Origin: Fibrobacteria bacterium
GTDB taxonomy: Bacteria > Fibrobacterota > Fibrobacteria > UBA11236
Assembly (NCBI GenBank): GCA_017881725.1
Contig: JADGQO010000022.1
Location: 1-58,968, forward strand
Direction of reading: 5' to 3'
Length of the DNA: 58,968 nucleotides
The notes beneath the pieces are model-generated. The model saw only the letters and a program-made list of their open reading frames with translations. It did not search any database and was not told the DNA's origin. A program made the translations under genes and the position numbers. Every line of letters begins with the position of its first letter. Within the stretch, counting starts at the first letter, position 1. Shown here in pieces: positions 1 to 58,968 of the stretch.

Positions 1-579
1 AATGACGACAATCTGGTAATTGTTCCGGATCGCCGGAGACGGCGTATCCGTTTGTCGGGACTCGGCCAAGTTGTACGACGCAACCCTGAAGTTGCGTGAA
101 GCGGACGGTATCGCCGGGGAGGAATCCCCAAAAGCGGATTTCGACCATCGCCTCACCACCTTGACCTCTGACATCAGGAGAATGGTTTCCAACAACTCGG
201 CGACGCCACTCTCATGTCCGGGTACATCGGGTTTTGGAGGCATGCTGACCACGGCCAAGGCGCCGGCCTCCATGGCCTTGAAAGACCTCAGTGTTTCCGA
301 AGCCTCCAGCCTTGCGCTCAGAACTACGATGGGCACAGGTTGACTTTCCATGATGGCTCGGGTCGCTTGGATTCCGTCCATTACCGGCATTTCCAGGTTC
401 ATGAGAATGAGTCCGGGTCGGGGAATGGTCTTGAGGACGTCGATCGCCCGTTGCCCGTTGCGCGCTGTCGCAAGGAGCTTGAAACCGGGATGGGACGACA
501 ATAATCCCACCAGAAATTCCCTGTCGGTTATCGAGGCTTCCACCAAGAGGACGCCCACCGGTTCCCGGACGGTGCTCAT
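1..579 (-). CDS. cheB: CheB-type chemotaxis methylesterase (WspF-like), 3' end beyond window, degenerate receiver
   Basis: The visible 193 residues form an N-terminal receiver domain and a linker, and the window edge cuts the gene where a CheB catalytic domain would begin (last residues YQIVVI). CheB proteins demethylate or deamidate receptor glutamates and are normally activated by phosphorylation from CheA. The receiver fold is recognisable (PVMDG after the phosphorylation loop), but the key residues are changed. The N-terminal acidic pair is EA (residues 14-15), the phospho-acceptor is Asn61 (AAC, bases 397-399) within LILMNLEMP, and the conserved Lys position reads VSMP. The start ATG overlaps the cheA stop by four bases (ATGA), so it is the last visible gene of the operon. 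Family assignment is good from position and fold. Loss of phospho-regulation is inference. Confidence 0.82.
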   Translation of the reverse strand, partial: MSTVREPVGVLLVEASITDREFLVGLLSSHPGFKLLATARNGQRAIDVLKTIPRPGLILMNLEMPVMDGIQATRAIMESQPVPIVVLSARLEASETLRSFKAMEAGALAVVSMPPKPDVPGHESGVAELLETILLMSEVKVVRRWSKSAFGDSSPAIPSASRNFRVASYNLAESRQTDTPSPAIRNNYQIVVI

Positions 580-2783
580 AGGCTTGCTCCCAGGAATTCC
601 AACAACCGGTCGGCATCGAACTCGCCTTTGGCCATATAGGCGTTGGCTCCGAATGCCATTCCGCGCGCCCGCTCCCCTTCTGAGTCCAGGGACGTCACGA
701 GAACGACGGGCAGGGTGCACCATTTTTCATCTGCTCGAATTCGGGCGAGGAGCTCGAACCCGCCCATGCGCGGCATCTCCACATCGGAAACGATGATGTC
801 GAACGTCTCCTTATCCAAAGCTGCCAAGGCCGCCACCCCGTCCACGGCGATCGAGACCGAATATCCGGCGGTTTCGAGCAGGCTCTTGATTAAGGTGCGC
901 GAGGTGATGCTGTCCTCGACAACCAGGACCTTGCGCGGGCCCGATGCCGATTCCTCTTCTGGCACAGCCGTGGCCCTTTCGCCCGGCGTCCACGCCCTGA
1001 AGCCTCCCAAATTTAAAACCAGGGCGGTTTCTCCCGTGATGAGCGTAACGGCTCCAACAATTTTGTCCAACTTGCCAAAGGGGGGGCCTAAGGGCTTCAC
1101 CACGATTTCCTGTTCGCCGTGGATGGATTCCACGAAGACGGCCCGGGCGGATCCCTCCACTCCCAGGATGAGGACCACCCCCGCTTTTTTCCACGCTTTC
1201 CCCGATTTCCCGGAAGCGGGCATGTCCAGGATTTGGGCCAGGGGCGCGACCTCCAGCCATTCCCCGTCCAACTGGACGGCTGGCCACTTCGTGGTTTTGC
1301 CGGCGTTGGGATAGTATCTCCTGACATGGCGCACCTGCGAAGTCGGCACAACGTATTTCCTGTCGCCGATTCCAACCACCAATCCTCTCGATGTGGAAAG
1401 TTGGGAAGGCAGGATGAGGATGAAGCATGTGCCTCGGCCAGGAACGCTTTCTACCGTGACCGATCCCCCCCGCTTCTCGGTGCGTTCGCGGACGATGGCC
1501 AATCCCAGGCCGCGTCCCGACAGGGCTGTTACTTCCCCCCGGGTGGTGAGGCCGCTGCGGAATGCCAGTTGCAGGACCTGTGAGTCATCCAGTCCATTCG
1601 CCTCCTCGGCGGAGAGGACCCCGTTCCTAACGGCCGATTCCTTGAGCTGGACGGGATCGAAGCCGCGTCCGTCATCCTTGACCTCAATTCTCACCTTGCC
1701 TTCGGGCGCCGTGGAGACGGATAGCTGCAAGATTCCTTCGGCAGGTTTCCCCAGGGCCACCCGCGCTTCCGGGCCCTCGATTCCATGATCAATGGCGTTG
1801 CGGACCAGATGCAGCAGGATCTCCCGTAACTCCTCGGCTACGGGCTTCTCCATTTCCCTGTCGGCTCCGGAAATAGTCACACGCACCCGTTTCCCGGTTT
1901 GCACCGCGAGGTCGCGGGCCAGCTTGGGAAAGTCCTCCAGCAGGTCACCCGCCGGGATCATGAATACGTCCCGCAAGCCCGTGAGCAGAAGGGCTGTCAC
2001 TTGAGCCAAATCGTCGCGATGGCCTAAGCCCAGCTTCCGCGCTAAGCCGCTCATAACTTCCAAGGAGCCGGCAAGTTTCAGCAGTTCCTGTCCACCCGCG
2101 CGCGCGCGGGAAGCCCTGCTTCGGAATTCCTTTTCAAGTTTCGCGGACAATTCCGCGGCGGTCCGCTGCATGTCCTCCAAATGGAGCAGAAGGCGGTTGG
2201 AAAGGATCTTCGCCATCGTCAATTGATCCACGTGTTCGTGCAGCGCCTCTAGTTTTTTCATGGGTAAGCGCACCATGTTTTCCGGCCCGGTCCGCAGGAA
2301 GGCCGCCTGGATTTCTCGAGGGGGGAGAATGAGCCTTGGCGTAGCGGTCATGGACGCCATCCGTTCCTTCGATGAGTCGCCGCCGGGCTTATTCTGTTCG
2401 ATATCCCGCAACGACTGGATGAGCGCCGGGTTCTGGCCCACGGGCTCCAAATCGCGGCGCCGGGCGGCGAGCATATCCTCCAATAGGGCGCGCGCCGCGT
2501 TCAGGATGTCGAATAGTTCGGAAGTCAGGACGGTTTGGCCCGATTTCAGGGAATGCAGGGAACCTTCCACGGCTTGGCAAAGAGATTCCATCTCGCTGTA
2601 ATGGACCGCCCTCGCAGCGCCTTTCAAGCTATGGGCGGCGCGGTAAAGGGATTCGGCAAGACCTTCCGAGGCGCCTTCACCGCTCCGCTCCCAGGCAATG
2701 AGGCCGGAACCCAGGCGATGCAAATGCTCCGAGGCTTCCTCATGGAAGGTGCTTTCCAGACGTTTCCGGAATTCTTCGTTCAT
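576..2783 (-). CDS. cheA: Hybrid CheA histidine kinase with C-terminal receiver (WspE-like)
   Basis: 735 residues. Domains in order: HPt (1-110, phospho-accepting His51 in AAHSLKGAA), a linker without a clear CheY/CheB-binding P2 domain, dimerisation helices (about 170-280), HATPase_c (N box LVRNAIDHGIEG near 327, G1 DDGRGFD near 370, G2 GRGLGLAIV near 423), a CheW-like coupling domain (about 460-605) and a complete receiver (617-735). The receiver keeps its acidic pair (Glu623-Asp624), Asp667 in VSDVEMP and the Lys in YMAKGE, so it should accept phosphate. CheA-receiver fusions of this kind are typical of Wsp and other non-flagellar chemosensory systems. It lies 27 bp downstream of the receptor gene and overlaps cheB by four bases. 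No flagellar or cheY gene is visible nearby. Confidence 0.93.
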   Translation of the reverse strand: MNEEFRKRLESTFHEEASEHLHRLGSGLIAWERSGEGASEGLAESLYRAAHSLKGAARAVHYSEMESLCQAVEGSLHSLKSGQTVLTSELFDILNAARALLEDMLAARRRDLEPVGQNPALIQSLRDIEQNKPGGDSSKERMASMTATPRLILPPREIQAAFLRTGPENMVRLPMKKLEALHEHVDQLTMAKILSNRLLLHLEDMQRTAAELSAKLEKEFRSRASRARAGGQELLKLAGSLEVMSGLARKLGLGHRDDLAQVTALLLTGLRDVFMIPAGDLLEDFPKLARDLAVQTGKRVRVTISGADREMEKPVAEELREILLHLVRNAIDHGIEGPEARVALGKPAEGILQLSVSTAPEGKVRIEVKDDGRGFDPVQLKESAVRNGVLSAEEANGLDDSQVLQLAFRSGLTTRGEVTALSGRGLGLAIVRERTEKRGGSVTVESVPGRGTCFILILPSQLSTSRGLVVGIGDRKYVVPTSQVRHVRRYYPNAGKTTKWPAVQLDGEWLEVAPLAQILDMPASGKSGKAWKKAGVVLILGVEGSARAVFVESIHGEQEIVVKPLGPPFGKLDKIVGAVTLITGETALVLNLGGFRAWTPGERATAVPEEESASGPRKVLVVEDSITSRTLIKSLLETAGYSVSIAVDGVAALAALDKETFDIIVSDVEMPRMGGFELLARIRADEKWCTLPVVLVTSLDSEGERARGMAFGANAYMAKGEFDADRLLEFLGASL

Positions 2784-2810
2784 CGATTCTTTTCCCGAGT
2801 CCTGGGTCCG

Positions 2811-4568
2811 CTAGACTTTGTAACGTTGCGCCAAGGCTTTCAGTCTTTGGCCCAAGTCGTTGATGCTTTTTGCCGCGTTTCCGGCCTGGCTCACGCTTTC
2901 CACGTTCTGGTTACCCGCTAGGCGGATGCTCTCCATCGCCAATGTCACCTGATCCATTCCGACCACTTGCTGATGGCTGGCTGCGGCGATTTGCAAGGAG
3001 GCTTGAGCTGCTTCCTGAACAATATCTGCGAGCAGTCCTATGGACTGGGCGGCTTCCTGGGACTGCCGCACCCCTCCTTCCACCGACTTGGCCCCCTGTT
3101 CGGCGGCCATTACAGCTTTCGCGATCCCCTTTTGGATGTCGTTGAGAATAGCCCTGACCTGGCGTGTGGCGCTCTTGCTTTGCTCCGCCATAATGCGCAC
3201 CTCCTGGGCGACAACCAGGAAGCCTTTGCCATGTTCCCCGGCCCGGGCGGCTTCGATGGAGGCATTGACAGAAAGAAGGTTCGCTTGTTCGGCGATTTCA
3301 TTGACTGAAACGAGGATTTCTCCGATGGCCTGGTTCTGTTCTCCCAGCTTCACGGTGCTGTCCGCTATGGTCTCCATCTGGCCTCGGATCCGGTCCATGA
3401 CTTGGATGGTGTCTTCCACGGCTTTCTTCCCGACTTGGGAAACCTGGTTGGCCTTTTCAGCGGTGGCGGATACGGCCCTGGCCTTCTGGCTCGCCATCTG
3501 CGCCGTCTGCCGTACCTCTTCCACGGTGGTGGTGGTCTCGCGGATGGCTGTGGCCGTCTGTGAAGCTCCGGCGATCAACTGCGATGTTCCCGCCATGACC
3601 TGGCTGGCGGAAGAGGCCAGTACGTTCACGCCTTCCGAGATTTCCCCTACCATTTTCCGAAGGCTGTCGGCCATACCGGAGAAGGCGATTCCCAATATGT
3701 CCTTGTCCGATTGGGGCCGGAGGGTAACAGTCAGATCGCCCTCAGCGATACTTTCGGCCCCGGTCGCGGTTTTTCGAAGACTGGCCGCCATATGTGAAAA
3801 GGCTTCGGACAACTTGCCGATTTCATCCGACCGCCCAGCGGCCAGCGATGTGATCTCCAGATTGCCCATGGCTATTTTGGCGGCTTCGCGCGTGAGGCTG
3901 CCTAGGGGAACGGCAAGATTGCGGTTGAGCAAAAAGACCAACCAGCCGCTGAAGGCCAGGGCGAAAATCCCGGAAAAGGAAATGATCCAGAAAGAATCGG
4001 AAACCAGGCTTTCGGATTTTTCCACCGACAGGGCCGCGCGCCTTTCCGACTTTGCCACCATACCGTTCGACATCTCGACAATTTTCTGGAATTTCGTAGT
4101 CTGCGCGCCCAGGGAGAGGGCTTTGGCTTCCACAAATTTGCCGGCCAGGCTTAAGGGGATGACCGAGCCGTCCCGCACTGAAACGTACGCATCGAATATG
4201 CTTTTAAGGTTCTTTAAATCGGTTTGGTATTCCGGGTCCTCCAGATTAAAGCTCATCAGGTGGTCGAACAGGGAGTCGTTCTTCCGGGTAGAAGCTTTTA
4301 CTTCCTCCTGGTCCGCTGCCTGTGCGGTCTTTTCCCCTTCGACTAGGAGCAGGAAAAGCCCGGAAACCCGTCCGGCATTCAGGTTCGCCTGCAGCTGGAT
4401 CAAATCCTGGCTTATCCGGAAGTCCTTCTGGAATAGATCCACCTGTGCGTCGCGAATCTTGCGCAGCGCGGAATAGGAAAGAAACATGACCATGATCATC
4501 AAGAGAACAAGGGATCCAAAGGCCCAGGCCAGCTTGGATCGGGTGTTGAGGTTACTGAAATAGGACAT
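2811..4568 (-). CDS. Methyl-accepting chemotaxis protein with periplasmic four-helix-type sensor
   Basis: 585 residues. A first membrane helix (about 13-32) and a second (about 193-214) bracket a mainly helical periplasmic segment of about 160 residues that resembles a 4HB_MCP sensor. A HAMP linker follows (about 215-267), then the cytoplasmic methyl-accepting coiled coil. The highly conserved tip is present ([21 protein letters not shown] followed by [18 protein letters not shown]). There is no C-terminal CheR-tethering pentapeptide, since the protein ends [10 protein letters not shown]. It sits between cheW and cheA in the same operon and is presumably the receptor for this signalling complex, comparable to WspA. 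The ligand or stimulus cannot be told from sequence. Confidence 0.95.
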
Positions 4569-4590
4569 AGGATTTCACTTCCATTCTTGC

Positions 4591-5121
4591 TTAGTTGCTG
4601 CCCGTTCCATGGATGACCGTTTCCAGGAGCTGTTTGACGTCAAGTATCAGTTCCCCGCCATTCGCCATTCCGGAAACCCATTTCAGGGAAGATCCGCGCA
4701 GGCCGCCTATTTCATGGTAGGCATAAGTTTTGAAGCCTATCACTTCGGAGACTTGGAGGCCCACCTCATGTCCGGACAGTTTGAGGAGGAGGATCGGCGA
4801 CTGCGCCGAGGTGTCCGACGGTTGATCCCGGGAGAACCCCAACAAGGTTGGTAGACTGAGGATCGCAACCATCTTCCCCCGATGATTGAAACCTCCTAAA
4901 ACATGCGCGGGGGATCCTGGAACAGGGATGATATCGTCCGCCAGGGTAGCTTCGCAGGCATATTCGGCCTCCACTGCAAGCATTTTCGCGCCGAAGGTGA
5001 AAACCAGGTATTCCTTGCCGTCATTGGCCGCGGCCGAAACAGGCTCTCGCGCCAGGAGAATCGCTCGTTCGCGTAGAATCCTTTCCAAGGCATCTTGATC
5101 GGTCGGAGGTTGATTGATCAC
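4591..5121 (-). CDS. cheW: CheW-like coupling protein (second of two in the operon)
   Basis: 176 residues, a single CheW/SH3-like domain (about 30-170) with the usual hydrophobic pattern (LVFTFGAKMLAVEAEYACEA, then HVLGGFNHRGKMVAILSL). It would couple the receptor to CheA. The start is a GTG at 5121 that overlaps the stop of the upstream cheR gene (GTGA), which implies translational coupling. The ATG of the following receptor gene lies 22 bp downstream. The operon encodes two CheW proteins flanking CheR, the same pattern as WspB and WspD around WspC. Confidence 0.92.
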   Translation of the reverse strand: MINQPPTDQDALERILRERAILLAREPVSAAANDGKEYLVFTFGAKMLAVEAEYACEATLADDIIPVPGSPAHVLGGFNHRGKMVAILSLPTLLGFSRDQPSDTSAQSPILLLKLSGHEVGLQVSEVIGFKTYAYHEIGGLRGSSLKWVSGMANGGELILDVKQLLETVIHGTGSN

Positions 5122-6551
5122 TGGGCGTCGTCTTTATTCAGGATATTCAAGAGCACCAGCTTTAGTTTTCCCGAGGTCATTTCCCCATCTGAGCCAGGCA
5201 ATGCGTAGTTGGACGGAAGCGCTTGGACCAATCGCAAGGCATTGCGGAAATGGGAGAGGGCGCTCTGCGGACCCTCCAGCCGTTGTTGCAGGCTGCCCAA
5301 CGCGAAATGGGCCAAAATGAAATCCTGGTCTTTTTTAAGCAACTCGGTCAGCCTGGATATGGCTTCCCCGTCATCGCCTTTTTCACGGAAGATGGTCGCA
5401 ACCAGGAAGGACAACTCGGAGGATGCAATGCCTTCAGCGGCTTTCAGTCCCCATTGGAGGGCGTCTTCCAGGCGCCCTTGATCAGCGTAAGCCTTGGTGA
5501 GGATGGCCATGGCCGGATAATCCCACGGATCTTTTTCCAACCGTGCCTGGGCGAGTATTTCCTCGGACTTTTCTCGCTCCATGCCCGTGGACTTGCCCGC
5601 AATCGAATGGACGGCCGTCGCATCGGAAACGGCGGTCGGCCGCAGGGAACGCCCAGCTGCGGCGGATGGAAAATTTCCGGATTCGGGAGGTTTCGGGTCG
5701 CCCGTCTTGGCCAACAGAAAGGGCACGCCATATGGGCTTGCTATCAATCCGGAGACTCGCGCCAATGTGGTTTCCACCGGTGCCAGGGCCAAAAGCCCGT
5801 CCTCGGATAGTGCCTTTCCCAGCCGCGCCAGAATGCTTTCCGCTTTTCCTACGGTCATGTACATCAAAACATTTCGGCAAAGCACCAGATCCATGGCCTG
5901 GGTGTTGGTAAGGGGCGAGGGGTATTCCTCCAAGGTCAGATTCAGTTGGGCGAAATGGACCATGCGGCGGATTTCGTTCTTTACCAGGTGGCGTTTATCC
6001 TTGGCGGATTCGAAGTATAGGGCCTTGAGACCCGGCGCAAGCGCTCTCATGGACCAATCCCCGTATTTTCCTTCCCGGGCTTTTTCCAGGAAGGTGGTAT
6101 TCAAGTCCGTGCCGAGGATGGTGACGGTCCATTGGTTTAAATCGGGAAGCAATTTGGTCAGGAGCATGGCGATTGAATACGGCTCTTCGCCCGTGCAGCA
6201 GGCAGCGCTCCAGATCCGTAGGAAGGGCATACCCGCAGCCCTTCTCCTGGCAATAAGAACCGGGAGCACGGATTCCTCCAATAGTCGAAAGAAGGCTTCA
6301 TCCCTGAAGAAATAGGTTTCGCCGATGGTCAGGTTCCGGGCAAGGGCGGTCATTTCCTTCGATAGGGGTGCGCTGAGGATCGCCGTCCTGACGAATTCTT
6401 CCGCGGTCGGGTACCCGCTTTCCCGGGTAGCCGCCAGGATACCCCTTTCCAAATCCTCCCAGCGTTCCTGGGCGAAATAGAGGCCCAGTTTTTTTTCGAT
6501 GGAATCGGCCAGCTGGGCAACCAAACCCATCGTTAAAATCTTAAGCGGCAT
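5118..6551 (-). CDS. cheR: CheR-type methyltransferase with C-terminal TPRs (WspC-like)
   Basis: 477 residues from the chosen ATG at 6551. That start is preceded by AAAAAGG and overlaps the end of cheW by 11 bp. A longer open frame to 6668 lies entirely within cheW and is unlikely to be used. The CheR core covers about 1-270: a helical N-domain, LTIGETYFFRD (74-84), the SAM-binding IWSAACCTGEEPYSIAM (113-129), LGTDLN (146-151) and LCRNVLMYM (224-232). The C-terminal part (about 340-440) has TPR-like helices, as in WspC. CheR methylates receptor glutamates using S-adenosylmethionine, opposing CheB. The receptor lacks a tethering pentapeptide, so the TPRs may provide docking; that is inference. 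Confidence 0.93.
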   Translation of the reverse strand: MPLKILTMGLVAQLADSIEKKLGLYFAQERWEDLERGILAATRESGYPTAEEFVRTAILSAPLSKEMTALARNLTIGETYFFRDEAFFRLLEESVLPVLIARRRAAGMPFLRIWSAACCTGEEPYSIAMLLTKLLPDLNQWTVTILGTDLNTTFLEKAREGKYGDWSMRALAPGLKALYFESAKDKRHLVKNEIRRMVHFAQLNLTLEEYPSPLTNTQAMDLVLCRNVLMYMTVGKAESILARLGKALSEDGLLALAPVETTLARVSGLIASPYGVPFLLAKTGDPKPPESGNFPSAAAGRSLRPTAVSDATAVHSIAGKSTGMEREKSEEILAQARLEKDPWDYPAMAILTKAYADQGRLEDALQWGLKAAEGIASSELSFLVATIFREKGDDGEAISRLTELLKKDQDFILAHFALGSLQQRLEGPQSALSHFRNALRLVQALPSNYALPGSDGEMTSGKLKLVLLNILNKDDAQ

Positions 6552-7041
6552 CACGACCTTTTTCCGGCGCGGCGCTTCCGGCAGCGCTGTGGAGCAAGGC
6601 TTTATCGATGACGGCTTCTTCTTCCAGGGATAGGAACCGATCCAGATCCTGTATCCATAGGAGACCATCCTCCCTTTTCAACATACCGGAAACATGTGAG
6701 ATTCCCGGTGACAATTGATCATGAGCAGTGAAATCGACGGAAGCGCCATCCACCAATTCGGAAACCGAATCCACTACCAGAATCATCCGTCGCAGCGCGG
6801 ATTTGGTGATGATAAAGATATGGCCGGGATGAATCCGGGTGGGAACGGATTCCAAGCGCAGACCCATGTCGAAAACGGGCAGCAGCTTTCCTGCGACATT
6901 CGCGATTCCAAGCAGAACGTTCGGCCCTTGGGGAGAGGGAGCGATCAGGGCGGCTCTTACGACCCTTTCAACCCTGTCCGCGGCTAAAGCCAGGCTTAGT
7001 CTTCCGACTTTGAAAGTCAGGAATCGAATGGTTTCAACCAT
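6541..7041 (-). CDS. cheW: CheW-like coupling protein, first gene of the chemosensory operon
   Basis: 166 residues from the ATG at 7041, which has AGGTG nine bases upstream. An in-frame TTG at 7089 would add 16 residues but has no visible ribosome-binding site. The protein is a single CheW domain (IRFLTFKVGRLSLALAADRVERV, then NVLLGIANVAGKLLPVFDM). It is the most upstream gene of the block, so the operon promoter should lie in the roughly 450 bp beyond it. The last bases overlap the start of cheR. Confidence 0.92.
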   Translation of the reverse strand: MVETIRFLTFKVGRLSLALAADRVERVVRAALIAPSPQGPNVLLGIANVAGKLLPVFDMGLRLESVPTRIHPGHIFIITKSALRRMILVVDSVSELVDGASVDFTAHDQLSPGISHVSGMLKREDGLLWIQDLDRFLSLEEEAVIDKALLHSAAGSAAPEKGRDAA

Positions 7042-7497
7042 GGTAAGCGGCACCTGGAGAAAGCCCCACGGGAAAAATTGTATCGTCAAAAAACCGGGTT
7101 TGAAAAGCAGCTTCTTTAATAGACGGCTTCCAAAAATGAGGTGTATTCAATGAGAAACGATCCAATTCATGAGGTAAATGGAAAAAAGTGGGAGGCAATT
7201 GGTGCGCGGCCTTACTCGAAAGTTTACAAAATATTAATCCTGCCAATCCCTCATAAGTAGATATTCTGAATAACCGTGCTGCCACCGAATCCAAGCAGTG
7301 CAGGACTGCAATCGTGCCATAAAAAAAACATTAGTAATAGGTCTTCAATAATTTTATTTTCCAAAACCTGGGGTCTGTCTGGTCCTCAATGTGAACTGTT
7401 CCCCTGACACCGGACACGACGAAAGTCCCGGAGGCCTTGGCGGAAGCGGTATGCTCGAAACAATTGGTATTCGACGCCGCTCAGCATGTTCGCCAAA
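7042..7497. other. Intergenic region upstream of the chemosensory operon
   Basis: No convincing gene. The part next to cheW is AT-rich and presumably contains the operon promoter, but no clear -10/-35 pair stands out. The segment around 7391-7497 is more GC-rich and abuts the broken transposase. The stretch starting at 7391 (gtgaactgttcccctgacac) looks like an insertion-sequence terminus, which would explain why the transposase is cut there. That reading is tentative. Confidence 0.4.
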
Positions 7498-8181
7498 CTA
7501 TCCTTCGCTTGTCGCCGCGTTTCCCTTGGCTCGGGTAATCAAATGCCCGCCCATGGGAAACATCGAGCGCGCGAAATGGCCGGAAGCGTAGTAGGCATCG
7601 GCCACCAGATATAACGGTACGCGTCCAAGCACATCACCTAGAAGCTTCGGGAGTTTTGCTATCTGCGATTTTTTGTCTTTGGGTGTAAGACGAAGCCCCT
7701 CCAGAATGCGCGTGACAAGTGGAACGGCAAACACACCGGCAAGCGACCCTATTACAATCGCGATGTTCTGACAGGAATGTCCGGTGATATAGGTCGGCTT
7801 GGTGTTTGAGGAGGATTGCTGATGCAGTTTTTTCACAGTAGGCATTTGACGCCCGGACTTGGGAGCCTTGATTCCGTCCACGATTAATAAAATACGCCCG
7901 TTAACCTTGTGAGTCATTTTGTGGGAGACGAGTATTTGAGCCCAGATGCGAGTCATCACGTCCAGCTTGACGGCCCCGGAGGCAAAAAAGCCCAAAAGGC
8001 AATCGTAGATCTTGGCCTTTCCCCCCAAGCTGCGAACCAGCGAGGTGACACCCAGGAGATCCGTTCGTAGAACCGTGGCCAAGGTTACGCAACAGAACCA
8101 AAGGAAGGTTCTTTGTCGTGAGAAAGCTTTGCGAAACAGGGGAAGGATGCGAAGGAGACGTGTCCAAAGAGGGTTAGGCAT
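7498..8181 (-). pseudogene. Truncated DDE transposase (insertion sequence remnant)
   Basis: 227 residues of a DDE-type transposase. It begins with a plausible native N-terminus (MPNPLWTRLLRILPLFRKAF) and contains the first catalytic-Asp region (RILLIVDGIKAPKSGRQMP) and a second (VPLYLVADAYYASGHF). It stops shortly after HLITRAKG. Full-length members of such families usually run to roughly 400 residues or more, so the C-terminal third carrying the catalytic Glu is missing. No downstream continuation was found in the other frames. The sequence past the stop looks like unrelated or IS-end DNA. It is therefore very likely inactive. The exact IS family was not determined. Confidence 0.8.
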
Positions 8182-8213
8182 AGTATAGTATACGTAATCT
8201 ATATGTTGAAATA

Positions 8214-8567
8214 ATGCTTGATGAAAAGCATATTTCTGGAATGCGTGAAGAGGACGAAATCTCGAAATTGGAATCAGCGATAACAGCAGTGAAGGCTAAA
8301 ATTTTTGGCCTTGGTCCAATGCGCCCGGGCAAACTATCCCGGCAGTATAAGGATCGTGAAGCGAAGACTGGAAGTTATTGGCAGCTAAACTATACCTACC
8401 AGATGAAGAGCCGAACGGAATATGTTCGGACTCAATCCATTAGAAGAGTTCGAAAGGAAACGGCGGCATTCAGGGAGTACAAAAAGCTATCGGAAAAGTG
8501 GGTGGACTTGGAACTACAGTTATCGCAAATCAGGAGCGGATTGGAAAAACTTGCCGGGAATGTCTGA
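8214..8567 (+). CDS. DUF6788 family protein next to transposase remnant
   Basis: 117 residues. The central signature matches DUF6788: PGKLSRQY, then SYWQLNYTYQMKSRT, then VRTQSIRRVRKETAAFREYKKL and SEKWVDLELQL. The N-terminus is a short helical segment, and the C-terminus is a predicted helix. DUF6788 members are small proteins of unknown function that I recall as common neighbours of DDE transposases. Here the gene is divergent from the broken transposase with only 32 bp between the two starts. The Cys cluster present in many relatives after the SxQY motif is absent (the segment reads KDREAKTGSYW). A second ATG at 8241 is an alternative start. Function unknown. Confidence 0.72.
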   Translation: MLDEKHISGMREEDEISKLESAITAVKAKIFGLGPMRPGKLSRQYKDREAKTGSYWQLNYTYQMKSRTEYVRTQSIRRVRKETAAFREYKKLSEKWVDLELQLSQIRSGLEKLAGNV

Positions 8568-8693
8568 AATCAGTCCGAGAACTCCCGACTCTCAAGTAAA
8601 TATCCTTTTTCCGCATTTCCACTTTCCTGGACTGCCTTAAGCGTGACAATTATTTTTACCCGGGTATTATTGTCCTCAGGTAAGGAGAAATCC

Positions 8694-9272
8694 ATGGGGA
8701 AGCAAACCACATACTCGGCTTTTGAGGGCGATGCATTAATCAGTTCCGGAGCCTTGGCCAAAGTGGTCACCGAAGTCAAAAGCCGCATGGGAAAAGCGGC
8801 GCATACGCAAGCGTTGATTTTCAGCGACGAGAGCGGGCATGCCTTGGATTTTGATTTCCACGGAACGGCGAAGGACGTGGCCAGAAGGTTGGAGTCTTTT
8901 GTGGAACTGATCACAATTGCGAATCCTGGACCCGGCCGTCCGCGCTTAGGCGTGGTTTCACGAGAGGTATCGCTGCTCCCAAGACAATGGGAATGGCTGG
9001 CGACCCAGCCCGGAGGAGCCTCCGCATGCCTGCGCAAGCTGGTCGACGCGGCGCGAAAAAAAGAGGGGTCCGAGCCCACCCTCAAGCAAATCCAGGAACG
9101 GACTTATCGATTCATGTCCGTCGCCGCGGGAAATCGATCGGGTTACGAGGACGCCTTGCGGGCTCTATATCGTAAGGATGGGAAGCGATTCCAAACCGCC
9201 ATCGCCGCCTGGCCCCATGATGTACGGGCCTATGCCCTTAAATTGGCGGAACCGGCTATCAACGCGGGTTGA
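8694..9272 (+). CDS. DUF2239 family protein
   Basis: 192 residues from the ATG at 8694, which has an excellent ribosome-binding site (TAAGGAG, seven bases upstream). An in-frame start at 8643 would add 17 residues without such a site. The sequence fits DUF2239: N-terminal SAFEGDALISSGALAKVV, IFSDESGHALDFDFHGTA, GRPRLGVVSREVSLLPRQWEWLA, and the C-terminal QERTYRFMSVAAGNRSGYEDALRALYRKD. It is predicted to be soluble and cytoplasmic. The family is widespread but uncharacterised. It appears to be a single-gene unit after the IS remnant. Confidence 0.85.
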   Translation: MGKQTTYSAFEGDALISSGALAKVVTEVKSRMGKAAHTQALIFSDESGHALDFDFHGTAKDVARRLESFVELITIANPGPGRPRLGVVSREVSLLPRQWEWLATQPGGASACLRKLVDAARKKEGSEPTLKQIQERTYRFMSVAAGNRSGYEDALRALYRKDGKRFQTAIAAWPHDVRAYALKLAEPAINAG

Positions 9273-9567
9273 TGGTTGCCGGGTTACGTCTCGATGAGGC
9301 CTGATGCCGTCAACCGCCGTCCTCACCAGGGTGATACGCGCAATCTTACGATTCACTTGCCGTTACGGTTCTCCCTGGTCTTGCGTTTTTACCCTTTCCA
9401 ACCCCTGTGAGTTCGCAAACCCGAGTCATCGACCGGAATAACGAGTTGTCATCACCTGTGCCGCGGCTCTGCCATTTTTTCAATATATAGGACACCGGAT
9501 TACTGGGGACCCGGCGTAATTTCAGATCACGAAAGCATAACCAGAACCTCAAACCGTTCGGAACCTC
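9273..9567. other. Intergenic region upstream of the PD40/TPR lipoprotein gene
   Basis: About 295 bp with no supportable gene. Open frames on either strand are short and lack start signals or recognisable motifs. It presumably holds the promoter for the gene starting at 9568. No strong hairpin with a T-run is seen after the DUF2239 gene. Confidence 0.4.
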
Positions 9568-11973
9568 GTGAACAACTTAGGCGTAAAAAAAAGCCCTTTC
9601 CTATTGCCCTGCGTGCTGTTGCTGGCCGGATCCCTGGCGGGGTGTCGCTTCGAAGCGAATAAAGCGAGCCGGGCGGAAGCGGCCGATACAGCCATGCCCG
9701 CGGATTCCATCAGGGAAATTCTCCAGGCGAAAAATCTGGCCACGGTTCCGCCTCTCAATGAAAAAGAAGCCTCCATCCTCGGGAAATTCCGCGATCGGCG
9801 CAGCTTGCCTGCGGCTGGCAGCCTCCGCATCGATTATCCCCGCGACAGCAGCGTGTTTCCACCGGAGATGGTGGCGCCCACCTTGGTTTGGCGAAACGAA
9901 GGACTGGTAGCGCAGCGCTGGCTGATTGAGTTTGACTTGGGAGATTCGGCGAAGCTTTCGGTGCTCAAGGCCTCCCAAGGTCCGCCGCCCTTGGTCATCG
10001 ATCGTGAAGTCCCTCTCCGGGCCGGGAGCAACGCAATCTCGCGCCCCAAGTCCATGGAGGTTTGGACCTTGCCCAACTCCATCTGGGCCCAGATCCAGAA
10101 AAAATCGGTGGGGACGTTCGCGCGCGTCACCATTTCGGGATTCGCATCCGGCTCCGGCGGACCCGTCCTCCAATGCAGCTTCGTTTTCACCATCTCCAAG
10201 GATTCCGTGTCGGCGCCCATATTTTACCGCGACGTGCCTTTTATTCCGGTGGTCAACGAAAAGGACGACAATATTTTTCCGTTGCAACAGTTCAACATGA
10301 AGTTCATCAACTGGAGGTTGCGGGACGTCTCCCGTTGGGAAAGCAAGATCGTTCTCCGGGACATGCCGACTTGTTCCAACTGTCACACTTTCTCCCGGGA
10401 TGGAAAATGGATGGGAATGGACATCGACGGCCCGCAGAGCGATAAAGGCGCTTACGGCATCCAAAAGGTTTCCCGGCAAATGGTTTTTGATCGCAAACAT
10501 GTCATGAGTTGGAACTACGATTACAAGGGGAGGACGCCGGGGAAATTCACCTTGGGATTCATGTCCAGCATGGCACCCGACGGCCGCAATGTCATTTCCA
10601 CCGTGAACGAAGAGCTCTACTCGATGGGTTTCAAGGATCCCGCCTTTAGCCAGGTATTCTATCCCACGCGAGGCATCCTGGCTTATTACTCCCAAAGCTC
10701 CAAGAAGGTCCTGGCCTTGCCCGGAGCCGACGATACCACTTACGTGCATTGCTCTCCAACCTGGACGCCCGACGGCAAATACATCGTGTTTTCCCGCGCC
10801 AAGTCCAAGCCTCCCTATACGAAGAATCAGCGGATACCCGCGCAGCCGAATGATTCCGAGGAAACCCAGATCAAATACGACCTTTACCGCATTCCCTTCA
10901 ACGACGGAAAAGGCGGGAAGGCCGAGCCGATTACCGGAGCGTCCTCCAACAGCATGAGCAACAGCTTCGCCAAGGTCACCCCTGACGGCAAATTCATCAT
11001 TTGGGTCCAAGCCAAGAACGGGTTGCTCATGCGGCCCGGCAGCAAGCTGTGGATAGTGCCCATCGACGGGGGCCAACCGAGGCTCATGAGTTGTAACGGC
11101 GACGTGATGAATTCCTGGCACAGCATTTCCCCCAATGGGCGGTGGATGGTCTTTTCGTCCAAGCATTTCTCGGGATACACCCAGCTTTTCCTCACGCATC
11201 TCGACGGCAAGGGCGGCGATAGTCCCATGATCCTCATTCCCAATTCCACCGCCGACAACCGCGCGTCCAATATTCCCGAATTCGCCCCCATCGGTTACGA
11301 TGACATGGTCAACATCGACGTGCCCGCCGTCAGCCATTTCCGTTACAAACTCCAGGCGCAGGAGATGCTTCAGAACGGGAGGTACGAGGAAGCGATCGCC
11401 CTGATGCGCAAGGCCTTGAAAGACGAGAACGTCGACATGCTCATGCGTTCGGATATGATGGTGACGCTGGGCGAGCTCACCCGTGACAACCAGGAAGCCA
11501 TCCGACTACTCAAGGAAACCATCAAGGTCGACTCGACGTACCACCAGATTTATTTCTTCCTGGGCCATTTCTACGAAATGGAGGGGCAAGAACGCCTTGC
11601 CATCACAAGTTACCGCAAGTGCCTCGCGAAAAATCCTCAGAATTACTGGGCCATGCTAAAGTTGGTCCAGATCTACATCGCCCCGGCTGATTCCTCCCTG
11701 CGCAATATCGATTCCGCGCTGTATTACAGCACCAAGGCTTGTGATCTCACCTACTACCAGAAATCCTATCCCATCCAAAATCTCGCCCGAGTGTTTTCCG
11801 AACAAGGGCGATTTGCAGAAGCGGCGAAGATGGACGAGCTGGGTATTTTACGGGCCGGGCAAATCAACGACACCAGCCACATTGCCGGAATCAAGAATGA
11901 GATGCAAGCGTATGCCATGAACCGGAAGTTCACTTCCTTGATCCACAGGCTGCCGCTGCCTTCTGGCAAATAA
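9568..11973 (+). CDS. PD40/TolB-like beta-propeller lipoprotein with one CxxCH haem motif and C-terminal TPRs
   Basis: 801 residues from a GTG start. A lipoprotein signal peptide ends in the lipobox LAGC (Cys26). After an N-terminal beta-rich domain, a single c-type haem-binding motif CSNCH occurs at residues 269-273 (DMPTCSNCHTFSRDGKWMGMD). This runs into PD40/TolB-like propeller blades (SMAPDGRNVIS, PTWTPDGKYIVFSRAK, KVTPDGKFIIWVQ, SISPNGRWMVFSSKHF). From about residue 600 there are TPR helices (QEMLQNGRYEEAIALMRKAL and following). Bacteroidota relatives with a CxxCH followed by PD40 and TPR are often labelled 'cytochrome c biogenesis'; that label is database tradition, not function. Probably anchored in the outer membrane and exposed to the periplasm. 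Role unknown. Confidence 0.85.
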   Translation: MNNLGVKKSPFLLPCVLLLAGSLAGCRFEANKASRAEAADTAMPADSIREILQAKNLATVPPLNEKEASILGKFRDRRSLPAAGSLRIDYPRDSSVFPPEMVAPTLVWRNEGLVAQRWLIEFDLGDSAKLSVLKASQGPPPLVIDREVPLRAGSNAISRPKSMEVWTLPNSIWAQIQKKSVGTFARVTISGFASGSGGPVLQCSFVFTISKDSVSAPIFYRDVPFIPVVNEKDDNIFPLQQFNMKFINWRLRDVSRWESKIVLRDMPTCSNCHTFSRDGKWMGMDIDGPQSDKGAYGIQKVSRQMVFDRKHVMSWNYDYKGRTPGKFTLGFMSSMAPDGRNVISTVNEELYSMGFKDPAFSQVFYPTRGILAYYSQSSKKVLALPGADDTTYVHCSPTWTPDGKYIVFSRAKSKPPYTKNQRIPAQPNDSEETQIKYDLYRIPFNDGKGGKAEPITGASSNSMSNSFAKVTPDGKFIIWVQAKNGLLMRPGSKLWIVPIDGGQPRLMSCNGDVMNSWHSISPNGRWMVFSSKHFSGYTQLFLTHLDGKGGDSPMILIPNSTADNRASNIPEFAPIGYDDMVNIDVPAVSHFRYKLQAQEMLQNGRYEEAIALMRKALKDENVDMLMRSDMMVTLGELTRDNQEAIRLLKETIKVDSTYHQIYFFLGHFYEMEGQERLAITSYRKCLAKNPQNYWAMLKLVQIYIAPADSSLRNIDSALYYSTKACDLTYYQKSYPIQNLARVFSEQGRFAEAAKMDELGILRAGQINDTSHIAGIKNEMQAYAMNRKFTSLIHRLPLPSGK

Positions 11974-12068
11974 AACCGTATCAGGCCATGGCCACCCGTG
12001 GTCCGCACGTTCCCGGCATCGGCCGCGTCGTTATCGGCAGATCCAACGAATGCGTGACTAAGCGCTGT

Positions 12069-13886
12069 TTACTCCGAAGGATTCGCAGCAGGTATATGGG
12101 AAAGCGCCTCCGCCAGATTTTTTCTTGCGTCGGCGTTGGTCGAGTCGGCCAGCAAGGCTTTTTGATAATAGGCGATGGCGTTCCGAGCATCCCCCTTCAG
12201 GCCTTGGATCATTCCCATGAAGTCAAGCGCCCGCGCATGATTCGGCGCAAGCTCCAAAGTTTTTTGCAAATATTTTTCCGCTTCCGGCAAGCGATGGAGC
12301 TGCATCATTGCCGAAGCCATTCCGAAGGCGAGATCGGGGTTTTCGGGTTGCATCATCAGGGCAGCCTTGAATTGTTCGCCGGCGGCCAAGGGTTGATTCA
12401 TTTTCAGATAAAGAAACGCCAAGTTGGATCGCGATTCAAGCAGGTTGGAATCCAAAGCAACCGATTGCAAATATTGTTCCAGCGCTTCCTGTAGTTTTCC
12501 TTCCTTGGCTAAAAGGTCGCCTAGGAAAAAATATCCAATGGCGAAGTCGGGTTTGTATTTGACGGCCATTTGGTACTGGGCTTCGGCCGAGTCCGGATGC
12601 GCGCGCTCGCTGTAGTAGGTTCCGGTAAGGAAATGGGGTAGCCAACTGTCGGGAATGGCCTGGGTAAGATTCAACATTTGGGCTTCCAAACCGGCGCCCC
12701 ATCCCTTGAATTGGGAGACACCCAGATAGGCTACCGGGATCGCAAAAAAAGCCCACTTCCAGCCGTAGCGAAAAAACGAAATACGCGTCGCCGCTTGGTA
12801 TGAAGCTTTTCCTTCTGCAACGCCGAGTCCCTGTCGAATGGCGCTCTCCCGGATTCTCCAGATAAATCCGTCGTAGTAGAAGTGCAGCATGGCGGAGATG
12901 ACGGTGATGCGGAGCAACCATTGCGAGCCTGCATTTTGCAGCATGACTTTCTCCGGGACATTAATATCTCCGAAAGAAGTCACTACTCCGATAGTGCCAT
13001 AACCCAAAATCAAAAGTGCGTAGCAAATCAGCCTGAATTTGCCCGGAGCAAAAAGCATTTTCTCAATCGGGCTGACGTTCAGATTTTTATCCACCCGGTG
13101 GCGTTGGAAAAGCCAAACCAATACGTCGTATTGGACATCGTGGAATATTTCCCACATCACTATTCCCAAGAGCAGGTTGTTGAGGGTTACCACGCAATAC
13201 CACCAGAAGGCAAAACTCGACACCAAGGTCAATAATTTGATGGGGCTGGGAGGAGAACCGGCTTTCCATTGCCGCCAGGCATTGGCCAGAAATAACCCGG
13301 TGACCAAGACCGTGGAAAAATCCCAAAATCGGCGGAACAGTTCGAATGCATGCGCTGGGATCAGAAATCCCCCGGAAGCGTAGAACTGGGCCACGAGCGA
13401 CAATTGCTTCGCGGGAGAATGCAAGATGGCAAGCCCGAACCAAGCCAGACACATCAGCCAATCCAGCCTCGCCGTGATGGGGCGGAAGGAGTTTACCTTG
13501 GAATCGTAAATGCGCAGAAAACCGTTTATCTGCATGGCTCCGTGCCAGGTGCCCCATGCGACGGTGGCGCAGGTAAAAGCATTCAGGTTGAGAAATGAAA
13601 AAAGCCCGCCTAGCGACAGCAAAAGCAAAGGGACCAAGGTAAAGCGCAGCTTAAAACGCCGGAACAACGTGGGATCAGAATAGGCGCGAATGAATCCGGG
13701 CAAATGATGTCCGAATCCACCGAGACCCAACACATAGAGCCCCAGCGTCTCGACAGGCACATGCTCTTTGACGACGAATACCAAAGGCAATATGGCGAGC
13801 GGCGTCAGGATGAAAAAAAGGAGATCGCGCTTAGGACCTATTATCCAGAGGTTTCTAGACAACCCTAGCGGAATGGTGTTCGACAT
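12069..13886 (-). CDS. Polytopic inner-membrane protein with C-terminal TPR domain
   Basis: 605 residues. The first 400 or so contain roughly eight to ten membrane helices. The last 170 contain about four TPRs (SAEAQYQMAVKYKPDFAIGY, LQEALEQYLQSVALDSN, PLAAGEQFKAALMMQPEN, RLPEAEKYLQKTLELAPN). Histidines and acidic residues recur at membrane edges: GFGHHLPGFIRAYSD, WGTWHGAMQINGFLRIYD, WEIFHDVQYDVLVWLFQRHR and MLHFYYDGFIWRIRE. This pattern suggests metal or haem binding, but I cannot name an enzyme family. The gene converges on the PD40/TPR lipoprotein gene with 95 bp between stops. Function unknown. Confidence 0.8.
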   Translation of the reverse strand: MSNTIPLGLSRNLWIIGPKRDLLFFILTPLAILPLVFVVKEHVPVETLGLYVLGLGGFGHHLPGFIRAYSDPTLFRRFKLRFTLVPLLLLSLGGLFSFLNLNAFTCATVAWGTWHGAMQINGFLRIYDSKVNSFRPITARLDWLMCLAWFGLAILHSPAKQLSLVAQFYASGGFLIPAHAFELFRRFWDFSTVLVTGLFLANAWRQWKAGSPPSPIKLLTLVSSFAFWWYCVVTLNNLLLGIVMWEIFHDVQYDVLVWLFQRHRVDKNLNVSPIEKMLFAPGKFRLICYALLILGYGTIGVVTSFGDINVPEKVMLQNAGSQWLLRITVISAMLHFYYDGFIWRIRESAIRQGLGVAEGKASYQAATRISFFRYGWKWAFFAIPVAYLGVSQFKGWGAGLEAQMLNLTQAIPDSWLPHFLTGTYYSERAHPDSAEAQYQMAVKYKPDFAIGYFFLGDLLAKEGKLQEALEQYLQSVALDSNLLESRSNLAFLYLKMNQPLAAGEQFKAALMMQPENPDLAFGMASAMMQLHRLPEAEKYLQKTLELAPNHARALDFMGMIQGLKGDARNAIAYYQKALLADSTNADARKNLAEALSHIPAANPSE

Positions 13887-14088
13887 GGTTTTAAAAATTC
13901 AGGGATTCACCTGGAAAACCTGGAACTATTTAAATTCCGGAAGTAACGGATTATCTGCAACCAAGATTTCCATGAACTTTTAAAATTAAGCAATGAGTTG
14001 AAAAGATGGGAACTATTTCTACACTCTCCGAGACTCTTACGAAAATCAAGCATCATATTTTTAAAGACCTTGATTTGAGGGACTTTGA
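13887..14088. promoter_or_regulatory. Divergent AT-rich intergenic region
   Basis: About 200 bp between two divergent genes, visibly richer in A and T than its surroundings. It should contain promoters for both the polytopic TPR protein (minus) and the outer-membrane-like protein (plus). No specific operator was identified. Confidence 0.4.
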
Positions 14089-15783
14089 ATGAAACGGTAC
14101 TTAGTCGGAAGCTTTTTGTTGGTGAGCCTGATTCCGGGTAAAATTGTTGCCGACGTTCCCATCGAAAAAATATCCGCGCAGGCCTACTCCGATGTCGGAA
14201 GCATCGTGTCGGGAAGTTTCGGTACCAACAAGGTTGAAAACCTATACATCAGCCGGTTAGGGGTCAACATCACGGCGTTGGATACGGTTAATGGAAAACT
14301 GAGGCTCTCCGTGGGAGTGGGAGGAATTTTCTACCAGGCACTCCCGAGCGTGGGTTACTTCTGGCAACAATCCGTGAAATTCGGGCCCGGAATCAAAGAA
14401 GCGGCCGCCGAAGTTCTCTTTACCCCGAACCTAAGCTTGGAACAAGGGTATTTCCCTCTCAAATACAATCACCCCGCCATGGATCTGGGGGAGTATTTGC
14501 TTAAAAGCGAATCCTATCCCGCCGCCCTCACCACTGGGGGTTGGACTTGGGTTGACAGCGCCTTTGCCCGCGTTTTAGGAATGCGTTTAAAAGCCTCCCA
14601 CTTCAATGGAAAATTCAAGCACGAGATCGGCATTTATACGGAAATCATTAACTCGCCATTTTTCGATTTCACGCCGGCTTATCTCTTTTCATGGAAGCCA
14701 GCCAATGGCGTCGAAATCGGCGGAGGAATCGCCCTCCAACGTTGGTTTTCTCCCGGCTTGGGCTACTCCAATACTCTCGGTGCGGGTAGAGCAGACACCG
14801 CGGCGCAATATGTGACGATTGCCAATTTTCCCGAAGTGCAAAATCAGGCGGAAGTGCATTACACCTATACGGACGCCACGGGAAAAAAAGTCAATGGTCA
14901 ATCATTTGCCGTTTGGAGCCCCGGCTCTAGTTTGAATACGGCCCCTATCTTGACGGGTAAAACCAACGCCACCGTGACCCAGGTGCAAATGATCCAAGAC
15001 GGAAGCCCGGCCGGAACCCGATCCGGCATAAAAACGTTTTTAGAAAATATGCAGGGGTGCAGCGCGGATTCGGCAAATTGCACAACCTACCTCAGGAAGG
15101 ACGATACGTTGACTTCTGTGGACGCCAACGGAGCGAGATCGGGATCTGACAGCCTTATCCGGGTGACGAAAACCGTGGAGATCACGCGCAAGGCCATTAA
15201 CGTGGATGCGCATTTCAGTCTTGATTTCACGGAAATGTTCGGCTGGGAAAAACGCAATGGCTCCTGCGGGCTGTATGGGGAATGGGCCATTCTCGGCGTG
15301 CAAAACCAGCCGGTTTATTATCAAAGTATTGTGCAGAGAATGCCCGTTATGGCGGGAGTACATATACCCACCTTTGGACTTCTGGATCTTCTGGACGTGG
15401 AAACCGAATACCTGGACAACCCCTATCTCGACCAAGATTACCAATTGTCCTCCTCGGGTTACGATGGCACGCATGGATTGTCGGGAAGCAATCAGGCTAT
15501 TCCGGATCCCATTGAGTCGAATCCGAATGGCGTGGACTACTCCCTGCGAAAATTCGTTCTTCCCTCGGTTCACGGCGATGATTGGAAATGGTCCGTATTT
15601 GCGGTGAAAACCATTCTTCCGGGTTTGAAACTCAAAATCCAAGTCGCGAATGATCACATGCGGTTGCAATACTTCGACGGCGACGAGCCTGCAGGCCCTG
15701 CTTTTGGAGCGACATCGGTCCTACCCCAAACCACGCGCTTGAGCCATTGGTATTATGTGGCCCATTTGCAATGGGGCTTTTGA
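14089..15783 (+). CDS. Predicted outer-membrane beta-barrel protein, tandem paralogue 1
   Basis: 564 residues. An N-terminal Sec signal peptide (about 1-21) is followed by a protein of alternating beta pattern ending in WYYVAHLQWGF, a terminal aromatic residue as expected for outer-membrane barrels. It is clearly paralogous to the next gene. Shared blocks include FGPGI-EA, GYF-KYN, LGEYLL-SE-YP, and near the C-terminus QRMP, then IPTF-LLDL, then the WSV and L-VANDH-R blocks. A low-similarity insert lies in the middle (about 250-360). Sequence alone does not show whether it is a porin, a surface attachment protein or part of a secretion machine. The gene family was not recognised. The start ATG follows an AT-rich leader without a strong ribosome-binding site. 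Confidence 0.72.
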   Translation: MKRYLVGSFLLVSLIPGKIVADVPIEKISAQAYSDVGSIVSGSFGTNKVENLYISRLGVNITALDTVNGKLRLSVGVGGIFYQALPSVGYFWQQSVKFGPGIKEAAAEVLFTPNLSLEQGYFPLKYNHPAMDLGEYLLKSESYPAALTTGGWTWVDSAFARVLGMRLKASHFNGKFKHEIGIYTEIINSPFFDFTPAYLFSWKPANGVEIGGGIALQRWFSPGLGYSNTLGAGRADTAAQYVTIANFPEVQNQAEVHYTYTDATGKKVNGQSFAVWSPGSSLNTAPILTGKTNATVTQVQMIQDGSPAGTRSGIKTFLENMQGCSADSANCTTYLRKDDTLTSVDANGARSGSDSLIRVTKTVEITRKAINVDAHFSLDFTEMFGWEKRNGSCGLYGEWAILGVQNQPVYYQSIVQRMPVMAGVHIPTFGLLDLLDVETEYLDNPYLDQDYQLSSSGYDGTHGLSGSNQAIPDPIESNPNGVDYSLRKFVLPSVHGDDWKWSVFAVKTILPGLKLKIQVANDHMRLQYFDGDEPAGPAFGATSVLPQTTRLSHWYYVAHLQWGF

Positions 15784-15818
15784 ACATGTCTAAGGCCATT
15801 CTTGAAAGGAAAAATTTC

Positions 15819-17315
15819 ATGAAGTCCACGTTTTTTTTGGCGCTGGCATGCGCCTTAGGTCTTGCTAATGCGGATGAAGACGCGGTCGTTACCGAACGAA
15901 AGATTTCCGTGGCAGCCTTTGTCGACGCGGGTCAGGTCGTGCACGGAGTTTATGTCAACGATGACGGGACCAATGCGAAGGAAGTGCGTGACGTTTTCAT
16001 GAATCGTGACGGAGTCGGGCTGACCTATTCCGGGACCTTGAACGGTAACCTGCACATGAACATCGGCGTGGGAGGACTTTTCTGGAAACCTTTTCTGACT
16101 ACGGAAGCCAAAGCGACCAAGAAAATTAATTTTGGCCCGGGCATTTCCGAGGCCTCTACGCAGTACGATTTCAATCCCCGGCTTACAGTAAAATTCGGCT
16201 ATTTCGGATACAAGTACAATCCCGATGCCACGAATCTCGGGGAGTACTTGCTTCGCAGCGAGGCGTATCCGACCATTATTCAAAATGGAAACAGCGGCGG
16301 CTGGGTTTGGCTCGGCAACGAAAACAAAAGCATGGGCGCCAAGGTGACCTGGGATTTGTTGGATGGGGCTTTCCGTCAGGACTTTTTGCTTTTCAGCGAA
16401 TTTTCCGCAAACCCACTCTTCGATTTTTCACCTTCCTACGTAGCGACCTGGAAAGTGGGGAAGGGTTTTGAGATCGCTGGTGGATTCTCCCTTCACCGTT
16501 GGTTGTCCATTAAGCCCAGCGCCACTACGCCGAGCGGACTCGCAAATACGGTTGCTGAAATCCCCGTGACGGATCCAAGGGATGCAGCCCTTTTTGCCAC
16601 TTCCAAGTCAGCCCAATCGGCCTTTTCCGGGGGAAAGTTGACGGCCCCGGAAAATCTTGTTTCCTCCTTTAAGGATAGTGCCAACAACGACATTGCCTCG
16701 CAAGTATGGGATGCCCAAGGCAATTTGATTTATATCGTAACCTCCACGGGGGATACCTTGCGTCCCGCAAAAGAAACCAAGTTGACCTTTAAGGCCATTG
16801 AAGTCATGGGCCGTGCTTCCCTGAATTTCTCCAACCTGTTGGGTATAGACGAGAAGGTTACGGGACCCTTCAAGCTTTACGGCGAAATCGCCGTTTTAGG
16901 TTTACAGAACCAACCGTACTATTATGAAGACCGGACTCAACGCATGCCCATTATGCTGGGCGCCGATATTCCGACCTTCCATTTACTCGATTTGTTCTCG
17001 GTGCAAATGGAGTATTTAAAGAATCCTTGGCCGGATTTTAATTACGATCAATACACTTATAGCATGCCTGTCCCGTCCTTGCCGGGAAGCCCGACGGATT
17101 ATGCACTTAGGAAACAAGCGGGATTCTATAATCGTGATGACCTTAAATGGTCCGTCAACCTTCAAAAAACCATAGTGACCGGCTGGCAGGCCCATTTACA
17201 AGTGGCAAACGACCATTTGCGCGTGCAAGATGAATACGCCCAACCCTCTTTTATGCCCGTAACTCAGGGCAAATCGGATTGGTATTACCTCGTACAATTC
17301 TTATGGAGCATGTAA
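15819..17315 (+). CDS. Predicted outer-membrane beta-barrel protein, tandem paralogue 2
   Basis: 498 residues from the ATG at 15819, which has GAAAGGA eight bases upstream. The open frame extends 72 bp further upstream, but that part overlaps the previous gene. Signal peptide MKSTFFLALACALGLANA, then a beta-rich protein paralogous to the preceding gene along its whole length (FGPGISEASTQYDF, GYFGYKYNPDATNLGEYLL, RTQRMPIMLGADIPTFHLLDL, LQVANDHLRVQ). It ends WYYLVQFLWSM; the last residue is Met rather than Phe, so the assembly signal is imperfect. The 35-bp spacing argues for co-transcription with paralogue 1. Function unknown. Confidence 0.72.
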   Translation: MKSTFFLALACALGLANADEDAVVTERKISVAAFVDAGQVVHGVYVNDDGTNAKEVRDVFMNRDGVGLTYSGTLNGNLHMNIGVGGLFWKPFLTTEAKATKKINFGPGISEASTQYDFNPRLTVKFGYFGYKYNPDATNLGEYLLRSEAYPTIIQNGNSGGWVWLGNENKSMGAKVTWDLLDGAFRQDFLLFSEFSANPLFDFSPSYVATWKVGKGFEIAGGFSLHRWLSIKPSATTPSGLANTVAEIPVTDPRDAALFATSKSAQSAFSGGKLTAPENLVSSFKDSANNDIASQVWDAQGNLIYIVTSTGDTLRPAKETKLTFKAIEVMGRASLNFSNLLGIDEKVTGPFKLYGEIAVLGLQNQPYYYEDRTQRMPIMLGADIPTFHLLDLFSVQMEYLKNPWPDFNYDQYTYSMPVPSLPGSPTDYALRKQAGFYNRDDLKWSVNLQKTIVTGWQAHLQVANDHLRVQDEYAQPSFMPVTQGKSDWYYLVQFLWSM

Positions 17316-17429
17316 GATTTGGGTAGATCCAAGGAATCGTCGTCGCCAGCGGTCCAAACCGGCCCCCCCCAGTAGCAGATCTCTGACCCACCCAGCACCG
17401 GAAATCTTACCCACTCGACCGCTGGTTGG

Positions 17430-17490
17430 TTGCTGAAGGTGGGTCGGCTTTTAACCTGCGAAGTGAGTCAACTTAAAACCGCTGGTAAAC
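17430..17490. repeat. Possible insertion-sequence end (IS21-like sub-repeats)
   Basis: Two adjacent imperfect copies of a roughly 22-bp motif, gggtcggcttttaacctgcg at 17441 and gagtcaacttaaaaccgctg at 17465. They resemble the multiple terminal repeats of IS21-family elements. No transposase gene is next to them, so at most this is a solitary remnant. An inverted match (gacccacc near 17377 and ggtgggtc at 17438) could alternatively form a long-loop hairpin after the outer-membrane genes. Confidence 0.3.
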
Positions 17491-17569
17491 ACATTCTTTA
17501 AGATTGCCACACGCAATAACGAAAATGCGCATACATTATGGCTTTGCAATAGGGGGAGTGGAAGAGACC

Positions 17570-18868
17570 ATGGCATATCAAATGAAAACGATTTTCAAAA
17601 TGTTCAGACCTGTTTTTGGGATAGCCTTTGGATTAAGCCTTGGCCTTGTCAGCCTAGTGCAGGCCCAAACTACGGATACAACCGATTTGGCCAAGGAACG
17701 GGTTGTGACCATCAATGGTAAAACCTATGACTTGAAGTCCAAGTTAAAAGGGATTCTGATGGGTGATTTCACCTACGGTTTTAATCATACCGTCGGCTAT
17801 CCAAATTTGGATTCAACCATCACCCGTATCGGCAGGGCGGAAAATCCGAAGTGGACGGTGGACTGGGTTCAAGGCAATGGTGAAGTCGCCTCTAAAATTA
17901 CTACGGCTAATCTTTCCAAATACCAGGTTTTTTTCGCGAACTACATTTCCAGCTTTGGCCAAGCGGGAAATTCTCAAATAAAAGCACCAGCACAGGCTGC
18001 GTTGCAAAGTTTCGTCGAAGATTCCGGCAAAGGCATATTCTTGCAGCATTCCTCCGGCGACTCGCGATACACTGCCGGTAATAACCCTTGGCCTTGGTAT
18101 TTCACCATTTATCCGGCGCAATACAATGGCGAGGCTGGCGCTGGTGGTCAAGCCAGCGTCGGGAAAGTCGGCATTTGGGGAGAAAACAATAAAGCCGCCA
18201 AGCAACATCCTGTCCTTCAGGGTATAAATTGGAACGGATCGGACTCGGTCACTATCAATCCCGGCATGGAACTGCATACCTTCCAATATGTAATGACCAA
18301 TCCCACGGTTAAACCGGCTGGTTGGCAAGGGCTCATTGGCCTTAATCCGTCAACATGTGGGTCGCCCAATTCTTGCGGCAATGGCGGTTATAACTATACC
18401 ACCGAATCAGCCAAAGGCGGCGCATGGGGATATCCCATTTCTTGGACCGCCCCTCAAAAGAAGGGGACTGTCGGTTACTTCATGGAAGGCCATGATCAGA
18501 ACACGATGAAATCGATGACTACAGCGGTATGGGACAGGTATTACAGACAATTCATGTACTATCTAGCCGGCTACGACAGTACTCTCATAACACCAATTGC
18601 TCTCAAACACGATTTGAATATGGGCGTGAATAAGTCCGGCATCACTTTCCATCCTTCCGAAGAAGCAGGAGTGTTGATTACCAAGGCGGGTTATCATACG
18701 GTGGGCTTGTATGATATTGCCGGGCATAAAATTACGGAAGAACGAGGTAATAAGACTCCCATCGACTATAACTTCAGCGCGAGCCTGAATGGTTTACGCA
18801 GCGGTGTCTATATCATGCGAGTTGCTGTTCCGGGAGCGGCTCGTTCCGCAAGAATTTTCGTGAGGTAA
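17570..18868 (+). CDS. Secreted ThuA-like domain protein with type IX-like C-terminal sorting domain
   Basis: 432 residues from the ATG at 17570 (GGAAGAG upstream); an in-frame start at 17504 gives a less plausible signal peptide. The signal peptide ends LVSLVQAQ. Residues of about 50-345 form a ThuA-like domain: ILMGDFTYGFNHTVG, a KYQVFFANYISS strand, the conserved GKGIFLQHSSGD, HPVLQGINW, and GRGHD-like FMEGHDQN, then YRQFMYYLAGYD. The last 80 residues match a type IX secretion/Por C-terminal domain: GVLITKAGYHTVGLYDIAGHK and then LNGLRSGVYIMRV, ending SARIFVR. ThuA-like proteins are linked to carbohydrate metabolism, but the substrate here is unknown. A strong terminator follows immediately, so it ends its transcription unit. 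Confidence 0.82.
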   Translation: MAYQMKTIFKMFRPVFGIAFGLSLGLVSLVQAQTTDTTDLAKERVVTINGKTYDLKSKLKGILMGDFTYGFNHTVGYPNLDSTITRIGRAENPKWTVDWVQGNGEVASKITTANLSKYQVFFANYISSFGQAGNSQIKAPAQAALQSFVEDSGKGIFLQHSSGDSRYTAGNNPWPWYFTIYPAQYNGEAGAGGQASVGKVGIWGENNKAAKQHPVLQGINWNGSDSVTINPGMELHTFQYVMTNPTVKPAGWQGLIGLNPSTCGSPNSCGNGGYNYTTESAKGGAWGYPISWTAPQKKGTVGYFMEGHDQNTMKSMTTAVWDRYYRQFMYYLAGYDSTLITPIALKHDLNMGVNKSGITFHPSEEAGVLITKAGYHTVGLYDIAGHKITEERGNKTPIDYNFSASLNGLRSGVYIMRVAVPGAARSARIFVR

Positions 18869-18886
18869 GTAACACCTACGGAAATG

Positions 18887-18921
18887 AAAAAAGGTTGGGG
18901 ATTGCCCCAACCTTTTTTTTT
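18887..18921 (+). terminator. Rho-independent terminator after the ThuA-like gene
   Basis: A perfect 10-bp stem (aaggttgggg 18891-18900 and ccccaacctt 18905-18914) with loop attg is followed by an unbroken T-run to 18921. A run of A residues precedes the stem, so it may also work in the opposite direction. Confidence 0.93.
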
Positions 18922-19082
18922 GGCGGCGGAACTTCCACGCGTGTAGTTCACCGCGATGGGGTGAATACCACCCAACGCATTCCAGACGCTTTCTTTTTCA
19001 ATCGTATCCAGGTGGCTCCCAGCGCACATTTGGATCCTATGATTTGATCCGGATCGATTGCAGACTATTTAGATTTACGGCA

Positions 19083-20480
19083 ATGGGAAAAATCGGTAGA
19101 AACGATCCTTGCCCTTGCGGTAGTGGAAAGAAGTACAAGAATTGTTGTCTCCAGAAGGATGTCGCGTCCGAGGGCCGCAAGGAAATCGATTTCACGTACG
19201 CGTCCCATTTGGCCATGCGGCGCAAAGCGACCGAAAAAATGGCTCGGATCATGTTGAAGGATGTTACCCCCGGGGAGTTACAACATTTCGAAGAAGATTA
19301 TTGGGCTTCGCCGTTTCTCGACGATGATCAAGCGGAGGCCTTGAACGCCCATCCCCGTGCTTCCGAACTTTTAGAGGAGCGAAATTATTTCGCCACCCTT
19401 AACTGCCTGAAAATAAAAGGGAAAACTCCAGCGCAGCATGCGCTTGCCCACCATTCCAGCCAATTTACAGCTGATGAGGCGCATTACTTGCGGGAATTCG
19501 ATCGCAGCCGGGTAACCTATATCCAGGTAGCGGAATCATTTCCGGAAACCGGCAGCCTGCGCGTCCTGGACCTCTTCTCCGGCGAGGTGTCGACTGTCTA
19601 CGATAATGGAATGTCCGTACACGCCAAGCCGCACGACATTTTTTCCGGCCGAATGCTCCCGTTACCGGAGAAATCCGGCTTTGCCATCGAATCCTTGACA
19701 TTGACTTTGCATACTCCCGCGGATCGGGAGACCATCATCCGGAATCTGGAAAACTTGGCGCAAGACAAACATTTGAATACGCGGGGTTTGGGATTGTCCG
19801 AACTGCTCCAAGCGGAACCCGTAGTGGTTTTCTGGCTCGATCTTTGGTTTCTGCATCGCCAATTGTTTCCGAAAACTCCGACTTTGGTCAACCATGACGG
19901 ACACGCCGTGGTGAACATCATCGCGCGCTTTAAAGCCGAGCAGCCGGAGAAATTGATCGCCGCGTTGAACCAAGCCCGGAATTTCGAAAATGAATCCTCC
20001 GACAGCGGTCTGGTATTTACCTGGCTGAACCGCAAGGATACGGTGTTGGGCTTTCTGCGCGTCAAACCCGATCAGGATATTTTCACGCTGGAATGCAATT
20101 CGCGGCAACGCTTCAAGAAATGGGAAAAGAAGCTGCAAACCTTAGGCGATGTGCGGCTCCTGGATATGCGCGAAACCCCGATGGAATTCCATCCCGGAGC
20201 GCCGGTATCCCGCGATCTGGCCGGGTTTCCAACGGAAAAATTTTCACCGGCGGAAATGGATGAGTTGCTTCCGGTTCTGGAGGAAAAGATTTTTTCATCC
20301 TGGGTGAAGGAAAAAATTCCGGCTCTGGGCGGTCAAACACCTGTGCAAGCCGCCAAGTCCGAAACCGGAAGGGAAAAATTAAAGCAACTTCTCGATGAAA
20401 TGGAAAACCTTTACGCGCGCAGCCCAAGCCCTATGAACCGTTTCGACGTGGATAAACTGCGTAAGCGGTTGGGGATGTAA
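19083..20480 (+). CDS. SEC-C zinc-motif protein of unknown function
   Basis: 465 residues from the ATG at 19083; an upstream in-frame ATG at 19044 would add 13 residues ahead of the motif. The N-terminus is a SEC-C metal-binding motif (GRNDPCPCGSGKKYKNCC), as found at the end of SecA and in many stand-alone proteins, where its cysteines bind zinc. The rest, about 440 residues, is a soluble alpha/beta region without a family I recognise. It contains ASPFLDDDQAEALNAHPRA and VVNIIARFKAEQPEKLIAALN. The stop codon lies inside the first unit of the hairpin repeat array at 20466-20578, so the last residues (RLGM) are encoded by repeat DNA. It converges on the GH130 gene. Confidence 0.8.
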   Translation: MGKIGRNDPCPCGSGKKYKNCCLQKDVASEGRKEIDFTYASHLAMRRKATEKMARIMLKDVTPGELQHFEEDYWASPFLDDDQAEALNAHPRASELLEERNYFATLNCLKIKGKTPAQHALAHHSSQFTADEAHYLREFDRSRVTYIQVAESFPETGSLRVLDLFSGEVSTVYDNGMSVHAKPHDIFSGRMLPLPEKSGFAIESLTLTLHTPADRETIIRNLENLAQDKHLNTRGLGLSELLQAEPVVVFWLDLWFLHRQLFPKTPTLVNHDGHAVVNIIARFKAEQPEKLIAALNQARNFENESSDSGLVFTWLNRKDTVLGFLRVKPDQDIFTLECNSRQRFKKWEKKLQTLGDVRLLDMRETPMEFHPGAPVSRDLAGFPTEKFSPAEMDELLPVLEEKIFSSWVKEKIPALGGQTPVQAAKSETGREKLKQLLDEMENLYARSPSPMNRFDVDKLRKRLGM

Positions 20481-20578
20481 TTTTGTGATTATCCCAGCCG
20501 CCCGGTTGGGGATGTAATGTTGGTAATTGTCCCAGCCGGCCGGCTGGGGATGTAGAATTTGTGATTGTCCCAGCCGTC
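20466..20578. repeat. Three tandem 37-38 bp hairpin-forming repeats at a convergent gene junction
   Basis: Units begin at 20466, 20503 and 20541 with the core cggttggggatgta (cggctggggatgta in unit 3). Each closes with cccagccg, so every unit can fold into a stem of 7-8 bp. Unit 3 is a perfect cggctggg/cccagccg pair, while units 1 and 2 have one G-T wobble. The first unit contains the stop codon of the SEC-C gene. The array sits between two convergent genes and may act in transcription termination or mRNA 3'-end protection. Confidence 0.85.
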
Positions 20579-20592
20579 AGGTAACCGGCACG

Positions 20593-21555
20593 TCACCCCA
20601 GGACACTGGTTTCTTCGGCCTGACCGTCCAACCATTCCAAAATCGCCTTGACGCTGCCCGTGGCCAACGCGATGCTCGTATCCGCCGCGCCGTAATAAAT
20701 GTGCAAGGTGTCGCCGTCCGCTCCCAGGGTATAGCCGCAAGGGAAGACCACATTATCGACGTCGCCGCGTTGCTCGTACGGCTCCTGCGGTCCCATGATC
20801 CACTCCTGGCCGCGACGGAGGCAACGCTCCGGGCATTGCAAATCGAACAAGGCCGCGCCCAAGCGGTATAAATGGCCGGCCGCGTTGTGCTTGACGCCGT
20901 GGTACAACACCAGCCAGCCTCGGGAGGTTTCAATCGGCGGCGGCGAAAGCCCGATCTTATTGGCGTCCCACCAGCCGCCATGGCGCGCCTCGAGCATCAG
21001 CTTGTGGCTGCCCCAATGACGCAGATCGGGCGAATAGGATATCCACATATGCGCGCCGGGAGCGCTGACCGGACGGTGAATCATGGCCCACTGGCCGCCG
21101 ATGCGGTGGGGGAAAAGCGCCGCGTCCTTGTCCTCAGGAGGCAATATCATTCCGAAGCGCTCGAAGGTCCTGAAGTCCTCGGTCAAGGCCAAGGCCACGC
21201 CCGGGCCCACGCGCGAGTAAGCCGTATACACGACTCCGTACCGGCCCAATTCATCCAGGTAGGTGATGCGCGGATCCTCGATGCCCCAGACCTCCTCGGG
21301 GAAATTCTTCGGATCGGGAAGCAAAGTAGGCAATGGATCAATGCGCCAGTCATCGATGCCGTTCTCCGATCGGGCCGCGCAGAGGTGGGAGTGGCCGCGC
21401 CTGTCCTCCACGCGGCACAGCAATAAGGTGGTTCCGTCCTTGAGCCTGACCGCGGCGGGATTGAACACGCTATTGGCCGGATAGGGCCAATCGGAGGCGG
21501 AGAGAATAGGGTTGCCGCCATAGCGGCGGAAAAGAACGGGATAGGTGGTGCTCAT
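20593..21555 (-). CDS. GH130-family glycoside phosphorylase (mannoside phosphorylase-like)
   Basis: 320 residues, the full length of a GH130 five-bladed propeller enzyme. Recognisable family segments are NPAAVRLKDGTTLLLCRVED, WGIEDPRITYLDELGRYGVVYTAYS, DKDAALFPHRIGGQWAMIHRP, WWDANKIGLSPPPIETSRGWLVLYHG and the C-terminal GADGDTLHIYYGAADTSIALA. GH130 enzymes phosphorolyse beta-mannosides to mannose 1-phosphate, with Asp as the general acid (the IEDPR region). Here the exact linkage is not predictable. The start codon overlaps the stop of the upstream glycosyltransferase gene by four bases, so the two are translationally coupled and probably act in the same glycan pathway. Confidence 0.9.
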   Translation of the reverse strand: MSTTYPVLFRRYGGNPILSASDWPYPANSVFNPAAVRLKDGTTLLLCRVEDRRGHSHLCAARSENGIDDWRIDPLPTLLPDPKNFPEEVWGIEDPRITYLDELGRYGVVYTAYSRVGPGVALALTEDFRTFERFGMILPPEDKDAALFPHRIGGQWAMIHRPVSAPGAHMWISYSPDLRHWGSHKLMLEARHGGWWDANKIGLSPPPIETSRGWLVLYHGVKHNAAGHLYRLGAALFDLQCPERCLRRGQEWIMGPQEPYEQRGDVDNVVFPCGYTLGADGDTLHIYYGAADTSIALATGSVKAILEWLDGQAEETSVLG

Positions 21556-23816
21556 GGGGTGCTTTCTTTGTGAGTGGGCAGTCCGTCATCCGCGAGGCGC
21601 AACTCCAAAAGGGCCTGGAGGAAGGCCAGGGTGGATTCCGCGCCCTGGTTTTCATTGGGACGGTCGGGATGGAGGCCGTCCCGACATCCTCCGGTCGCCG
21701 GATCATACATCGGCAAATCCAAATCATTGCGCCCCAGGAACCATTCGAAGGCGCGCTTGGCTTCCCGCCTCCAGCGCGATTGATTCGTAAGGCGGAAGGC
21801 CTCCAGGCAAGCCGACACCATGGCCTGCGCTTCCACAGGTTGCTGGTCGAAGCGGGCGCGCTCCCCGTCTTGCTGGTAATGGCCGCGCGTACCGATGGGC
21901 ACGAAATGGCCTCCGGATTTTTCCGCGCGCTGCACGTCCGAGAGCCATGCCAGGGATTCCAATCCCGCGGCGGTCATCGCCGGATCGGCCAGGGAATGCC
22001 CGCAGAGCAGCAGGGCGTGCGGCAATGCGGCGTTGCAATAAGTCAGCGACACCTCGAACCAGCGCCAAGAATCGGTGCGGTTGGCCTGGTAAAGAGACAT
22101 CAACCGGGATGCCAATTGTCCGCGCACCTGTCCGGCCATGCGGTCGCCGGCGAAACGGCGCAGGTATTCGTGGATGCCGATTAACGCGAAGGACCAGGCT
22201 CGCGGGCTGGTGGTATCCACGATGGCGGGCAAGGCCTGCTCGAAAAGCCACCCGGCCATGCTGTGTAAAGCATGCGTCGTAGAACGGCCCAACACGGTTC
22301 CCAACGACCACAGCGCGCGTCCATAACTGTCATCCGAACCGCCGTCTTCGAGCCAGCGTCTTTGGTAGTCCATGAAATTCCGGAAGCGCCCGGTTTTGGG
22401 ATTGAAGGCGTACCAGACGAAGGCCATGTACCGGGAGGCCAGTTGAAACGCCTGGGCGTTTCCGCTTTCTTCCAGCATGGTGCTGACGATCAGCGCGCGC
22501 GCATTGTCGTCCGTGCAATAACCCTCGTGATAATTTGGAACCGTGAAAATGGCATGCTGGACGATACCGGTATCGTCCGTGAGATTACGCAGGTGATCGA
22601 GCTTGATGGGAGGAAGATCCCTGGGATACTCATCCAGGGCCTTGACCGTGAATCCCGGCGGAATATAGTTGCGGCGTTCGGAGCGCGCGCGGTCGAACAC
22701 TTCGAGATAGAGCAACGCCACTTGGGGCCAAATCATTTCCCGCCCGAATACGAAGGCGCGCTTGCGCATGGCATGGCGCTTGGCCTCGTTGTCCAGCAAG
22801 TCGATGACCGCGTCCGCGATCGCGTCGGGATTGCGGAAGGGAACCAACACACCCCGGTTATCGGATAACATTTCCTCCGCGTACCAATAGGGCGTGGAAA
22901 TCACGGCCTTGCCGGCGCCGAGCGAATAGGCCAAGGTGCCGGACACGATTTGCGCCGCATTCAGATAGGGTGTGATGTAAATGTCGGCCGCGCCGATGAA
23001 TTGGTTCAACTCTTCCAGGGTTACGAACCGATTGTTGAAAATGACCTCGCCGGCCACGCCTTTTTCCTGGGCCAGCCATTGCAAGGAAAGCCGGTACCGT
23101 TCGCCCTCATGGCGCAATACGTTCGGATGGGTGGCGCCCAGAATGATGTAGACCACGTTGGGGTGCCGAGCCAGGATGGCGGGCAGCGCGCCGATGACGT
23201 TTTCATATCCCTTGTCGGCGGACAACAGGCCGAAGCTGAGCAGGACGATTTTGCCTTCAACACCGAATAAATCCTTGTTGAAGCTCGGGTCCACGAAGGG
23301 CGAGTCCGGGATGCCGTGGGGGATACAAGAGATTTTTTCCGCATCGACGCCGTAGATCTCTTTCAGGAAATCGACGCCGCGTTGGCTCATCACCACCAGC
23401 CGATCGGAGAGTGCCGCCACTTCCCGCAACACGCGGAGCTGATCGGGATCCGGATCCTTGAGGATGGTATGCAAGGTCGTGACGATGGGTATGCGCAGTT
23501 CACGCATAAGCGCCAGGATGTGGCTTCCGGCGCGGCCGCCGTAGATTCCGTATTCATGCTGGAGACTGACCAAATCCACGTTGTTGGTATTGAGAAAGTC
23601 GGCAGCGCGCAAGTAGGACTTGATGTCCTTTTCGTCCAGTTCGAACCGCACCCGGGGCGGATAGGTGTAGCCGTCCTCCGTGTCGTTCACGGGCATGGCG
23701 ATGCAGGTGGTTTCCGGCGCCGCCGTTGCCACCGCTTCGCACAAATCCGTGGTAAACGTGGCGATGCCGCATTGGCGTGGTAAAAAATTTCCGATAAAAG
23801 CAATCCGTTGAATCAT
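21552..23816 (-). CDS. GT4-type glycosyltransferase with C-terminal helical (alpha/alpha) domain
   Basis: 754 residues from the ATG at 23816. The frame extends to 23924, but that leader is Arg-rich and does not look native. The first 380 residues or so are a GT-B glycosyltransferase family 4 unit: RIAFIGNFLPRQCGIATFT, SLQHEYGIYGGRAGSHIL, IPHGIPD, and the donor-side YITPYLNAAQIVSGTLAYSLGAGKAVISTPY. The C-terminal 360 residues form a helical repeat domain (NYHEGYCTDDNARALI, DGGSDDSYGRALWSLG, GRNDLDLPMYDP), resembling an alpha/alpha toroid. This fusion beside a GH130 gene is a pairing I recall from many phyla. The substrate is probably a nucleotide-sugar mannosyl or related donor (inference). 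Confidence 0.86.
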   Translation of the reverse strand: MIQRIAFIGNFLPRQCGIATFTTDLCEAVATAAPETTCIAMPVNDTEDGYTYPPRVRFELDEKDIKSYLRAADFLNTNNVDLVSLQHEYGIYGGRAGSHILALMRELRIPIVTTLHTILKDPDPDQLRVLREVAALSDRLVVMSQRGVDFLKEIYGVDAEKISCIPHGIPDSPFVDPSFNKDLFGVEGKIVLLSFGLLSADKGYENVIGALPAILARHPNVVYIILGATHPNVLRHEGERYRLSLQWLAQEKGVAGEVIFNNRFVTLEELNQFIGAADIYITPYLNAAQIVSGTLAYSLGAGKAVISTPYWYAEEMLSDNRGVLVPFRNPDAIADAVIDLLDNEAKRHAMRKRAFVFGREMIWPQVALLYLEVFDRARSERRNYIPPGFTVKALDEYPRDLPPIKLDHLRNLTDDTGIVQHAIFTVPNYHEGYCTDDNARALIVSTMLEESGNAQAFQLASRYMAFVWYAFNPKTGRFRNFMDYQRRWLEDGGSDDSYGRALWSLGTVLGRSTTHALHSMAGWLFEQALPAIVDTTSPRAWSFALIGIHEYLRRFAGDRMAGQVRGQLASRLMSLYQANRTDSWRWFEVSLTYCNAALPHALLLCGHSLADPAMTAAGLESLAWLSDVQRAEKSGGHFVPIGTRGHYQQDGERARFDQQPVEAQAMVSACLEAFRLTNQSRWRREAKRAFEWFLGRNDLDLPMYDPATGGCRDGLHPDRPNENQGAESTLAFLQALLELRLADDGLPTHKESTP

Positions 23817-23940
23817 GCACGCCCCGCGAATATACGGCGGAAAATACCGACCGTGCCGCGAAATACCCGTTTCCAGAGCTGCGCGATGGCGACAAACTAG
23901 GCGCGGGCGGGGGGGTCTGATCATGGGGTGTTACCCTACT

Positions 23941-23976
23941 TGACGCCGTTTAGGTGCCTGACGCCGTTTAGGTGCC
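23941..23976. repeat. Perfect 18-bp tandem duplication upstream of the NarL-type kinase gene
   Basis: The sequence tgacgccgtttaggtgcc occurs twice back to back (23941-23958 and 23959-23976). It lies in the 233-bp divergent region between the glycosyltransferase and kinase genes. It could be a regulator-binding repeat or a slippage product. Confidence 0.8.
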
Positions 23977-24049
23977 GCAAATTGTACTTTCCATTTTGTC
24001 GGCAGGTCTCGCCGCCCTTTCGATTGGATAGAGCCCAGAATGGCCACCC

Positions 24050-24892
24050 ATGATAATTTCTTCCGAAAATTGCAACGCGGAGGTCCGCAAACTCCGAACG
24101 CAACTTGCGTCTACACAAAGGCAGTTAAAGGTTACCGGCGACAAATACCTGCTGGCGCTAACCGCGATTAAGAATAGCGCCGCTCACCACAAAAAAATGC
24201 TGACCGATGCGCTGAATATGCAGGAGCAATTGCGTCATCTTTCGCGACGGATCCTGCTGGCCCAGGAAGAAGAGCGCAAGCAGATCAGCCGTGAATTGCA
24301 CGACGAGGTGACGCAAGTCCTGACGGGCATCAAAATCCGTCTGGCGACCTTGACCCAGGAAACCTCCGTGACCTCTTCCACCATCAAGAAAAAGATTGCG
24401 GGCGCGCAAAAAATGGTGGGCGAATCGGTGGACATCGTGCACCGCTTCGCGCGTGAGCTGCGGCCGACCCTGCTCGACGACCTGGGCTTGATTCCCGCCT
24501 TGCATGCCTATATGAAAACCTTGACGCAACGCACGGGCCTGAAGATCCGCTTCACGGCATTCGCCGGAATCGAGAAGCTGAATAACTTGAAGCGGACCAC
24601 CTTATACCGGGTCGCGCAATCCGCCCTGAACAACGTCGCCCAGCACTCCATGGCCGGCGGAGCGAGCGTCACTATCACCAAGGTGACCGGGAAAATCATC
24701 ATGGAAATCAAGGACGACGGAATCGCCTTCGACGCCGAGCGCGCCCTGCGCGCGGTGCGGCCGCGCCGCCTGGGACTCTTGAGCATGCGCGAGCGGGTGG
24801 AAATGGTCGGCGGCGTTTTCTCCGTCGTGTCCGTTCCCAGCAAGGGAACCACGATCATTGTCCATATCCCATTCGCGGACACGGGGAAATAA
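24050..24892 (+). CDS. NarL-type (HisKA_3) sensor histidine kinase without membrane segments
   Basis: 280 residues. An N-terminal coiled coil (about 1-70) leads into a HisKA_3 dimerisation/phospho-acceptor helix, with the His in EEERKQISRELHDEVTQVL. A HATPase_c domain follows (N-box-like ALNNVAQHS, KDDGIAFD, RRLGLLSMRERVEMVGG, SKGTTIIVHIPF). No transmembrane helix, PAS or GAF domain is visible, so it must sense a cytoplasmic cue or a partner protein. The start of the response-regulator gene follows the stop codon directly (TAA then ATG), so the two genes form one operon and almost certainly a cognate pair. Confidence 0.92.
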   Translation: MIISSENCNAEVRKLRTQLASTQRQLKVTGDKYLLALTAIKNSAAHHKKMLTDALNMQEQLRHLSRRILLAQEEERKQISRELHDEVTQVLTGIKIRLATLTQETSVTSSTIKKKIAGAQKMVGESVDIVHRFARELRPTLLDDLGLIPALHAYMKTLTQRTGLKIRFTAFAGIEKLNNLKRTTLYRVAQSALNNVAQHSMAGGASVTITKVTGKIIMEIKDDGIAFDAERALRAVRPRRLGLLSMRERVEMVGGVFSVVSVPSKGTTIIVHIPFADTGK

Positions 24893-25606
24893 ATGCGCAT
24901 CAATCTCGGCAAACAAACCAACTCGAAAGCCGATCCTCGCATCCGCGTGATGCTGGCGGAGGACCACGCAATGGTGCGCGAAGGGCTTAAGCTTCTGCTG
25001 GAGGCCGAACCGGACATCGAGGTCGTCGCGGAGGCGGAAACGGGCAGACAGGCCTTGCGGCTGGCGGAAAAGCTATTGCCCGACGTCATCGTGATGGACA
25101 TTGCCATGCCCCTGCTTAATGGGCTGGAGGCCGCGCGGCAAATCCGCGTCAACGTTCCCAACGCGAAGATTCTCGTGCTTTCGGCCCACAGCGACGACGC
25201 GTACGTGGAAAGGATGATCGCCCTGGGCGCGCGGGGATATCTCATCAAGCAAACCTCCTCGCATATCCTTTCGAAAGCCATTCGCCAGGTGCATCGCGGA
25301 AACACGTTTTTCAGTCCGAGCATCGAAAGCCAATTCCGTAATCGGTCCGCGGCGCTTTCACAGGAAGGCGTTGCGGCCATGAGCCACCCGCCTCTCAGTT
25401 CGCGCGAGGTGGAAGTCCTGCAATTGATAGCCGAAGGCAAAGCCAACAAGCAAATCGCCAGCGAATTGGAAATCAGCATAAAGACCGTCGAGAAGCACCG
25501 TCAGCACCTCATGGACAAGCTCGGTATCCACGATACCGCCGGCCTCACCCGGTATTCCATCGCCGCCGGGATCATCGAGAGTAGCGTCCAGGTTACCATC
25601 CTTTAG
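24893..25606 (+). CDS. NarL/FixJ-family response regulator (LuxR-type DNA-binding domain)
   Basis: 237 residues. The receiver domain (about 17-135) has its acidic pair in LAEDHAMVREGL, phospho-acceptor Asp in VIVMDIAMPLLNG, the Ser in VLSAHS and the Lys in GYLIKQ. A C-terminal LuxR-type helix-turn-helix follows (LSSREVEVLQLIAEGKANKQ, then ELEISIKTVEKHRQHLMDKL). It should act as a transcription factor phosphorylated by the kinase encoded immediately upstream. The nearest potential targets are the BON and OmpA genes to the right, but no shared operator was identified. Confidence 0.94.
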   Translation: MRINLGKQTNSKADPRIRVMLAEDHAMVREGLKLLLEAEPDIEVVAEAETGRQALRLAEKLLPDVIVMDIAMPLLNGLEAARQIRVNVPNAKILVLSAHSDDAYVERMIALGARGYLIKQTSSHILSKAIRQVHRGNTFFSPSIESQFRNRSAALSQEGVAAMSHPPLSSREVEVLQLIAEGKANKQIASELEISIKTVEKHRQHLMDKLGIHDTAGLTRYSIAAGIIESSVQVTIL

Positions 25607-25698
25607 GTTCCACCGACCTTTACGCGCCTCCGAAAGCAGCGGGCTCCGCCGCCGAGGATCGGCGAACCCGAGACCTTTCGCAAACCGGGACCTATCGC

Positions 25699-25729
25699 AA
25701 AAAAAATGCCGCCCGGAAAAGGCGGCATT
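25699..25729 (-). terminator. Rho-independent terminator of the BON gene (minus strand)
   Basis: A 9-bp perfect stem (aatgccgcc 25705-25713 with ggcggcatt 25721-25729) and a 7-base loop. Read on the minus strand it ends in eight T residues, a good terminator for the BON gene whose stop is at 25808. Read on the plus strand the tail is gatttatt, so it may weakly terminate the response-regulator operon too. Confidence 0.88.
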
Positions 25730-25807
25730 GATTTATTAAACCGACCTGCCAACCCAGTTGGCGCGCGACCACCGGTTATAGGCGAAGGCTACCGGTTGGA
25801 GGCGAGC

Positions 25808-26581
25808 CTATTTGCCGGGCGCATCCGTGGAAAGCTTCATCTCATTATTGATGGACTTCACTCCGTTGACATCCTCGGCGAACTTCGCGGCCAAGTCCCT
25901 TTCCGCTCCGTTGCCGGCCGTACCCGTCAACGTCACGACTCCATCCTGGGTCTTGACATGGGTGTTCATCGCGCTGGTCGAGCGATGCGAAAGTAAAGTC
26001 ATCTTGACCAAAGAGGTGATGGACGCATCGTCGACCACGTCCTTGGCTTTTTCCACCGTGGATGGCGAGGCGGGAGAAACAGTCATCTCGTTTTTCACGC
26101 TCTTGACGCCTTGCACGTCATTGGCGTATTCCGCAGTGAGATCCTTCTGGGCCTGGTTTTCCGCCTTGCCGCGCAAAGTTACGATTCCGTCTTTGACGTC
26201 CAAGTCCGTCGCATGGGCGTTCACGTTACGATGGAACAGTAAGGTGGTGCTCACTTTCATCTGGATCCAGGAGTCGGAATTTTTGGCGGGAGGCTTGCCC
26301 CGGACCTGGATGCGATTTTCAACCTTAACCACGCCGGGCAGGTTGGAGGCCGTTTCTTGGGCCAATTCCTTATGGCTTTCCTGGGATACTTTACCGGTCA
26401 AAACCACGTCCCCGCCTTTGCTGTGGGCTTTTACGGCGTCGTCATGCAGGTAAGTCTTGTATACATAGGAACTCGTGAACGCTGATTCGATGCGTTCGTC
26501 GGTTTCCGTGGCGCGCGCAACTCCCTGCGATGCGAAAATCATGGATGCCAGACCGACAGCGAAATGGTGGGTAAACTTCAT
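25808..26581 (-). CDS. Periplasmic protein with three BON domains
   Basis: 257 residues from the ATG at 26581 (AGAGGAT upstream); the open frame continues upstream but lacks a site. The signal peptide ends SQGVARA. Three BON domains follow at about 30-100, 110-180 and 185-255. Each has the GDVVLTGKV, GIVTLRGKA or GVVTLTGTA turn and a later GVKSVKNEM-type segment, and each ends the unit with V-N. BON domains bind phospholipid and occur in OsmY-like envelope-stress proteins. The protein probably works in the periplasm on membrane stability. The gene is divergent from the OmpA-family gene with about 210 bp between them. Confidence 0.92.
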   Translation of the reverse strand: MKFTHHFAVGLASMIFASQGVARATETDERIESAFTSSYVYKTYLHDDAVKAHSKGGDVVLTGKVSQESHKELAQETASNLPGVVKVENRIQVRGKPPAKNSDSWIQMKVSTTLLFHRNVNAHATDLDVKDGIVTLRGKAENQAQKDLTAEYANDVQGVKSVKNEMTVSPASPSTVEKAKDVVDDASITSLVKMTLLSHRSTSAMNTHVKTQDGVVTLTGTAGNGAERDLAAKFAEDVNGVKSINNEMKLSTDAPGK

Positions 26582-26794
26582 GGATATCCTCTTTCTTTGG
26601 AACCCCCTGCGGTAGGCGCGGGGGCGACGTTGGCGTTGATTGCCAACCCCAATATTCACGTCGCCCAGAAAAAATGTTATGGGGTGAAACCCTAAGTACA
26701 TGGGCACAACACCCCATTCGTAACCGAATGGCCGACGCTGATATTGTCAGGCATGGAAACGAAACATTCGCAATCCATTTCTCCGAAGGACACT

Positions 26795-28426
26795 ATGCTT
26801 ACCAACATTACCATCTCTCGCCGATTTTTTTCGACTACGCTGAGTGTATGCGCGGCCGCGAGCCTTGCGATGGGCCAAATCAAAACCGAAGTCGACCCGC
26901 CCGTCACCGCCAAAATCGACGCCAACACCGATATCAACGTCACGACGCCGACGAACACATTTTTCGGAACGCGCGGACTCAGCCAAACCGCTTCGGCCGA
27001 AGCGCTTGGCGAGGGCCGTTTGATATTCGCCATGACCGGCTCCTGGTATCTGCAGCAGCGGGAATTCTCCGGGTCCCCCAATAAGGACGCCAATATTTTC
27101 ACCGGCATCGGAACCGTCGCGTTGGGGATAAACCGCCAGATCGACCTGTTCGCATCTCTGTCGGGTTTCGGTTCCACTAATTACAGCAGCGATTCGGCCG
27201 CAGGGTTGGGAACCTTGGGCGGCGGCATCCAGGGCACGCTTCCCCTGGCGCCGGAAACACCTATCCGGCTGGCGGCGCAGGTCGGCATTTACCAGGGTCT
27301 GTCCAACAACGCAATCAATCATAACCACGCCGACGGCTATAATTATTTTGAAACGCGCTCCGGCCTCGATTTCATGGCCAAGCTGATGCAAACCTTGACC
27401 TTGGGTCAGGAAAGTACCGGCTTCAAAATTCATTTGAACGAAGGCCTGGTCACCTCGTCGGAAAGCGGCACCGAGGCCTTGTTGCTCCTGGGTGCGGGCG
27501 GGCAGTTCAATTTGCCCACCACAACCCTGGGGTTGGAAATCCATTCGCGCACGCCTTTCAAGAAAATCGCCCCGGATGTCGACCCCTTGTGGGTTACGCC
27601 TTCGGCCCAATTCCGTACCCCGTATGACCTCAACTTCACCCTGGGCGCGGACTACGCCCTGAACGGCACGCGTGACGACGGCTCCAACACGCGTCCGTTG
27701 GAGCCTTACCGGCTGTTCGCCGGGATGGCATTCTCCTTCGATACTGAGTACGGAAAGCGCGCCGAAGCGAAATCCAAGGAGCAAAAGGAAGCCATGGAAA
27801 AAGCGCGCCTGGAATCGCGGAACCGAGGTTTATCGAACCAGATAAACGATCAAAGCCATGCGGACTCCTTGGCCCGCATCCAGCAACGAAACCAATCTGA
27901 TTCCGCCGCCGCCGAAGCATCCGCCAAAGCCAGGCAGGACTCCCTATCGCGGGCAGCCAAGGCGAACCAGGATTCCGCCGCCCTCGCGGAATCGCACGCA
28001 CGGTTGCTGGAGGAAATCTCCAAGCGCAGCGACGCGGAAAAACAATTGCTGTCCACCGGCCTTCTGCTGTTGGACGCCGTATATTTCGAAACCGGAAAAA
28101 CGGACATTTCCATCAACTCCAAGCCGTACCTGAATATCATCGCCAAGATGCTGACCAAATACGACAAGTTGCAAATCGAGGTGGCGGGCCATACGGATAA
28201 TATCGGCAGCGCGGCATACAACCAGAACCTCAGCCAGGGCCGGGCCGCCTCGGTAGCCGATTACATGATCAGCGTAGCGCCTGAGTTACGTAGTCACCTG
28301 ACCGCCAAGGGTTACGGCCTCACGCAGCCCAAGGCAGACAACAAGACATCCGAAGGCCGGAAAAGCAATCGCCGCACGGAATTGCAAGTCACCAACAAGG
28401 AGGCTCTGGCGGAATACAACCATTGA
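26795..28426 (+). CDS. OmpA-family outer-membrane protein with coiled-coil linker
   Basis: 543 residues from the ATG at 26795 (AAGGA eight bases upstream). A signal peptide is followed by a beta-rich N-terminal region (about 40-320; EALGEGRLIFAMTGSWYLQQ and GINRQIDLFASLSGF), probably a barrel. A long charged helical linker follows (about 325-425, rich in Ala, Glu, Arg and Ser), then an OmpA-like peptidoglycan-binding domain (DAVYFETGKTDISINSK, IEVAGHTDNIGSAAYNQNLS, RAASVADYMIS, GYGLTQP, GRKSNRRTELQV). It would tether the outer membrane to the cell wall. It is followed by two very small membrane protein genes. Confidence 0.92.
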   Translation: MLTNITISRRFFSTTLSVCAAASLAMGQIKTEVDPPVTAKIDANTDINVTTPTNTFFGTRGLSQTASAEALGEGRLIFAMTGSWYLQQREFSGSPNKDANIFTGIGTVALGINRQIDLFASLSGFGSTNYSSDSAAGLGTLGGGIQGTLPLAPETPIRLAAQVGIYQGLSNNAINHNHADGYNYFETRSGLDFMAKLMQTLTLGQESTGFKIHLNEGLVTSSESGTEALLLLGAGGQFNLPTTTLGLEIHSRTPFKKIAPDVDPLWVTPSAQFRTPYDLNFTLGADYALNGTRDDGSNTRPLEPYRLFAGMAFSFDTEYGKRAEAKSKEQKEAMEKARLESRNRGLSNQINDQSHADSLARIQQRNQSDSAAAEASAKARQDSLSRAAKANQDSAALAESHARLLEEISKRSDAEKQLLSTGLLLLDAVYFETGKTDISINSKPYLNIIAKMLTKYDKLQIEVAGHTDNIGSAAYNQNLSQGRAASVADYMISVAPELRSHLTAKGYGLTQPKADNKTSEGRKSNRRTELQVTNKEALAEYNH

Positions 28427-28495
28427 ACATTTCTCCGGGGGGGCCGGCCGTCGGCCTCCGGATCATTTAAAACTTCTTCACCAAAGGATTCACAC

Positions 28496-28645
28496 ATGCT
28501 GTATACAATCGCCGTCGTACTGTTGGTATTGTGGGGCCTGGGGATGGTCTCCTCCTACACCATCGGAGGATTCATCCATATCCTGCTCGTCGTCGCCGTG
28601 GTCATCGTCCTGCTCCGGGTGATTTCGGGACGGAGGGCGATATGA
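28496..28645 (+). CDS. lmo0937-family small membrane protein
   Basis: 49 residues in two hydrophobic helices: MLYTIAVVLLVLWGLGMVSS, then GGFIHILLVVAVVIVLLRVI, ending SGRRAI. The WxLG and GGFIHILL patterns are typical of the widespread lmo0937 family, whose members are often near stress-response genes; function unknown. AAAGGA lies about nine bases upstream of the ATG. The stop overlaps the start of the next small gene (ATGA). Confidence 0.85.
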   Translation: MLYTIAVVLLVLWGLGMVSSYTIGGFIHILLVVAVVIVLLRVISGRRAI

Positions 28646-28797
28646 GAAAACCCCGGCACGCCCTGTTTGGGGGGCTGAACATGTGGAACGCCGGATTCGC
28701 GGCATTCCTCGTTTTAACCGTCTTGATCGCCTTCGAACTGTTGACGTTGGATAATTCCGGCTCGGGAAACGCCTGGCTGGCATTTTTCCATTTCTAA
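28642..28797 (+). CDS. Small single-pass membrane protein, hypothetical
   Basis: 51 residues beginning MRKPRHALFGGLNMWNAGFA, with one strongly hydrophobic helix (AAFLVLTVLIAFELL) and a short C-terminal tail (NSGSGNAWLAFFHF). The start overlaps the lmo0937-like gene by four bases, so the two are probably translated together. The longer frame starting at 28531 runs through that gene in another frame and is not credible. No family recognised. Confidence 0.62.
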   Translation: MRKPRHALFGGLNMWNAGFAAFLVLTVLIAFELLTLDNSGSGNAWLAFFHF

Positions 28798-28834
28798 ACC
28801 CTTTCCGGAGCGGCCGCGCCGCCCGGACAGCCCA

Positions 28835-28866
28835 CTTTCCCCTTAAAACCTGGGGAAAGGTTTTGT
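28835..28866 (+). terminator. Likely terminator after the small membrane genes
   Basis: An 8-bp perfect stem (ctttcccc 28835-28842, ggggaaag 28852-28859) with a 9-base loop is followed by gttttgt. The T-run is short, so efficiency is uncertain. It lies just upstream of the MMPL transporter start at 28879 and could also influence that gene's leader. Confidence 0.5.
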
Positions 28867-28878
28867 AAAGTATGGGCT

Positions 28879-31509
28879 ATGCAAAGTAATTCGCGCAGCC
28901 CGGTTTTCTTCCAACGCTTTCTGACTCCCTACATCCAGGCTTCCCGTAAGTACCGTTACGTAATCGTCCTGGCTACCCTCGCTTTCGCCGGATTTTGCTC
29001 CTGGTACTCAACGCATCTGCGGATCGACAGCAACCTGGACGCGCTCTTACCGCGCGACACGGAAACCATCATCGCCATGCACGAGGCCAAACAGCGCCTG
29101 GGCAGTTCCGACATGTACACCATCGCCATCGCCCTGGATGATCCGGTGGAGTTAGCCCGCCTGCAGGACCGCCTCGCCGATTCCCTCCGCCAATGGCCCG
29201 ACGTGGTTTACGCCCAGTGCCAACGCGACAATTCCTTTTTCCGAAAACACGCATTGTTGTATTTGCCGCAAGCGCAATTGGAAAACATTTCCAATAAATT
29301 GAACGACCTGCAAATGGATTTGGGCAAACGCGGTCCCCTCACCGTGGATTTGTTCGATGACGAGCCGGCCGGCGAAGGTTCGCCGGCCGCCGATACTCCG
29401 CCGCCCGCCGGATCCGACGCGTCCGTAAAGGATGGAAAAGATGGAACGAGTGGAAAGAGAGGAAAAAACCGCCAATGGTTCGACGCCGATTTGCCCCAGC
29501 AATTAGGCCTTCCGGACGAGGCCGCGGAGTCCTTCAACCGGTTTTTGACCAAGAAGGATACTTCAGGAGCACCCGCTTTCGATCCGAAGGCGGGCATTCC
29601 CGCCTCCCTGCATGCGCGCCTCATGGGCCGCACGCGCGAGGGCCGCTTGATCGGCCTGGTGCAGGCGTCGTTGAAAAAACCCAGCTCGGATTTCGACTAT
29701 GTGAAAACCGTCACGGCGCGGAGCGAGTCGCTCCTGAATTCCATCCGCAAGGATTACGGCGCGAAATTGGAAGTGGGCGTGGAAGGCCCCTATAAGGAAT
29801 TGACCGAAGTGGACTCCCTGTCCAAGAACGGCTTGTTGGCGACGGCCATTTCCGTGGGCCTCAATATCTTGATCATCGTGGCCTTCTTTCGAGGCATCGG
29901 ATCGGTGATCGTCATTTTCATCCAGGCCACCTTGGTATGCTTGGTTACCCTCGCCTTCACGACTTTCGTTTACGGTGATCTCAATTTATACACCGCCTTC
30001 GTGATTTCAATTTTGTTCGGCATGGGCATCGATTTTTCCATTTACGTCCTGGGTTACGCCTTGCGGCTGATCCGGGAAGGCAAAACCTGGGAAGCGGCGC
30101 TGATCCAATCCCTGGATGATTTGTTCTTCTCGCTGCTGGTCGGCGCGTCCACGACCATAGTGGGCTTGCTGACCTTGCTCATTTCCAAATTCGTCGGTTA
30201 TTATGAATTCGGCGTGCAGGCCTCGGCGGGAATTACGCTGAGCCTGGTCGGCGTGTACCTGGTCATGCCCGCTTTTATTTTCGCGTTTGAAAGCCTGGCT
30301 GGATTTCCGGGATTAGGCTGGTTGCGGCTCCGTCCTGCCGCTCCGTTGCGATGGCCATTCGCCTGGCGTCCCAACTGGCCGAAACTCGCGCGTTACCCTG
30401 CCCTGTTCGTGGCCGTGGGAACCTTGATTCTGGCCGGTTTCGGGACCCGGCTCAAATTCGAATACGATTTCGACAAACTCCGCGACACCCGCAAGGGTCC
30501 GGAAGGCTTGCCGGTCAGCATCGCCCTCGGTAGCAACCGAACCAGCAGCCAACCGGTAGTAGTCATGGGCAAAGACTCGGCTGCCTTGGCGGCCTTGCAG
30601 GATACCCTATTGCACCGGCTGACCGTGGAGCGCGACCCGTACTTGCGCAGCTTCCTGACTTTGGCGACTTTCGTGCCCCCGGCGGCGGCGCAGACTCAAC
30701 GTCTTGGGGAAATCCACCGCATCGACACTTTGATTTCGGCGCGCGTATTCGACAAGGCCAAAGGCGACGACTCGGCCATGGTCGGCAACCTGCGCGAATT
30801 GGTGAAAACGGTTCCGTTCCAGCCTTCCGACATTCCCCCCTGGTCGCTCAATCTGCTGCGTGAACGTGACGGAAGTTACGGACGCATGGGTTTCATTTAC
30901 GGCCGTTACAATTCCTCCAATGCCCTCGACGCGGCCGAATTCCAAAAGCGGTACGGCCATTTGTCGGCCGGAGGCGAAAAGCTTTCGAGTTATTGTTCCA
31001 GCTTCGTATTCAGCGATATCGTGCGCATCGTCAAGTTGGATAGCCTGCGTGTAGCGATCCTCATGGGCATCTCCTTGATTCTTTTACTGGCCGTGGTTTT
31101 GCGCGATAAGCGGCTTTTGATCGCCTGCTTCGTGCAAATGCTGATCGGCGTAGTCTGGATTCTGGGGCTGATGGGGATTTTCGGCTTGAAGGTGGGTCCC
31201 TTCAATCTGATCGTAATTACCACCCTGCAAGGCTATGCCGTCGACGTGGCCAGTTACATGCTGCTGGGGTATTTGCGGTTGGGGAAAAACAAAATCGGGG
31301 AGCTCTATTCCGGAATCGGCGCTCTGGTAGCCGTTTGCACGTTGTCGACAGCGGCGGGCTACGCGGGAATGTTGTTCACGACGCATCTGGGCATCGCCAG
31401 CATCGGAAAATTCGCGGTGCTTGGTTTACTCACGCTGCTGGCGACATCTTTTTGCATCACGCCTTGGCTGGCGATGAAGCTGCTGCCTTCGCCCGAAGGG
31501 GAAGGTTAA
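28879..31509 (+). CDS. MMPL/RND-family transporter
   Basis: 876 residues with the classical two-fold RND layout: one helix near residue 30, a large periplasmic loop (about 45-320), a block of helices (about 320-500), a second periplasmic loop (about 520-700) and a final helix block (about 710-870). Helix segments include FVISILFGMGIDFSIYVLGY and VVITTLQGYAVDVASYMLLGY-type repeats. The size and the DALLPRDTETI motif after the first helix fit hopanoid/lipid exporters of the MMPL superfamily (HpnN-like), which move lipids toward the outer membrane. A low-complexity Pro/Asp/Lys-rich insert lies near 165-200. It converges on the Dlt-like adenylation gene with 11 bp between stops. Confidence 0.88.
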   Translation: MQSNSRSPVFFQRFLTPYIQASRKYRYVIVLATLAFAGFCSWYSTHLRIDSNLDALLPRDTETIIAMHEAKQRLGSSDMYTIAIALDDPVELARLQDRLADSLRQWPDVVYAQCQRDNSFFRKHALLYLPQAQLENISNKLNDLQMDLGKRGPLTVDLFDDEPAGEGSPAADTPPPAGSDASVKDGKDGTSGKRGKNRQWFDADLPQQLGLPDEAAESFNRFLTKKDTSGAPAFDPKAGIPASLHARLMGRTREGRLIGLVQASLKKPSSDFDYVKTVTARSESLLNSIRKDYGAKLEVGVEGPYKELTEVDSLSKNGLLATAISVGLNILIIVAFFRGIGSVIVIFIQATLVCLVTLAFTTFVYGDLNLYTAFVISILFGMGIDFSIYVLGYALRLIREGKTWEAALIQSLDDLFFSLLVGASTTIVGLLTLLISKFVGYYEFGVQASAGITLSLVGVYLVMPAFIFAFESLAGFPGLGWLRLRPAAPLRWPFAWRPNWPKLARYPALFVAVGTLILAGFGTRLKFEYDFDKLRDTRKGPEGLPVSIALGSNRTSSQPVVVMGKDSAALAALQDTLLHRLTVERDPYLRSFLTLATFVPPAAAQTQRLGEIHRIDTLISARVFDKAKGDDSAMVGNLRELVKTVPFQPSDIPPWSLNLLRERDGSYGRMGFIYGRYNSSNALDAAEFQKRYGHLSAGGEKLSSYCSSFVFSDIVRIVKLDSLRVAILMGISLILLLAVVLRDKRLLIACFVQMLIGVVWILGLMGIFGLKVGPFNLIVITTLQGYAVDVASYMLLGYLRLGKNKIGELYSGIGALVAVCTLSTAAGYAGMLFTTHLGIASIGKFAVLGLLTLLATSFCITPWLAMKLLPSPEGEG

Positions 31510-31520
31510 CGAAGGAAAAC

Positions 31521-33122
31521 CTATTTCTCCAAAGCGCCGGAAACGATCAAATCCTTCAAGGCGCGCCGATCCATTTTTCCGTTGGAGTTTAAGGGAATGC
31601 GATCCGAGAAGTAAAGATGCCTGGGCATCATATAGGACGGTAAATGCGCTTTCAAGGCGGATTTGATTTCCTTTTTCCGGGCTGAACAGTTCGCGGGGAG
31701 CACGCAGTAAATCTCGTCCATGCCGTCGCGCAAGGCGGCGACGTCGGCGATGGCAAAGGGGGCGCCCGAGGTTTTCATCAGCGCATGTTCGATTTCCCCC
31801 AACTCGATGCGATAGCCCATTACTTTCACCTGAAAATCCTCGCGGCCGACGTATTGGATTTCGCCATCGACATCTTCCAGCACCAAATCCCCAGTCCGGT
31901 ACCAACGCACGCCGTCGCCGGGGCGGACAATGAACCGTTCTTCGGTCTTAACCGCATCACCCAGGTAGCCTACGGCCAATTGATCTCCGGACAGCCACAA
32001 ACTGCCGATTTCCCCGCGCGCGCAAAGACTCCCATCCTCGCGGCGAATTTCCGTTACCTGTCCGGGAAAAGCCCGTCCGATGGGAATGCCCCCCTGGTAG
32101 GTTTGCGCTTCGGCATACGACACCGGCATTTCAAAATGCGTGATGGCGATGGTCGCCTCGGTGGGACCGTACAAGTTGGCGATACGCGAATTGGGCGCCA
32201 CGGTTTTCCAAACCTCGCAAGTTTGCCAGGTCAATTTCTCGCCCGCGAACAAACTAAGCCGGACCCGGGGTAACGCGCCGGGTACCACTTGGCGCGCGCT
32301 TTCCAGGAAGGCGGCCAGGGCCGGCACGGAAAACCATACGGTCACTTTCTTTTCGGCGGCGAAGGCCAAGGGCGAAAGCAGGGAACGCTCCGGAAAGGAA
32401 ACCAAGGTCGCGCCCGCCGCCCAAGTCACGAATTGATCGTGCACGCTGACGTCGAAGGTGATGTCGAAAGTTTGCGAATGCCGATCGGTCGGAAAAATGG
32501 GATAACACACAAGGAACGAGTGGACATAGGAGAATACGTTGGCGTGCTTGACCCGCACTCCCTTGGGCTCACCGGTGCTTCCGGAGGTGAATAGGACATA
32601 AGCGTCGGCATCGGCGGTTACGGGCGTGAGAGGACGCGGTAGCGTATCGGGTGAGAGGACGGCTGTCGGGCGCCAGGAAATCCGATCCGGATGGGCCGCA
32701 ACCAAGCTTTGGACCATGCCCGCTTGGGGCAAAGCGACAATGCGGATTTTGCGTTCGGTTTCCCCCAGGAGAGCCCTCAGGGCCGGCGCGCACTCTTCCC
32801 CGACAATCAAGGTATCGATGCCGCCCTTTTCCAGGATGAAGGCATTGCGCTTGGGAGGAAAAATCGGATTGAGCGGAACATAGGCTTTTCCTTCCGCCAG
32901 AACGGCTTGCACGGCGGCATAAGCCACCGGACTGCGTGCCGCCAAGATACCGATCCGTTCCGCGCGGTCGTCGGCCAAACCCAACCGTATCGACTCCACC
33001 AGTACGCGCAATTCGGCGTAGGAATGATCGGCTCCGTCCCAGGCCAGGGCGAGGTGGCCGGGGTCTCGCTGCGCGGATGCATAAAATAAACCGGCCAAGT
33101 TATTTGCGGCTGAGGAATTCAT
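31521..33122 (-). CDS. dltA: DltA-like amino-acid adenylation enzyme
   Basis: 533 residues, a stand-alone adenylate-forming enzyme of the DltA/NRPS A-domain type. Motifs are the P-loop YVLFTSGSTGEPKGVRV (about residue 190), NLYGPTEATIAI, YRTGDLVLEDVDGEIQYVGR, VKVMGYRIELGEIE, and the catalytic Lys near the C-terminus in NSNGKMDRRALKDL. DltA activates D-alanine with ATP and loads it on the carrier protein DltC; the substrate here is unproven. Its start overlaps the stop of the SGNH gene (ATGA), and the carrier protein and MBOAT genes are in the same operon. The order C-B-D-A differs from the usual dltABCD. The symbol is assigned by context. Confidence 0.85.
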   Translation of the reverse strand: MNSSAANNLAGLFYASAQRDPGHLALAWDGADHSYAELRVLVESIRLGLADDRAERIGILAARSPVAYAAVQAVLAEGKAYVPLNPIFPPKRNAFILEKGGIDTLIVGEECAPALRALLGETERKIRIVALPQAGMVQSLVAAHPDRISWRPTAVLSPDTLPRPLTPVTADADAYVLFTSGSTGEPKGVRVKHANVFSYVHSFLVCYPIFPTDRHSQTFDITFDVSVHDQFVTWAAGATLVSFPERSLLSPLAFAAEKKVTVWFSVPALAAFLESARQVVPGALPRVRLSLFAGEKLTWQTCEVWKTVAPNSRIANLYGPTEATIAITHFEMPVSYAEAQTYQGGIPIGRAFPGQVTEIRREDGSLCARGEIGSLWLSGDQLAVGYLGDAVKTEERFIVRPGDGVRWYRTGDLVLEDVDGEIQYVGREDFQVKVMGYRIELGEIEHALMKTSGAPFAIADVAALRDGMDEIYCVLPANCSARKKEIKSALKAHLPSYMMPRHLYFSDRIPLNSNGKMDRRALKDLIVSGALEK

Positions 33123-34099
33123 TTCGGTTCCGATAGAAAAAGGGTGTCGGCAATGCGTCGAGAAATATAGGCGAAGGCGGCCGGGGCCTTCAAATGCGTC
33201 AGGTCATCCCAATTCGAGTCCGGAAAGCGGGACAGGTCGCCGGGATTATTGAAATCCAGGTACGGCATGCCTTGCCGTCGAACCCAGGCGCGCATCAAAT
33301 AGTCCAAGCTGTCATGGTACGCAAGCACTTTCGGCGTCCACATCCGCTGCATCAGATTCGGATTCCCGAAAGGGAGAATGACGATGAAGACCCGCGTTCC
33401 CTCCGAGCGAAGGGCGCGGATCATGAATTCCGCATCCCGCGAGCGCGCTTGGGAAGAGAATACCGTGGAGTCCGGAACGACGACGGAGTCCTCCTCCCTA
33501 CCCTCTTGGACGACCTTGGCCTCGATACGGGTTCGCCGCGAAGGGCCCGCCGTCCGCATTTGCTTCCGCTCCCAAGGCCATTGCACGTACCGGATCCACA
33601 AGGATCGCGCAGCATCCTGGACGGCGAAAAAGGGCAGGCCCGCCTGTTGCACTACGGCGACGGATTTTTCATGGGCGTTCAAGGTTCCGAATAATTCCAG
33701 TCCTAAGCGATTCCAAGGCAGCCAACGCAGATTCACGCCATCTTCATCAAACCGGCGGCTGCCGCTGTCCTGCAGGAATTTTTCCGGTGTGAAAAAAACC
33801 AGCGCGACTTTAGGTTTACCCGCCAAAAATTCCGCCCGCGTCACTTGCAGATAATAGTCCATGGGAGCGGAGCCGGGCTCGGCCAGGTTTTCCACCCGGA
33901 GTTCCGGATACAATAAAGCCAGGTGGTCCTGCAAACGCTGTCCGGGATCCAACCGGTAATTTCCGATAGCGGAATCACCCAATAAATACATACGCGGCCG
34001 CGAGTCCCAGTAAATGCAACGCGCCGCCAGGTACAAGACGACGGTAACGCAGAGAGTCAACGCCAGGGCTCGAGTCAAAGCGGGGAAGCGGTTCCACAT
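33119..34099 (-). CDS. SGNH-hydrolase-like protein in DltD position
   Basis: 326 residues from the ATG at 34099; the open frame further upstream overlaps the MBOAT gene and is not native. One N-terminal membrane helix (ALALTLCVTVVLYLAARCIY) anchors a periplasmic SGNH/GDSL domain. The nucleophile Ser lies in LLGDSAIGN and the C-terminal catalytic Asp/His in DDLTHLKAPAAFA. DltD and the AlgX/PatB families use this arrangement with an MBOAT partner to transfer acyl groups to cell-surface polymers. Divergence from canonical DltD is high, so I infer the role from the operon. It lies 26 bp after the MBOAT gene. Confidence 0.8.
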   Translation of the reverse strand: MWNRFPALTRALALTLCVTVVLYLAARCIYWDSRPRMYLLGDSAIGNYRLDPGQRLQDHLALLYPELRVENLAEPGSAPMDYYLQVTRAEFLAGKPKVALVFFTPEKFLQDSGSRRFDEDGVNLRWLPWNRLGLELFGTLNAHEKSVAVVQQAGLPFFAVQDAARSLWIRYVQWPWERKQMRTAGPSRRTRIEAKVVQEGREEDSVVVPDSTVFSSQARSRDAEFMIRALRSEGTRVFIVILPFGNPNLMQRMWTPKVLAYHDSLDYLMRAWVRRQGMPYLDFNNPGDLSRFPDSNWDDLTHLKAPAAFAYISRRIADTLFLSEPK

Positions 34100-34125
34100 G
34101 TTATTTATCGCCGGATTCGCTGGTC

Positions 34126-35535
34126 TTAAAATTGAAAGTAGATGAAGCGATCCGCCGGCGCGTAAAACCGCATCAATAAAAAGGCCAGCACCAGATAGGC
34201 CATGGCGCGAAACCAAATCGGTTTTTGAAAAATCCAGAACTCGTTCTTGGTCGCCGCTAATGCGCTTTGCAACCAAAAAATAACCGCAGTGCAGGGGACG
34301 ATCACGTTCCAGTTTTCCACCACGGGATCCCAATCCAAATGTCCGAACAACGACCTTAATTGATCGACGGCGACGCCGACATGTCCCGCGCGGAAAAAGA
34401 AATAACCCAAGCACACCCAATTGAAATTCACGGCGACGGCGCTCCACTTGAGCCATCCCGCGCTCCCGTATTTTTTCTTCACCCGCTTGCGCCATCCATG
34501 GGTCAGGTTGAAAATCGTCAAACCCACGGCATGGACGCTGCCCCAAACGACATAAGCCATGCCCGTGCCGTGCCATAACCCGCTGGCCAGGAAGGTGACC
34601 CACACGGCGGCTATGATGCTCATCGTGCCCCAATTGCGCAAAGCCAGGGAGGTCGGCACGAAGATGAATTCATTCAGCCACCCCGAAAGGGAAACATGCC
34701 AGCGCTTCCAGAAATCGGAGAGGTTGGGAGCCAGGTAAGGAGCCAAAAAATTTTGGGTGATGTCCAGCCCCAAGAGTCGGGCGCAGCCGCGCGCGAGATA
34801 GGAGTAACCGGCGAAGTCCGCGTAGATTTGCACTGCGTAAGCCCAGATTCCGATCAGGAGGGAGAAACCGGAATGCCCCGGGGCCATCAGGACTTCGACA
34901 CTGGCGCCGATATTGTCGGCGATGACGGCCTTATGGAATGCCCCCATGGCCAAGAGCCACACGGCCTCGGCGACTTGGCCCGTGCTGATGGTGCGGGCGG
35001 TTTGGAATTGCGGCAGCAGTTTACGGGAAAATTCGATGGGGCCGGAAAGTAAGGTGGGAAAAAATGCGGTGAATAGCAGGCACTCCCAATAACTTTGCGT
35101 CGCGGGTTTCCTGCGGTAAAATACGTCGAGCGTTAAAGTCATTTTCTGCAAAGTCCAGAAAGACAAACCTACGGGCATTAAGACGGACATCACATGCAGG
35201 GAAATGCCGGCGGGTTTCAAAACCGTGGCGAGCTCGGGTAGGAAAAATTGCGAATATTTGAAAAAGGCCAGTTGTCCCACATTTAAAAGTATGGAACCCC
35301 ACAACACCATCAACCGAGGGCGGCGCTCGGTGACCGCGCCCATGGCCAAGGCCAGGCGCCATTCGATGAAGGTGGAAACGATGACGCACACCGCAGCGGA
35401 AAGAGAATGCGTCCCGATAAAGCCGATCGATCCCACCAACAACAAAGCGTTTTGCCAGGCCTTTTTCGGCGCAATCCAATAAAGAGCCAGCAAGGCCGCG
35501 AAGCATAGGGCGAATTGAAGCGAAAGCAACTGCAT
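34126..35535 (-). CDS. dltB: MBOAT-family membrane acyltransferase (DltB/AlgI-like)
   Basis: 469 residues with about ten membrane helices. The family hallmark is present: LSDFWKRWHVSLSGWLNEFI, and the conserved His in ASGLWHGTGMAYVVWG. An upstream PIEFSRKLLPQF segment is also typical of AlgI/DltB. DltB takes the aminoacyl group from the carrier protein to the outside of the inner membrane, while AlgI homologues O-acetylate polysaccharides. Together with a carrier protein and an adenylation enzyme, DltB is the better fit here. The ATG at 35535 lies 34 bp from the carrier protein stop. Confidence 0.9.
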   Translation of the reverse strand: MQLLSLQFALCFAALLALYWIAPKKAWQNALLLVGSIGFIGTHSLSAAVCVIVSTFIEWRLALAMGAVTERRPRLMVLWGSILLNVGQLAFFKYSQFFLPELATVLKPAGISLHVMSVLMPVGLSFWTLQKMTLTLDVFYRRKPATQSYWECLLFTAFFPTLLSGPIEFSRKLLPQFQTARTISTGQVAEAVWLLAMGAFHKAVIADNIGASVEVLMAPGHSGFSLLIGIWAYAVQIYADFAGYSYLARGCARLLGLDITQNFLAPYLAPNLSDFWKRWHVSLSGWLNEFIFVPTSLALRNWGTMSIIAAVWVTFLASGLWHGTGMAYVVWGSVHAVGLTIFNLTHGWRKRVKKKYGSAGWLKWSAVAVNFNWVCLGYFFFRAGHVGVAVDQLRSLFGHLDWDPVVENWNVIVPCTAVIFWLQSALAATKNEFWIFQKPIWFRAMAYLVLAFLLMRFYAPADRFIYFQF

Positions 35536-35569
35536 GGTGAAAGCTGGGCGAGCTATGGGCTATAAGTTT

Positions 35570-35818
35570 TTAAATGCCTTTCAAATCCGCGATGAAATCC
35601 AAAAGGTCCTGGACTTTAACCACCGATTGCAACCGCGCGGCATCGTTAAAGCGGATGCCGAAGGCCTTTTCCATCCGAACGATCATGTGGACATGATTCA
35701 TGGAATCCCATTCTTCGATGGTTTCGAAAGGCGTACTTCCGTCAAAGGTCAAATCTTCATCGCCTATCACGTCGCGAGCCAGCTCCAACAACTTGGGGAG
35801 CAATTCAGTTCTTGTCAT
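35570..35818 (-). CDS. dltC: Acyl/aminoacyl carrier protein (DltC-like)
   Basis: 82 residues from the ATG at 35818, with AAAGGA eight bases upstream; the frame continues upstream into the cytochrome gene region without a better start. A four-helix carrier fold with the phosphopantetheine-attachment Ser in EEWDSMNHVHMIVRMEKAFG. The region before it (IGDEDLTFDGSTPFE) and the final SVVKVQDLLDFIADL helix are typical. It would be charged by the adenylation enzyme at the end of the operon and would donate to the MBOAT protein. It is the first gene of the Dlt-like operon, 77 bp after the octahaem gene on the same strand. Confidence 0.9.
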   Translation of the reverse strand: MTRTELLPKLLELARDVIGDEDLTFDGSTPFETIEEWDSMNHVHMIVRMEKAFGIRFNDAARLQSVVKVQDLLDFIADLKGI

Positions 35819-35895
35819 TCCGGAATGTCCTTTCGAAAGTGGTAATTTAAGCAATTCAAGGCGACAAGCAAGTCGAAGAATCCCGGATACCGGCG

Positions 35896-37839
35896 TTATT
35901 TTAGAGAGTCTTTTGGGAATCGCTCCATTTGGACGTCCGGCTTGTTGCGGTTGGTACCTGGAAATTGGACGCTGCGCATCCATTCCAAAGCGTCTTTTTG
36001 AATTTGCTCGTCCCGACGATGTAAATCCAACGGCGAGGCCATCCCGGTTAAAGCCGCGAGGGCGTTATCGGCGTAATAGCGTACCAGGGGATAAGGATTA
36101 GTCAATTGCCGGACGATCAACGGAACCAATGACGTGTCTCCGCCCAACCCTGATAAATACAAGGCGGTAGCCTGTTCATGCGGCTTACCCAACTGCAAAG
36201 TCGCTTCCAGGGACTTTGCGCGCCAATCTCCGTAAAGGCCTGTGACGGCCTTACGATCATAATGCTTGCCCCACCAGGCTTCCATCGTATCGACCATTTC
36301 CCCTACGGTCTTATCGGCGTGGCACAAGGCGCATTCCAACGGGCGATCGCCCTCCACCTTCTCGACCGCGTCGGGAGAGCCCACCCGGTGATAGCGCGAA
36401 AGCCGGCTGTCCAGGGACATGTTCTTCCTGGGCATGTGGCAATTGATGCAGAGGCCGCCGGCACCCGCTGGGGAATGATGCGCGTGGGCTTGAAGCGCCG
36501 CGGGCCGGACCAGTTCCGCATGGCAACGCGCGCAGACGGCATTGCCCGCCGGACCCTCCAAGGTTTGCAAACGGACGGTATCCCGATGCGCATGCGGATC
36601 ATGGCAATCCGTGCACGTGACGGAACATTTGGACAATAACAAATCGCGCGCCTCGCCGGAATTAATCTGCGCTCCCCCGGCCAGAGTGTCTTGGCGACGA
36701 CGACCCTCCCAGGTCCAAGGGTATCCGGAGAAGAGGACCTGATGGCAGCGGGCGCAGACGCGATCGATTTGCAAAGCGTGCCGACGCATTTTCGACTGTT
36801 CCCCGGAACCGGTATCCGGGCTGGGCTTCCGCAAAGACAGGTAAGGACTTCGGGGTTCGAGGCTGGTTTTGACGTTCGGATCGGACGCATGCTCGCGGCT
36901 GCCGCCATGGCAGGACTCACAGCCGATGCCCACTTCCAACAACGCTTTGGCGCCGAAATGCTTCCGCGTGGTTTCGATGGTTTCGCCAAACGCGGCGGTC
37001 AACTCACGCTTCCGATCCTCCGGATTCGCTGCCGGATGTTTCTGTCCGCGCGGGTCCGAATCGAAGCCCGCCAGGAATTTCCTTTCATTGCTTAACTCAG
37101 TCAGAAATCCCGCGGTATCCGTGACTGCCAGAGTCCAACGTTTGGCTCGCGGCAGCCAATGCTCGACCGACTCGCCCTGGTACCCGGGCGACTCCGGGCC
37201 ATCCAAGGCCCCCAAGACCGTGGAAAGGTAGGGCACCGTGTTATGGCAAAAAATGCAAGTGCGATTCCAAACCGCGCTGGGCTTGAGGCCGGGACGTTCC
37301 GGCTCCATGACCGAATATCCCTTGTAGCGCAATTTTCCCGAACCCAGCATGTAGGAAACGGGCAGGATGATTTCATCCGGATTCGTCTCGGTCGCATGGG
37401 ACGTTTCCACCCCGGCGAAATCCTCGCGGTGATGACCACCAATAATTTTGGTCACTCGGAATTCCTTGTCGCCGAAGCGTCCGGAACCGACCCGAAGGTA
37501 TCTTTGGCTAGAGCGCATTTCCATCACCACGCTGTCCTCGTGGAATCGGAATACCCGCCCATCAAACGGGGCGCGATCCCCCACCGAATCCGGCAGGCGC
37601 GTCATGTTGTGCATCGGACCCCGGCGGAAGCGCGCGTAAATTTCCCCGTGGCACTTGCCGCAGGCTTCGGACCCGGCGTAATCCCGGCGCAGGATGTTGG
37701 AACGCACGGTTTTCCCGGACGATGCGGACTGGTCGGATGAAGACCATGGGAATTGTTCGCCCAGATACCGGGTGCAGGAGGATCCCATCGCCGCAAGCAG
37801 GATGACGCCCAGGATGTAAACGCCGCTCCGACGAACCAT
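35896..37839 (-). CDS. Octahaem c-type cytochrome lipoprotein
   Basis: 647 residues. The signal peptide ends in the lipobox-like MGSSC (Cys22). Eight CxxCH motifs are visible: CGKCH, CIFCH, CESCH, CARCH, CTDCH, CARCH, CINCH and CALCH. The spacing is wide early and tight between the fourth and eighth. This places it among doubled-CXXCH multihaem cytochromes (the CTDCHDPHAH and CINCHMPRKN segments are typical). The C-terminal 100 residues or so are helical and HEAT/TPR-like (PLIVRQLTNPYPLVRYYADNALAAL). Probably an outer- or inner-membrane-anchored periplasmic electron carrier or oxidoreductase. The redox partner is unknown. It is 13 bp from the CusA-like gene on the same strand, so may be co-transcribed with the efflux operon. 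Confidence 0.9.
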   Translation of the reverse strand: MVRRSGVYILGVILLAAMGSSCTRYLGEQFPWSSSDQSASSGKTVRSNILRRDYAGSEACGKCHGEIYARFRRGPMHNMTRLPDSVGDRAPFDGRVFRFHEDSVVMEMRSSQRYLRVGSGRFGDKEFRVTKIIGGHHREDFAGVETSHATETNPDEIILPVSYMLGSGKLRYKGYSVMEPERPGLKPSAVWNRTCIFCHNTVPYLSTVLGALDGPESPGYQGESVEHWLPRAKRWTLAVTDTAGFLTELSNERKFLAGFDSDPRGQKHPAANPEDRKRELTAAFGETIETTRKHFGAKALLEVGIGCESCHGGSREHASDPNVKTSLEPRSPYLSLRKPSPDTGSGEQSKMRRHALQIDRVCARCHQVLFSGYPWTWEGRRRQDTLAGGAQINSGEARDLLLSKCSVTCTDCHDPHAHRDTVRLQTLEGPAGNAVCARCHAELVRPAALQAHAHHSPAGAGGLCINCHMPRKNMSLDSRLSRYHRVGSPDAVEKVEGDRPLECALCHADKTVGEMVDTMEAWWGKHYDRKAVTGLYGDWRAKSLEATLQLGKPHEQATALYLSGLGGDTSLVPLIVRQLTNPYPLVRYYADNALAALTGMASPLDLHRRDEQIQKDALEWMRSVQFPGTNRNKPDVQMERFPKDSLK

Positions 37840-37852
37840 GGGATGAATTTAC

Positions 37853-40800
37853 TTACTTGGCTGCCGCCTTACGGTATGCCGCCTGGAATATGAGGGGAAA
37901 GATAAGCAAGGTCAAGGCAGTGGCGCTGATCAACCCGCCGATCACGACGATGGCTAAAGGCTTTTGTGTTTCCGACCCGATGCCCGTCGACAAGGCCGCC
38001 GGAAGCAAACCGATGGCCGCCATCAAGGCCGTCATCACTACCGGCCGCACGCGCGAAGCCACGCCCATGCGCACGGCCTCGGCGAGATGGAGACCCAGTT
38101 TCAGGTTTTTCTTGAACACGGAGATGAGGATGACGCCATTCTGCACGCACACGCCGAACAATGCAATGAATCCGACACCGGCCGAGATGCCGAAGATCGT
38201 ATGCGTCGCGTGCAACGCCAATATGCCGCCCACCAGCGCGAACGGTACGTTCAGCAATACCAACCCCGCGTCCTTGGGATTGCCGAAGGTGATGAAAAGC
38301 CAGGTGAAAATAAGCACCAGGCAAATGGGCACCATTTGGAACAGGCGATGGCTGGCTCGCACCTGGTTTTCGAACTCGCCCGTCCACTCCGTGGTATAGC
38401 CCGGCGGCAAGGCGCCGCTGGCCGCCACTTTTTCCTGCGCTTCGCGCACGGTGCTGCCCAAGTCGCGATCGCGCACGGTGAATTTCACTCCGATGAAACG
38501 GCGGTTGGCGTCGCGATAAATGAAAGCCGGCCCCGTCAGGGTGGTGATGTCCGCCACCTGGGCCAAGGGCACGGCGCGGCCGCGGATGGTGGGAACCATC
38601 AGGCGGCGGATTTCATCCTCGGATTTCCGGAACTCGTATTGGTACCGGATGCGCACGTCGAACTTCCGCTCGCCCTCATATAATTCGGTGGCGGTTTTCC
38701 CGCCGATGGCCATTTCGATCACGGCCTGGCAATCCGAAGTCAGCACGCCGCTGGCCGCCATCTTCTCCCGATCCAGATGGATGCTGATTTCCGGCTGGCC
38801 CAAATTGCGGACCACTCCCAGGTCATGGAGGCCCCGCACGTTTTCCATGGCCGCCTTCACGCGGTCGGCGATGGTGTCGAGCTTGTCCAGATCCGGACCG
38901 AAAATCTTCACCGCGTTGTTGGCGTTCATGCCCGCCACGGCTTCCTGCACGTTGTCGATGATGGGTTGCGAATAATTGAATTCGATGCCTTGGTATTGCT
39001 TGAGCTCCGCATCCATCTCATTCACCAGGCTGTCCATGGAAATCTTCCGGCGCCATTGCTCCTTGGGCCATAGGTTCACCTGCGATTGCATGTAATAGAA
39101 CCCCGATGGATCGGTCCCGTCGTTGGGGCGTCCGGTCTGCGACAGCACTTCCTTCACTTCCGGAAAGGTGAGGAGCTTGGCCCGGATGCGCGCGACCATC
39201 TTCACGGCTTCCGGCAGGGAACTGCTCATGGGCATTTTCGCCTCCACCCACAGCGCCCCTTCGTTGAGCGGAGGCAGGAACTCCGTGCCCAGCATGGCGC
39301 TCGACGCGAAACTCCCGACCAACAGGAGCATGGCCAGGGACAAACTCACGGCTTTATGCCGCTGCGTCCAATCGAAGGCGGACATGACTCCCTGGCGGAT
39401 CCAGACCACGAGGGGATTGTGCCTTTCGCGCACGTTTTTTTTCATCAGCACCGACACCAGCACGGGCACCAAGGTCAAGGTGCAGGCCAAGGCGCCCACC
39501 AGCGCGAAGCCCAAGGTATACGCCAGCGGCGAGAACATCTTGCCCTCCACCTTCTGAAAGGCGAAGATGGGTAGCAGCGCCGTTACGATGATGAGCTTGG
39601 AGAAGAAAACGGACTTCCCCATTTCCGCGCCCGTCGACTTGATCAGGCCCAATTTGGACAAACGGTTGAAAGCCGGCATTCCCAGCCGGACGGCCTGATA
39701 ATCCAAGGCCACGAACAGGCCCTCGACCATCACCACCGCGCCGTCGATGATGATGCCGAAATCCACCGCGCCCATGGACAGGAGGTTGGCCGACATGCCT
39801 TTGAGCCGCATGCAGACGAAGGCGAACAGGAGCGAGAGCGGGATGACCGAGGATACGATTACGGTGGTGCGCCAATCGGCCATGAACAGCATGACGATCA
39901 CGGTAACCAGCAGGATACCCTCGAAGAGGTTGTGCAGGACGGTGTGCGTGCAATAGGCCATCAGCTCGTCGCGATCATAGAAGGGAACGATTTTCACGCC
40001 TTCCGGAAGCACTTCGCGGTTGACGTGCGCGATGCGGGCCTTCAAGGCGGCCAGCACCTCGGAAGGATTCGCGCCCTTGCGCATGACGACGATGCCTTCC
40101 ACCACGTCGTCGTCGCGGTTGCGGCCCGCCTGGCCCACGCGCGGAAAATTCGATTCCGCCACCGACGCCACGTTGCGCACCAGCACCGGCACGCCGCCCC
40201 GCTGGTCAACGATCAGATTGCCGATGTCCTGCGCGGACGACAATAATCCGACGCCGCGCACGACATAGGCCTGCCCGTTCTTCTCGATCACGTCGCCGCC
40301 CACGTTCACGTTGCTCTTGGACACCGCGTCGTAGACCTGCAAAGGCGTGAGTCCGTACTTCTCCAGCAACTGGGGATTGACGGAAACCTCGAAGGTCCGG
40401 TCCGCGCCGCCGAAGGCGTTGATGTCCGCCACGCCCGGCACGCTGCGCAATTCCCGATCGACCACCCAATTCTGCAAGGTGAGCAAGTCCCGCGAACTGT
40501 GACGCCGGCCTTCCAAGGTATAGCGGAAGATTTCGCCCGTGGGCCCGTAAGGCGGCTGCACGTCGGGCGCGACGCCATCGGGCAGGGAAATGCCGACCAG
40601 TTGGTTGTTCACCTGTTGGCGCGCGAAGGGGTCCTCGACATCATCCTCGAAAATAATTTTGATGACCGATAATCCGAACATCGTGATCGAGCGTACGCTG
40701 GTCTTGCGCTGCACGGGGCTCATGGCCACTTCCAGCGGGACGGTGACGAAGCGCTCCACCTCTTGCGCGCTGCGGCCGTTCCATTGCGTGATGATCACGA

Positions 40801-40948
40801 TTTGCGTGTTGGTCACGTCCGGAAACGCCTCGATGGGCGTTTGCGTATAGCACCAAAAGCCCACGACCACCAAAAGGCCGGTCATGAAAAAAACGAAGAC
40901 GCGGTTGCGCAGGGAGAGCGCCAAAACCGCCTTGACCAATTTTCCCAT
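37853..40948 (-). CDS. CusA/CzcA-family heavy-metal RND efflux pump
   Basis: 1031 residues, the usual HME-RND length. The membrane signature DFGIIIDGAVVMVEG of metal exporters is present, with the two-fold RND layout (helix at about 13-33, periplasmic loops, two helix blocks). Near the C-terminus is GVGFIALFGVCVQNGVILIS. These pumps use the proton gradient to export Cu+/Ag+ or Zn2+/Co2+/Cd2+ through an adaptor and a TolC-type channel. Metal specificity was not determined. It is transcribed after the adaptor gene (2 bp apart) and belongs to the outer-membrane factor/adaptor/pump operon governed by the two-component system upstream. Confidence 0.95.
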   Translation of the reverse strand: MGKLVKAVLALSLRNRVFVFFMTGLLVVVGFWCYTQTPIEAFPDVTNTQIVIITQWNGRSAQEVERFVTVPLEVAMSPVQRKTSVRSITMFGLSVIKIIFEDDVEDPFARQQVNNQLVGISLPDGVAPDVQPPYGPTGEIFRYTLEGRRHSSRDLLTLQNWVVDRELRSVPGVADINAFGGADRTFEVSVNPQLLEKYGLTPLQVYDAVSKSNVNVGGDVIEKNGQAYVVRGVGLLSSAQDIGNLIVDQRGGVPVLVRNVASVAESNFPRVGQAGRNRDDDVVEGIVVMRKGANPSEVLAALKARIAHVNREVLPEGVKIVPFYDRDELMAYCTHTVLHNLFEGILLVTVIVMLFMADWRTTVIVSSVIPLSLLFAFVCMRLKGMSANLLSMGAVDFGIIIDGAVVMVEGLFVALDYQAVRLGMPAFNRLSKLGLIKSTGAEMGKSVFFSKLIIVTALLPIFAFQKVEGKMFSPLAYTLGFALVGALACTLTLVPVLVSVLMKKNVRERHNPLVVWIRQGVMSAFDWTQRHKAVSLSLAMLLLVGSFASSAMLGTEFLPPLNEGALWVEAKMPMSSSLPEAVKMVARIRAKLLTFPEVKEVLSQTGRPNDGTDPSGFYYMQSQVNLWPKEQWRRKISMDSLVNEMDAELKQYQGIEFNYSQPIIDNVQEAVAGMNANNAVKIFGPDLDKLDTIADRVKAAMENVRGLHDLGVVRNLGQPEISIHLDREKMAASGVLTSDCQAVIEMAIGGKTATELYEGERKFDVRIRYQYEFRKSEDEIRRLMVPTIRGRAVPLAQVADITTLTGPAFIYRDANRRFIGVKFTVRDRDLGSTVREAQEKVAASGALPPGYTTEWTGEFENQVRASHRLFQMVPICLVLIFTWLFITFGNPKDAGLVLLNVPFALVGGILALHATHTIFGISAGVGFIALFGVCVQNGVILISVFKKNLKLGLHLAEAVRMGVASRVRPVVMTALMAAIGLLPAALSTGIGSETQKPLAIVVIGGLISATALTLLIFPLIFQAAYRKAAAK

Positions 40949-40950
40949 GT

Positions 40951-42093
40951 CTATCCGCCGTTCAACTCATCATAGACCAGCAGGTGGTAGCGGGAAATGA
41001 CCCGCTCGCCGTCCTTGAGCCCGGAGGCGATGAAAGCCTTGCCGGACACGGTTTTGTAGAGATTGATCTCGCGGGTCTCGATGTCGGATCGATCGCGGTA
41101 CACCATCACGAAATTGCGGCTCTTGTCGAAGATCACGGCTTGGGAGGGAATTTCCTCCATGCTGCCGCCGTCGCGGAAGCGGATGCCGATGGAGGCGAAC
41201 ATTTCCGGCTTGAGAAGATAACCGGGATTGGGCAGGCGGATGCGCACCTTGACCACGCGGGTTTCCGGATCGAGGACATTGTCGACCTTATCCACCTTGC
41301 CGGAGAAAACCTTGTCTCCGTAACTCAAGGTGGTGACCGCGGCGGCATAGCCCGGCTTCACCTTGGCGATGTCGCCTTCGTAAAGATTAGCCGTGACCCA
41401 GACTTCATCCAGATTGGAAATGGTGAACAGGTTGTCGGCATTGTCGGGACGGATTTGCATGCCCGGATTGAGCTTGCGTTCGACGATGAATCCGCTCATC
41501 GGCGCCTTGAGAGAATATCCCGATCCCGAACCGATTTCATAGATGGAAAATACCGCCCGGATCCTGTCGACTTCCGCCTGGGCCTTGGAAAGTTCGCGTT
41601 GCGCGGTCAGTAAGTCCCGTTCCGAGCTGACTCCGGAGGCGTGCATGTCCTCGGCGGCCTCCAGGTTCTTCTTGGCGATCAAGAGGTTATCCTCCGCCGC
41701 CGTCCGCTGTTGCGCGTAGCCGGCGGCCTCGCCGCTGTGGATGACGGCCAACACCTGGCCTTTTTCGACGCGGTCGCCCAGTCCGGCCTTGACTTCCGTG
41801 GCCACGCCGCCCAACGGGGAATAGACCTTGATGATGCGATCCTCGTCGAAGGTGATTTTTCCGGAAAGGCGCAATTCGCTTTCCAACTCTTGGGCGCGGG
41901 CGGTATCCACCTGGATCATGCTTACCAAGCTGTCGGACAGCCGGAAATGCGGCGTTTCCTCCGCAACGGCTCCTTTGTCGGCGTGGCAGCCGATCAGGCC
42001 GGCGAGGCAAGCCAGGAGCACGATGGACAGGGCCAAGGCGCGCTTAATCAATTTTGTACCAGTCGCGCCCGGAGGCGTAGTTGAGGTTTTCAT
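40951..42093 (-). CDS. RND periplasmic adaptor lipoprotein (CusB/CzcB-like)
   Basis: 380 residues from the ATG at 42093, chosen because GGGAGG lies about ten bases upstream. It overlaps the outer-membrane factor gene by 50 bp. A short N-terminal segment precedes a signal peptide with lipobox LIGC. The body has the adaptor pattern: barrel-sandwich parts (KVYSPLGGVATEVKAGLGDRV and YSLKAPMSGFIVERKLNPGM), a helical hairpin between them (about 135-205), a beta-barrel region (VWVTANLYEGDIAKVKPG) and a membrane-proximal part. Adaptors bridge the inner-membrane pump and outer-membrane channel. Confidence 0.92.
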   Translation of the reverse strand: MKTSTTPPGATGTKLIKRALALSIVLLACLAGLIGCHADKGAVAEETPHFRLSDSLVSMIQVDTARAQELESELRLSGKITFDEDRIIKVYSPLGGVATEVKAGLGDRVEKGQVLAVIHSGEAAGYAQQRTAAEDNLLIAKKNLEAAEDMHASGVSSERDLLTAQRELSKAQAEVDRIRAVFSIYEIGSGSGYSLKAPMSGFIVERKLNPGMQIRPDNADNLFTISNLDEVWVTANLYEGDIAKVKPGYAAAVTTLSYGDKVFSGKVDKVDNVLDPETRVVKVRIRLPNPGYLLKPEMFASIGIRFRDGGSMEEIPSQAVIFDKSRNFVMVYRDRSDIETREINLYKTVSGKAFIASGLKDGERVISRYHLLVYDELNGG

Positions 42094-43318
42094 AGGCGTC
42101 GATCCTCCCGTTCTGCAATTTGAAGAGACGGCTCTTGCTGTCGTCATAGGATTGGAAAAAGTCCACGAAGTCGAGCATGCTCAGGCTGCGCTTGGCGTAG
42201 CTGCGGTAAATGCTTTCCGCCAAGGCGTCGAAGCTCAGCGTGAAGGGATCCTTCCAGGCGCGGTACAGGGAGTCCGCCGCTTGCATTTCAGCATACGCCT
42301 GCCGCACTTCGCCCGATATGCGCAACGGCGCGCCGTCCGCCTCATGTCGCGCGGCCTCCAAGCGGGCCTGGGCCGCGTGGATGCCGCCCTGGTTGCGGTT
42401 CCAAATCGGGATGTCCAAGGACAAGGACACGGCGTTATAGTCCGGAATATAGCTTCCGGCCCGATCCCATCCGGCCCCCAGGGTAACATCCGGGATACGT
42501 TGGGCGCGTTCCAATTCCAGCCCCGCCGCCGCCACCGCCACCTTGGCCTTGTGCGCGCGCATTTCCTCGCGATCCGAAAAAGCGGAATCGAGGATTTCGG
42601 CAAGCGCATGGCCCGCGGATGAAAAACCTTCCCAGGCCAGCGTATCCGGTTGCGGCGCGACTTCGGTTCCCGCGGGCAACATCAAGGAGTAGCCCAGCGA
42701 CGCTTGCCGTCCGCGGATATCGGCCGCCAGGGCGCGCCCGTCTTCCTCCAATCCGAACAGCATGGCTTGCAACCGCGAGAGTTCGATCAGGGACACGTTG
42801 CCCCTTTTGTATTCCTTGGAAAAGCCGTCCACCAAAATGCGCAGGGTTGCTATTTCCCGGTTATGCACGGCCTGGTAGGCGCGCAGGTAATGCAGGCCGG
42901 AGAAGTCCAGCCGCAAGGCGTGAATCAAATCGCGCCGGATTTGCCGGGCCTCCATTGCGGAGAGCCTGGCCTCGCCTTCGGCCACTTCCAGGCGATGCGC
43001 CCGCTTGCCGGCCAGCGCGATGGCCTGCTGTAATTGCACGGCCGTCTCGCTTTTCCCGGTCACGTCGAACCATTTTCCCGTGCGGCCGTTGTAGGCTCCT
43101 TGCGTGACGGAGAGATTCGGGTTGTCCCACAGGGCCGCCTGTTCCGCGGTGCCGCGATCCGCCTCTGCCGCGCTGCGTTTCGCCAACCACTCCGAGCTGT
43201 TCGCGCTCAAAAGGCTTTCCGCCCGCGCCAGGTCCAGGAACACGGTGTCGGACGTGGCCGCCCGGACCGCCGGGACGGTTAACAGCAGCGCCAAGCATGT
43301 AGTACCGATGGTACGCAC
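42044..43318 (-). CDS. TolC-family outer-membrane efflux protein (CusC/CzcC-like)
   Basis: 424 residues from the GTG at 43318, with GGAAAGG about eight bases upstream. A TTG at 43354 would lengthen it, but that codon lies within the proposed -10 box. The signal peptide ends TVPAVRA. The body has the two-fold helical repeat of TolC proteins (SSEWLAKRSAAEADRGTAEQ, NPNLSVTQG; later KAKVAVAAAGLELERAQRIPD and LSLDIPIWNRNQGGIHAAQARLEAAR). It forms the outer-membrane exit of the pump. First gene of the pump operon downstream of the operator repeats. Confidence 0.92.
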   Translation of the reverse strand: MRTIGTTCLALLLTVPAVRAATSDTVFLDLARAESLLSANSSEWLAKRSAAEADRGTAEQAALWDNPNLSVTQGAYNGRTGKWFDVTGKSETAVQLQQAIALAGKRAHRLEVAEGEARLSAMEARQIRRDLIHALRLDFSGLHYLRAYQAVHNREIATLRILVDGFSKEYKRGNVSLIELSRLQAMLFGLEEDGRALAADIRGRQASLGYSLMLPAGTEVAPQPDTLAWEGFSSAGHALAEILDSAFSDREEMRAHKAKVAVAAAGLELERAQRIPDVTLGAGWDRAGSYIPDYNAVSLSLDIPIWNRNQGGIHAAQARLEAARHEADGAPLRISGEVRQAYAEMQAADSLYRAWKDPFTLSFDALAESIYRSYAKRSLSMLDFVDFFQSYDDSKSRLFKLQNGRIDAYENLNYASGRDWYKID

Positions 43319-43353
43319 GTATCGACCTTTCCAGGCGGTATCGCCCGGAATCA

Positions 43354-43398
43354 ATAATACCAGGCCGCGATTAAGGCGGGATTAATCCCGCATTAAAA
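43354..43398 (-). promoter_or_regulatory. Efflux operon promoter with 11-bp direct-repeat operator
   Basis: On the minus strand three 11-mers sit end to end: TTTTAATGCGG (43398-43388), GATTAATCCCG (43387-43377) and CCTTAATCGCG (43376-43366). All share TTAAT in register. A -10-like TATTAT (43359-43354) begins 17 bases after the second 11-mer. This is the layout of OmpR-family activators that bind direct repeats over the -35 region. The first two units also contain the palindrome GCGGGATTAATCCCGC. It lies between the kinase stop and the outer-membrane factor start. Confidence 0.75.
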
Positions 43399-43410
43399 TT
43401 GCAATGGCCT

Positions 43411-44796
43411 TCAGGAATGGATCGGCAAGGTCACGTCGACGGTCGTGCCCTGGCCCGGCGCGCTGGTAATCCGGATTGTACCCCGGTGCCTTTCCAGTAT
43501 GGCCCGCACCAAAGTAAGGCCGATGCCGCTGCCGGGAATGGATTGGGTGCGCGCGGAACGGTAAAACGGCTCGAAGATCTTGTTCATTTCATCGGGATCG
43601 ATACCGTAGCCGTGATCGCGCAGGGTAACAATCAGGTTACCTGGAATGAACCGCACGACCAGCGAAACCAAGGAATCCCGGGGAGAATATTTGAAGGCGT
43701 TTTCCATCAGGTTCAAAAAAGCGTTGCGCAGCAAATCCTCGTTGCAATCCACAATCAGCTTGGCCTCATCCTCGGGCACTTCGGCGTATTCCATTTCCAA
43801 TTTACGGTCCGGATGCCGCTGGCGCGCCTCTTCCAAGGCAGTGAACAGGATGTCGTCGAGCCGCATGGGCCGCAAGTCCCCGGCGAGCATATCCGCTTCC
43901 GCCTTAGTCAACAGGAGCAGGTTGTTGGTCATGCGCCGCAAACTCCGGGATTCCTCCAACGCCCCGGTGATGATGTTCCGGTATTCCTCCTCCGTGCGCC
44001 TTTTCATGAGGGCCACTTCCAATTGGCCCTCCATGGTGGTCAAGGGCGTGCGCAATTCATGGGAGGCGTTGGCGATGAATTGCTTTTGGGTAAGGAAGGA
44101 TTTTTCCAGCCGATCCAACATGCCGTTAAAGGCCCGAGCCAATTGGGATAGTTCGTCGCGCTGCGGCCCCACGTCGACGCGCACGTGGAGATCGGTGGCG
44201 GAAATCCGTTCGACCTGCCGCGTGATGCGGGATAGAGGGCGGATGGCCAGGCTCGCGAACCATTGCCCAGCCGCGAATACGATCGCCAGGGAAATCACCA
44301 ATCCCACGAGCAGCCCCCAGCGCAATTTCGCCATGGTCTTCAGGCCGCGCTCGTCGACGGCCGTGATGCAGACGACGTATTGTTTGTCCTCATCCAGGAA
44401 GGGAAAGCATAATTTTTGCACCGACCCGGTCGATCCGGAAATCGATCCATATTCCAAGGTCTTGCGCATTTCCATGGGACTCAGGGCCACCACCGTTTCG
44501 CCCTGATGGAAGACGCTTTCCAAATCCAAGTTGTAGATGTTGATGCTTTCCTGCGACAGCTTATTCAGCACTTTCTTCCGGTAGGGTTCCAGCAGCGAGT
44601 CGCTCAGATTGTCGCTGCGCAATACGATGGTGGCGGTCGCGATGGCGTTGACTTTGAGTTCGGCGAAAAAAACCTCGGATCGCTGGTAGGCGACAAAAGC
44701 GTAGATGACGCCTCCGAACGCCGCCAAAAGGAAAGCCACCAAGCAGGTGAAGAGCAAGGCCAAACGACGCTTTAATGTCATCCCCGATGCATCCAT
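43411..44796 (-). CDS. CusS-like sensor histidine kinase
   Basis: 461 residues. Membrane helix 1 (about 10-32), a periplasmic sensor of about 130 residues, helix 2 (about 161-182), a HAMP domain (about 183-235), then HisKA with the phospho-acceptor His in ANASHELRTPLTTMEGQLEV. HATPase_c follows (NAFLNLMENAFKYSPRD, RDHGYGIDP, GSGIGLTLVRAILERHRG). It probably senses periplasmic metal ions and phosphorylates the divergently encoded response regulator. The gene lies directly upstream of the pump operon on the same strand, whereas the regulator is on the other strand. That split of the pair is less common than a shared operon. Confidence 0.93.
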   Translation of the reverse strand: MDASGMTLKRRLALLFTCLVAFLLAAFGGVIYAFVAYQRSEVFFAELKVNAIATATIVLRSDNLSDSLLEPYRKKVLNKLSQESINIYNLDLESVFHQGETVVALSPMEMRKTLEYGSISGSTGSVQKLCFPFLDEDKQYVVCITAVDERGLKTMAKLRWGLLVGLVISLAIVFAAGQWFASLAIRPLSRITRQVERISATDLHVRVDVGPQRDELSQLARAFNGMLDRLEKSFLTQKQFIANASHELRTPLTTMEGQLEVALMKRRTEEEYRNIITGALEESRSLRRMTNNLLLLTKAEADMLAGDLRPMRLDDILFTALEEARQRHPDRKLEMEYAEVPEDEAKLIVDCNEDLLRNAFLNLMENAFKYSPRDSLVSLVVRFIPGNLIVTLRDHGYGIDPDEMNKIFEPFYRSARTQSIPGSGIGLTLVRAILERHRGTIRITSAPGQGTTVDVTLPIHS

Positions 44797-44876
44797 GCCC
44801 TTAAAACCTCCAATCCGATAACAACCTATCTTTTAAATCTTCGGCTTGGGGCTGTAAAACGCGTTCAAAGTCCGTA

Positions 44877-44921
44877 TTTTAATTCCGTTTTAATCCCGGG
44901 TTTAGACCCGGCTTCTATACT
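44877..44921 (+). promoter_or_regulatory. Response-regulator promoter with matching 11-bp direct repeats
   Basis: Two end-to-end 11-mers, TTTTAATTCCG (44877-44887) and TTTTAATCCCG (44888-44898), are followed after 17 bases by a -10-like TATACT (44916-44921). The geometry is identical to that of the efflux operon promoter, which supports autoregulation by the same regulator. A degenerate third unit (ggtttagaccc) follows at 44899. Confidence 0.75.
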
Positions 44922-44937
44922 CCAAGGCAGAGCAAGC

Positions 44938-45621
44938 ATGAAAATCCTCCTGGTCGAAGATGAGAAAAAGGTGGCGTCTTTTATACGCAACGGGCTGATG
45001 GAGCAATCCTACAGTGTCGACATGGCCTTTGACGGCATCCAGGGCGAACGCATGGCGCGGGCCACGAATTACGACGCCATCCTGCTCGACGTCATGATCC
45101 CGTTAAAAAGCGGCTTCGCGCTTTGCCGGTCCATCCGCAGCTTCGACTCACGCGTGCCCATCATGATGCTGACGGCGCTGGATTCGACGGAGGATAAACT
45201 GCAGGGATTGGATGCCGGGGCCGATGAGTACCTAGCCAAGCCCTTCGAGTTCCGGGAACTGCTGGCGCATTTGCGCTCCCTGTTGCGCCGTAGGACGAGT
45301 CAACCCTCCGCTACCGTCCTGGAAGTGGGGGATTTGCGCATGAATCTGGATTCCCGCACCGTAACGCGCGCGGGACGTCCCATCGTTTTGACCGCACGGG
45401 AATTCGCCCTTCTGGAATTTTTCCTGCGCAGCCGGAACCGTGTGATCTCGCGGACGGAAATCGCCGAACGGGTTTGGGAAACCTCTTTCGATTCGGAAAG
45501 CAATGTCATCGACGTCTATGTGAGTTTTCTGAGGAAGAAGCTGGATCGCGGGTTTGACCAAAAGCTCATCCACACTTTAGTGGGAGTGGGCTACATCCTC
45601 AAAGCGCCGGAGACGGTGTAG
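44938..45621 (+). CDS. CusR-like OmpR-family response regulator
   Basis: 227 residues. The receiver domain (1-118) has the acidic pair in LLVEDEKKVASFI, the phospho-acceptor Asp in AILLDVMIPLKSG, the Thr in MMLTALD and the Lys in YLAKPFEFRELLAHLRSLLRR. It is followed by an OmpR/PhoB winged helix (about 125-225; LTAREFALLEFFLRSRNRVIS, ERVWETSFDSESNVIDVYVSFLR). It should activate the pump operon and its own gene through the 11-bp direct repeats. The stop codon lies inside the first unit of a 17-bp tandem repeat array, so the last residues (APETV) are encoded by repeat DNA. Confidence 0.95.
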   Translation: MKILLVEDEKKVASFIRNGLMEQSYSVDMAFDGIQGERMARATNYDAILLDVMIPLKSGFALCRSIRSFDSRVPIMMLTALDSTEDKLQGLDAGADEYLAKPFEFRELLAHLRSLLRRRTSQPSATVLEVGDLRMNLDSRTVTRAGRPIVLTAREFALLEFFLRSRNRVISRTEIAERVWETSFDSESNVIDVYVSFLRKKLDRGFDQKLIHTLVGVGYILKAPETV

Positions 45622-45739
45622 CGCCGGAGACGGTGTAGCGCCGGAGACGGTGTAGCGCCGGAGACGGTGTAGCGCCGGAGACGGCGTAGCGCCGGAGACG
45701 GCGTAGCGCCGGAGACGGCGTAGCGCCGGAGACGGCGTA
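45604..45739. repeat. 17-bp minisatellite, eight units, overlapping the regulator stop codon
   Basis: Eight uninterrupted units of 17 bp from 45604 to 45739. The first four read gcgccggagacggtgta, and the last four differ by one base (gcgccggagacggcgta). Unit 1 supplies the final codons and TAG stop of the response regulator. Because 17 is not a multiple of three, added or lost units would not change the protein as long as unit 1 stays. The array has no obvious hairpin. Confidence 0.98.
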
Positions 45740-45776
45740 GGCCGACTCAGACCGGTGAGCCGATTGGAGTCGGCTT

Positions 45777-46013
45777 TCAGATTTCAACTTCCAATTGCTT
45801 AGCCTTGCGGACCAGTCGTGCCTCGCAAAGTTTAACGAATTCCAATTGGGTTTGATTGGCGCTGGAATTGTTCCGATGGCGGAAATCGCGCGTCGCGACG
45901 ATGACTTCTTCCTGGATGACGTCTTTGGGGAGCACACGGCCGAAAAACCGGGTCAATCCATTCAGGTTGGAAAAAACAAAAACCTGGGTCCTTCGTTCTG
46001 TTTCCTGCTGCAT
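45777..46013 (-). CDS. Hypothetical small protein
   Basis: 78 residues from the ATG at 46013, which has AAGGG about nine bases upstream; an in-frame ATG at 46031 has none. The sequence (QETERRTQVFVFSNLNGLTR, then a basic/acidic helical C-terminus ending KAKQLEVEI) has no recognisable domain, signal peptide or membrane helix. It is separated from the response regulator by the minisatellite and is convergent with it. Composition is plausible for a gene, but there is no independent support. Confidence 0.4.
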   Translation of the reverse strand: MQQETERRTQVFVFSNLNGLTRFFGRVLPKDVIQEEVIVATRDFRHRNNSSANQTQLEFVKLCEARLVRKAKQLEVEI

Positions 46014-46031
46014 GTTTCCGTTTCCCTTCAT

Positions 46032-46351
46032 GCGTTTTCAAGCCGTGATTACCTACCGATAATACCTTTTCACCGTCGTCTCGGGCAACGCTTTCACCGG
46101 GCGAAAACATCCCGTTCCGAAAAATTCCGGAAATGGGATTTTGCCATTTGGGGCTAAACAAGGTATTGAAAAACTCCCCGTGAGGTATAAGGGCGGCTGG
46201 GAACCAAATCTTTTCCAAGGGTTCCCTAAAAACCATAAGAACGTTAACCCACACGTCTCGAAATGCTTGTGGCGATCGCGGTTTAGCTGTACTATGTGGG
46301 CTTGGCAGGACGGCCTTTCCTTCGGGAAGGGATTGCCACAGGGGGTTTTCA
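46032..46351. other. Intergenic region with a UUCG-capped hairpin at its right end
   Basis: 320 bp without a convincing gene. Close to the right end is a hairpin with stem cctttcc (46314-46320), loop ttcg and stem ggaaggg (46325-46331). It is flanked by a second possible pairing of ggca (46304) with tgcc (46334). It could be a leader structure of the small gene at 46352 or a small RNA. No T-run follows, so it is not a standard terminator. Confidence 0.4.
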
Positions 46352-46588
46352 TTGTCTGCACTCGATCGCCGTAGTCAACACTATGGTTTCGAAACTTTGG
46401 ATACCTTGATGGTATTCTTTTCGCGTTGGCTCCCGGAATCGGAAATCCAGGTCCTGGTCAAGCAATGCGAAACCCAATTCCGGCCCCGCGCGGAATCGTC
46501 CGCCGAGGAAACCGATTTGCAAAAAATCCAGAAGGCAGAGTTCGCCATCGTCCGACGATTGGTAGGCAAAAGCGCCCCTATTCCCTGA
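46352..46588 (+). CDS. Hypothetical small protein
   Basis: 78 residues from a TTG start at 46352, or 59 from an ATG at 46409. The sequence is soluble and helical (ETLDTLMVFFSRWLPESEIQ, then KIQKAEFAIVRRLVGKSAP) with no family I recognise. It lies upstream of the YqeY gene on the same strand, about 150 bp away. Codon use looks ordinary. Support is limited to the open frame and composition. Confidence 0.45.
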   Translation: MSALDRRSQHYGFETLDTLMVFFSRWLPESEIQVLVKQCETQFRPRAESSAEETDLQKIQKAEFAIVRRLVGKSAPIP

Positions 46589-46624
46589 TAAATCTCGGAA
46601 ATATCCCGCCCCTTCCCCGCTTGC

Positions 46625-46667
46625 GGCAAGTCTTGCCTCGGGCCTGGCCCCACGGCTATACCGTGGG
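46625..46667 (+). other. Pair of hairpins upstream of the YqeY gene
   Basis: Two stem-loops follow each other: ggcaa/ttgcc (46625-46637) and cccacgg/ccgtggg with loop ctata (46649-46667). Neither is followed by a T-run. They may form part of the leader of the YqeY gene or a weak terminator of the preceding small gene. No known riboswitch pattern was recognised. Confidence 0.35.
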
Positions 46668-46735
46668 AAACGGAATTCCTACATTTGACCATCCGGTGTC
46701 CGTCGAACGCGGAGGCCGGAAGTCAAAGGAATGCC

Positions 46736-47218
46736 ATGATACTCGATCTGATCAACGCCGATGTCGTCGCCACCATGAAAGATCGCGAGCCCGCGCGCAA
46801 AGAAGAAAACCAGTTGAAGTTGCTGACTCTGCGCACCCTGCTGTCGGAAGTGAAGAGTTTCAAGGTCAACAACCGGAAGGATCCGGACGATTCGGAATTG
46901 GGATCCATCCTGGCGAAGTCGCTCAAGCAATTCCGGGAAACCCTGGACAACGCCACCGGTAAAAATTCCGCCGGTGTGGTGCGCGAAGACATTGCCGCGC
47001 AGGAGCGCGCGAAAATCGCCATCGTCGAAAAGTATTTGCCGAAGCAAATGGATAAATCCGAGATCGAAATTCTCGTGGCCGCGGCCATCGCGCAGGCGGG
47101 AGCCAAAGGTCCCAAGGACATGGGTGCGGTAATGGCCATCATCCGGCCGCAAACCCAGGGCAAGGCCGACGGCAAGCTCGTAAGCGAGATTGTAAAATCC
47201 AAACTCACCCCTGCCTAG
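46736..47218 (+). CDS. yqeY: GatB/YqeY-domain protein
   Basis: 160 residues from the ATG at 46736, with AAAGGA eight bases upstream; the open frame to 46685 adds an unconvincing leader. Family features are visible: an N-terminal helix with MKDREPARKEENQLKLLTLRTLLSEVK, KYLPKQMDKSEIEILV, and a C-terminal GPKDMGAVMAIIRPQTQGKADGKLVSEIVKSKL, which matches the tail domain shared with GatB. YqeY proteins resemble the tRNA-binding tail of the Asp/Glu-tRNA amidotransferase. Their own function is not established. Followed after 15 bp by the BFD-like gene. Confidence 0.93.
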   Translation: MILDLINADVVATMKDREPARKEENQLKLLTLRTLLSEVKSFKVNNRKDPDDSELGSILAKSLKQFRETLDNATGKNSAGVVREDIAAQERAKIAIVEKYLPKQMDKSEIEILVAAAIAQAGAKGPKDMGAVMAIIRPQTQGKADGKLVSEIVKSKLTPA

Positions 47219-47233
47219 CGGACGAGTAGGCGT

Positions 47234-47440
47234 ATGAGCCTCATTTGTTTTTGTTTTCGCGTCGACAAGCCGAGCATCCTCGCATCCATTGCCGGAGGCT
47301 GCCGCACCGTGGAAGACCTCGGCGCCGCCTTACGCGTGGGTATGGGCTGCGGAGGCTGTATACCGGATTTGGAAAACCTCCTCCGCTTCCATCGTGAAGA
47401 AAACACATCCCCATCTCCCAGCCTTCCTGCCATACCGTAA
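47234..47440 (+). CDS. BFD-like [2Fe-2S]-binding protein
   Basis: 68 residues. The bacterioferritin-associated ferredoxin pattern is clear: Cys5-x-Cys7 in ICFCFRVDK, then TVEDLGAALRVGMGCGGC with Cys39 and Cys42, then DLENLL. The four Cys would hold one [2Fe-2S] cluster. BFD releases iron from bacterioferritin, and related domains serve as electron-transfer modules. The C-terminal extension after residue 52 is Pro/Ser-rich. It lies upstream of a TonB system, which would fit a role in iron handling, but that link is inference. Confidence 0.85.
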   Translation: MSLICFCFRVDKPSILASIAGGCRTVEDLGAALRVGMGCGGCIPDLENLLRFHREENTSPSPSLPAIP

Positions 47441-47541
47441 TCCTCTCGAAAAACGAAATTTCGGGCCGAATTTATACCTTTCAACTGTCCTTAACCGGCG
47501 CGGCTTGGTAATTTGTCCCCCGGAAAACCCAGGAGCCGTCC

Positions 47542-48345
47542 TTGCTGAATAGAGTTTCCCTAGTCCTATGTTTGGGCATGACATTGCTGGCTCTGCGCAT
47601 TTCGGCGCAGGAAACGCTATCCTCCGTGCAACGCGATTTGGAGCGGGTTGAGAAGGAAATCGAACGCGAAAAGGATTTGCACAAAAACGAACGCGCGCGC
47701 GCGACCCAGTTCGAGGTGGAAAAGGCCGCCAAGCTGAAAGCCATCCAGGATCAAATCAAGCTGTCCCAAACGAAAATCGACAGCCTCAAGCATCAGGCGG
47801 AAAAAGCCAAGCAGCAGAAGTCCGGCTTCAAGTCTCAAACAGCCTTATACCAAGGGCACCAAAAGGAATTCCTTAAGAATTTGGTAAAACAAATTCACGA
47901 GTTGGCCGCCGGTTTGAAGGGGGATTTCCCGTACGAGAGGGAAAAGCGTGTCGGCGATTTGCAGGAATTGGCCTCCGCTATCGAAAACGGCGTTGTCCCG
48001 ATTGAAGAAGGCTTGGGCCGTCTGTTCACCTTGTTGCAAGCCTCGATGGATTTCGCTTATGACACCGAGGTCTATCACGCCACTTACACCGCCGCAGATG
48101 GATCCGCGCATGAAGGCAGTTTCGTGCGCATGGGAGCGGCCTTGCTGGCCTTCGCGGGTGAAGACGGCAAAACGGTTGCCTACCTGGCGAAGGAGGACAC
48201 AGGGTATTCATGGAAAGAGACGGAACTTTCCCCGGAGACGCGGCAAAACATTCTGACGGCCGTAAAGGTTGCGCAGGGTAAGGTGGCGCCCCAGCTCGTG
48301 AACATTCCTTTCCGCGCACCCAAAATCGCGGAGGCTTCCAAATGA
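47542..48345 (+). CDS. DUF3450-family periplasmic coiled-coil protein of a TonB2-type system
   Basis: 267 residues from a TTG start with AGGAG eight bases upstream. A signal peptide (ending RISA) leads into a long coiled coil (about 25-105) and a small C-terminal alpha/beta domain (about 150-260: IENGVVPIEEGLGRLFTLLQ, ADGSAHEGSFVRMGAALLAF). It matches the DUF3450 family, whose genes are typically the first of the TonB2/TtpC-type clusters. Its role in energising outer-membrane transport is not well defined. The stop overlaps the start of the next gene by four bases. Confidence 0.88.
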   Translation: MLNRVSLVLCLGMTLLALRISAQETLSSVQRDLERVEKEIEREKDLHKNERARATQFEVEKAAKLKAIQDQIKLSQTKIDSLKHQAEKAKQQKSGFKSQTALYQGHQKEFLKNLVKQIHELAAGLKGDFPYEREKRVGDLQELASAIENGVVPIEEGLGRLFTLLQASMDFAYDTEVYHATYTAADGSAHEGSFVRMGAALLAFAGEDGKTVAYLAKEDTGYSWKETELSPETRQNILTAVKVAQGKVAPQLVNIPFRAPKIAEASK

Positions 48346-49838
48346 CCCAGGGTCGACGCATGCTGCAACCCGTGTGGGCAGTGATCTTGACCGGTGCACT
48401 CCTATTGGGCGGGGCGGTCCGGGCCCAGGTAAACGTGAACGAAAACACCGATAAGGTGGAAGCGCTTAAGGAAGAGCTGGAAAAAGCCCGGCAATTGCGC
48501 GACAAAGTCATTGCCAAACGCTGGGAAGACAAACGCGGCGATATGGACGCGCGTGAGAAATACAATACCGCCTACGACGATTTGAAGAACCAGCTCGAGG
48601 TCAAGAACCAGGAGGCCGATCGGCTGCGCGAAGAAATCCAATCCCTGCAAAAGGATGCCGAGGAAGCGGAAGCGCAGAGCGAAAACGCCAAGGTGCAATT
48701 CCTCTCCGTAGCGCCTCTGTTACGGGACCGGGTTTCCGAAATGTCGACCCAAATCGAAAAGGGATTTCCGGCGCGCGTGCCCGAGCGTTTGCAGCGGTAC
48801 AACCTGGTCCTGAAAAGCGCCGAGACCAAACGCGAGTCGCCGGCGGAAATTTTATCCGACGCCTTGGGTTTTTACAAATCCGAACTGGCTTTGACGCGGG
48901 AGATTTCCTTGGAAAAACGGGGTTTCCTGCGCGCGGACAAGACGCCGGGCGAAGGCGCCCTGTTGCGCATCGGCATGGTGGCCTCGGCCTATCGCGACGA
49001 CAAGTCCGGAGCGGCGGGCTTACTGTTGAAGGACGCGGGGAGCGGCGCCATCAACCCATACGAGTGGCGCGAGAATCTTCCGGCCGAAGCCAGCGCGGCC
49101 CTGGCGGCGGGAATGCAAAGGTTGGAAAAAGGCGAGGGTAATGTCGCAGTGATTCCGCTCGATATTCTGCCCAATCAGACCCAGGGCAAAGCCTACATCG
49201 TGAAAGAAGAAAGAAGCTTCTGGAAATCCCTGTCCCACACCGTCAAAACCGGCGGCGTATTCATGTGGCCGTTGCTCATCATCCCCTTGGTCGTGATTTT
49301 CATGTTCCTGCAAAAGTTGTTTTCGGTAGTGCGCAGCCGCGCCGGGGGTTCCAAGTTATATGGCCAGGCCCTGGAAAAACTGGGCTCCGGATCGGCCGCC
49401 GAAGCGGCAAAAATCTGCTCCACCCGGCCGCAAAGTCCCGTCCTTATGGTTATCCAAGCCGTAGCGAACAACCGCGACAAGGATCGCGAATCCGCCGAGA
49501 AGGATGTCCGCGAAGTGCTCTTGCACCAGGTGCCGCGCCTGGAGAGGCATTTGACCACATTATCCGTGCTGGCCGCCGCTGCGCCGCTTTTGGGTCTGCT
49601 GGGAACGGTATCCGGACTCATCGCCATGTTCCAGGTCATCACCCAGCACGGCGTGAACGACCCCAAGCTTTTGGCCGGCGGCATCGGAGAAGCGCTCATC
49701 GCCACTGAGACGGGACTGCTCATCGCCATCCCAACCTTGTTGGGCCACAACTTCCTCGCCAACCGCGTCGACGGCATCGTTTCCGATATGGAATTCTACG
49801 CCCTCAAAGCCTTGAACGCCCTTTGGCCGAAGGGGTGA
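48342..49838 (+). CDS. TtpC-like protein: periplasmic coiled coil fused to a MotA/TolQ/ExbB domain
   Basis: 498 residues. Signal peptide, then a coiled coil (about 30-110) and periplasmic domain, a membrane helix near 306-326 (GGVFMWPLLIIPLVVIFMFL), and a MotA/TolQ/ExbB proton-channel domain (about 380-490; LTTLSVLAAAAPLLGLLGTV, then EALIATETGLLIAIPTLLGH). This fused layout is the hallmark of TtpC, required for TonB2-dependent transport in Vibrio. The N-terminal part probably contacts the DUF3450 protein. It overlaps the upstream gene by four bases; the ExbB gene starts 6 bp after its stop. Confidence 0.92.
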   Translation: MTQGRRMLQPVWAVILTGALLLGGAVRAQVNVNENTDKVEALKEELEKARQLRDKVIAKRWEDKRGDMDAREKYNTAYDDLKNQLEVKNQEADRLREEIQSLQKDAEEAEAQSENAKVQFLSVAPLLRDRVSEMSTQIEKGFPARVPERLQRYNLVLKSAETKRESPAEILSDALGFYKSELALTREISLEKRGFLRADKTPGEGALLRIGMVASAYRDDKSGAAGLLLKDAGSGAINPYEWRENLPAEASAALAAGMQRLEKGEGNVAVIPLDILPNQTQGKAYIVKEERSFWKSLSHTVKTGGVFMWPLLIIPLVVIFMFLQKLFSVVRSRAGGSKLYGQALEKLGSGSAAEAAKICSTRPQSPVLMVIQAVANNRDKDRESAEKDVREVLLHQVPRLERHLTTLSVLAAAAPLLGLLGTVSGLIAMFQVITQHGVNDPKLLAGGIGEALIATETGLLIAIPTLLGHNFLANRVDGIVSDMEFYALKALNALWPKG

Positions 49839-49843
49839 ATCGG

Positions 49844-50482
49844 ATGCGTGAGAGTTTTGCACAAACGGTGTTCGATTTGTGGCGCATCATCTGCCAAGGC
49901 GGCTGGGTCATGGGCGCCATCTTCGCGGCCGGGCAGGTGGGTTGGTTTCTGGTTTTGGAAAGATGGTGGGCCTACCGGAAATTGGACGGCAAGGCGCAGG
50001 CCTTTTGGGCAAACGCGCCCGGGGATGTCCGGGAAATCGCGCGCTACTTGGAAGGACGTCGACGCCGGGGGATTTTCGGATCTGTTGCGGCAGCGATCAC
50101 CATCTCACGCGCCCAAGGACGCGAGGCCATGATTCAGCGTGCCCGCGAAGCGCTTCACGAAGGCATTCCGCAATTGTCCAGCCATCTGGGAACCTTGGCT
50201 GTGCTGGCCGGCGTAGCGCCTTTGCTTGGCCTCACGGGAACCGTGGCGGGCATCATGCAAACCTTCCGCGTCATCACCTTATACGGGGCGGGAAACCCGT
50301 CCATGATGGCCGGCGGCATCGCGCAGGCCTTGATGGTCACCGAGGCGGGCCTGGTGGTGGCTTTTCCGCTGCTCATCCTACACGACCATTTGCAAAAGCG
50401 CGCGGACGCCATCGAGGACGATTGCGTGGCCGGAGCGACGCGACTGATACGCCTGTATTCCGAAGCCGGGGCAACGGCATGA
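49844..50482 (+). CDS. exbB: ExbB-family proton-channel protein
   Basis: 212 residues from the ATG at 49844. Three membrane helices: WVMGAIFAAGQVGWFLVLER near 20-40, LAVLAGVAPLLGLTGTVAGI near 110-130 and a third near 160-182 (VTEAGLVVAFPLLILHDHL). The MotA/TolQ/ExbB signature LLGLTGTVAGIMQTF is clear. With ExbD it uses the proton gradient to energise TonB. The operon encodes two channel proteins (this one and TtpC). The gene overlaps exbD by four bases. Confidence 0.95.
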   Translation: MRESFAQTVFDLWRIICQGGWVMGAIFAAGQVGWFLVLERWWAYRKLDGKAQAFWANAPGDVREIARYLEGRRRRGIFGSVAAAITISRAQGREAMIQRAREALHEGIPQLSSHLGTLAVLAGVAPLLGLTGTVAGIMQTFRVITLYGAGNPSMMAGGIAQALMVTEAGLVVAFPLLILHDHLQKRADAIEDDCVAGATRLIRLYSEAGATA

Positions 50483-50904
50483 GCAGCGCTTTCGGCGGCG
50501 ACGATTTCGGTTTGCGCAAGCGCCCGCGGCGCGTGGCGGAAATCAACCTCATCAACATGATCGACATGCTGTTTTTCCTGCTGGTCTTTTTCGTGCTCAC
50601 CAGCAGCTTTACGCGCGAGACCGGCATCGACATCAATAAGCCCAAGGCCGCGTCCTCCAAATCCTTGCCCCGGCAACCTTTGCTCATCGGTGTGACCAAG
50701 GACGGAAACATTCACGTGAACGAAAGCCCCGTAAGTCTCAAGGCCTTAGGAACCGTACTCAAGTCCTATATGAGCCAGGACCCCGACCGGGCCGTCGTCA
50801 TCGTGGCGGACCGCGACGCCTCCATAGCCAAGGCCGTGGACGTGTTGGATCAATGCAATTTGGCGAACGTGAAAAAGGTTTCCATCTCCTCGCTCAAGGA
50901 ATGA
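50479..50904 (+). CDS. exbD: ExbD-family protein
   Basis: 141 residues beginning at the ATG that overlaps the exbB stop. A basic N-terminal tail, one membrane helix (MIDMLFFLLVFFVLTSSF) with the conserved proton-path Asp29, and a periplasmic domain (about 50-140, VTKDGNIHVNESPVSLKAL, VVIVADRDASIAKAVDVLDQ). The helix motif INMIDMLFFLLVFFVL is typical of ExbD/TolR. It partners ExbB and TonB. Confidence 0.95.
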   Translation: MSSAFGGDDFGLRKRPRRVAEINLINMIDMLFFLLVFFVLTSSFTRETGIDINKPKAASSKSLPRQPLLIGVTKDGNIHVNESPVSLKALGTVLKSYMSQDPDRAVVIVADRDASIAKAVDVLDQCNLANVKKVSISSLKE

Positions 50905-50952
50905 CGGGGCGTTTGCGTATGGCTGGGAAACCGTGGAAAAACCCGACGTAAC

Positions 50953-51639
50953 ATGCGTGTGACTGCGTGGGCCGAAAAGGCCGTCCTGCTCGTAGCCGCC
51001 TTGGCCGTGAACCTGGGTCTTTATCTGCTCGTCCCGTATATCCAAGTGCTGATCCAAAAACATACGGAAGGACCGAAATCGCCTAAAATCGTGCAGACGG
51101 AATTGGCCTTCGCGCCGCCACCGGCCAATCGGCTGGTCAAGCGGGAAATCAAGGAAATCAAAACCCAAACCCTGGCCCAGCCCACCCCTACCCCTGCGCG
51201 TCCCTCCACGCCCGGCGGCGGTTTGAAAATCGATTTGAGCCCGGCCGGAGGCGAGGGGTTGTCGCTGGTTTCCGGCGGCGACCGGACTGGAGGCATCGGT
51301 TCCGGAACCGGAAACGGCCAAGGCCAGGGCATGGCCGCCATGACTTACCAGCCGGGAGAAACGGATACGGATGCGAAGCCCATCGGCCGCGATGATCCCC
51401 CGGGTTGGCCGCCCCGCGCCAAACGCGAAGGCGTCTCCGGAGACGTGGAATTGACTTGGGAAGTGAATGAAATCGGTATCGCCCAAAACATCACGATAAT
51501 GCGCGAAGACCCAACCGGCTATGGATTCGGCGGCTCCGCGATTGAATCGGTGAAGAAAATGCGCTTCAAGCCCGCCACGCTGCACAAGGTGGCGGTAAAA
51601 ATGCAGTTAAAACGTTCCTTCCATTTCGGAATCCAATAA
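50953..51639 (+). CDS. tonB: TonB-family energy transducer
   Basis: 228 residues. An N-terminal membrane anchor (AVLLVAALAVNLGLYLLVPY) leads into a relatively short Pro/Gly-rich linker (PTPTPARPSTPGGG and GTGNGQGQG) and a C-terminal TonB domain (REGVSGDVELTWEVNEIGIA, then AIESVKKMRFKPA). TonB transfers energy to outer-membrane receptors. No TonB-dependent receptor gene is in the window. The TAA overlaps the ATG of the TPR gene by one base (TAATG). Confidence 0.93.
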   Translation: MRVTAWAEKAVLLVAALAVNLGLYLLVPYIQVLIQKHTEGPKSPKIVQTELAFAPPPANRLVKREIKEIKTQTLAQPTPTPARPSTPGGGLKIDLSPAGGEGLSLVSGGDRTGGIGSGTGNGQGQGMAAMTYQPGETDTDAKPIGRDDPPGWPPRAKREGVSGDVELTWEVNEIGIAQNITIMREDPTGYGFGGSAIESVKKMRFKPATLHKVAVKMQLKRSFHFGIQ

Positions 51640-52724
51640 TGGAAACCTACGGTAACTTCCAGATTACGTTACGGAGCAGTTACCTGGTGGCTGGGCTCCT
51701 TTGCGTTGCAGGGATGGCCCTCGGTGAGGCACCGGCCGGTGAGGCACCGGGCGGCGATGCGCAGGTCGCCAAGCCAAGCAACGAGGTTCATTCGCAACAA
51801 GCGAACCTAGACCCCCTGGCCGAAGGAAATGCGCTCTATGAAAAAGGCGAATACACCGCCGCGGCCGACGCCTATCGAAAGGTAGCGCAATCCTCCCGTG
51901 CCACGGCCAATCGCGCCTTCGCATGGTTCAACCTGGGAAATTGCCATGTGCAAAACAAGGCCTATCACAAAGCCATCGTCGCCTATCGCCGCAGCATCGA
52001 GGAATCTCCCACCTTCACGCGCGGCTGGACCTTGCTCGGCGACGTGTACTATTCCTTGGGCGCCGTGGGTGACGCCTTTCCCTGCTACCGACGCGTGCTG
52101 GAAATCGACGGTCCGAACTTTCACGCCTACCAGATGTTGGGCGAACTCGCCTTAAAGGGCGGGGATGTCGCTGAAGCCCTGCAAAACTTCGAAGCGGCGC
52201 TGAAAATCGATCCGGACGAGGCGGAAATCTATATGGCCATGGCGGAAGCCCATACGCGCATCCGCGATTATACCAGCGCCATCCAGGTCATGGACCAGGC
52301 CCTTTTGATATTGCGAAGTCCACCGGCCGACGCCTATTTCTACCTGGGCCAGTTGCAGGAACTGAACGGTGACGATCGCAAGGCCGTGCGGGCTTATGAG
52401 GACGGCTTGTTCATCGATCCCAAACGGACGGATTATTACCTGCGCATCGCCGGATTGCATGAAAAGCACGGGGACGATTTTCTTTCCTTGCTAACGCTGG
52501 AGCAAGCCATGCATGCGGGAATCAAAAAGCCCGACATTCGGCTCAAACGAGGAATGATTTACTTTGCGCAGGCCCGGTACGAGCGCGCTTTGGAGGAGTT
52601 CCAGGCGGCGTACGCGCTGGGCAGCTACCAGGGACGCCAGGGCATGCAAAACGTCGCGGCGGTCTATTACAACTCCGGAGACAGGAAGAGGGCCTCGGTT
52701 GTCATGTCCCAACTCCAGAAATAG
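51639..52724 (+). CDS. Periplasmic TPR protein, last gene of the TonB2-type operon
   Basis: 361 residues. Signal peptide, then about seven TPRs from residue 65 on (LAEGNALYEKGEYTAAADAY, AFAWFNLGNCHVQNKAYHKA, AEIYMAMAEAHTRIRDYTSA and others). TtpC-type TonB clusters regularly end in such a TPR gene; the protein probably organises the complex in the periplasm. The repeat eapagEAP near residue 30 gives a small Glu/Ala/Pro-rich stretch after the signal peptide. The Wza-like gene starts one base after its stop, so the two loci may be co-transcribed. Confidence 0.9.
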   Translation: METYGNFQITLRSSYLVAGLLCVAGMALGEAPAGEAPGGDAQVAKPSNEVHSQQANLDPLAEGNALYEKGEYTAAADAYRKVAQSSRATANRAFAWFNLGNCHVQNKAYHKAIVAYRRSIEESPTFTRGWTLLGDVYYSLGAVGDAFPCYRRVLEIDGPNFHAYQMLGELALKGGDVAEALQNFEAALKIDPDEAEIYMAMAEAHTRIRDYTSAIQVMDQALLILRSPPADAYFYLGQLQELNGDDRKAVRAYEDGLFIDPKRTDYYLRIAGLHEKHGDDFLSLLTLEQAMHAGIKKPDIRLKRGMIYFAQARYERALEEFQAAYALGSYQGRQGMQNVAAVYYNSGDRKRASVVMSQLQK

Positions 52725-52725
52725 G

Positions 52726-54006
52726 ATGGAATGGATGCATTTTTTACATTGCGTCAGTATGCGAATTCGAATTCCAAATCCATCTCGTTTTCCAATTCTA
52801 ATGCTCTTCGCCTTTGTGCCTGGGTGCGTATCCGCTTTCGATCTCTCCATGCTGCGCGGCATGTCGAAAATGGATCTGTCGGACCTGCCTCAGGCTCGCG
52901 GAGGTTCGAACGAAAATTCGGAAATTCCGATGGCCCTCCCGTCAGAGTCCGTTCCCTTCGTGGGGGATTTCGCCATCTTGGATAGCGAGTACATCGCCGG
53001 GCCCGGAGACCAATTTCAGTTGATTTACGAAAACACGTCAATTGAAAGGCAAATAAATCCCGAAGGAAATATTATCCTGGCCCATGTCGGGACATTACAT
53101 TTGGGCGGCCTGAAATTGCGCGAGGCCAAGCGTTTGTTGGTCGAAAAGCTGCAAACTACCCATAAAAAATCGGAATGCTTCGCGAACCTCTCGCGCCCGC
53201 GCACCATGAAAATATTCGTGACGGGCGCGGTGAATAATCCCGGTTCACAGCAGGTTTCCGGAATCGCGCGCTTGTCCGAGGTCATCTCCACCGCGCGCGG
53301 TTTCACGTCCCAGGCACAACGGACGGAAATCCGGATCATCACCAGGGATAGCGTCGAAAAGCGGGTCAACTTGAAACGATTTTTGGTAGACGGCGATCTG
53401 GGCGCCAATCCCTACCTTCCGCAAGGGGCGATGATTCAAGTCCCCTTCATCGACTATGCCAAACCCTGGGTCACCTTTCGCCGCGATACGTCGAATCAAA
53501 CCGTCCAACTCGATTCCGGGGAAAATGTGCAAAGCCTTTTGTTGCGATTTTACTCCTTCACCACCCCGCCCCCATTTGCGGAAATCATCATCCGGGAAAA
53601 AAACGGAAAGACCCAGACGCTGGGGCCGAGCGAGATTGTGAACTATCGGCCGGGTCCGGAGGCGCAACTGGAAATCCTCACGCAGCTTCACGAAGTGTAT
53701 GTCGGCGGCGCTGTGCTCCGTTCAGGGTACCAGAGTTATCATTCCAATTTCAATATGATGCAATACATCTCGGACGCCGGAGTTTTGACCATCTCAAAAT
53801 TACCGAAAAAGGTTCACGTGGTTCGCGCCAATGGCGAGCATGAGGACGTTGCAATTTTGGATGGCACTTTGCATCCCGGCGACATGGTCTATGTGGATCA
53901 AAACGCCGAACAACGCTTCATCACCTATACGCCCATCATCCTGAGCTTGGCAAGCCTGGCCCTGGCTTTCCTAGGGTACCTCTCAATTAACAATACAGGC
54001 AAATAA
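52726..54006 (+). CDS. wza: Wza-like polysaccharide export lipoprotein
   Basis: 426 residues from the ATG at 52726; ATGs at 52735 and 52759 are alternatives. The signal region ends in FVPGC, so Cys34 would be lipidated. A Poly_export domain follows (AGPGDQFQLIYENTSIERQI, GNIILAHVGTLHLGGLKLREA), then SLBB-type repeats (FVTGAVNNPGSQQVSGIARL and later VYVGGAVLRSGYQ). It ends with a hydrophobic helix (about 400-420, PIILSLASLALAFLGYL), as in Wza, where such helices form the outer-membrane pore. It exports capsule or similar polysaccharide. It is convergent with the wzz-like gene. Confidence 0.9.
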   Translation: MEWMHFLHCVSMRIRIPNPSRFPILMLFAFVPGCVSAFDLSMLRGMSKMDLSDLPQARGGSNENSEIPMALPSESVPFVGDFAILDSEYIAGPGDQFQLIYENTSIERQINPEGNIILAHVGTLHLGGLKLREAKRLLVEKLQTTHKKSECFANLSRPRTMKIFVTGAVNNPGSQQVSGIARLSEVISTARGFTSQAQRTEIRIITRDSVEKRVNLKRFLVDGDLGANPYLPQGAMIQVPFIDYAKPWVTFRRDTSNQTVQLDSGENVQSLLLRFYSFTTPPPFAEIIIREKNGKTQTLGPSEIVNYRPGPEAQLEILTQLHEVYVGGAVLRSGYQSYHSNFNMMQYISDAGVLTISKLPKKVHVVRANGEHEDVAILDGTLHPGDMVYVDQNAEQRFITYTPIILSLASLALAFLGYLSINNTGK

Positions 54007-54025
54007 GCGGCGGGAACCCATGGTG

Positions 54026-54051
54026 TTGCGTCACAAGACCGGGTGACGCAA
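54026..54051. terminator. Perfect inverted repeat between convergent genes, probable bidirectional terminator
   Basis: A 9-bp perfect stem (ttgcgtcac 54026-54034, gtgacgcaa 54043-54051) with an 8-base loop in the 106-bp gap between the convergent wza and wzz-like genes. No T-run follows on either side, so it is a candidate rather than a classical terminator. Confidence 0.45.
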
Positions 54052-54112
54052 GCTATAGTCTTAAAACCGGGTTGCGTACGGTTGGTTGGAAAATATGACA
54101 AATTAGCGGCGT

Positions 54113-55399
54113 TCAAAGTCGGAACGCGCGAGACCGAATCTCCTGTACCACCTTGAGGGACGAGGGATTTGCCAGCATATACTTTTCCCACATCTCAAGC
54201 AGCACGGCCGCGGCACAGGACAAAAGCAGGGATACGACGAAAGCCGCTTCGACCAGAATACGGCGCTTGGGCGAGACGCGTTTGTCGCTGGTCCAGGCCG
54301 GATCCAGGACGGAAATCACATTGATGTTCTTATCGGCGTCCAGCTTCAAGGCCTCAACCTGCTGGACCAGGTATTTGTACCGGCCCAGCTTGACCTTGTA
54401 AGCGCGATCCAAACGGAAATATTCCATGGCCAAGGCAGGCAGCATCTTGGCGGGTAGAACCAAGGTATTGGAATCGGTACTGTGGCTCTTCAACTTTTGC
54501 TCCAGGGATTTCTGCATCAGGTTTTTTTCCACACCGAGGTCGCGGTAACGTGAGCTCGTGGTCCCGCGCAAGGCCGCCTCCAGCGCCATGTCCTCCTTCA
54601 TCTTCTCGATTTGCAATTCGGTTTGGGTCGCGTTCTCCAGGATGAATTGCACTTGCAATTCCGGCAAGTAGAGGTTATGGCGATTTTCGAAAACCTCCAA
54701 GGAGTCTTCCAACCGTTTCATATCGGATTCCGCCATGGCCAGTCGATGATCGATATAGGTCAACCTCGCTCGGGACTCCGTGTGCTGGATGTCCGTGTAA
54801 ATGCTGTCCAGCACGTGGATCATATAGTCTACCATGGCCTGTGCCCGTTCCGCCGACTTGTCCTTCACGGCGATTTCGATAGCCCCTTCATCCGTGATTT
54901 CGAACTCCGCGTTCTTGCCCAACTCCTTAATCACGTCCGCCTGATAATACTTCTTGGTCTTGCCCGGCAGTTTGAATTTGTACACCGTCTCCAACTGGAA
55001 TTTGTCGATCACGAGCTTGGAAAAGCGCACGGAATTCAAGACGCTCATGCAAGCGTTCTGACCCTGCTCCGATCCGCCCATGAAGGATCCCAGCAAGCCA
55101 GCCATGCCGCCGCCGCTTTCCTTCAGTAAAGCGTCGATGGAGGACGAGCCCTCGCCCTTGGGCGGCTTGATCAGGGCCTTGGCCTTGAAGGTATCGTCCA
55201 CGATAAACACGATGGCAACCGTCACCAAAGTCACGATCCCCGTGAAAAGGAGGATAGGCCGTTTGCGACGCAACAAAATTGTGGCAAACCTCAACAGGAG
55301 TCCGAAAACACTGGTGTCCTGCGCCACGCCATCCCCCCCGATTCGGCTCGGATTTGCGTTGGGTTGCGATGCGGGATCGCCTGGAATATGTTTAATCAA
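54113..55399 (-). CDS. Wzz-like chain-length regulator
   Basis: 428 residues with the Wzz topology: an N-terminal membrane helix (about 50-68), a long periplasmic coiled-coil part, and a C-terminal helix (about 385-405). The N-terminal periplasmic region starts with a conserved Wzz-type beta part (DDTFKAKALIKPPKG). A glycine-rich loop (SGGGMAGLLGSFMGG) is similar to that of other GumC/Wzz proteins. The last residues lack a kinase domain. It would control polysaccharide chain length together with the Wzy-like protein; the latter's gene ends 5 bp upstream of this one's start. Confidence 0.88.
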   Translation of the reverse strand: MIKHIPGDPASQPNANPSRIGGDGVAQDTSVFGLLLRFATILLRRKRPILLFTGIVTLVTVAIVFIVDDTFKAKALIKPPKGEGSSSIDALLKESGGGMAGLLGSFMGGSEQGQNACMSVLNSVRFSKLVIDKFQLETVYKFKLPGKTKKYYQADVIKELGKNAEFEITDEGAIEIAVKDKSAERAQAMVDYMIHVLDSIYTDIQHTESRARLTYIDHRLAMAESDMKRLEDSLEVFENRHNLYLPELQVQFILENATQTELQIEKMKEDMALEAALRGTTSSRYRDLGVEKNLMQKSLEQKLKSHSTDSNTLVLPAKMLPALAMEYFRLDRAYKVKLGRYKYLVQQVEALKLDADKNINVISVLDPAWTSDKRVSPKRRILVEAAFVVSLLLSCAAAVLLEMWEKYMLANPSSLKVVQEIRSRAFRL

Positions 55400-55403
55400 A
55401 AGT

Positions 55404-56774
55404 TCACTCCCCCGGTACCGCCGGTATAGGAAAAACCGAGTCCGGTTCGATGGCCCTGATGCCGGACTTGATGCGGTAGCCCAGATAGCAAATGGCGCTG
55501 ACGAACATCAAGCCGTATATATAAATCATAGACTCCCAGAATGCCAGAAACCAACTCATTCCCACAAAATAGGACAGGTAGGCGTATAAAGCGGTATTGG
55601 CCACCGTGGGGCTGCGCCTCATTTGGCCGTATACCAGGCCGAATAACAACCCGAAAGCAAAGGGGCAAAGCAAGGTTCCCGGAAGTCCGAAATCCTTATA
55701 CAACCCCCATTGATAGCCGACCGTGTTGAGGCCTTTGACTTTGACAACGTGTTCTTGGAATTGGTCATCGTATCCGCCCGCGTCCCGGATGGCACTCCCG
55801 GCCGAGCCGCCGGGCACTAACAGCATGTCAAAGATTCCGGATACTGTGGTAAAGCCATAAGTGGCGGGATGCCGCTCATGGTAGACTTCCGGATTCAGGG
55901 CATAATCAAGATTCCAGAAATTGTTAGCGACGTAGATGTATGGGATATTTAAAAGCTTGACCATAAGCTGCGCAGGCTTCACGTTCAGGCCATATTGCTT
56001 CTGGAAATTGGTGAGCTTGAGGTAGGCCGTTCCAAGGAAAAGGCTGAAGGAAACGAGGAAAAAAATCGAAAGCTTGGGAATCGACAACCTTCGAACGGCC
56101 TGATGGTAGTAAACCAAGGCGAACAAGGTGAAAAAAACCAGTCCGCTCCGGCTCAAGGCCGTTATATAAATCCCAAGCGTCACCAGCATCATCCAAAAGG
56201 CGAGATTGAACCACAAGCGCCGGCGCCTTGGCCTGAAGATCGCCATAAAAAACAGGACCGCGACCATTCCACCATAGCTTAGGCCAATGCTTGAGAAAAT
56301 GTTCACCTTGAAGATGTTTCGGATCGCCATGGCTTTGTCTTTGGCTAATATCGGCAAAGTACCGATCCCGAGCGAGGCAAACGTCAGGGCCGCGACGAAC
56401 AAAAGGAAAAAGATCATTGCCAGTTTTAGGTGAAGCGTCCAATTGTAACCTGAGTCGATTGTTCCGCGCGTATCATTTTTTCCATACGGCGCGTCGATTC
56501 CAACCGGCCTGACCTCATGTGGATAGAGCTTACCCATAGACCAGGCGATCCAAACGCCCAGCAAGTATGCGGCGCCGCTTCCCAAGTACACAAGCCAGGT
56601 GAAGGGTTGAAACGGGGTCATCGCCTTATCCAAGGACAGGAAGGCAATCCCCATGGTAAGCGCATGGAGGAATAGGTAGATGCGACCAGGAGAAAAGAAA
56701 TCGGAGCGGCGTACAGTGACTTCAACAATGATCAGCGCTGCAACGAGCAAGGAAATGACGCTGAGTGTAATCAT
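55404..56774 (-). CDS. O-antigen/polysaccharide repeat-unit polymerase (Wzy-like)
   Basis: 456 residues from the ATG at 56774; a TTG at 56813 would add 13 residues. About ten to twelve membrane helices and a large periplasmic loop near residues 280-375 (VYHERHPATYGFTTVSGIFD and DDQFQEHVVKVKG), the usual look of Wzy-type polymerases. Such proteins are highly divergent in sequence, so assignment rests on topology and the neighbouring wza, wzz and glycosyltransferase genes. It is divergent from the glycosyltransferase genes to the right, separated by about 140 bp. Confidence 0.8.
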   Translation of the reverse strand: MITLSVISLLVAALIIVEVTVRRSDFFSPGRIYLFLHALTMGIAFLSLDKAMTPFQPFTWLVYLGSGAAYLLGVWIAWSMGKLYPHEVRPVGIDAPYGKNDTRGTIDSGYNWTLHLKLAMIFFLLFVAALTFASLGIGTLPILAKDKAMAIRNIFKVNIFSSIGLSYGGMVAVLFFMAIFRPRRRRLWFNLAFWMMLVTLGIYITALSRSGLVFFTLFALVYYHQAVRRLSIPKLSIFFLVSFSLFLGTAYLKLTNFQKQYGLNVKPAQLMVKLLNIPYIYVANNFWNLDYALNPEVYHERHPATYGFTTVSGIFDMLLVPGGSAGSAIRDAGGYDDQFQEHVVKVKGLNTVGYQWGLYKDFGLPGTLLCPFAFGLLFGLVYGQMRRSPTVANTALYAYLSYFVGMSWFLAFWESMIYIYGLMFVSAICYLGYRIKSGIRAIEPDSVFPIPAVPGE

Positions 56775-56912
56775 CGGAAACCATAAAATCAAAAAGTCGG
56801 AGGGGTCTGACAAGCTGCCAAAAGCTTTCTTTCATTGAAATCTTTATATATTTGTGCCGAATCCGTTCGATAGAGCCGGTAACCATCATCGAACCGTATG
56901 ATTCACCCAAGC

Positions 56913-57908
56913 ATGGCAAAAATTTCCATAGTTATCGTCACCTGGAATTCCCAGCGCGTTCTCGGCGATTGCATTGCCTCCTTGTATGCCCATGTGCCCG
57001 TCGATGACATGCAAGTCTTAATCGTGGACAATGATTCGCGGGATAAGGAATACCTCCAGACAATCGCGCGTAACCCCAACCTGACCGTGATTCAGAATAA
57101 CGCCAACCTGGGTTATGCCAAAGCCGTGAATCGTGGTTTCCACCAAGCTACGGGGGACTATTTCCTGGTCATGAATCCGGACATGGTCTATACGACCAAT
57201 CCCTTCCCGAGCCTGATCGCGGAAATGGAGAAAGACCAGGAAATCGGCGTTATCGGCCCTCTCCTGCATGACGGCGACGGGAATCCCCAAATCCTGGACT
57301 TTTACCCTACCCTGCCCACCGTGTCTCAATACATCGTCCACCATACGGACCTGCGTAGATTCAGCTTCTTCAAAAGACTAGGGCTTAAACATTTCCATGC
57401 CAATCCGAAAATTCACGGTGTAAATTTCGTCGAGCAAATCCCCGGCGCCTTTCTCCTCATGCGCCGCGACATTTTCCAAGGGGAAGCCCCAATGAATGAG
57501 GCTTATTTCATCTGGTATGAGGACGTGGATTTTTGCAAGCGCATCCTACTTTCCGGGAAAAAAGTCGCGTTGTTAACTACTGAGCGAGTAACACATTTCG
57601 GCGGAACGAGTTTCGTAATGCGCGAACTCACATGGCGCCGGCTCATGACCACGCAAAGTTTTTTGACCTATGTCGAATTGTATTTTGGACCCGTTGCCTA
57701 TCTGGCGCAGCTGTTCTGCATGGTTCTGAACGGATTAGTCATTATCCTTCCTATTCCCGTCAGCCTCGTCCTAAAGGGGCCCAAGAAGGTAAAGGCCCGA
57801 GTGATCTTGGAAACCAAGGTATTGAGAATGATACTTCTTAGATTAGTCTTCCGGATTTTTCATCCCAACTCTCCGCCACCCAATCAAGGGCAGTTTCCAG
57901 GGTATTGA
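56913..57908 (+). CDS. Family 2 glycosyltransferase (rhamnosyl-/surface polysaccharide type)
   Basis: 331 residues from the ATG at 56913; another ATG at 56898 adds five residues. The GT-A fold N-terminus is clear (AKISIVIVTWNSQRVLGDCIAS, then VDNDSRDKEY). The nucleotide-binding region FLVMNPDMVY follows, then an acceptor-side IWYEDVDFCKRILLSGKKV and MRRDIFQG. A C-terminal hydrophobic stretch (about 262-292, YLAQLFCMVLNGLVIILPIP) could associate it with the membrane. Probably adds a sugar to the lipid-linked repeat unit. Donor and linkage are unknown. Confidence 0.88.
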   Translation: MAKISIVIVTWNSQRVLGDCIASLYAHVPVDDMQVLIVDNDSRDKEYLQTIARNPNLTVIQNNANLGYAKAVNRGFHQATGDYFLVMNPDMVYTTNPFPSLIAEMEKDQEIGVIGPLLHDGDGNPQILDFYPTLPTVSQYIVHHTDLRRFSFFKRLGLKHFHANPKIHGVNFVEQIPGAFLLMRRDIFQGEAPMNEAYFIWYEDVDFCKRILLSGKKVALLTTERVTHFGGTSFVMRELTWRRLMTTQSFLTYVELYFGPVAYLAQLFCMVLNGLVIILPIPVSLVLKGPKKVKARVILETKVLRMILLRLVFRIFHPNSPPPNQGQFPGY

Positions 57909-57952
57909 ATCGGGTATTTGCCTTATAAAATAGATTGTCTACGAATTCAACT

Positions 57953-58837
57953 ATGCAGATACAGCCAAATCCCCTCCCGAGAATTTGTGGTTGCGTGGTA
58001 TTGTACAGGCCGCGCGCCGAGGACATGAAAAATGTCCAGTCGCTTTGCAATAACGTTGAAAAACTTTATGTCATTGATAATACGGAAAAGGGTTTCGCGA
58101 GAATTGATCCATCCGAAATTTTAAATGGCATGAATCGGGTAGAGCTGGTCCGGAATCATGAAAACCTCGGAATCGCACGAGCTCTGAATCAAGGGGCCCA
58201 ACGCGGTTTGGAGGAGCATTTCGATTTCATGCTTACCATGGATCAAGATACCAAAGTGAATGATGGTTACGTAGAGGAACTATTCACGGTTCTTAATAAA
58301 AATAAAATTGATTTGTCCAAGGTGGGAATCGTTTCGTCTCACCTTAGAGTGCATTCGGAAGGCTACAATCCCGATGAGGGGGAGTTTTGCGACAAATTGT
58401 TGGTCATGACCTCCGGCAATCTTTTGAATCTTGCAGCATTTTCAAAAGTCGGTCCCTTCCTGAATGAACTATTCATTGATCGAGTCGATTGTGAATATTG
58501 CCTCCGCTTGAAATCGAATGGCTTTCGCATCATTCAAGTCAATACGGTTTCATTGGATCATTCTTTGGGGAAAATAACCGCCCACCATTTTTTCAATAGA
58601 TCTTTTTATCCAACGAATCATTCAGCCTTGCGGCGATATTATATCACCCGGAACACCCTTTATGTGGTAGCAAAATATCGCGATCAGTTTCCTGAATATT
58701 TTCGATATGAGCGCAATATTTTCCGACGCGAATTGATGATGATACTTCTATTTGAAAAAGGGATGTTTGCAAAGCTAAAAGCAATTATAAAAGGGTATCT
58801 TGATTATAAACAACATATTACCGGAAAGCATGGATAA
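57953..58837 (+). CDS. Family 2 glycosyltransferase (rhamnosyltransferase-like), AT-rich
   Basis: 294 residues from the ATG at 57953; a TTG at 57935 adds six residues. Motifs resemble rhamnosyltransferases of O-antigen clusters: ICGCVVLYRPRAEDMKN, LYVIDNTEKGF, VRNHENLGIARALNQGAQRG, MLTMDQDTKVNDGYV, and later DRVDCEYCLRLKSNGF. The gene is distinctly richer in A and T than the genes to its left. That is typical of horizontally exchanged polysaccharide genes. It starts 44 bp after the previous glycosyltransferase stop. It ends at 58837, and the last 131 bp of the window show no gene. Confidence 0.86.
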   Translation: MQIQPNPLPRICGCVVLYRPRAEDMKNVQSLCNNVEKLYVIDNTEKGFARIDPSEILNGMNRVELVRNHENLGIARALNQGAQRGLEEHFDFMLTMDQDTKVNDGYVEELFTVLNKNKIDLSKVGIVSSHLRVHSEGYNPDEGEFCDKLLVMTSGNLLNLAAFSKVGPFLNELFIDRVDCEYCLRLKSNGFRIIQVNTVSLDHSLGKITAHHFFNRSFYPTNHSALRRYYITRNTLYVVAKYRDQFPEYFRYERNIFRRELMMILLFEKGMFAKLKAIIKGYLDYKQHITGKHG

Positions 58838-58968
58838 ACATCTAACAGGGTGTTGAAAAAGGCGGTTCGAATGATTTTAAAAACCACCTAATATCTTTAA
58901 AACCGATTTGTATCTGTCCAAATAATTGTTCGGATGCGGTTTAGCGTAGCCATATTGTTTTATTCAGT

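Follow-up and report, generated by a model that had tools for sequence, protein, structure and literature searches.

Active site of the CheB receiver

The locus analyzed in this study raises the question of whether a CheB methylesterase encoded directly beside its CheA kinase can still be controlled by that kinase when the phospho-acceptor of its receiver domain appears to be missing. The cheB gene lies at the very beginning of the window (the whole stretch of 58,968 nucleotides of a Fibrobacteria bacterium that was analyzed), where its N-terminal 193 codons, specifying the receiver and the linker, occupy positions 1..579 (-). The ATG start codon (579-577) overlaps the stop codon of cheA in an ATGA junction, and the frame contains no stop codon down to base 1, which is the start of contig C73. 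The encoded fragment terminates with ...NNYQIVVI, the point at which, in the alignment, the methylesterase domain of the homologs begins.

The receiver fold was recognized by Pfam (Response_reg, residues 10-112, 46.8 bits; cut-off 30.2), and the model obtained for residues 1-145 has a predicted (beta-alpha)5 fold with a mean pLDDT of 92.5. The fragment is an N-terminal receiver of the CheB type with the linker of this family, and across these two parts it shares up to 49-50% identity with full-length CheBs encoded at the same gene position.

Alignment with other CheBs assigned the active-site positions as follows: (i) the acidic pair (DD1 and DD2) corresponds to E14 and A15 (GAA GCC; 535..540 (-)), (ii) the phospho-Asp to N61 (AAC; 397..399 (-)), (iii) the conserved Ser/Thr, which is kept, to S88 (316..318 (-), coordinates counted from the start codon) and (iv) the conserved Lys to M113 (ATG; 241..243 (-)). 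The initial annotation of this DNA had placed Asn at the phospho-acceptor (residue 61, bases 397-399) and Met at the Lys position, and both the codons and the alignment agree with it. It had also described the acidic pair as replaced by EA, which is accurate for A15, a real loss of DD2; E14 is ordinary, Glu being common at DD1 among otherwise intact relatives. The true losses are therefore those of DD2, the phospho-Asp and the Lys. With E14-A15, N61 and M113, the window CheB does not have a phosphorylatable Asp accompanied by an acidic pair and a Lys, and it belongs among the pseudo-receivers, in which key phosphotransfer residues, here including the Asp, are absent. As three separate motifs are altered, a single base-call error cannot account for this sequence.

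Organization of the che operon

The visible operon has the gene order cheW-cheR(TPR)-cheW-mcp-cheA(receiver)-cheB, with cheB as the last visible gene, and this run of genes identifies it as a Che3/Wsp-like operon of the CheR-TPR type. The set begins with the second of the two cheW genes (6541..7089 (-); CheW domain in Pfam). The cheR frame that follows (5118..6668 (-)) encodes a CheR domain (Pfam, 154.8 bits) and a TPR-like C-terminal part (several TPR models, TPR_11 scoring above its cut-off); the true start of cheR probably lies inside this frame, below coordinate 6668. Next come the other cheW (4591..5121 (-); CheW domain in Pfam) and mcp (2811..4568 (-)), whose product contains a 4HB sensor, a HAMP domain and an MCP signalling domain (Pfam). 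The receptor terminates with ALAQRYKV and has no pentapeptide of the NWETF type. A scan with the presumed methylation-site consensus was uninformative: the only strict match (residue 84) lies outside the signalling domain, and a relaxed form of the motif matched at residues 84-85 and 529-530.

The cheA gene (576..2783 (-)) encodes a kinase with Hpt, HATPase_c and CheW domains and a C-terminal receiver, as determined by Pfam and a motif check. The Hpt His motif (AHSLK), the N-box and the G-box are all present, judged by patterns that we presume to be diagnostic. The CheA receiver is canonical, with all five residues (E-D, D, T and K) in place, and the earlier description of the partner receiver as intact was correct.

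No WspR-type GGDEF regulator was found among the visible genes of the operon, the contig ending after part of cheB. A receiver-bearing gene is located 3' of cheB in 23 of 25 related loci, the other two (L021 and L178) being terminated at this place by a contig end. Five of these genes were tested with Pfam: four encode a receiver plus HATPase_c, three of them also HisKA, and the fifth (L112) is cut after the receiver and HisKA. The corresponding gene in L025 and L032 is, judged by its length, a short single receiver. Homologous operons of the same order, some of them cut by contig ends, occur in Nitrospira-type bacteria, Riflebacteria, Bacteroidales, Bacillota and the phylum of the window itself; the loci of Chloroflexi match the window operon in fewer genes.

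Two further ORFs of the window were inspected. The one located just upstream of the che operon (7498-8181 (-), 227 aa) looks transposase-like by eye (DGIKAPKSG, VADAYYASG) and gave no Pfam match at 0.001. The other (9568-11973 (+), 801 aa) contains a CSNCH haem-binding-like motif and has a C-terminal part that is TPR-like by eye.

The methylesterase half

The catalytic Ser-His-Asp of the window CheB is not readable, because the contig ends before the methylesterase domain. A DNA search of the same genome with bases 1-250 matched the window only, and the eight methylesterase-domain matches in this genome each cover approximately the whole profile, none of them resembling the missing half. The methylesterase motifs that contain Ser, His and Asp (GxSTGG, QH and GMGxDG, respectively, which we take to be the catalytic motifs) are intact in the three degenerate CheBs of the relatives described below that are present as whole genes (L104/L110, L105/L112 and L119/L176). 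The methylesterase of L112 was also aligned along PDB 1A2O.

CheB receivers of related bacteria

A profile comprising the receiver and the linker (A1) was run on 167 genomes of the phylum to which the window belongs, the best candidates only (up to 24 per genome) being scored. Seven places exceeded 160 bits, and the other 56 listed scored 121 bits or less. The best of these 56, L119, belongs to the same operon type, which gives eight members in the phylum. Some are located on cut contigs: L109 comprises cheB and what follows it, the contig of L112 holds cheB between truncated cheA and kinase genes, and at the L110 locus the first cheW is absent and cheR is incomplete.

The active-site residues of the eight CheBs (in the order DD1, DD2, D, T, K) are EANSM in the window, AKSCK in L105/L112, DKDSK in L104/L110, EGDSR in L119/L176, EDDSR in L101/L107, L102/L108 and L103/L109, and EDDSK in L019/L111. 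The second acid is thus gone from four of the eight (replaced by Ala, Lys, Lys and Gly), and the phospho-Asp from two (replaced by Asn and Ser). That such losses occur in relatives of the same phylum speaks against an error and against a mutation confined to this gene.

All 55 other CheB-like receivers listed in the phylum carry DDDSK. A methylesterase motif is present in the same frame in 51 of them, the exceptions by the pattern used being L123, L206, L219 and L225. The difference in loss of the second acid (4/8 vs 0/55) gives a Fisher value of 0.00012 in a comparison that is post hoc and ignores kinship, with controls selected for their scores with a profile that is itself mostly canonical, among which degenerate receivers are perhaps under-sampled. 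The CheB domains of L014-L018 stand outside this count, and the Ser/Thr place of L002, a CheB of the same genome as the window, is Val in one alignment and Ser in another. The CheA receivers of the compared operons are canonical in 24 of 24 cases, degenerate operons included, as are the receivers of the genes that follow cheB in L110, L112 and L176. Exceptions among the additional receivers of these loci are one of L022, with Gly at the Ser/Thr place, and one of L177, in which the Lys column is missing.

A broader comparison was made with 89 distinct CheB rows, obtained from 194 receiver hits by removing those that scored less than 60 bits or had no methylesterase motif (the window being exempted). 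The phospho-Asp is kept in 87 and the second acid in 85, and every exception comes from the phylum of the window. Both residues are likewise kept in all 47 loci from the phyla of three other centres (a set which includes six loci re-fetched from the genome-contigs scan, and in which four loci have no methylesterase motif). The initial annotation had proposed that orthologs with a normal Asp would point to a one-off mutation or a sequencing error. The outcome is mixed: the Asp is present in all CheB rows examined outside the phylum, but inside it the losses listed above recur.

No closer ortholog with the same residues, above approximately 50% identity, was found in 60 relatives, in the genome-contigs scan or in the 167 genomes of the phylum. 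The scan took the best 80 of 490 confirmed loci (top identity 50%; near-identical genomes may be missing from it), and in each of the 167 genomes the ortholog searches scored no more than the 19 or 24 highest-ranking first-look candidates. Within the genus, the operon type is patchy among the part of the first-look candidates that was scored: genomes G001-G004 gave no CheB match at E 1e-15, G005 gave one distant match (31%), and none of the five gave a CheA match at E 1e-80.

Arg takes the place of the conserved Lys in 12 of the 24 CheBs of this group whose active site is otherwise intact (L101, L102, L103, L023, L028, L024, L147, L149, L153, L154, L155 and L157). As this substitution is already present in half of these CheBs, Met113 weighs little, and less than the other two changes. 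The CheA receivers encoded in the operons with Arg keep their Lys (available for 10 of these 12).

Evolution of the receiver and of the operon

Of the 45 conserved columns outside the active site, 34 are kept by the window receiver and 11 are changed. When intact members were left out one by one, they were found to lose between 0 and 14 columns, and the count of the window is therefore inside the intact range, near its high end; L104, L105 and L119 lose 15, 14 and 18, respectively. By this count, the domain of the window is not simply disintegrating.

The branches of the window, L112 and L176 in the receiver tree are long (2.02, 2.33 and 2.43, respectively; median 0.64). The CheA branch of the window is very long (3.29, compared with a median of 0.62). 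The entire pathway therefore seems to have evolved rapidly in this genome, and fast evolution of the operon as a whole may account for some of the changes in the receiver. In the five-gene tree, L110, L112 and L176 form one clade (100/100), and the window is unplaced on a long branch. A topology uniting the window with the other three degenerate lineages was not rejected (p-AU 0.359); in the receiver tree these lineages and the window group together, weakly supported (83/86) and on long branches. Given this clade and the unrejected union, a small number of events may underlie the recurrence: one loss of the second acid, or several, may have occurred, and the Asp was probably lost twice (once to Asn and once to Ser).

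Proposed function of the pseudo-receiver and alternative explanations

Our preferred interpretation, which we regard as rather probable, is that the window encodes a pseudo-receiver CheB within a Che3/Wsp-like operon, and that its methylesterase has been taken off phosphotransfer from CheA. The loss of phosphorylation competence of this receiver, already proposed in the initial annotation, is well supported by the sequence. For the accompanying idea of a stoichiometric scaffold no support was found; a purely stoichiometric role is disfavoured by the fact that the three degenerate relatives with full-length genes keep their triad motifs. The likeliest consequence of the loss of the receiver site would be a constitutive methylesterase, of either high or low activity.

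According to this model, phosphate from CheA would no longer reach CheB; it would pass only to the receiver fused to CheA and, judging by the relatives, to the product of a receiver-bearing gene located past the contig end, often a receiver-histidine-kinase. The methylesterase would act at a fixed, phosphorylation-independent rate, so that adaptation would be set by the state of the receptor and the CheR:CheB ratio, without kinase feedback on CheB. The receiver itself may have been kept for folding, docking or autoinhibition, and whether the activity of CheB is high or low would depend on the interface between receiver and enzyme. Unphosphorylated CheB is described as a closed form of low activity (PMC8609364). 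In excerpts of PMC5809149, E. coli CheB-D56E is modelled as a low-activity form and the bare catalytic domain CheBc as a high-activity form; both lack phosphorylation feedback, and precise adaptation is still possible with them, with more variation from cell to cell. The chief limit of the preferred interpretation is the methylesterase half, which lies past the contig end; in addition, the Asp is present in L104 and L119, and a receiver devoid of the second acid might formally still be phosphorylated. The wider proposal, which we put forward tentatively, is that this one phylum contains a natural class of phosphorylation-independent CheB, belonging to a Che3/Wsp-like operon, which became uncoupled from its kinase, on perhaps more than one occasion, and with which adaptation runs free of kinase feedback. 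The phosphorylation site would have disappeared by different routes, with the methylesterase and the remaining receivers of the pathway preserved.

Other explanations have to be weighed against this one. The receiver might be locked in an inhibitory conformation, yielding a low-activity CheB that is switched by another signal, such as a partner that binds the receiver or a ligand that occupies what was the acid pocket. The retention of the domain with most of its non-catalytic conserved columns is in keeping with this, as are the modelled low activity of CheB-D56E (PMC5809149) and the Asn-type pseudo-receiver RitR, in which, according to excerpts of PMC4395418, Asn53 forms a hydrogen bond with Glu9, as N61 might with E14. 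However, no partner or ligand site was found when sought, and the first acidic position varies among the degenerate CheBs (E, D, A, E), and we consider such a switch unlikely. Decay of the gene, with relaxed selection on the receiver and the whole CheB becoming a pseudogene, could explain the long branches of the window, L112 and L176 in the receiver tree and of the window CheA, and it would suit the patchy presence of the operon type in the genus; it is made improbable by the 193 open codons, the start codon overlapping the cheA stop, the confident predicted fold and the retention of methylesterase motifs in relatives with a damaged pocket.

Two further explanations are less credible still. 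A reversion of Asn to Asp at the same place is reported for a receiver (PMC4395418, in part), and the receiver of the window could in principle still be phosphorylated, e.g. at another residue or once Asn61 has been deamidated to Asp. We regard this as very improbable, and deamidation was set aside as the main explanation, since neither the second acid nor the Lys remains and a regained Asp would sit in a largely incomplete active site. An assembly or sequencing error might be suspected for a gene at a contig end, in a genome of 235 contigs with 90.21% completeness. It is the least credible of all these explanations, and was ruled out as the main one by the three separate motifs, in a clean frame, and the related losses in three other genomes of the same phylum.

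Pseudo-receivers as such are already known, and what would be new here is their occurrence in CheB. No CheB pseudo-receiver was described among the papers listed in a literature search by titles and the beginnings of abstracts (degenerate, pseudo- and missing receivers), subscription journals being mostly outside this search. Laboratory mutants indicate that the phosphorylation feedback on CheB is dispensable for precise adaptation and narrows cell-to-cell variation (PMC5809149, in part). If our interpretation is true, a natural lineage without the feedback but with the enzyme would provide an evolutionary test of the purpose of this feedback. The manner in which bacterial pseudo-receivers switch has been called a mystery (PMC12632262, in part), and a pseudo-receiver with an assayable enzymatic output could help to explain it.

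Comparison with known systems

The window CheB resembles the CheB of E. coli and Salmonella (PDB 1A2O) and presumably also WspF-type CheB in having an N-terminal CheB receiver, with a linker reaching the start of the methylesterase, and in the position of its gene, which adjoins cheA and has mcp and cheR nearby. Unlike the E. coli and Salmonella protein, it is without the second acid, the phosphorylation site and the Lys, and its catalytic half lies beyond the contig end.

With aspartate-less and other pseudo-receivers, such as RitR and ChxR, as portrayed in parts of PMC4395418 and PMC12632262, it shares the fold of a receiver, the substitution of Asn for the phospho-Asp and other changes in the active site. 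RitR and ChxR are DNA-binding regulators, whereas the output in the window would be a CheB methylesterase. Asn accounts for 16% of the Asp replacements in aspartate-less receivers and is the second most frequent (PMC4395418, in part), and pseudo-receivers constitute several percent of all receivers (PMC12632262, in part). The term "CheB" has no occurrences in the texts of these two articles.

In gene layout, the window operon resembles the Che3 system of Rhodospirillum centenum (CheA3-receiver, CheB3, CheS3), with two cheW genes, cheR, mcp, cheA with a C-terminal receiver and cheB. A receiver-histidine-kinase, comparable to the receiver-kinase CheS3, is present in relatives of the window, whose own contig ends before that place. 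In R. centenum, CheA3 phosphorylates the REC1 domain of CheS3, and loss of cheB3 results in premature cysts (PMC3868531, in part). The window also resembles Wsp and the other CheR-TPR pathways with alternative cellular functions in its CheR-TPR and CheA-receiver, and it differs from Wsp in that the visible part of the operon is without a WspR-type GGDEF regulator. Approximately 40% of the response regulators in CheR-TPR clusters bear a histidine-kinase module, according to excerpts of PMC3447774.
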